From Lichenostomus cassidix (lineage: Eukaryota; Chordata; Aves; Passeriformes; Meliphagidae), in NCBI GenBank assembly GCA_008360975.2, contig CM039187.1, forward strand, positions 17,811,094 through 17,875,093: a stretch of 64,000 nucleotides of DNA, given 5' to 3'. Position numbers and translations under genes: made by a program. This document shows positions 1 through 64,000 of this stretch, piece after piece; within the stretch, counting starts at the first letter, position 1, and each line of letters begins with the position of its first letter. The notes under the pieces are model-generated. The model was not told the origin of the DNA, did not search any database, and was given only the letters and a program-made list of their open reading frames with translations.

Positions 1-26523
<26,523 letters not shown>

Positions 26524-28093
26524 AGCGCAGCAAAACCTGATCGACAAAACATGTCTCTTTGCTGAACGCAGCATATTTATTGAGTATTGGTTTACAGTTA
26601 AAGATATCAGAATTTGTTGCTGGTCAGCAAAAAGAAAAAAAAGGAAAAAAAAAAGAAAAAAAATTTCCAAGTGTCAATTTTAGTGTATGAATATATTTAT
26701 ACCACACGTGCTGAGTAAACATTCAGTGGATAGATTCAGAGCTATGGGGTATAGAAACAAATCAAAATGACCATCTAGATACAGTAGCAGCTTTTATGTG
26801 TATACATTTGAAGATCTATTTAGATACGACATTTGTCTGACTTTTTATGTCAGATCATTCATTAATAACTTTAGCCGGTACTCATGCATCAGTGGCTTTG
26901 ATAGCTGCCACCTGCAAGTTGGTTCAACGTAGTTCATTGAGGAATTTGCTTTCTTTTCCCCAACAGTACTGCATCCAGATGTTAATATGGGTCAACAATT
27001 GCAAAGATAACTTTCTGCCTTGGTTCTGCAGGTGGAACTTCCGTGGAAGTTTTAAGAAGCCTTTAACTACAATGAGGTAACACTAGACTGTGTGCCAATA
27101 ATCTAGCTCAGTAATCTAGCACAGACAAGGGATATATTTTTTTCACCTGGCAAAATTATTTTTGAGGTTGCCATCTTTGCATATGTTTAGACTTGGTTGC
27201 ATAGGATAACCACTGAAGGTCAGATCTGTATCTAGAAATCCAGACTTTGGACAAGACTTGGGTTCAGGTTTGTCCAAAGTTCAGAGGAATTTTGAGAAAA
27301 ACTTTTTGGCTGGGTGTTTAGTTTTCATTTACAGCAAGCATAGTCCAAAATGAAGCAAACATACAGCAGATGCTGTAGTAAGCAAACAGCATGTGTTATT
27401 TATATCAGCAGTATTGAGAGACTGATTATATTGCTATTTGATTGGATAAATTTCCTTTTGACCTTACTGCTAAGAAAAATTTGATCCTTTTGTATTCAAA
27501 TGTAAATTCCTCTTTGAGCAGTTCTTTCTTTAGTTCAGATCCCACTAACATGTAACCCTGCAGTCTACTTGTGGTCAAAAGGCATGGTGTGAAGTGTGAG
27601 TATGAGCTTTTATCCCTGTTTTATATGTTTGGCTGCTCTCCCATGACCTCAATTCTGGGTATCATCAGAAAGTGATGTGAGCACCCACACAGAGGTGGGA
27701 ATTCATGACGCGGGACTGTGGGTCAGCCCATCATTAGTGTTCACTAAGCCATACATGAGTGGGCTGTGCCCAGAGCATTCCCTAGTGATTCAAAATAACA
27801 CCTGAGCTTGCTTTTTCTCCACCACTACCTATCATATTGTACTGGAGAGGGAACCTATGCTGGTTCGCTTTGGCACTGGCTGTGTTTTTAGGATAGTTGT
27901 AGAAATAATGATATGTTGCATTATGACACAGCATATACCTATTTCTCCATCTGTGTGTGGGTGTGTAACACATCACAGTAGTTACTGGCACATAAGTCTA
28001 AGATAAAACACTAACTGTATCATGCAGTTGCTCCAGATTTAAGATCTTTTCACACAGTTTGCAGGCATATAAAGTTGTTCTGGTACAAACAGA

Positions 28094-28099
28094 AATAAA
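28094..28099 (+). promoter_or_regulatory. Candidate poly(A) signal AATAAA (proximal)
   Basis: First canonical hexamer after the ANTXRL stop, 1.57 kb downstream. Confidence 0.35.
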
Positions 28100-28570
28100 G
28101 CTTACTGTTTCCAGTGGAAGTCCCACTTGCAGAACCACCACCAAGCTCTCATCAGTCTATGCTGATCACTGTGACACGCCGTGTGTATGCAGCTGAGGCT
28201 GTCAAATGTAACTCAGAAGAACCACAGAGCCTCTTTCTCCTCTTGCACTGCTCTGCTCTCTTGAGCTTAGCTCTTACCTCATGTATATTGGTGCAGGTAG
28301 TGGAATCACAGTTGTGAGTGCCAGCTGGTCTTGGACCTGTTCCTAATTTAGGCCTGAGCCAGCAAAGCACTTCTGCATATGTTAAAATGTCCTGCAGGTC
28401 AAGAGAAACTTCCTTATGCCCAAGTACTTTGCTGACCTGTGACTTCATTGGGATCAGAAAGGAGAATTGGGATGCACTTAACCCTATCCTCATTCTTTTT
28501 AGACACTTGAATAGGGTCTGCATAATTTGGTTCATAAGAATGGATTTCTGTTTGGAGGAGAAAGAAGAAT

Positions 28571-28609
28571 GTGTGTATGTGTGTGTGTGTGTGCCTGTGT
28601 TTGTGTGTG
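28571..28609. repeat. TG-rich low-complexity tract
   Basis: Alternating TG interrupted by single changes over about 39 bp. Confidence 0.85.
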
Positions 28610-31319
28610 GGAACTGTGTAGGGTTTTGTTTGGTTTCTCTTGCTTTACAAAAATTGCTTGAGAGTTGCACTCCTATGAATGGAAAGGCCTTTTGCAGCCA
28701 GTGTGACACACAGTCATCATTTACCTCTGTTTGCTTCAGTTGAAAGGTGAAACTTAAACCAGTCCAATTTTCCATTGCAGTTCTGGTGAAGCTGGGCTTT
28801 TGGCCCCAGTGAAAGGAACTGGATGACTGCAGTGACAGGGTAAGGGGAAGGGAGGGGGAATGTGCTTCACAAGCAGAGATCATTGGTGGACATTATGTTG
28901 GTAATATGGAAACCCAGAAAAAATCTTGCTGGGTCTAAAACTATTTGTAGTGTATATGTACAGGTGTCCCGAACAGCTTCTCACATTGGTTGTATAAGAA
29001 TAATTAGCCAGAAAATGCTAACTAGAAATTGAAATGGCACAGAGCAATAAAACTGATTCCCACACCAGGACAAAACAGGGCATTAGAGCTTTAGCTGCTT
29101 GTGGGGTTGGGGCAGACCACTGCAGCAGCGATGAGATTGAAGCAGTGACTTGGTGGATCGAGAGTTAACTTCAGCTAATTAAAAAGCCTGGGAGCCACAG
29201 TTTGTCTCGTCTTGCACCTGCACAGGTCTTGGGAGGGGTTTGTAGAGTTGGTGATTTGCCCTGATGTTAATGTTGCTAGAATTTCACTCACTACCAGTGA
29301 AAGTGGAGGTATTGGCTTAGGGAGGGCTTCTCACAATCACACATCCAACATGCCTGTTGTTTGCAGTTGAGGAGAATATTCTTCTTTGCTGGAATAGCCA
29401 GTCTTGCAGAGATAACACACCCTAACAATTCTGCACAGCTTCCAAGTGCAGCAGGAATGGCAACAGTTTGGGCTTCCAGGTTAACGGATTCATGTATGAT
29501 AAAGCAGGAACCAGCATGGATTTGAAAATTAGATACGGCATAAATAGACTTTCTTGCATTCTCACTGTAAAAGAAACTGAGCATTTGGTGTGTAACTTAA
29601 GTTTTTGCTGCAGCCTCTGGACAGGAGCACTGCAGGTTTAGTTTGCCAAGAAGGCAGGAAGAGAAACTGAACTTTTTTGCCTTAAAATTAATTGCCTTTG
29701 CAAAGGAGGGAGCAGTGAATGTGCAACACTGGCTACAGAAAGGCCTTTTGGTTGTGTAGAAATGTACTTGTTTGCAGTGATCTCAGGCACTGTAACAGCA
29801 CAGCAGGAGAAACTGATTGCTATTTCATCGTCTGTTGAGCTTGATCCTTACCTGGTATAAATCAAAATAGGCCAGCTGATATCAAGGCAGTAATATTGGT
29901 GTCCATCAGCTGAGAACTGTCTCGAAATAAATGAAGGCACAAAATGCCTCTAACTGGCTTGATGTTTCAATGTTTGTTTGGTATTCTTGTATATGTAGTT
30001 ACACTGCTAAGAAATGTTCTCATGTGGGATGATTCCCATGTATTTTCCAGTATATAGCATCATTCGACACTTGCAAAAAGTGAATATCTAATACTTCCCC
30101 AAATCCTAAAGGAAAATATGGATTCAGGGGACCTTGGGTTCACATTTAGTACAGATGTGAAACGACACAAGGTGCGAAGCAGCGGTGAGGGAAACTCTAT
30201 GTGTTTAAACCTGATACAGAACCACACTGATCAAAGCACATTTATGGCCATCTTTCAAACTCAGTGCATGTGTTGCCATCTGCGGGAGTAGCCTGCAGAG
30301 CAGACGGTCCTAAATAGAAAAAGAAAAACAAAAAAAAAAAAGGAAAAGAATCAGCTTCTCATGTGAAAGAGCAAGCATAACAATGAATGACGTTATTTTG
30401 TGAACTGTACCAGTTCAAATGCATGTGCACCTGGTGCTCCTAATGCTTTTTACTCCTGTTGGTCTTCAGACAACATGATCAGTAATATGCTTTCTCTCTT
30501 TAATAGTTTGCTGTTTTTATTGTTGTTACTTTGTTGTGGTTTGTTTGGGTTTTTTTTTAAAGAAACATTTCACTGAGAAAACAGCCCTACTTCTGTAAAT
30601 ATAGAGTTTAATTTGGAGGAGACAGCACACTTCTGGATGTTACTGCTGGACAGTTATTTATTAAAAGGGGCTCAAGGTGAATAAATAGAGGTGGCTCAGG
30701 ACACATGCATGCAAGTGTGATAATGCAGTATAGCATTTTCAGTTCTCTGTAGTTTTGGGGTAAGGGGAATTTTTGGGTCATCCTAGTTTGTTTAGAAGTT
30801 TGTTACTAACTTTTGAATAATGCAGTAGAGATTCCTAACATATAACAGTGCTTGAACAAATGTGTAGATTATGATAGATTTTAAATTTGGGATGAGGAGA
30901 GGGGTAGTGAGGGAGAAATATTTTAGGAAATGTTTTTGTTTTTACGGGGGGAAAAATGTACTGTACTCAACTTTTTAAATTTTTGTCTGTTTAGAAAGAT
31001 GTAGTGTTTTCAGAAACAGTGGGGATGTGGGCTAATACACAGCTGGGGCATGGAGATGAGGGACAGGGGAAGCTGTAGGATTTTTGAGGGATAAAGAAGC
31101 TTTACATGGGGTGTGGGTTTGTTACTGGTACAGGTGGTCCAAATTTCTGTAACTGACATGCTGCTTCCATGTTATAATCATGTAACTTTATGCATTTTAG
31201 GCGCATGCTCCGTTTCTCTGAGAAAACATTGCAAATGTAATGCCTGCATGCAAATGTGGGAGATGTAGCCAAAATCTTGTAATCCAACATAATGTAGTCT
31301 TAATGGATTCAGAATCAAC

Positions 31320-31325
31320 AATAAA
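31320..31325 (+). promoter_or_regulatory. Candidate poly(A) signal AATAAA (distal)
   Basis: Canonical hexamer 4.8 kb after the stop; a T-rich/GT run follows within about 50 bp. It may end a long 3' UTR. Confidence 0.35.
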
Positions 31326-31345
31326 AGTGCTTACTGGTTAAACAC

Positions 31346-34300
31346 TACAGAGAATTTCATTGGAGGCTCTTTTTAAGAGGGGATAAGCTTCTCAGTACCT
31401 TCTTTCTAATCAGCTCAGACATTTCATGGTCAGGAGAAAAATGTGGAGTTGGGCTGTCAGAATTACCACCCTCTACTTGCTACTATTTTAACTAGAGATG
31501 AGGGTATGTTCTGTGCCTCAGTTTCTTGATTCTAGGCTGAGAATTTCGATTTTTGCCTAATTCAAAGGTAACCCATTGTTTTTTGTAACAGGGTAGAAAT
31601 GCTGAGTAAATTGAACTGGAGTCAGGGCTCAGACATTTATTAATACATGGGGCAGAGCCTGAACTAATTGCTGCTGTCTTGAAGAGAAGTCATAGAACAC
31701 ATAGAGACAAAGTAAAATCCCTGCAAGATAAAATGCCAGAGCTCAAGATTTTAACAAAGAGAAATTCCATGGGAAATCCTACACCTCTGAAAACACTGGA
31801 GTCACCAGGCTTCAGACAAAACTACAGATTTTCAGTCCCTCCCTGCTTCCACTGTTTCCTCTGTATGTGTTCCAGCCCCATTGAGGACTGGGGGTGGCGG
31901 GTGGGAGGGCTGGTGGACATAAGACAGGCAAGAAGGGTCAACAGGGGTAGGCCACAAAAATCTCCAACCCAAGCAGGCTGCAATTATGGCTAATCAAGGC
32001 TGCTGCAAAGCTGCTGAGCTGTGCTCTGCACTCTGTGCCCAGCATGGCAGCCACAGCCCTGTGTGCAAGGGGAGAGGAAGCTGCTCTTTGCACAGACACA
32101 ATCCCCTGAGCACATGTGAGCCCCATCAGCAAAAAAAACGGTGGGCACTGAATTTTGGGGCTCTGGTAGCCACATGAACTCATTGCAGCAAAGCAGGTGG
32201 GAGCTGTGTGGTGACTGAGCCAGGCATCCCTTCCCTCTGGGCAGCTCCAACTGGCTGTGCTGCTAATGGGAACTGAAATCCTCAGCCTGGAGCTGTGCTA
32301 CTCCTTCATGGAGGCAGGGGCTCTGACAAAAAGCCTGGCTTGCTCTCACTCTGCTCCCCAAGCTGGCAAGACAATAGTCACCCAGTATGGTTTTGTGGCC
32401 TTAGCTCTTTTTTGTTCTTCCATCTGCTTCTTACTCAAAAAGCAGGCTCAAGCTCTCAGAAGAGATCAGATAAAAAAAAGTGGTCCTGCAGCCAAAGCTC
32501 TGGGCATTTTTATTGTGCAATAACAAAAACCCTACACTGGCTGCAGCTGTGGATGGTTAGGTTTATGCATGCCTGAGAAAACAAAATTCAGATTTGACCC
32601 GAACATTCCCAGAGACTGGGAATGTGTAAATCCAGGTCTTTGGTTATGGACTTGTCTATAAATAGCCTCTAGTGCTGATTTAGAATCTTTCATCAAATGT
32701 ACTTCACGGTCTCAAGAGTGGCATTTACATGTTCACATACACCAGCCTACCCTATTTGGCTGCATGGAACTCAGCAACAAGAATTTTATTGGCTTCAGCA
32801 ACCTGAGCCACGAACTGAAAAAATTCCCTTTTCCCCTCTTCTCCCATTCCTTAAAAAACCACAGGCAGAGCATGTTGCCCATGCTGGAAGTTGTCTGATC
32901 TTTACTCTGTGAATGTGCTTTGCCCTTTGGGATAGGACTCATCTCAAAGTTCATCTGTTTCTGCAACCCATTTACCCTTTTCCTGCGCATTGGAGGACCT
33001 TCCTTTTCAGTGCACAGGAGGTTGCACTGGAGTTTCCTAGCCAGGTACCACTCTGATTTCTGACTGTAGCTCCAACTGCAAGATTATGCATGAGATGAAA
33101 AAGTTCCATAAAAAAAGGTTTTGCCTGTGACATAAATTGAAAAATGTTTCCTTTTAAGCTTTCAGAGATGCATGATTGCATAGGTAAATACTTCACTGAA
33201 GGTCCTTAGAGGAGCCCATCTGTGTCTCAGCCACAGAAGTCACTCGCTGAAGTGAGCTGTCCTGCATCTTACTGAGCCTCTGGGCTGTGGTCCTGGAGCA
33301 CAGACTGTCTTTCTCTTCATGATAGAAATAGGAGTCCAGCAGAAACATCCTAGGTCCTGTGACCCAGAACACTTCACACTTAAGGTATACACTTTTCCCT
33401 CTGGTGGCAGAGGGATATGGATTGAGAGCATGAGTTTTCCCTGAGCACACAGGAACACAGCTGTCAAGCCATAGCCATGTGTAATAAACACCCATGTGTT
33501 TTCCACAGGTTACTAAATACAGCAACTCTTTCCTTACTGGTCATGTCTCATGCACTGTTAGGGTAAAATACTTAGTGCCCTTAAATGTTTTCTAGTATCT
33601 GTTTTTTTTCAATACATAGATGTTTTGAGGTGGAAACAGGAGTCCCAAAATTCCCCTTCATCGTCAAAGATGTGTTTGGCCAATCAAGACTAATGGAAAA
33701 ATATGGCAAGCATATGTGGCAGCTCATTCTCTTCAAAAACACAACTGTTGCTGCTTTGTGCCTCTCTTTCCTTTTGCATCAGGAATAGCTTAGTTAACAG
33801 TGAATGTGCCTAGGGGTAGGGGGTGGTCCTAGTTCAGCTTTGGGGCTTTTTTTCCTAGTCTTTTCTGGATTTCTGATGCACCTGTGTAAGGTGTGTTGGC
33901 CTCTTCAGTGATAAAGGGATTTCAACACCTCAGTGAGGCTGTTATTTCCAACTGGGAAAGGCTTCAATGTCCTCAGCAGACAGTGCCTTCAGAAGGTAGT
34001 TAAAAACCCTTGCAAGCCATCATCATCATGATGGTAGACTTGGCTCTGCTGTTGCTCACCAGGAAACTCCAGCTCCAGGAGTGCAAACAGCCTGTGTCTG
34101 AGACACCAGGAGTGTGCCAGCCTATCTGCCAGGACACTCAGAGAGACCCTGGTGCAGTCTTTCTCTTCCCAAGCTAGCGAGTATGGCCAGGGACTACTTG
34201 TGTCTTGAAGCACTTACCCTTCTCCAGGGAAAAAAGTGGGCAGGGAAAAACTGGAACTCTGCAGGCTCTGGAGTTTCCCAGTCCTCTCTCTATTTTTGCC

Positions 34301-37300
34301 AATAGTAATGGTTTGTACTGTTGAAGTGACTCACAGATCAAAATATGAAATAGCTCATTTCCCCCCAGCCATACACAGGAGCAAAGCAGCATGTCTGCCT
34401 CTAATCCAGGCCAGCTGAACCCAGCATCACCCCGGGCAGAGAAGGCAGAATGCTTCCCAGGTGGTCCCAGGCAGTGTCTGTGCTGTGGTCTCCTGGAAGT
34501 TTTATCTGGAGGGTGAGGTTTTGCATGCCTCATGAATCCTGTTGTTCGCCTTCTCCTAAGCCGTGCTTGGGTGGTGGTTGTCTGCTCCCCATGGGTCTGA
34601 GCTGCAGCCTGCTGGTGCCAAGAGGGGCTTGGAGGGGTGATGGGGCACCTCTGGGCCCACCAACTCTGCACAGTAGTTTTTGTGGGGTAGCCTTTCCTTC
34701 CCTCTTGTGAGGCTAGTGCAGGTGAATCAAGTTATGGCAGAGTTTCTCTGCCCTCCGTTTTTGCCTCAGTTCCCCTTGCTGCAAGGACAGAGCCCAGCTC
34801 TGGCTGTTTGAACAGTATAACTCAGTGCTCCTGCCAGGCAGTTTCAGCAACTGTAGCTATGGTGGCTGCTCTGACTTAACAGCTGCCAGCTTTTCTCTCT
34901 GGGTACCTTTGCAGCAATCCCTGGGGCAGAGGAAAGAGGCTGGAGAGGCTCCTGGTCCTGGCCGTGCATGACTCATGTTTGGCATTCCAGTATTTTTGGT
35001 AGTTCAGGAGCAGCCCTAACTGAACTGCAGGAAATGAGTGTAAAAATAGCCTCTCAGTGTGTCTGCAGCCAAGCAAAGTGCATGATGCTTCTCTGCCAGG
35101 ATCTGGCCTCAGCAGCCATGTCCCCAGGAGAGGGAAGCAATACTTCATGTCTCTTTGCTTTTGTTTACCTTTGTCAAGATTTTAAGATGCCTCTTCTAGG
35201 TCCACCAAGAGAGATCTGGATATGCATTGCAGTGTTATCTGTGTGACTGGCACGAGCACACTGACTTCAGTGGTGTCACTACAATTCTGCAGCAGTGGGA
35301 GGGGAACCAAAATCAACCAAAAGGCCATGGGTCTTGCGCAGCTCTCACAGGAATAACTGGGAGACTGCAAGCAGTAAAAGGTATGTTGCTGCCTTGCTAC
35401 AAACAGCTGGACTCAGACACATCAGGGATATGAGAGAATTTTTCTTTATTTCTTCTCTCTTAGGTTGCTCTGTGGGAGTCTGCCTCTATAGCAGGGTCAT
35501 TTCAAACAGCAGGGATGTGTTTAATTGTGCACGAACACTGATACTTATTCCATCGAGTACACAAAAAACGATCCCCACAGAGGTAGATTGATACATGCAC
35601 AAAATACTTCACAGCCGAGCATCCAAAGACTTGCTGAATGCTGCCTATCACCCTCTGCTGGCATGGGAACTCCTGCCATCTGTCATGTCCCCATCAGACC
35701 CAAGTGAGCTGCCTCTGACCATTTTGATGGTCAGCAGAGGGTGTTTTCTTTATTGGCCTTTGGGTTTAAACAAGTACAGCAGTTGCCTGTTTTGTGTGGA
35801 GAATGGTTGTTAGAGCAACTGGGAGGAATTCCTTGGCACCAGCACTAGCTGAGAAAGGAATGAGCAGAAAAATGCTCAGCCAGAGTCAGTGGCAGAGCAG
35901 AGGCAGGGCAAGTGTTGGTGCCTCGCCCTGACTCTCCCTCCTGCAGCAAATTTTTGGGGTCATTTACACTGTGAAATATGGTTCAAAGGCTCAAGAGCAA
36001 AGGGCAGGGTGGGTAGTGAGCTGACAGGTAGGCGAGTACAATTTTTCTAGGCTTTAGCAACTTTATTTTTGCATTACAGATGCTCTCCTTGCACTAAGCT
36101 GCTGCCCTCCCCATCTGACCCTTTTCCCCACCCAGCTCACACCTCATTGATAAACAGACAAATCTTTGTTTGGATTAACTTACTGGAAAATAGACACAGC
36201 TCTCCCATTTAGAGATCTGATTTCAGGTGAGGTGATTAATAGTGATAAACAGGAAGAAAAGAAAGAAGAGGGTGGTGGGGGGAAAGGGAGCAGCAGAAGG
36301 TAGTGCTTGGTCTCTGGTCTTGTTTACATAATGGCTTAAAACCTGCAGGACGAAGCTACTGTGGTTTCACAGTGAGATTGTGAGCCTTTCTGCAAGCAGG
36401 GCAGCTGCTGGGGAAAGGGACTGGGGCAAGACTCTCAAAGGTAGGGCCAAGTGCTGTTAGTAATGGGTGCAGAGCTAAAAGACTTGTATAAGGGTAATGT
36501 TCAGATCTGGAAAGTACCGTGCTATGTGAGTTTGGTGATTTATACATAAATAATTCTGACATTTGTTGAACTGGGTCCTCATCACAGCTCCAGTTCTACA
36601 TGGTTCTGCTCACAGACTCGGTTGCAGAAAGGTATCCATTTTGTAGCCTTGTAGCAGAATACCCCTCTCCTGTTTGGTCTAAGGGGTATGCTCTTGGTTC
36701 TTCAAAGTTAAGTAGCTATGTTATGTGGTTATAGTAGTATTGCTTTGCCCAGCAGTGTATCTCTGTGTTTGATCTGCTGTTTCCTCAATGATTCCACATG
36801 ATTTCCAAGTTCCTGGCTGAAGAAAACAAACAAATGCATACTTTGCAATGAAATTCCCAGTGGAGTATGCTGATTTTGTTGGTCTTGAAAAGATTCTGTT
36901 AGAAGTGAAAGCCATGAAAGGAAATTGCTGAGCAGTTGAGAACCTGGTTTCCATAGGCTTTCATGTTCCAGAGAATTCAGCTCTTGGCCTGAAACTTTCC
37001 AGGCATAGGGCCAGACTTCACAAACCCATAGATGGAAAAGGGGGCTGCCTCTGCACTCTAGAAGGCTTTAGTCATCCTCAGTCTGACTTACAGCATCCTT
37101 TACACTGCTGCCATTCAACCTCCAACAGAACAGCCTGAGATTAATAGGTAGTAAAAGCTTCTTGAAGTGATGTCAGTCATGCATCTTTCTAAGGCTATCG
37201 GCACCTTTTTGTTAAGGCGTCCTTAGAAATCACCTTTTGTGATTTCTATTATGATTTCCTTTGTGCTGGATGAGTACCTATCAGGGACAGCTCCAATGTC

Positions 37301-40065
37301 AGTGATTCAAGTTTGGAAAGTCCCGGGGGTGGAGTCAAAGAAAGCTAAGTATACTAGTACCTGCTGCATTTTGTCTACCTGAAAATTGATTTGGACTACA
37401 TGGCTTAAAATCTCAAAACCAAAGCTGGTTATGGTGTAAGATGTTGTTCTGATGGAGGTTGCTGCCCACTCTTGCTGGCTGACAGCTCTGCTGGGCATGT
37501 CAGCAGGTGCAGGGACTCTCTGAAAGCCTGGAGAAGGCATGTGGATGAGGCCTCAGAAAAAGTCACTGTACAGACACTCTGTGGTGTCTGCACCATGGTA
37601 TGGCTGACCCACTGCCCAGGTATTCCTCCTGCAGATAGATGAAAGATGGCTCTGTTTTGTGGGGTACCACAATACCCTGTAGTATAAGCAAACATGATGA
37701 CTGACTGAGATAAATTCCAACCACCTTAATAATACCTTGAGCGGAGTTTCTAGACAGTCTGGTTTGTTCATTTAGGGTTCATTTTCCAAAACAGAGTAGT
37801 ACCTGAGATGCAAGTATGGCCTCTGGGCTGGGGGACAGTGACAAGGTGAGAAAGTTGGGCTTGGGAGAGTCCATGCATCATTTCCTGCCCCTTTTCTAAA
37901 GAGCTGCGTGTTCCTGAGGGTAATCACTGACCTGTGTGTGAGGTTGTGCTTTGCATTGCTTACTGGTGCTGTAACAGTTCTGTGTGTCTCTGGTGCACAG
38001 CAGTAAAGTCCATTAACCACAGATAGATTCACTCACACAGCACAAGTGCTAAGGGAGGGACAAGAATTGCAATGAAGACAAATCTGTTCATGTGTACAGC
38101 TGTTCAGGGTAGCCCTGTTTGCTCAAGCCAAAAGGGTACTGGACTGCTTCCTGCTCCACTGGCCTGAGAGTGCCGACTACTGTGCTCTGTATTAAGTCTA
38201 TGCAGCACTGCTCTGAGCCTTGTTGCAGCTTTCAGGCTCTCCAGACCTCTCCTACCCCATCCATACGGATTTCTTAAAACCTGCCCAGTGTGTCTATCCA
38301 TTAAAATACCCTCGTTCAACCCTTCACAGCCTTTTTAGTTCATGATGGCAAAAATGACCTCTTGGACTTTTTCAGATTTGCTGTCTGGTTTGGTCTCTGC
38401 TCCCTCTGTGACCTATGGCTCTTTGCTATAACTCTGTGATTTTCTGACTAGAAGGGCTTCTTTGTCCTTGGAAACCTCAAGAAAGCTTATCTCCATGGCA
38501 AGCTGACCGAGTTAAATCCCAATACAGGGAAAAGGTGTATGTAGGCAGCAAATACTGGGATCCAGCAAAAGCAGATGCACCCTGCCTGCTAAGGCAGGTT
38601 ACCCCCACAGGAGGAGGACTGAAGGATCACTCATGAGCTCTCCTTTCTGTGTGCTGTTGATCAACCTGCCAGTGCAGACCTGACAGCATGATTATTATAC
38701 CAAGGGCAATGTTGCCTCCTCCTTCCCAACTTGCCCTCGCCATGTGATGGATGTGCTGAAGGCAGGAGCAGCTGGCCCAGCTCGTCCTCTTAGGAATAAG
38801 CCAGAGCAACTACCCAGGCCAGCAGGGGCCTTGCTGAGTTAACTGAAGTAGCAGTGTGTGGGAAGGAAATAAGAGAGGCCCAAAATTTGGTGTTTACCCA
38901 GCGTGCCATGATGTCCTGTAAATGTGAGAGGGCACAAAGCTCCTATAGCAAGCGTTAAGATATAGCTGGTGGGAATGTTTCCATCAGGGCACCTTTCCAT
39001 TGCAAATAAATAAATAAATGCTGGTATGGGTGGATTCTGACAAAAGTCTAGACAGGAAAATATTGCTACAACCATAAGGTATTTCAGATGATTTCACAGA
39101 AACATTTCTCCGAATTAAAGTACTAGGAGCTGTTCAGCTCTTTTTATTTCTTTTCAAAAAAGAGAAGTTTTGCACTCCACTCCTAAGCCTTAACATGTCA
39201 CAGCAGCTAGTGCAAGCCGTCTGACACTTAGCTGTGGTTGTCATTACTCAGAGTTGTTGGTCCTATGTTACCCTAGAGATCATTTGTGACTCATGCTGAG
39301 GAAGTCTAGGTGTAGGATGGGGGAACCTCCTGAGTCTCTGTACAATCTAATGCATTACTGAGCTTCACTGTAAGGTGTAGGACATGCATGGTGTGGAGTG
39401 TGGCTGCGTATGTGGTTTGTTTGGCTTGGAGGTTTTTTAGTAAGTTTTTGAAGGAGGGGAGGTAGAGGAGGGTTTGTTATGTTTCTAGAGTCCTGTTTGG
39501 CAGTGTTCCAGATTAGTAGAAATAGAGTTGGTAATAATGAGTGGCTTATTCAGTTGGAGCTGAATTTACCTCGTTTCAGTGAACCTTTATGCTGAGAAAT
39601 TACAAATTTGCATGTTGTACCTGTGCCAGAGGCCAAAGTGTTAGCAGGGAAGGGTGTGTATTGGGAGAAGCAGTGGAAAAATTACAATGAGTCAACAGGG
39701 TTGAATTTAGGGCTCCTCACAAGGGAAGCCTCGTTTATTAAGCAACTCTATTGCTCCCTGTGAGATCATATGTGAAAAACAGGTTGAGCCATGTCTGAGG
39801 GTGTTGCCCTGTGGAATTTGTAGATAAGGATGCTTTATACCTGCGTGTGCCTGAGAGGCCAGTTACATTCTGCGGCTTCCAGAGGGAACAAGCCTCCAGA
39901 GGAATACAGTTATTCCATTTTTCTTGTGGTAAGTTTATTGAAAAGAACTTTTGTTTCTTCTTCTCCTCCCTATGCTCCCCGTCAAATCTCAGATTCCCAA
40001 ACTGTGAGGTGTGATATGTGTGGTTTTCTTCACCAACAGACCCAGATATCACTACTGAGACAGCA
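31346..40065. other. Intergenic region between ANTXRL and ANXA8
   Basis: No recognisable exon, RNA gene or transposon. One hairpin with 10-bp arms and a 3-nt loop is at 32603-32625. The ANXA8 promoter must lie near the right end. An acceptor-like caccaacag at 40031-40039 suggests a split 5' UTR. Confidence 0.6.
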
Positions 40066-40086
40066 ATGGCATGGTGGAAGGCCTGG
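40066..40086 (+). CDS. ANXA8: ANXA8 exon 1, start codon, MAWWKAW
   Basis: ATG GCA TGG TGG AAG GCC TGG directly followed by gtaagt. Seven codons ending in phase 0, which fits the phase-0 acceptor at 49388. Human A8 begins MAWWKSW, so this fixes the translation start. Confidence 0.92.
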
Positions 40087-43000
40087 GTAAGTAGAGATAT
40101 ATTGACACTTTGAGATTTTTTAGCACTAGAATAAGGTGACTTATATATAACATTAGGCACTGTGCAGGAATGGAAAATTTCCTTTAAAAATCAGCAAGAC
40201 CTATTTACTGTTTTTCTGGCTGCAAAATAGCATTCAGCACTTCAAAAACATTGATGAAGGCAGCTGTTGACATGATTGCTAGCAGTAAGAAGAGGAGCAG
40301 ACCCTCTTTGGATCCTCAGTTGAGAGTGGTGCGGGAGGTGCTTATATTTCTGTGCTCATGGGGAGATGGTAGCATGCAGCAGCAAAGTTACACAGCTGAA
40401 GTGTGAAGAAACTGTGGGCTCCTTTTCTGCTCCCTCGTGCTGTGGCAGTGAGTTCAGGGCTCTGGCCTGTCCCCATTGTGGTCCCCTGTTGTGCTGGCAG
40501 GCTGTGGTCACAGAGAAAGATACGGTCAAGCCACAATATCTGTCTTTGGTGGGTTTCTAATATTGCAACAATAATGAGTCTTGAACACCCTGTCTCTTTG
40601 CCAGGAGCCAGAAATGCTGTGTATGTTCTCTTGTAAACGCTTGTGGCTTTGACAGGAATGTGGCAGGATGGGGAGAAGCTCATGGGGTGTGCTGAGGCAG
40701 CACCTGGGGTCTGGCTCAGGCCAGGCAGCAGGTAGCTCTGGTGTTGGGCCAGCCATGGCAGCTCCCCTGTCAGCCTCTGTGGAAGGCCAGATTTATGTCC
40801 AGATCTCAAAAGATATTTTTTTTTCCCCTCAGAAAGACTGAAATTGTAATCTTCCTTTCTGAGTTCCCTATTTCCTTTGGAAGTTTGGTATAATAAAATA
40901 GATGTTTTTCTAAAGTTTGGAGTAGCTCTCACTTAAATCTTTCCCTCTTGGATGATCTATTCCCCACTACCCCCAAGCTGGAAATAATTTGTAAACTTAG
41001 AATGAGAAAAGAAGGAGAAAAGCCTTTAAAATCCAGTGATCTCTTATCAGTTGGTGTTTTAGGGGGTGGAGGCGTGAGAAGGAAATGAGAGGTCCAAAGA
41101 AGGATGGAGAAAAACTGTTTTGGTTTTCTAAACCCCTCACAAAAAATACAGTTCAAAGGCAAAGGGAATGAAAAAATGCAAAACTCTCTGAGAAAATTTC
41201 CACTGAAAAAAAAACCAAACAGTAATCCAACCTGTCCCCAGATTCCAGCTTTTCCAAAAAAACTATTGTTTAGTTTTGAAAATATTTTGGTAGTAAAACT
41301 TTTACTCTTTCTTCCGTTCATTTATAGGTAAAACTTTTCAGAGCATCAGCTGTAGGGTACACTGCTTCTGCTGCTTTCATGCCAATTACTCATATTTACA
41401 TGAGAGTCACACAAACACCTCGAGTAGTTTCAGTTAGGGAGTAGTAGGATCAATTCAGCTGGTAAACAAGACCAATGTGAACAGGGATTCTCTGAAAAAC
41501 TGGTGTGATTGTTCCTGTGCTGCAACAGTTATGTGCACAGAGAATGAGGTGCATGAGTGAGTCACAAGTTGCTGCTTGAGCCAGGAAGGGCCGTAACTGC
41601 TTACCGGAATTAGTACCAAAAATGATCGTTGTTTAATTTGTTTCCACTGCCTCCAAATGAAAGCTCAGCTTTGCACACCCTCTTTCACTGAGTCACCAGG
41701 CATGGGTCCTGAATGTCTGGGGGTTTCTTCACAGGGTCCTTGCATGCAGATGGAGAGGATTGACCATCTTTTCTTAGCAAACTCAGATGGATGAGTCTAA
41801 CCTGCCTGTCTTGGTTTGAAAACAAACTAGTGGGAGATCACAAGTCAAGATTGAAATTAAAAATAAGTGAAATAATACAAGGAAAAGCACTGACAAAGTC
41901 AGATATAACCTAACACCCTGTTAGGGTGGTAGTAGCAGTCCGACTGAAGTAGTTCAGTTGAAGCAGTGATCTTGTGAAGGTTTAGTCTCTAGCTGAAGAT
42001 CTAGTAGTAGCTCTGGTTTTCTGGGAACTCAGTAGACAGGGCTAGCTCAGGCAGTTTCAGGGCTAGGTTATATTTAGGTGGGAACACCTGGCTCTTCCCT
42101 TTTCGGCAGAGCATTTTACAATGGGATGAGATAAGTCTATGAGTCACACGGTGGGTCCTTGATGGCCTATTGCCTGTCATGCGGGGTGGGTCGTTAGCAA
42201 GTGATAATAGCTAACGGATGGCCCATTGCCTGTCATCCGGAGTGGGTGATAGCAGCTAATGGCCCACAGCTGGTGGTAATAGAATACTTAACTACATCAA
42301 TATTGCAACCTAGGACATTATCCACTCTTTATTTTATTACTATCTACACAGTTCTCACTTAAGATAAGGTTTCTTTGTGGGACACAACGGGTTTTTTCAT
42401 CTGCTTGCATCACTTACTAAGTATAACTAGGTTCTTGGGCAAAAACAACCCCACGGATGGGCTTGCTTTTGCCTGAGGTGGGACTAATCTAAACAGTCTT
42501 TCTTAAAAAACTTTTTACGTGTATTATAGGGACTTTATTTCTATCTACTGTGTGCAAAGGTTTGGACTCGGCAGGACTGGCTCGATTGATAGAACTCCTT
42601 GTGTTAATTATTTAGGTGGCTTTTGCTAAGTTTAGTTTTTAATTTTTGAAGGTTCCCCCGCCAAGTGCTTTCAAAGTTGTTTTAAGTAGTCTGTTGTACT
42701 GTTTAACTTTCTTGGCAGTTGGTGTATGATAGGGGATGTGGTATATTTATTTAATTTTGTGTTTTCTAGTTTAGGTGCTTATGAGGCTATTTTTGAAATG
42801 GGTTTCATTGTTAGACTCGATTTTCTTAGGGGTATTATGTCTCTACAGGACTTGCTTTTTTAGACTTAAGATGGTGTTTTGGGCAGTAGCATGAGGCACA
42901 GGGTAGGTCTCTAACCATCTCGTGGTTGTTTTTACTATGGTTAGCACGTAGCGCTTTTTTTGGCGGGTTTGGGGAAGTGTGATGTAGTCAACTTGCTATA

Positions 43001-46000
43001 CTTCCCCATACTTGTACTTTGACCATCGTCTACTGTACTACAGAGGCTTTACTCGCTTGGCTTGTTTGATTGCAGCGCAAGTCTCACAGCTGTGGATGAT
43101 TTGTGAGATGTTGTCTATGGTTAAGTCTATCTTTCGGTTACGAGCTTACTTGTATGTTGCATTTCTCTCTTGATGATTAGAGGCATCATGGGCTCAACGA
43201 GCTAGAAATAATTTTTTTTTGTGCTGTCAGTTTAGATTTACTTGTGACACTTTTACTTTGGCAGCTCGGTCTACTTGCTCGTTGTTACGATGCTCTTTAT
43301 TAGCTTGACTCTTAGGTATATGTGTATCTACGTGTCGAACTTTCACGGTTAGCTTTTTTGCTTGGGCGGTGATGTCTTGCTAAATCTCAGCGGCTCAGAT
43401 GGGTTTTCCTCTGCGCTGCCAGTTAGCCTTTCTTCAGCGATTTAATTATCTCTACAGTGCATTGGCTATCATTTAGGAGTCGGTGTAGAGATAGAGCTTT
43501 GGTTATTTCTCTCGTTCAGCAATATCTAAAGCCAGCTGGATGGCTTTAAGCTTTGCAACTTGACTCGATCCACCTTGTCCCTCGGTAGCTTGTACAGCTT
43601 GTCGTGTGGGGCTTTATACTGCAGCTTTCTATTTCCGATCTGCGCTTACAATTTGGCAGGACTCATCGGTGAAGAGGGCATAGCGTTTTTCACTCTTCGG
43701 CAGCTCGTTATACGGGGGTGTTTCTTCGGCACGTGTTACTTGCTCTTCTGCTTCTTCTGAAGATAATTTAAAAGTCTCACCTTCAGGCTAGTTTGTTATG
43801 ATTTTTAGAATTTCGGGGCGATTCGGGTTTTTAATACGGGCGCGCTGTGTGATGAGGGCAATTTATTTGCTCTACGTAGCATCAGTGGCATGGTGGGTAG
43901 AGGGAACTCTTTCTTTGAACATCTACTCTAGCACTGGCAGTCGGGGTGCAAGGAGAAGTTGTGTTTTTGTGCTGATTACTTTTGAGGCGGCTTGGACTCT
44001 TTTGTAAGCTGCTAAGATTTCTTTCTTGGTGGGAGTGTAGTTGACTTCAGACCTTTTGTAACTTCGACTTTAGAATCTTAGTGGTTGACCTCGGGTTTCA
44101 CCAGGCACTTTTTGCTAAAGGCTTCAGGATAGATCATGGCTCCCGGCTGCAGAGTAAAGCACATTCTTTACTTCTGGTCCTGTTTTGACTGGTCTAAGGG
44201 CTACCGCATGAGCAATTTTTTGTTTGATCTGGGTGAAGGCTTGCTGCTGTTCAGGGCCCCAGTGGAAATCGTTCTTCTTGCGGGTTATGAGGTAGAGAGG
44301 ACTCACGATCTGGCTATATTCAGGGACGTGCATTCTCTAAAAGCTTATGGCACTTAGGAAGGCTTGTGTTTTCTTTTTGTTGGTTGGTGGAGACATCGCG
44401 GTGATTTTATTGATGACTTCAGAAGGAATCTGACGCCGTTCATCTTGCCACTTTACTCTTAGGAACTGGATTTTTCGGGCAGGTTTCTTGACTTTACTCT
44501 TTTTGATGGCGAAACTAGCTTTCAGGAGAATTTTGATGATTTTCTCTCTTTTCTTAAATACTTTCATTGCTGTGTCCCCCCACACAATGATGTTATTAAT
44601 ATACTGCAAATGTTTTGGAGCTTCACCTTTTTTTAGAGCAGCTTGGATCAGTCCATGGCAGATGGTGGGACTGTGCTTTCACCTTTGGGGCAGTCGGTTT
44701 TACGTGTACTGCACACCTCTCCAGGTGAAAGCAAACTGAGGCTTGCACTTTGCTGTTAGAGGAATGGAGAAAAAGGCATTGGCAATATCAATGGTCGCAT
44801 ACCACTTTGCTGCTTTGGATTTTAGCTTATACTGAAGTTTTAACATGTTTGGTATAGCAGCACTCAGTGGTGGTGTGACTTCATTTAGGCTACGGTAATT
44901 TACTGTCAGTTTCCATTTTTCACTGGACTTACGCACCGGCTATATAGGGTTGTTAAAGGGTGAGTGAGCTTTGCTGACCACCCCTTGGCTCTTTAGTTTC
45001 CGAATCATCTTATGGATGGGGGCTACAGAGTCTCTGTTAGTGCGGTATTGCCGGCGATGCACTGTTGCTGTAGCAATTGGTATTCGCTGTTCTTTAATTC
45101 TCAGTAGTTCTACAGCAGACGGGTTATCTGAGAGACCAGGCAGGCTATTCAGTTGTCTTATGTTTTTTGTCTTTATGGCTGCTATCTCAAAAGCTCAGCG
45201 ATGTCTCTTCGGGTCTTTGAAATATCCACTCCTGAGATAATCTATGCTGAGGATGCATGGGGCGTCTGGACCAGTCACAATGGGGTGTTTCTGCCACTCA
45301 TTCTCAGTTAAACTTACTTCAGCTTCCAGTACAGTCAGCTGCTGGGATCCTCCTGTCACCCCAGAAATGGAAATGGATTTGGTCTCTACATATCTAGATG
45401 GCATCAGGGTGCACTGAGCGCTGGTGTTAACCAAAGCCGTGTATCTTTGTGGGTCAGACGTGCCAGGCTATCGGATCTACACAGTCCAATAGATCCGATT
45501 ATCCCTTTTCTCTACTTGGCTAGAGGCAGGGCTCCTCTAATCTTGTTTTTGGTGCACGATGTTCTTCTCTTGTAAATGTGTTCTTGAGGTCCTTTCAAGC
45601 GGATCAGTCATATTATCACTTCTATTCTGTTTGGAGTTCTGTCCACAAGAGACTGGGGCAGTGTTGTACCTAGATGAGCCTCCTGAAGTGGATGTTTCTT
45701 TTTTTAATTCACGTACCCGGGCTGCTAAGGTGGAGGTGGGTTTCTTATCCCACTTTTTCATGTTTTCTTCATGCTCTTGAAGGAAAAACTAGAGGTCACG
45801 TCGTGGAGTTTGTTTTCTTTCCCTGACTGGAGTACGTCTGCTCTTGATGGCAGAGACTCGGGTTGGTTTTGGTGTGGCATGGAAAAATCTTTCTGTGAGC
45901 TCTTTCCTTAGTTTCTGATGGCTCTCTTCAATTAATTTTCGGACTTGCTCGGCTAGGTTTGTTTCTACCGATGAGACCTGGGTGCGTAGTGGAGCGGTGA

Positions 46001-49000
46001 CAGTGTCCTCATAAATTCTTAGTTTGTTTGTTAACACGCTCACTTGGTCTTCGCCTTCCTTCCACTGCAGTGTTGCCAGGTAACGAGAGTATATTTCTGG
46101 TCTGAGCCGCGCGAATCTTAGCTACATTTGTGAAGTGTACTGGACATTATTTGGGCTCTTGGGGAATCTCTCGTTGTCTGAGAAAATGATCTCTAGCACA
46201 GCCAATTCCCTCAGGTATCGGATACTTTGTTTTATTGTGTTCCATTTCTTTTGGTGCATCTGGAGGTTTTTTTTGTACAGGTATCTGTCCCGTACACTCA
46301 GCAGCAATCGCCGCCAGAGGCTGAGAGTTTTCTGGGTTTTCTCAATCTCCTGGTCAATGACCACATCCTGAGACAGGGATCTCAGTTGTCTGGCCTCACT
46401 TCCGTCCAGAATAGTGTCATTAGCAGCGGCGTCTCAGATGCGGAGCAGCCAGGTCAAGATGGACTCATTCGCTTGCCGGGTGAATTCCTTCCGTAGGTCA
46501 CGCAGCTCCCCCAGGGATAGAGAGCGAGTGATGATCTTCGGCTCTGTCTCTTCTGCTTGGTGAGATGGTCCTGCCGCATCCTCATCAGTCGCTGTGCGGA
46601 CTGATTTGCTCTTGGATTTTTTTTTCTGGACGGGGGTAACTGCTACTGGCTTTGGCTGTTCTGATTTGGCAATGGTCTGTGTTGAGACATTGACTGCTCT
46701 TTTGGTTTTTTTTTTCTTGCCTGCTGACTTGTTTCTTTTCTCCTCCTCTTTGAGAAGATGCTGTATAACACCAGGTATTGTTCTGTTTCTCAGCATGAGG
46801 TACACTGTGCTGGTCGCAGAGAAGAAAGAAAACAGAACTAACAGGAAGATTATGCCATCCTTAGCATCCAGAGAGAACTCAATGTTGTCAAAGATGGCTG
46901 TGCCTGGCCTGAAATGCTGGAAGAAACCACTCTCTCCTCCTAGCCCCAGAGGGTGGGTGCGATTGCTGAGGAGGTCCCAGACGAAGCAGCTCAGGTTAGG
47001 CTAGGCAGACAAAGTCGAGTATATATTCCGAATGGTATTCATTGCCTCACAGGTTATCATGCAATAGGCATAATAAACCAATACAGCAATTCTTATGCCA
47101 TTTCCTGGTCGCAACAGGAGCAATGCAACGGGTAGATAGTTTCTCATTTGAGGGAAAATATAAAGGGTAAGATACATTACCCACATAGACAGGCTGATCA
47201 TTATGGTGATAGGATTTTCTGAGTTTCCCCAGGTCGAGCCCCACGTTGGGCGCCAAAATATGTCTTGGTTTGAAAACAAACCAGTGGGAGATCACAAGTC
47301 AAGATTGAAATTAAAAATAAGTGAAATAATACAAGGAAAAGCACTGACAAAGTCAGATACAACCTAACACCCTGTTAGGGTGGTAGTAGCAGTCCGACTG
47401 AAGTAGTTCAGTTGAAGCAGTGATCTTGTGAAGGTTTAGTCTCCAGCTGAAGATCTAGTAGTAGCTCTGGTTTTCTGGGAACCCAGTAGACAGGGCTAGC
47501 TCAGGCAGTTCCAGGGCCAGGTTATATCTAGGTGGGAACACCTGGCTCTTCCCTCCTCGGCAGAGCATCTCACAATGGGATGAGATAAGTCTATGAGTCA
47601 CACGGTGGGTCCCTGATGGCCCATTGCCTGTCATGCGGGGTGGGTCGTTAGCAAGTGATAATAGCTAACGGATGGCCCATTGCCTGTCATCCGGAGTGGG
47701 TGATAGCAGCTAATGGCCCACAGCTGGTGGTAATAGAATACTTAACTACATCAATATTGCAACCTAGGACACTGCTTTCCAGGAAGCTGTGGTGGTGCTG
47801 GCTGTCTTAAGAGAGAGCTAGAAAAGGAGCACTTGAAATGGTCCTGCCAGTTCAGTCAAATTCTTCTAGGCCAGTGACAAACTGTTAGAGGTGTCAATGC
47901 CACCTGCTCTGTCACTGCTTTTGCTGCAGTGGCAGCTTCTCCACAGACTTAAACTTGCTGCTCATGGACTATTTGGATTCAAAGCTGCATCTATTACAAA
48001 GTTTCCTGTTGACATCATTTTCTCCACAGCTGCTCCTTCTGCTGCAAGCAAGGTGTGGTAGTGCAGGAGTGTTTCTGTGCTGTCTGTAAAGCAAAATTCC
48101 AAGTCTTGCTGATTGCTGAGCATGCTGCCTCTCTCAATACTCCTCATTGCTGCGTGGCTGGCAAAGGGGTCAGCATGCAAAGGTGTGCCAGCGGTACCCA
48201 CAGGTTCTCTTTCACACCAGAAATAAGAGCAGAGGGGATTTGCATCATAGCAGGAGGCTGGTGGGTGGTACGTGGTGGTCCATGTTATGCAAGTCAGGTG
48301 GGACAACCCTAATGCTTCCTTCTGGTCAGTAATCTCTGATTTTATTTCGCTGTGAAGCCATCCCCATTAAAATATCCATCAGCTCATACTGATACCATTA
48401 GTTTAATATTAACCCTGCCTCTAAAGGTAAATTTATGAGAATATAGTAGTTTGCAACTTAACTATCCTTGCTTCTAGGAAGGAGAAAATTGTGTCTACTA
48501 TTGTAATAAAGTGGTGATGATTCTTCATGCCTAACCACCCACATACTTCCCCTACTGATAGTACCAGCTTGTGACAGATGTGACAATATATTCAAGCCAG
48601 TTCCTTGACTACCAGCTTTCTTAAATTGAAGCTCTTATACCTGGGCTGTGGTTGATGGCCGTACTACCCTGTGGTGACTAGAATAAATCTCCATGTGTCT
48701 TTCTGCCTTGGGACTCTGGCACTGTCGACACCTTAGGGCTCTGTCAGGAGGATTCTTGTGTAGTTGTACCTGATCCTTGGTACAGGGAAGAGCATCAAAT
48801 TTGCACTCCTACAGATGGATCTCTTCCTTCAAAGTAGTCCCTTGGCCCAAATCCTTCCAGTGGATGTGCTTCCTTCTTGAAACCAGCTATGCAGACATGC
48901 AGCAGCAGCTGCTGAAAACAATGGTGTGCAAGAACAAGACTATTTCAGGAATTCAAAAAACTATCTAAACACTACCCTGCACCAACCCACTGAGAAATGC

Positions 49001-52000
49001 AGTGTGATACAATAGCATCCATGCTGTGAAGGACTGTATTTAAGGGGTGAATAGGAAAGTGCAGTCTACTACAGTCTGTGCTTTTTCTGCCAGACTGCCT
49101 GCACCTCACACCACTTGTAGCACTGTCAGACATGCTTTGCAATTCGCTTTTCTGCCAGCAGCAAAAGGCTGGTACAGGAAGGCGGAAACAGGCAACTTGT
49201 GCTCTCTTTGGAGAGAAAGTTGTGTTCTCTTTTTGAGCTGCTGAGAAACTTTGAGCCAGTCTCTCCTATTTTCTGTGATTTCACCATGTGTAGGCAATAA
49301 AATAGCATTAATGTACTTTTCAAATCCTTTTTCTTCAGTTGATGAAAAGAAGAAGTGAGAAGTACTGTACTTTTTTTCTTCTTTTAGAGTGAAGCAGAGG
49401 GCAGGTCCGTGGCAGGTGCTTTTAACTTTAATGCGGAACCTGATGCACAGACTCTGTATAAGGCCATGAAAGGGCTTGGTAAGTTGACTACAATCATATA
49501 TGTAAATTCTATATTCTTCTTATAATTGCTATGTTGAAAGCCATTCCTTAGGAAATTTGCATCCAGAGGTATCACTTCTTTTTTACTGTGAAAAATTAAA
49601 ATTAAAGTTTCCTCAGCATGTACTTAAACTTCTGTACAAAAGCAATGAACTAGACAAGGTTGTCTGAATATTTAAATTGGGATTTTGGACCAGTCTCAGC
49701 TTATTCTGTGCACTGCATTTATGACTTATTGTTGCTCTCCACAGGAACTGATGAACAAGCTATAATTGATGTCCTAACCAAGAGGAGCAATATGCAGCGT
49801 CAAGCGATTGCCAAATCCTTCAAAGCACAGTTTGGAAAGGTTCTATTCTATTATACAGAGCCATATTCAGTCACTGGTTTACTGCATGCAGGATATAGTA
49901 AATGGGTGTAGAGTTCATCCTGAAAGTATGATGAAAACTATATGCAGGTCTTCTGCAAATAAGTAGATTAATACCTATTTATAAGACCTGTAATGAATGC
50001 ATCAAATTAATTTTTGACCAGAAAAAAATGGTTTTCTCCTAAAGAGTTAATGTTTTTTAAATTCATTTTGACCAGAAATACTTTTGAAAAATCAATTTTA
50101 ACTTAAAGTTTAACTTCTTATTAATTTGAAGATGTAACAAAATTTGATACCCGTCTAAGTGACATTTTGAGTAAAATATTGGTTTGTTTAAGGCCTTTTT
50201 AAATGCCAAAGAAAGTTCAGCCTAAAGCCTTATTTAATTACACTTGTTTGGAAATTCCGTGGTTATTGACAACCATGTTTTCCTTTGGCTCTCTTTGTTT
50301 CTTTGATAAAATCTTATTTTTATTGGGAAAACTTTTTCACCAGCAAACTGTACCCCCAGCCCTACTGTGGAGTCTCCAGTGACCCTTGCTGGAAAGGGGA
50401 CTGCCATGCAAAAGCCTCAGAAAGGAAAGCAAATATGAGGGTGGAGAGTATGGAGCAATGAACATATAGAATGCTTGCATCCCACTAAAACAGTCATCCT
50501 CTAGGAAAACCTGCATTATAGTCAAAGTGAAGTTTGAAGTGTATCTTCAAGCAGACTGCATTCCTGATTCTGCAAATGTCCTGGGTGCAAGTTTATATGC
50601 AGGTTTTGGGAATCAGCTCTCTCTGAAGCTACACCCTTGCTCAGTGCAAGGCCTTCAGCTACCTGGTTCTGCTCACTGAGTTAAGCAGAATGGAGGAGAA
50701 CCTGCTGCAGGATTAATTTTTGAGAAAGCTTGAATACCAAGAAAACAGAGAATGTCTAAGGACCTAGACAAGTCCCATTTTGGAATTAGGTACCTTTTTT
50801 CAGTCCAGGACCTTTTTAAATCAACAATGCTGTTATTCAGCTTCATTACTTAGGCCATGAGGATGGAAGCAGCACGGGCAGTAAAATGATCATGTAAGGC
50901 TGTTTATGTAACCATGTGATGATGAATGTTTAACAGGATCTGATTGAAACCTTGAAGTCTGAACTGAGTGGCAACTTTGAGAGGCTCATCGTAGCTCTCA
51001 TGTACCCCCCATTCAAGTATGATGCCAAGGAGCTGTACGATGCCATGAAGGTAAGCAAATTGCGTGCTGATATCTAAGCAGTAGCACAGATACAGTGCTA
51101 ATTTTCTGCAATTGTGCAAGTGTTAATAAAGGCACTGTTACATGATTAAGCTTGTTATTAGCAGTAGTCTTTGAGAAATACTTAATTGTACTATTAATAT
51201 TCTGGGGGAAAATGCTGCTTAACTATTTATGGCTTTAAAAAAGTTTCTGTACATACGTGACTTATGGAGCCTGGGAAGGCAACAGCAAAACTAATTTCAC
51301 ACCCAAACTTGTTGCACTGATGCCCCACATGAGCCATGAAACATTCAAAGAATCAAGGAGTGGTAGTGCAAGGGCCAGGCTGGGATTGGCTGGGATCCTA
51401 CCTATTGGTAATATATCTTTACAAGTTTCAGATGCTGAGTGGTCTGTTAAAGTGGTACAAAGATGGACTGACTAGCCAAGCATTGGTCTCCCTGCATCCC
51501 TCTAAAGCTGTCTGTCGCCAAAGATTTGACTCAAGAAAAGCATTGTAGAAGTGTAGGATTACATAAAACCACCCTTTACAAATTAGGCACCTCAGTAAAA
51601 CAAACCATGTTCAACCCAAATGTGTTTTATGTCTTCAGCTTTCATCATGATGGTTTCTTACAGGTCAGCACACAGCCTGACACATTGCTGCTATCCAACT
51701 CCTCCCTTCACAATACTTCTCTAGCAATAAATCACCCTCCATGACTAGATGCCTTTCTCCACCTTTATTTCTCCACTGTGTTTTCTATTAAAGGGTGTGG
51801 GAACCAATGAAGGTGTTATTATAGAGATCTTGGCATCTCGGACAAAAGCGCAGATCAAGGAGATAATCAAGGCGTACAAAGAAGGTGAGTGCCTGGGGCT
51901 CAGATTTCTGTGGTCAGAGCAATGGGCCTGATAGCACAGTAGGAATGCTGTTACCAGCTAGCACTGTCAGCAAGAAAATGGCTTTTCTAAAACCCATTTA

Positions 52001-55000
52001 ACTCGAAAAGCAATGTAATTCTGCTTTAAGCTGGCAAACAGAACATGGCTATGCTGAGGGAATTTGAAAATCCCTTTCTGGGTCTCCATCCATCTACAGC
52101 GAAGGGTCAGCAAATCACAAATTTGGTTCAGTTTGGCTACAAAGAGTATTGCCAGAACATAAACAAAACTATAGCTTTTCGCTCTTTTGGCTTTTTCGTC
52201 CCATTGAATAGATGGAAATTTATCAACTATGTATTTGTAAATATTTTATCTTGTTCATCCCTTCAGTTATAACACTAAAATTAGCTCTGGGTTTATTCCT
52301 TGGACATTAGGGGAGCTAGTGACTCAGCTGGATGTAATGCTGACCTGGGTATTACAAAGGGTGTGAGCTGCTCTCAGCCCGTTTTTTTCCTCAATGACCT
52401 TCTTGCCCTGTGTCAGGCTATTGTGTATGCTTGGGTTACTGATAATATCTTGACTGTATCACCTAAATAAATAACAAATCCTTCCCTTGTCCTTTTCTTT
52501 CCCTTGGGTAGAATACGGTTCTGATCTGGAACAAGACATAAAATCGGAAACACGTGGCTACTTAGAACAGATTCTGGTTTGCCTTCTTCAGGTAATGCTA
52601 GAGATGAGAAATGAGGGTATAAGGGTCTTCACATTTTTCTCTTCCTTTTTGGAGAAGACATGCAATAGGAAAGCCAGCAGAGTCATGACCGCTGGATAAA
52701 CTGCAGAGACAACCATGTCACTTGGACTGGATCTGTTTCAGCTTCCATGTGACAGAAGCAAGGAAAGCTCCCTCCCCTAGCAGCAATAAGAGAGCTGGAA
52801 ACTTACAGCCGACTGTGCTGTAGGGAGACACCTCCCTTTTGCATATGTGTAAAGCCACTGTGTTCTCCAAGGGTCTTAGAAAACAGCGTCCCTCCACTAT
52901 GATTCACCACTTTTCCAGGGTCTGTGCCTTCAATGCTGAGTGCATTTGGATGCATTTACCCTATCATATTTTTCTGAATTTTCCTGCCTGGTAGCAGAAA
53001 AACTGAGCAATTTTTTACTCTGCTTCATATGACTGATTTCAGTGCCTTTCAGTGAAGGAGTTAGCACTTGTGCTGTCTTAAATATTACTGCTTGAGTACT
53101 TTGCAGAAATAGATAGCTGATAAGATAATTGATCTTTGCTCAGAATGAATGTTCTGATCCTTATTTATGAAAGAATCTTCATGAGACAAAATGGTTACCT
53201 TTCTTTTTCTGTTTATAGGGTGAGAGGGACAATGCCACTCTCTATGTGGACACCGCCCTGGCTGCCCAGGATGCAGAGGTACTCTCAAATGCTCATGATC
53301 ATTGATATGCCTGCATTTCTACCTTCTTGAACTTCAGAGTGCTTCAGTGAGCAGCACAGTCCGGGTCAGCAGAGGGTTGGAGTCTCAACAGTTTGGGATG
53401 GGGTGATCTTTAAGTAAGTAACTTGGGGTTCTTAAATTTTGCCTGCACTGCTGAGCTCGGCCATTCGAAAGAGAAGTGATGAGGCCTGGGCTTTGGCTCA
53501 GCTGTTTCTGATATGTAAAAGTGTATGGGTATTGTGGAGTGGAAGAGGAGAGAAAAGGGAAGAAACCTCAAGTGTGTTTTTGGCTGCTCCAGCTGCTGCA
53601 GGAGGGGTAGAAAGGATGGAGATAGTGGCTGCTCCAATTTGTCTAGAAGACACATTGGTTTTCATAACCAAGCATTCTAGGAGACTCTGGTTCACACAGT
53701 GGTTTAGGTTATGCCAAACCCCTTTACCCCAGCCATGCCTTTAGCCAAACTCTGTTCCTTTACCAGCTGCACACACAGAACACCTCGCTAATAATTGTGT
53801 GTTAAATTCCAGACTCTCTATGCTGCTGGAGAGAAGATCCGGGGCACTGATGAAATACAGTTCATCACCATCTTGTGCAAAAGGAGTGCCACACACTTAA
53901 TGAAAGGTATGGAGCAGAGCCCACTCTACGAAAACTACAATTCCAAACCTCTGATATCAGAAATCACCCTAGCCAAAAAGAACAGAGGGCTATAGATGAG
54001 AGATGTGGATGGTCAGAAGTACCTGAGCCTGTTTTGTAATTCCTGGTCACTCAGTAACCAAAAGCTGCCAGCAGATTTTGTGGGAGATTATGAAGATATA
54101 GTTCTGCTGAAAATCAAGTGGCTTATCCAGGAGTCTCTATACAGTGGTGGTAACTGGATAGTTGTTTTTATAAACCCAAGAAGTGAGTGAATGAGTGCCA
54201 TTCTAAATAAGTAGGAGCATGTGGTGAACAGACACATCCCCTTGGATGTGGGTTCCTCTGGGGGAAAAAAATCACTAAAAAAATAGCTGGTTATTCAGTG
54301 CTGGAGAATCACAGGGTGCAACCTGCATTTCTGCCCCAGGTCCTTTTGAGGGCATCAGAGGCTGCTGGGAGGGAAGACACTCGCCCTGCTCCAGCTAAGT
54401 GAGACCTCAACTCCCCACTGTCCGTGGAGCAGAGACCAAACCTTGTCATCTCAAGGCTTTTGAGGCATAACAGATTTTGTTATATTGGCTGAATCTAAGC
54501 ATATCAAGTACTGTGGGAATCAGCTGGACCTAAGCTGATAAATTTAGCTGGAGATAGATTAGGTAGGCCTGAGCTTTTTCAAGCTGAGGTCTTCTGAGGC
54601 TGTTTCTGTGCCCTGGAAGCCAGCTCCCCCTTGTGTTTCAAATTCACTCTCCCAAGGTCACTTAAAAATAAACAAAACAAACGAACAAAAAGAGGTGGTC
54701 TCTATAGTCTTTGCTCGTATCTGCCTTTTAAAAATTGAATTTCCTCTAGTTGTTGTCATAATGCAATCAGACTGTGGGACCTACTGTGGCACCAACCAAT
54801 TTCTTCTGTGTTACAGCAGCCTGTAGCTGTTTGCCTTTAAAACCTGAGTATAATTGTTGCAGGTTTTTGGGTTTTTTTTGTTAACAGAAAGAGTAGATCT
54901 GAGTTGAGAAGTTTGTATCCATCTGTCTATTCTGTATTCCATTTCCCCAAAGTGTCGTGAGTGCTGATGATCTTGGATGCTGAGCAAAGTTTATTAGGAT

Positions 55001-58000
55001 GTCCACTGCATTACATAGCAGTTTTCCTTCTTTGTTAGTCCTAGAAAGCTAGGAATAAAAACAGATATCTATGTTTCTGAGACTTGGAGTATCCAAAGTG
55101 TGAAAGGCAAGCAATGACACTGTTACTGAGCTTTTGTTAATGTGGGAACTCAAATATCTCAGTATCTGCACCTGTGTTTTGCTTATCTTTTCTCAGTTGT
55201 TTGGTTTTTTTAATTGTGGTTGAAATAATACGTTTTCCCAAATGGTGTTGTCATCATTTTAAAGTCCATGGGCTCTGAACTGCATAGTCCTAGATTTAAG
55301 CTGATTTTATTTTGGCTCCTGAAGCTAATGACATCAACAACCACAAGACCAAAGGTGTGCCTAACTTCGTTGTCTGCTTTATTTCTGTGGTTAAAGACGG
55401 AGATGAAGGGGCAGATTTCCAAATGAACTTGAGGTGACTGAAATTACATTTTCAAATGAAGTCAGGGAATTAAGAACCATTAATGGTTTAGCTTTTTCTA
55501 AATGTTAACATCTATCTTTGTAGCTGATTTCTGATATTGACTAAAGCCTCCTGAAGCTGGTGCCAATGTGGCCATTGCTTTTGCAGGATTTGTATGTTCA
55601 TATTGCCACACATAAGTAATGCCTGTAAATACTGGGCACAAAATGCCTTGGAGGTTACTTGGTGAAAAATTAAAGTTCTTTGTGTTTCAAACAGTGTTTG
55701 AAGAATACCAGAAACTGGCTGGTAAGAGCATAGAAGACTCTATCAAGAGTGAAACTCGTGGTTCAGTTGAGGATGCCATGCTGACTATTGGTAAGAGTGG
55801 TGACTTTCCCTTTCCTTTGTCAGAGTCTACTGCCTTTTTTTCTGCAATACTTGACTCTTATTAGATGGATCTGCTTTATAAAGGTATCTGGAAGGAAATA
55901 AAGGGTGCCTCTTGGGTAAGATAAACTCAGATTCCAGGAGCACACTGAATTAATGGAAAGCATGTTGAATCTCAGTCACATGCTGCCCTGGACTGGAATT
56001 ACCATTGATTCTTACTGAGTCTTTTTGTATGCCTAGTGAAATGTACCAGGAATATCCATTCCTACTTTGCAGAGAGGCTGTACCATGCTTTAAAGGTAAG
56101 ACTCTTCATTGCAACACACTTGTTTTCATATAAACTTAACTTGTAACCTGGCTTCCACCAATTCAAACTAGAAGAGCCAAGGGTTTGGTGAAATTCAGCA
56201 GGTTTAGTGAAATTTTTGCAAGAAATAGCAGAATCCTTTCAAACACCTTGGGTAGAAAAGTACCCTTTAAGCTCAAGATACCAAGGTGGCTTTTCTGGCT
56301 AAAGAGTCTGCAAGGATCCCAGCCCCACTTTCTGGAACACTTCTGGACAAAACTTCTGGAAGAAACTTTTCTAGGAGGTTGATTATGGTGAAGTCTTGCC
56401 CTCCATTTTAATAGACTGATAGACTGGAACACAGTTTGGTTTTTTTTTTAGGAAGCAATTTTCTCAAAGGCGGTATAAAATAAGAGCTTCAAAGGGGGAC
56501 ACATAGAGTATTTGCAGACTGTGCCCCTGTAATGCTTAACTGGTATGCAGAAGATGTAAGCTCTCCCAAACTTTTGGAAAGCTGAGATAACTTTTTTGTT
56601 ATCAATGTGATCTTAATTTTCCTGTGAGTGATTAAACAATGTTGGTTGAAGCCAAACACTGTCTGGGAGATGCTGCAGAAGGACAATATGTATTCAGTGC
56701 CAACTCCCAACTCTGTAGCATGTTTGCTTTTGCATTTGACACATGCAAAACTTGTGCACACTTCTGTGGTGGGCTTGTGGTGTTGACAGTGGCCCCTGGG
56801 AGGGGTGTGAGAGTTGGTACCCCAAAAAGAGATGCAGATATTCCACAGAATATGTGCCAAGTAGTGTTTGAAAGCTGACTCCTCCTGTCCAGGACTAGTT
56901 TGCACAGCTCATCCCTTGAACACCCCCTGACATCACAGGCTGATATATCTGTTGTTCCAGGGGGCTGGCACAGATGATGGGACTCTGATAAGGGTGATGG
57001 TTTCTCGAAGTGAAGTTGACCTAAATCTTATAAAGCCTGAATTCAAGCGCATCGCAGGAAAGACTCTCTCCAGTATGATTTTGGTAAGCAAAATCTTTAT
57101 ATGATGGCTCTTAGCCATTGCATGTATTCCTAGTCTTTCCAGCACTGTGGGATGCTTCCATGGTTGTTTGCAGTAACAATTTAATTTCTGCTATGATCAT
57201 GGCTCTCCTTCAATAGGCCTGTTAAGAGTCATGTCCTTGTGAGACATATATAGATATATACATATAGATATATATAAATAGTGCCGGGGTATTTTGCTTG
57301 CTTGTTTTATTTTTTTTTTCTTTTGCTGTTGTTTGGTTGGGGTTATTTTAGCTGCCTTATGCCAGGTGAAAGCCTGGTCTGTACTATGATGAGACAAGGT
57401 TCAGAAACTGAACCTTGTCAAGGCTTATTGCAGCATTTGAGTCTCAGCTCTGAGTGAATGTGCCTCCCCTGTTAGTGCTGAAATGCTGTTTTTTACCATT
57501 TGTCCTAAGGACTCTGGGACTTTCCTCTCCCCCTGTGCAAATGGCACAGAAACCCTGTCCTTAGCAGTCCCCATGGGAAGTCTGGTTCTGCAATGAAGGG
57601 CCTTTCTTCTAATTGACACTGTCAGTGTCTGTCATGTTGATTAATGATCAGTCTTCAAGGGTCTGTACAGAATATTCATTCCTCCTGAGAAGTGGAACTA
57701 GCTTTACACCTGTCGTCACAAAACATTCAAAGGGAGCAAATTTTTTTCAACTAGTGAACATTTTGTGTAGTGCTTCTAGACCAAAACGACCACATTTGTG
57801 GGTTTTTAAAAAATGCCATGTGTTAGGGCTAACTATAGTGCCTTTTCCCTTCCTGTAGGGAAGAGATGCTACACAAATACTCAGGGACAAAAAAATCTGA
57901 ACACAACAGGTTTGGTTGCTGTAATTTGTGCTGACTTTGTCTGTGCTGCTCTGTGGGATTGAACCCTGATCAATTGCTCACCTGCATTCCAAAGGAAAAA

Positions 58001-58271
58001 GTTGGACTTGATAAATGTTATTTCAGGTGGTAGCTACAAGCCACAATTCTCCATTCGCTTTTGATGGTGTGTCAGCTGGCAGTAACTCTGCTGAATGAAT
58101 CTTTCCAAAGTCCTTTTCCTGCATGAGCATATTCTGCTGACTGAAAAAGTCAGCACTTGGGGCACACAGAGGAACATACATACTCACCTATTTTTTAATA
58201 TTTTCTCCTGTCAGGATGACACCAGTGGCGATTACAAGACAGCCTTGCTGAATCTCTGTGGCAGTGACTGA
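40066..58271 (+). CDS. ANXA8: Annexin A8, complete, twelve coding exons
   Basis: Calcium-dependent phospholipid-binding protein with four annexin repeats, acting on the cytosolic face of membranes, including endosomes. Exons: 40066-40086, 49388-49478, 49745-49839, 50937-51050, 51794-51884, 52512-52591, 53219-53278, 53813-53906, 55695-55790, 56037-56095, 56961-57083, 58215-58271. They total 981 nt in frame, or 326 residues (human ANXA8 has 327). The N terminus MAWWKAW is diagnostic of A8. Calcium-loop motifs GLGTDE (36-41), GVGTNE (108-113), RGTDE (194-198) and GAGTDD (268-273) mark repeats I-IV. KSETRG occurs twice. The C terminus is LLNLCGSD. Intron 1 (9.3 kb) contains an antisense retrovirus. 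All boundaries are AG/GT; exon 3 and exon 7 donors are weak. No coding lesion seen. Confidence 0.95.
41807..42317 (-). repeat. 3' LTR of the retrovirus
   Basis: 511 bp, co-linear without gaps with 47261-47771. Differs at 41828, 41906, 41990, 42029, 42057, 42064, 42074, 42101, 42102, 42115, 42117, 42159 and 42168. At all of these it has T on the plus strand where the other LTR has C. Confidence 0.97.
42318..42340 (-). other. Candidate polypurine tract
   Basis: The viral strand next to the 3' LTR reads AATAAAATAAAGAGTGGATAA. It is purine-biased but interrupted by T, so a weak candidate found by position. Confidence 0.4.
42600..43299 (-). pseudogene. Retroviral integrase region, broken
   Basis: The zinc-finger CxxC reads CETC (43077-43088). 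The first catalytic Asp is intact in VDYI (42987-42989). The second reads Asn (42810-42812, in SNNET), and the catalytic Glu reads Lys (42702-42704, in KKVKQYN). All are in the frame that starts in gag. It ends close to the 3' LTR. Confidence 0.85.
43300..44336 (-). pseudogene. Retroviral connection/RNase H region, heavily mutated
   Basis: Begins [20 protein letters not shown] and WGPEQQQAF, the usual sequence after the reverse transcriptase palm. It continues in the same frame past stops at 44124, 44115 and 44070 to [13 protein letters not shown] (about 44006-44042). The plus strand here is very T-rich at the expense of C. Confidence 0.75.
44340..45190 (-). pseudogene. Retroviral reverse transcriptase region, broken
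   Basis: Recognised by [33 protein letters not shown] and, at 44592-44603, YINN where the catalytic YxDD belongs. Both aspartates read as Asn. Stops occur near 44946, at 44700, near 44680 and at 44337. The frame is unchanged from protease. Confidence 0.9.
45195..45460 (-). pseudogene. Retroviral aspartic protease region, broken
   Basis: Same frame as gag. The active-site motif reads LVNTSAQ, with Asn (45426-45428) where the catalytic Asp belongs and Ser in place of the usual Gly. A later segment, [10 protein letters not shown], fits a retropepsin C-terminal part. The region ends at a TGA at 45195. Two further TAG codons lie just upstream, between 45434 and 45537. Confidence 0.8.
45540..47201 (-). 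pseudogene. Retroviral gag-like region, broken
   Basis: First in-frame Met after the primer site is at 47199-47201. The N-terminal part is strongly hydrophobic, with segments such as [24 protein letters not shown] and, near 46817-46865, [15 protein letters not shown] lysine-rich stretch ([13 protein letters not shown] and KKKSKSKS) and helical, charged sequence follow. In-frame stops at 47001, 46434, 46122, 45789 and 45537 are each TAG or TGA where TGG is the likely ancestor. No zinc knuckle or major homology region was recognised, so gag identity rests mainly on position. Confidence 0.7.
47238..47255 (-). other. Primer binding site, tRNA-Lys (CUU) type
   Basis: The viral strand reads TGGCGCCCAACGTGGGGC five bases inside the 5' LTR, the complement of the 3' end of tRNA-Lys1,2. 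The match to the tRNA extends to 22 nt (47234-47255). Confidence 0.93.
47594..47600 (-). promoter_or_regulatory. AP-1-type site TGAGTCA in the LTR
   Basis: Exact TGAGTCA/TGACTCA heptamer just downstream (viral sense) of the duplicated U3 unit. The matching copy is at 42140-42146. Function is inferred. Confidence 0.5.
47615..47690 (-). repeat. Direct repeat in LTR U3
   Basis: gatggcccattgcctgtcat occurs at 47615-47634 and again at 47671-47690, a 56-bp period. The same pair is in the 3' LTR, except one edited base in the first unit. The arrangement looks like a duplicated retroviral enhancer. Confidence 0.85.
49388..49478 (+). CDS. ANXA8: ANXA8 exon 2
   Basis: Residues 8-37 plus the first base of Gly38; contains [18 protein letters not shown], the start of repeat I. 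Acceptor cttttag, donor gtaagt. Confidence 0.95.
49745..49839 (+). CDS. ANXA8: ANXA8 exon 3
   Basis: Residues 38-69, [15 protein letters not shown] to AQFGK, nearly identical to mammalian A8. The donor AAG|gttcta is weak. Confidence 0.94.
49840..50936 (+). other. ANXA8 intron 3
   Basis: 1.1 kb, AT-rich in its first half; nothing recognised. Confidence 0.85.
50937..51050 (+). CDS. ANXA8: ANXA8 exon 4
   Basis: Residues 70-107, [20 protein letters not shown] to DAMK; end of repeat I and start of repeat II. Strong borders. Confidence 0.96.
51051..51793 (+). other. ANXA8 intron 4
   Basis: 743 bp; nothing recognised. Confidence 0.85.
51794..51884 (+). CDS. ANXA8: ANXA8 exon 5
   Basis: Residues 108-137 plus one base, [20 protein letters not shown]; the calcium loop of repeat II. 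Donor gtgagt. Confidence 0.96.
51885..52511 (+). other. ANXA8 intron 5
   Basis: 627 bp; nothing recognised. Confidence 0.85.
52512..52591 (+). CDS. ANXA8: ANXA8 exon 6
   Basis: Residues 138-164, [16 protein letters not shown] to VCLLQ. Acceptor gggtag, donor gtaatg. Confidence 0.95.
52592..53218 (+). other. ANXA8 intron 6
   Basis: 627 bp; nothing recognised. Confidence 0.85.
53219..53278 (+). CDS. ANXA8: ANXA8 exon 7
   Basis: Residues 165-184, [20 protein letters not shown], the linker between the two halves of the annexin core. Acceptor ttatag; the donor gtactc is weak. Confidence 0.93.
53279..53812 (+). other. ANXA8 intron 7
   Basis: 534 bp; nothing recognised. Confidence 0.85.
53813..53906 (+). 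CDS. ANXA8: ANXA8 exon 8
   Basis: Residues 185-215 plus one base, [17 protein letters not shown] to THLMK; repeat III loop. Confidence 0.95.
53907..55694 (+). other. ANXA8 intron 8
   Basis: 1.8 kb; nothing recognised. Confidence 0.85.
55695..55790 (+). CDS. ANXA8: ANXA8 exon 9
   Basis: Residues 216-247 plus one base, [20 protein letters not shown] to AMLTI. Confidence 0.95.
56037..56095 (+). CDS. ANXA8: ANXA8 exon 10
   Basis: Residues 248-267, [20 protein letters not shown]. Acceptor gcctag, donor gtaaga. Confidence 0.95.
56096..56960 (+). other. ANXA8 intron 10
   Basis: 865 bp; nothing recognised. Confidence 0.85.
56961..57083 (+). CDS. ANXA8: ANXA8 exon 11
   Basis: Residues 268-308, [18 protein letters not shown] to SSMIL; repeat IV loop and following helices. 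Confidence 0.95.
57244..57280. repeat. TA-rich microsatellite-like tract
   Basis: Imperfect ATATAGATATA units over about 37 bp. Confidence 0.75.
57393..57419. repeat. Perfect hairpin, 12-bp arms, 3-nt loop
   Basis: GACAAGGTTCAG, AAA, CTGAACCTTGTC: exact inverted repeat inside an ANXA8 intron. Confidence 0.9.
58215..58271 (+). CDS. ANXA8: ANXA8 terminal exon
   Basis: Residues 309-326, [18 protein letters not shown], then TGA. DTSGDY is the conserved last annexin helix. Confidence 0.96.
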   Translation, partial: DDTSGDYKTALLNLCGSD

Positions 58272-58610
58272 CAGACTCTAAGAGGAAGATGTTGAAAAGG
58301 ATACAGAGGGAAAATTAGCAGTGACCAAGGGTCTGAAAATGTACTTGTAGAAAATCTGTCCATTGATCCAAGCGGTGGGGAAAAGAAGATCAAATTAATG
58401 GTCAAGATCTCCAAAGCTCTCTGAAGGGTGTGGATGCTTATTACACATTGAATGCTATCTATCTCCCCAACAGTTCTTCAAACACAAAAGGGAATGATGA
58501 TTTTTTTATTTCCATTTTGTTCTTTGAAGTTTTCTTTCTATCTTAACCCATTGTGAAGGATGACACTTTGATATGGAATTAAAGGTTCTTTTAAACCCGC
58601 TGCAGCTGTT
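58272..58610 (+). other. ANXA8 3' UTR
   Basis: Follows the stop codon. A variant poly(A) hexamer ATTAAA is at 58578-58583, with T-rich sequence after it, giving a UTR of about 0.33 kb. Confidence 0.65.
58578..58583 (+). promoter_or_regulatory. Candidate poly(A) signal ATTAAA
   Basis: Most common variant hexamer, 307 bp past the stop; no AATAAA lies closer. Confidence 0.6.
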
Positions 58611-59719
58611 TCACAAGTCTGAACAACCCTACCAACTTTGGGCTGCCCTGAAGCCATGCTAATTTCACTAGGACAAGCTGGTAGAGCTTGGGCCATTTGA
58701 TGCTAGCAGGATGGGTCTGGAAGGAGTCCCAGATATAAATGAGGCTTTAGGGCATGGGTCAGAACTGAGAATTTAGTGCCAGAGGCACCAGTTTAGCAGC
58801 CTTATCTACATAACTTCAGGAGGGGCTCCCCAAGGAGCAGTGAATGGCAGAGCCAAGCTGGCTGTAAGTATGTGAAAGTTGAAAGCTGAGTGCCTAATTT
58901 CCCTCTTGCTTGTCTGTTGGAGAAGACCAGCAAGTTCATGTCCTCACATCAATGTCAGACAATGGGGGAATCAACACTGGCATAGATGATTTGGTTTTGA
59001 AGAACATAGGATGTCCTGCCCTGGAGAGCAGAACTGTTTCTGCTCCTTGTGTCACAGTAACTTCTCAGCAGGCAGGGGATTCGCTCCAAAATTACCTCCA
59101 ACCCCCATGACTGCACCTACCCTGTGCTGAATGAAGCCCCAGATGTGGACAGGGATACAGAGAGAACAGTCTGAGAGCTTTGAGAAGTTTGGGTCTGCCT
59201 CAACCACTGGTTCTCCACACTTAAAGCAACTCCTTTAAATGTGCAGCTACCTAAAGCCTTTCAGTAAATGTGTTCAGTAAGGGAGTTTTTCTGATCAGAG
59301 GGGTGAAGTTTCTGGCTGAGGGGTGCTCCTTTCTCTGCGATGCGGAGATTAGCAGGAACCAGTGCCATGAGAGTGGCAAGTTCAAAAGGTCTTGGTGAGT
59401 CCAGGACAGACAAGGCACCTGGGTCAGGGTATCTACACACCTCAAGCCAACAGGAAGGGGAGGTTTCAGTCTTTGCCCCTTTATGTGCTTGTCTTTTCAG
59501 TGATACCCCAGTTCCTCACCTTGTCTCTAGGCCGACCATCAAGGTGGGGGGTTCTTCTCTCAGTTTTTGAGGGATGTGGGCCTGCTACGGACACCAAAGG
59601 CCAGGGAATCGCACATCCCTTTTGCTGGGCAAAGCCCCACTTGCTTTTTCGCAGTCACTTGTTCTAACTGACACGGATGATCAGGTTTCCCTGCTTCGTT
59701 TTGGTCTGGGGTTTTTTTG

Positions 59720-60010
59720 AAGCGGTTCGGGCCTGCTAGAGCCGGGTGGGGCTGCGGCGGTGGCGAAAGCCGAGCTTACACTCCCCTCTGCTGGGAGCTG
59801 CCTGGCTCTCGGCTCTGCTCCATGGGCCAGGCCTCCTCGGGAGCTGAGACGAACAGCAGCACTGTGGCTCCTGGGGATTTGCCCCGTTTCCCCCTTCGCT
59901 TTCTCCCACAGCCAGCGCGAAGCGGAGCCGGAGGGGTGCGTTCCCGGTGCCCTTGGGGAGCCAGCGCTGGGGCTCTCAGCCCACAGCCCTCAGCATGGCT
60001 ATGAGCTCTG
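59720..60010. other. CpG-rich patch
   Basis: CpG dinucleotides cluster (for example gctgcggcggtggcgaaagc and cagcgcgaagcggagccgg) in otherwise CpG-poor DNA. Could be a small CpG island; no transcript or protein is recognised in it. Confidence 0.5.
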
Positions 60011-63000
60011 CAGCAAGGGATTCCTCCAGCCAGAGTCGTGTGAGGAGGTTTTAGTGAATGTATGAGCTGTTCTGGTGCGTTTGGGGTATTATTTTGGAAA
60101 GGCCAAATGGTAATTTATGTCTGCCTGAGCAGGGAACCGAAGTGATTTACACTGCTGCACCCACAACACCTGCATTTCCTGAAGCTGTACAGGCAGCAAG
60201 TGAAAAGCAATCCCAGCTTTGAGGGACCTAAAATCTGACTAGAAAAGCCTGAAAGCTCATTTCGAAGGCTGAAAGCCTTCAAGCATATTTTAGTTTAGAG
60301 TCGTCTAAAGATTTCACTAAAACATTTGTGCTTATATGACCCCCGGAGCTGCCGTTTTGTTGTTATTGTTATCAGGTTACTCAGGTCAGAGGTTGGCTCT
60401 CCTTGCTGGCCTGTGCTTAGCACAGTGGGTCTGGATTAGAGCTGTTTCACTGTGATTGTGATCCCAGTTTATTAATAACAGCTTGGGAGATGTAAACTGA
60501 GTTGCCAGAGTGCTCACAGAAGATCAGTAGTAAAGCTGGAAAGGAGGAACAACCAGGGGAAGCTGATTCTATCATTGTAATTGCTGGGAAACAAAACAAT
60601 TGTAAAACATCAATGAAGATTTAATTATATATTGATTGCTGCTAAAATGTTCCCTGGGTGAACAGGTGCTTTAATAAATCAGGATCAATTCCTAAGCTGT
60701 TCTAACCAGTCTTTTCTAAGTGCAAATATTGACTTAGGGCCTTTCTATTCATTCAGAGTTTTATTAACATGATCTTATTGCACAAAAATCAAGATAAAAG
60801 CTTGGCAAGGAAAAGGTAACAGGGGCAATGTAAAAAATGCCCAGGAGTAGTGCAAGCCTTCTGCAGCCTATGTGCCAGGCTTTTTACTCCTCCTGTGCTG
60901 CAGAAAGACTTGTGTGCAGGGAGTCTCCAGGGACAGCACAAATGCCACCTTGCTGTCTTCCCCTGGTGGCTGCTCCTGCGTGCTCAGATGCAGCACACAC
61001 AGCAGGAGCTGGGCTCTCCATCAGCCTCGTGGGGTGTGGGTACTTCAGCTCTCTGCTCAACTCACACCCTGGCATACATAGGAACTATTAGCTCCAATTA
61101 TTCGTGCTGTTCCTGACACCTGGAAAACTAACAGAAGTATGTTCAGATATGCTGATGCATATACTTCGTGTTTAACCCCTCAGTTTCCATTCCAGAGAAA
61201 GCTGACCTTATATACTATTGCTTAATTCTCCCAGCAACCCGGTGCGGATGTGACCTGAAATCCAGGAGGCCAGCCACAGGCAAGCAAAGGCTCTGCTTCT
61301 TAAGAGGTGCGTCATCACTGTGAGAAGAAGAAAAGATGGTATGGGTTTGGCTTCACTTGTATTTCTATTTTGCAACAGTTTGGAGTAGTTTTGGATAAAA
61401 TATGTTTAAGTGCTCAAACTGAGGTTAAAATAACATTGTTCGTGTCAGGAAGTGGAAGAAGAGAATAGCGGGTATCTTAGTTGGGCTAAGTGAGAGATCT
61501 CTTTACCATCTCCTCATTTTTAGGAAAGGATTTCAAGGCCAGGAAATAATCTGAGAAAGATGTTCAGTCGTCCTTTTTGTCTGCAGTTTCCCTGTCAATG
61601 CTCAGAGGCAACCATGGCTGCTGTAGGCTGTTGAGATGGGGCTGGGGTGGGGCCGGTACAGAGCTTTGCCTCAGGCACCAGATCTGACACTGGGGCATCT
61701 TTGAAGCAGCCCAGACAGCACTTCTTTGCAGAGCTCAGGGTGGGGTTGCCAAAACACAAAACAGCACGGTGTGTGGCCCGGGGGAAGGGAAGGTGGATTG
61801 TCATGGATTGTCATTGCTGTCATGGATGGCTCCACTATTTTGTTCTGGGGTGGGCTGAAGGGAGGCTCGATGGGAGAGCACCCTCATTGCTGGGCAGATG
61901 GGATCCTTCCTGAATGGAAACTGCTGATTATTTTTATACTTAAATTAATAAATTAATGATAAATTAGTGTTGATTTATTAATGCCACAGTGTTTAAATAC
62001 TGCCTGCCACAGACATCCAGATGGGATAAAGGAGTGTCCTAGTGTTGTGGCTTATTGTCTGGCTATCTTGAAGCAGCCTATTTTCCTGGCAAGGTGGCCA
62101 TCTGATAATAAAATGTGCACCTTCCTCAGGGATTATTAGATGGAATCTCCTTTGCAGGGAAGATAGCAGCAAGCTGTGAGATGTTAAAATGGGACTGTGC
62201 CGAAGACCTGCCAGGCTTTCTTTCAACTCCTCCCTTGAACCCAATTGCCTGAGCTGATTCCAAAGACTCTTCACTTCTTTAGTGGCTGGGGTCAATAACT
62301 GCAGAACATCCCCATGCCTGGGATACTGCAGCAGCAAGAGATGTTTTGTTTGACACAGTGCAGCAAGCTCCTCTCCTCAGACCACATGTAAACAAGGTCA
62401 CTCCAATTCTCCATCTCTCCCATTACTGCAAACATTATTGGCCTTGTAAGTAATTGTTGTTCAGTCTTCTGGTGTCATCTGTTTGAACCCAAAGAACTCA
62501 ACCCTGAGGTTCCAAGAAATTACCAGTAGTTTTTGTTGTTCACAAAAAACTTTATGTTAGACTGCAGAAAAAACTTAATAGTTTAGGGTTTGTGTCTGAC
62601 TGTCCTCTGAGAAGACAGAAACAGCCAATCCTGAGGACCTGGGCTCCAGTCTGTTTGGAAGAAAGTATTACATGTTCAAGCTGTGTTTCTGTTTCCCCAA
62701 CATTCCTTCCTGTTACCAATCTCAGTTAGCCATGGTGGGTCAGTATCATGCCTTGGACTGCTCATGTCTGTTGGAGGCTTAGAGTTGGCATTTCTGACTG
62801 AAAGTTGCGTGCCCAGCACTTAAAAGTGTCACTGGTGTGGGAGTTTGAAGTTCACAGGGACTTTATCCCATAATACTTTGCATCCTTCCAGTTGCAAAGA
62901 AATACTTACGGTGATATTGTTCTTTGATATAGAAGTCATATGATACATCCAAGTATAGTTCTGAGAAACCTTTTCTGCATTTCTGGCTAGATAAAAGTAC

Positions 63001-63891
63001 TTATTACAAAAGAAACACAGATGTCTGTAGGTTCTGTACATGCGGGAATATAACATTTGGAGAAATAAATAGCTCTGGATCACACAGAGGAACCAGTACT
63101 GTTCTCTCTGTGGTAATGAAGAACAGGATATGTTGTAGGCACAATATTATTAATAAATAGTGGGCAATGCAATACGAATCTGTAATTCAATTTAGGATTT
63201 CAGCTGAAATTGCTCTTTGGAGTTATAGATGGCAGTGAGCTCTGAAATTGAGTTAGTCCAAACAGGAACTGAGTCATGTGTAGCAATGGTCTAGGGAAGC
63301 ATAGAATCACAGTCAGCACTGGGCAAAATATTATTGACAGTACTATATTCACAGGGGGGAAAAAAGGCATTTGGTGGGCATAAAGAAAATTTAACTGAGT
63401 TTATAAATGAATGTCAGGCAGAAAAATAGGGGGGAAATGAAAGTCAACATTTCCATTTATTGATTTTTAAATGGCAACTTTATTTTAAAAACTGATTCAA
63501 GCTGAAAAACAATTATTAAAAGGTTTCATTAATCTGAAGCTGAAACATGACATTTTGGAAGGGGAAATTTTAATACTCTGCTTGCCTGAGAAAATAATTT
63601 TTACTTTCTGCACTATCTCCTAAATTTCTATTTTAGTTTAAGACAAAGAACCACAGTTCCTTGGTTTAGCCACTGAGCTGAAAGATTGCTTGTTATTTTA
63701 GACAAAATAAAGGCTGATATTATTCAAAAGGGAGGGGAGAGTCATTGCTTTAAATGTCACTAGCAATCTTCTCCAAGAGAAGAGATCAGTGTTTGGGGGT
63801 CTAATTTCTGAGTTTAAACAGATCCCAAAACGTTCAAACAAGAAATAGGAACAGTACAGCCAATGTCCATTTTGAGCCTTGCCAGAACTGA

Positions 63892-64000
63892 AGCACTGGC
63901 ACAGGTTGCCCAGAGAGCTGTTGGATGCCCTTCCCTGGGAACATTCTGGTTGGATGGGACTCTGAGCAAACTGATCCAGTAGATGTCTCTGCTCATTGCA
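63892..64000 (+). mobile_element. CR1 LINE 3' fragment, cut by the window edge
   Basis: ctggcacaggttgcccagag, then ggatgcccttccctgggaac, then ggttggatgggactctgagc follow the CR1 3' region in order. Confidence 0.8.

Follow-up and report, generated by a model that had tools for sequence, protein, structure and literature searches.

A provirus-like endogenous retrovirus (ERV) copy in the genome of Lichenostomus cassidix was found to carry 13 one-way G-to-A differences between its long terminal repeats (LTRs), all of them on the side of the 3' LTR. Cytidine deamination during reverse transcription, in which a second exposure of the minus strand, once displaced, marked the 3' LTR alone, is considered a highly probable origin of this pattern. 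The analysis covered one stretch of 64,000 nucleotides of contig CM039187.1, referred to below as the window. The element lies on the minus strand of the window, and bases are given in the viral sense unless stated otherwise. Papers with PMC numbers are cited for the portions of their texts that were available. The features of the element are as follows (coordinates of the window, strand, description and basis):

41807..47771, minus strand (viral sense): whole element, provirus-like copy with two LTRs, 5,965 bp (LTR pair, primer binding site and ordered gag/pol pieces)
41807..42317, minus strand: 3' LTR (viral), bearing all 13 G-to-A differences (self-comparison of the window)
47261..47771, minus strand: 5' LTR (viral), with G at all 13 sites (self-comparison of the window)
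47238..47255, minus strand: primer binding site (PBS), 18 nt, 5 nt downstream of the 5' LTR (sequence inspection)
42318..42335, minus strand: purine-rich stretch adjoining the 3' LTR, weak candidate for the polypurine tract (sequence inspection)
41802..41806, no strand: target site duplication (TSD), left copy, 4/5 match (flank comparison)
47772..47776, no strand: TSD, right copy, 4/5 match (flank comparison)
46437..47000, minus strand: gag piece, 188 aa between stops (gag by position and by 66 relatives; no Pfam match itself)
45540..46433, minus strand: further gag-frame pieces in one shared frame with stops between them (covered in part by relatives)
45198..45467, minus strand: piece between gag and reverse transcriptase, assigned to protease solely from its position (Pfam gave no match)
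44703..44939, minus strand: reverse transcriptase (RT) piece (PF00078, E 9.1e-08)
44337..44675, minus strand: RT piece, used as query of the protein search (120 relatives, best 79% identity)
42846..42995, minus strand: integrase piece (PF00665, E 9.9e-05, 23 bits, below the curated cut-off of 32.6)

The orientation of the element was assigned from the order of its parts: the PBS sits just inside 47261 and is followed on the minus strand by gag, RT and integrase pieces, so that 41807-42317 is the 3' LTR. The PBS is taken by us to be of the tRNA-Lys1,2 type. A PBS-lys1,2 that ends in GGGG on its 3' side is described in the available part of PMC8775094. Among the 120 relatives of the RT piece at 44337..44675, which are named generically or as 'group K', 97 are listed with PF00078, and 4 of the 5 relatives of the integrase piece are listed with PF00665. 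Pfam returned no match for the RT piece used as query or for three pieces of the gag frame, nor for 6 open reading frames of the DNA flanking the element, and Rfam returned none for the whole window. Comparison of Pol with the PDB gave 5 weak matches only (E 0.0009 to 0.008), all presumably to foamy virus Pol. The integrase piece ends 528 nt short of the 3' LTR, a distance that appears too small for the remainder of pol together with env; judged from this layout, the element would be without an env gene, an ERV-L-like trait.

Self-comparison of the window gave a single direct repeat pair, 41807-42317 and 47261-47771, and one short inverted repeat as the only other repeat. At 1938-1988, a near-perfect, AT-rich and hairpin-like inverted repeat of about 50 bp is perhaps the remnant of a palindromic mobile element.

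As stated in the original prediction, the two LTRs aligned over 511 bp with 0 gaps and 13 mismatches, and A was present in the 3' LTR and G in the 5' LTR at 13 of 13 sites. Other kinds of difference were found at 0 of the 511 positions. The base following the edited G was G in 7 cases, A in 5 and T in 1, a recount that reproduced the contexts first given for the edited strand. With the G positions of the 5' LTR as denominators, 12/55 were changed in GR context (GG/GA) versus 1/49 in GY context (GC/GT; one-sided Fisher p=0.0019). No differing site was a CpG (0/13), again in agreement with the earlier claim. Decay of methylated CpG was rejected on this count, 7 CpGs being present in each LTR. 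A crude neutral model with an assumed transition bias, of use for scale only, put the probability of 13 differences of one kind in one copy at <1e-12. Ordinary ageing, i.e., 13 neutral substitutions acquired after integration, would leave an LTR divergence (2.5%) that is normal for an ERV, but it has to accommodate 13/13 changes of one kind in one copy, 12/13 of them in GR context, none at CpG and none a transversion, as well as the same spectrum inside the element. Its probability is regarded as practically negligible.

The flanks of the element carry a 5-bp TSD, AGCAG before the element and GGCAG after it, with 4/5 bases identical. The mismatch (A before, G after) has a GG context and may have come from ordinary mutation or from deamination of a short single-stranded gap during integration. 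An imperfect TSD would also be expected if, once the element had integrated, ectopic recombination or gene conversion had swapped one LTR for that of another copy. LTRs from different copies should, however, show other substitutions, of which 0 were seen in 511 positions, and 4/5 flank bases still agree; a swap of this kind is therefore very unlikely.

The interior of the element was compared with 191 protein relatives, collected by RT, gag and integrase searches and aligned to the element by tblastn in the coding frame only. The relatives are protein fragments from other copies and other species, so that the comparison was made at the level of protein and not of DNA. Rows in other frames were left out (27 of 221), as they were when the analysis was rerun with the integrase relatives. 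In this way 935 codons were covered by any relative, and 668 had a majority residue among at least 3 relatives; the other 267, which lacked a majority or were covered by under 3 relatives, were excluded. The element differed from the majority at 142 of the 668 codons, and G-to-A alone explained 92 of these differences, A-to-G 13, T-to-C 4 and C-to-T 3. When 80% agreement among the relatives was demanded, 482 codons were retained and 74 differed (G-to-A 63, A-to-G 5, T-to-C 1, C-to-T 0). The gag, RT and integrase pieces all share the coding frame, which holds 42 stops versus 112 and 105 in the other two frames. Tryptophan was the majority residue at 10/10 testable in-frame stops, the other 32/42 stops falling outside this rule.

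The internal context was counted over those G positions whose change alters the residue. Changes were recorded at 77/206 GR versus 19/144 GY positions (p=2.6e-7); by dinucleotide, 33/85 GG, 44/121 GA, 10/71 GT and 9/73 GC were changed. An internal excess of G-to-A in GG/GA context, named in the original prediction as support for editing, was thus found (92 versus 13 A-to-G), with protein relatives in place of DNA.

Taken singly, 189 of the 191 relatives gave more G-to-A than A-to-G, with 1 tie and 1 reverse; towards the six least diverged relatives, all of them gag fragments, it was weaker (G-to-A 3 to 10, A-to-G 1 to 4). The G-to-A load of the element, 13.8 per 100 testable codons, exceeded that of 186/186 relatives with at least 50 testable codons (median 2.7, highest 11.1; 5 of the 191 were excluded by this threshold). 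The ratio of G-to-A to A-to-G was 5.5 for the element and higher for two relatives (8.5 and 6.25), and comparisons among the relatives were likewise skewed to G-to-A (808 versus 530). Two fragments of Zosterops borbonicus from the gag search, P0162 and P0168, look edited (G-to-A 24 versus 3 A-to-G, and 16 versus 1), and the family has probably been edited in other birds too. The gag-piece and RT-piece relatives carrying organism names were from birds, many from Hirundo, Zosterops and Pitangus, with one exception: P0016, a bird ERV pol fragment on a 385-base contig, is labelled Klebsiella pneumoniae and is probably stray bird DNA contaminating the public record. These names by themselves point to a bird host and, less strongly, to a songbird. 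A search for sister DNA of the RT piece in viral contig and genome contig collections gave pattern matches, 0 of which were confirmed, and the LTR pattern had no match in the viral contig collection.

The LTR pair by itself has no polarity, and ADAR-like A-to-G editing of the 5' LTR would produce the same 13 differences as G-to-A in the 3' LTR. The polarity was assigned as G-to-A in the 3' LTR because the interior shows a G-to-A excess. Against A-to-G editing of the 5' LTR stand this internal excess (92 versus 13) and the 10/10 testable stops at majority tryptophan; moreover, in the accepted scheme of reverse transcription the LTRs share one RNA, and editing of RNA would normally not split them. 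This reading is extremely unlikely.

In reverse transcription, minus-strand DNA is synthesized earliest near the 3' end, which is also the last part to be covered. The proportion of stops among stops plus TGG in the coding frame rose from 5' to 3' (2/7, 5/8, 7/13, 17/19 and 7/8; permutation p=0.0013), under the assumption that the stops arose from tryptophan; 38/42 stops were used, and the 4 outside 261-4770 were excluded. The proportion of changed GR positions rose in the same direction (5/28, 21/63, 17/36, 24/59 and 10/20; p=0.0098), while GY showed no rise (5/20, 7/36, 5/35, 2/44 and 0/9), its changes being commonest in gag and fading 3'-ward. Three stricter sets gave p values of 0.020, 0.149 and 0.014 for the GR trend, the trend not being significant at 80% agreement with at least 3 relatives (p=0.149). 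Over 400-800, the first stretch of gag, changes were no commoner at GR (5/28) than at GY (5/20). Since GY changes are fairly frequent in gag (5/20 and 7/36), ordinary divergence is mixed in there, as in a fast-evolving gag. The GGGG of the PBS is intact; together with the rise of damage from 5' to 3', this agrees with the pattern expected from exposure in the course of reverse transcription.

The proposal of cytidine deamination during reverse transcription, put forward in the original prediction, is accordingly supported by the G-to-A excess, its strand specificity, the GG/GA context, the stops at tryptophan positions and the 5'-to-3' rise. Both LTRs of a provirus stem from one RNA template, and the G-to-A split between them therefore arose in or after the last round. 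A route to this split, which the original prediction left without explanation, can be sketched from the textbook scheme of reverse transcription and the available part of PMC12548423. One LTR would be present on the minus strand of the last round, and plus-strand strong-stop DNA would copy it before jumping to the primer site. Extension of the minus strand on the jumped strong-stop DNA would then produce the 5' LTR as duplex and displace the old LTR strand. The displaced LTR strand would stay single-stranded until the arrival of the plus strand, and this would constitute the second exposure. Edits made prior to the jump would appear in both LTRs and be invisible in the LTR comparison; edits made after it would appear in the 3' LTR alone. 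We infer the acting enzyme, this order of events and a single round.

The position of the edits within the 3' LTR fits displacement less well by our reading. A smooth gradient was looked for along the 3' LTR and none was found: edits at GR positions peaked in mid-LTR (0/13 at 1-149, 11/29 at 150-330 and 1/13 at 331-511), and displacement would expose the U5 end longest. Such a patchy spread is compatible with intermolecular strand transfer, in which the LTRs derive from two co-packaged genomes, one edited and one not; the editing would be real, and its restriction to one LTR would come from template switching. One-way G-to-A alone would also result, given genomes otherwise identical over the LTR. 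The two genomes would, however, need to agree at each of the remaining 498 LTR positions, and a simpler in-molecule route has already been proposed for the Mtv proviruses of mice (PMC12548423, available part). Template switching is thus unlikely, and the second exposure of the displaced strand is retained as the preferred reading.

On the edited strand, C and T served equally well as the base before the target C (YC). Within GR, GRA was changed at 41/77 positions versus 36/129 for the other GR positions in codons with relatives at 42811-46861 (TYC on the edited strand). No weight was given to this preference for A at +2, because only 3/12 GR edits of the LTR show it and the adjacent A could have arisen by editing as well. 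An AID-like enzyme had been suggested beside an APOBEC1-like one. The AID hot spot is WRC, which is mirrored on the plus strand as GYW; GYW was changed at 11/69 positions internally and at 1/29 in the LTR, versus 77/206 and 12/55 for GR, so that the hot-spot preference was not borne out and editing at AID hot spots was rejected. By subtraction, the remaining GY positions were changed at 8/75 inside the element and 0/20 in the LTR, GYW lying little above them. An APOBEC1-type enzyme would be the best candidate editor, on the strength of the APOBEC1 literature in its available portions (PMC3880073, PMC5399452). There, the lizard and the zebra finch are given as the only non-mammals with a known APOBEC1 homologue in 2013, the lizard enzyme has DNA mutator activity, and the lizard genome showed editing of L1 but none of LTR elements (PMC3880073); the original function of APOBEC1 was probably DNA editing (PMC5399452).

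The LTR divergence of this copy is 13/511 (2.5%). After removal of the edits, 0 differences are left, with a 95% upper limit of about 0.3% per site. At the usual bird rates, 2.5% corresponds to several million years. The LTRs do not give a reliable date for this copy, which the edits would make look older, just as the original prediction had warned. An LTR pair can acquire its divergence ahead of integration, and bird ERV chronologies built on LTR pairs need prior screening for 3'-LTR editing. The signature is now seen in a bird element and birds, to our knowledge, lack APOBEC3, so that late-stage editing is probably restricted neither to APOBEC3 nor to long LTRs. It is tentatively suggested, as a possibility somewhat short of the expected outcome, that birds have in place of APOBEC3 another deaminase, with an APOBEC1-type enzyme of songbirds as the best candidate, which acts on reverse transcripts up to and including the final step, favours YC (CC and TC alike) and arose independently of mammalian APOBEC3. 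If this is true, 3'-LTR-confined edits are a clock-free timestamp of that step.

Among known systems, the element resembles HIV-1 proviruses hypermutated by APOBEC3G or APOBEC3F in its minus-strand C-to-U changes, its tryptophan-to-stop changes and the dependence of damage on exposure time. APOBEC3G favours GG and APOBEC3F favours GA; unlike the products of either enzyme on HIV-1, GG and GA are changed alike here. The HIV-1 gradient is mentioned in the available part of PMC12548423.

Strong editing of songbird LTR elements is reported, with citation of Knisbacher and Levanon 2016, in the available parts of PMC6523648 and PMC6497032. Since the effect is much smaller in the medium ground finch (PMC6523648, available part), editing varies among songbirds. 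In the zebra finch, TguERVL1_I-int has 392 G-to-A among 475 mismatches according to a table in PMC12548423, and the present element is likewise a songbird LTR element with heavy G-to-A editing. As strong editing of songbird ERVs has been published, a bird editor is not itself new. The accounts of ultra-edited songbird ERVs in the available portions of PMC6523648, PMC6497032 and PMC12548423 do not mention a restriction of edits to the 3' LTR such as that found here, and this signature in a bird element looks to be the new part. Among the open-licence PMC papers listed by literature searches, no bird case of 3'-LTR-confined editing was named in titles or abstract openings, and the element may be the first bird case to unite the hypermutation of songbird ERVs with late editing specific to the 3' LTR.

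The closest counterparts are the mouse proviruses Mtv17, Mtv21, Mtv61 and Mtv62, for which 3'-LTR-specific G-to-A changes by mouse APOBEC3 were described in 2025 (PMC12548423, available part, as also for the following statements). They have 13, 16, 2 and 9 LTR differences, respectively, all but one being G-to-A in the 3' LTR (13/13 in Mtv17); a second exposure of the displaced strand was proposed for them, and the signature is called unreported outside the mouse retroviruses of that study. The element shares with the Mtvs the one-way G-to-A in the 3' LTR alone, the hypermutation along the whole genome and the distorted LTR dating. The Mtv context T(T/C)C on the edited strand, one of two in the mouse, resembles the internal GRA preference found here (41/77 versus 36/129), whereas the Mtv-like A at +2 is rare among the GR edits of the present LTR (3/12). 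The Mtvs also have edits common to both LTRs, and they belong to a mouse virus whose LTRs exceed 1,300 bp and whose editor is known (mA3); the signature is seen here in a bird element with an LTR of 511 bp.
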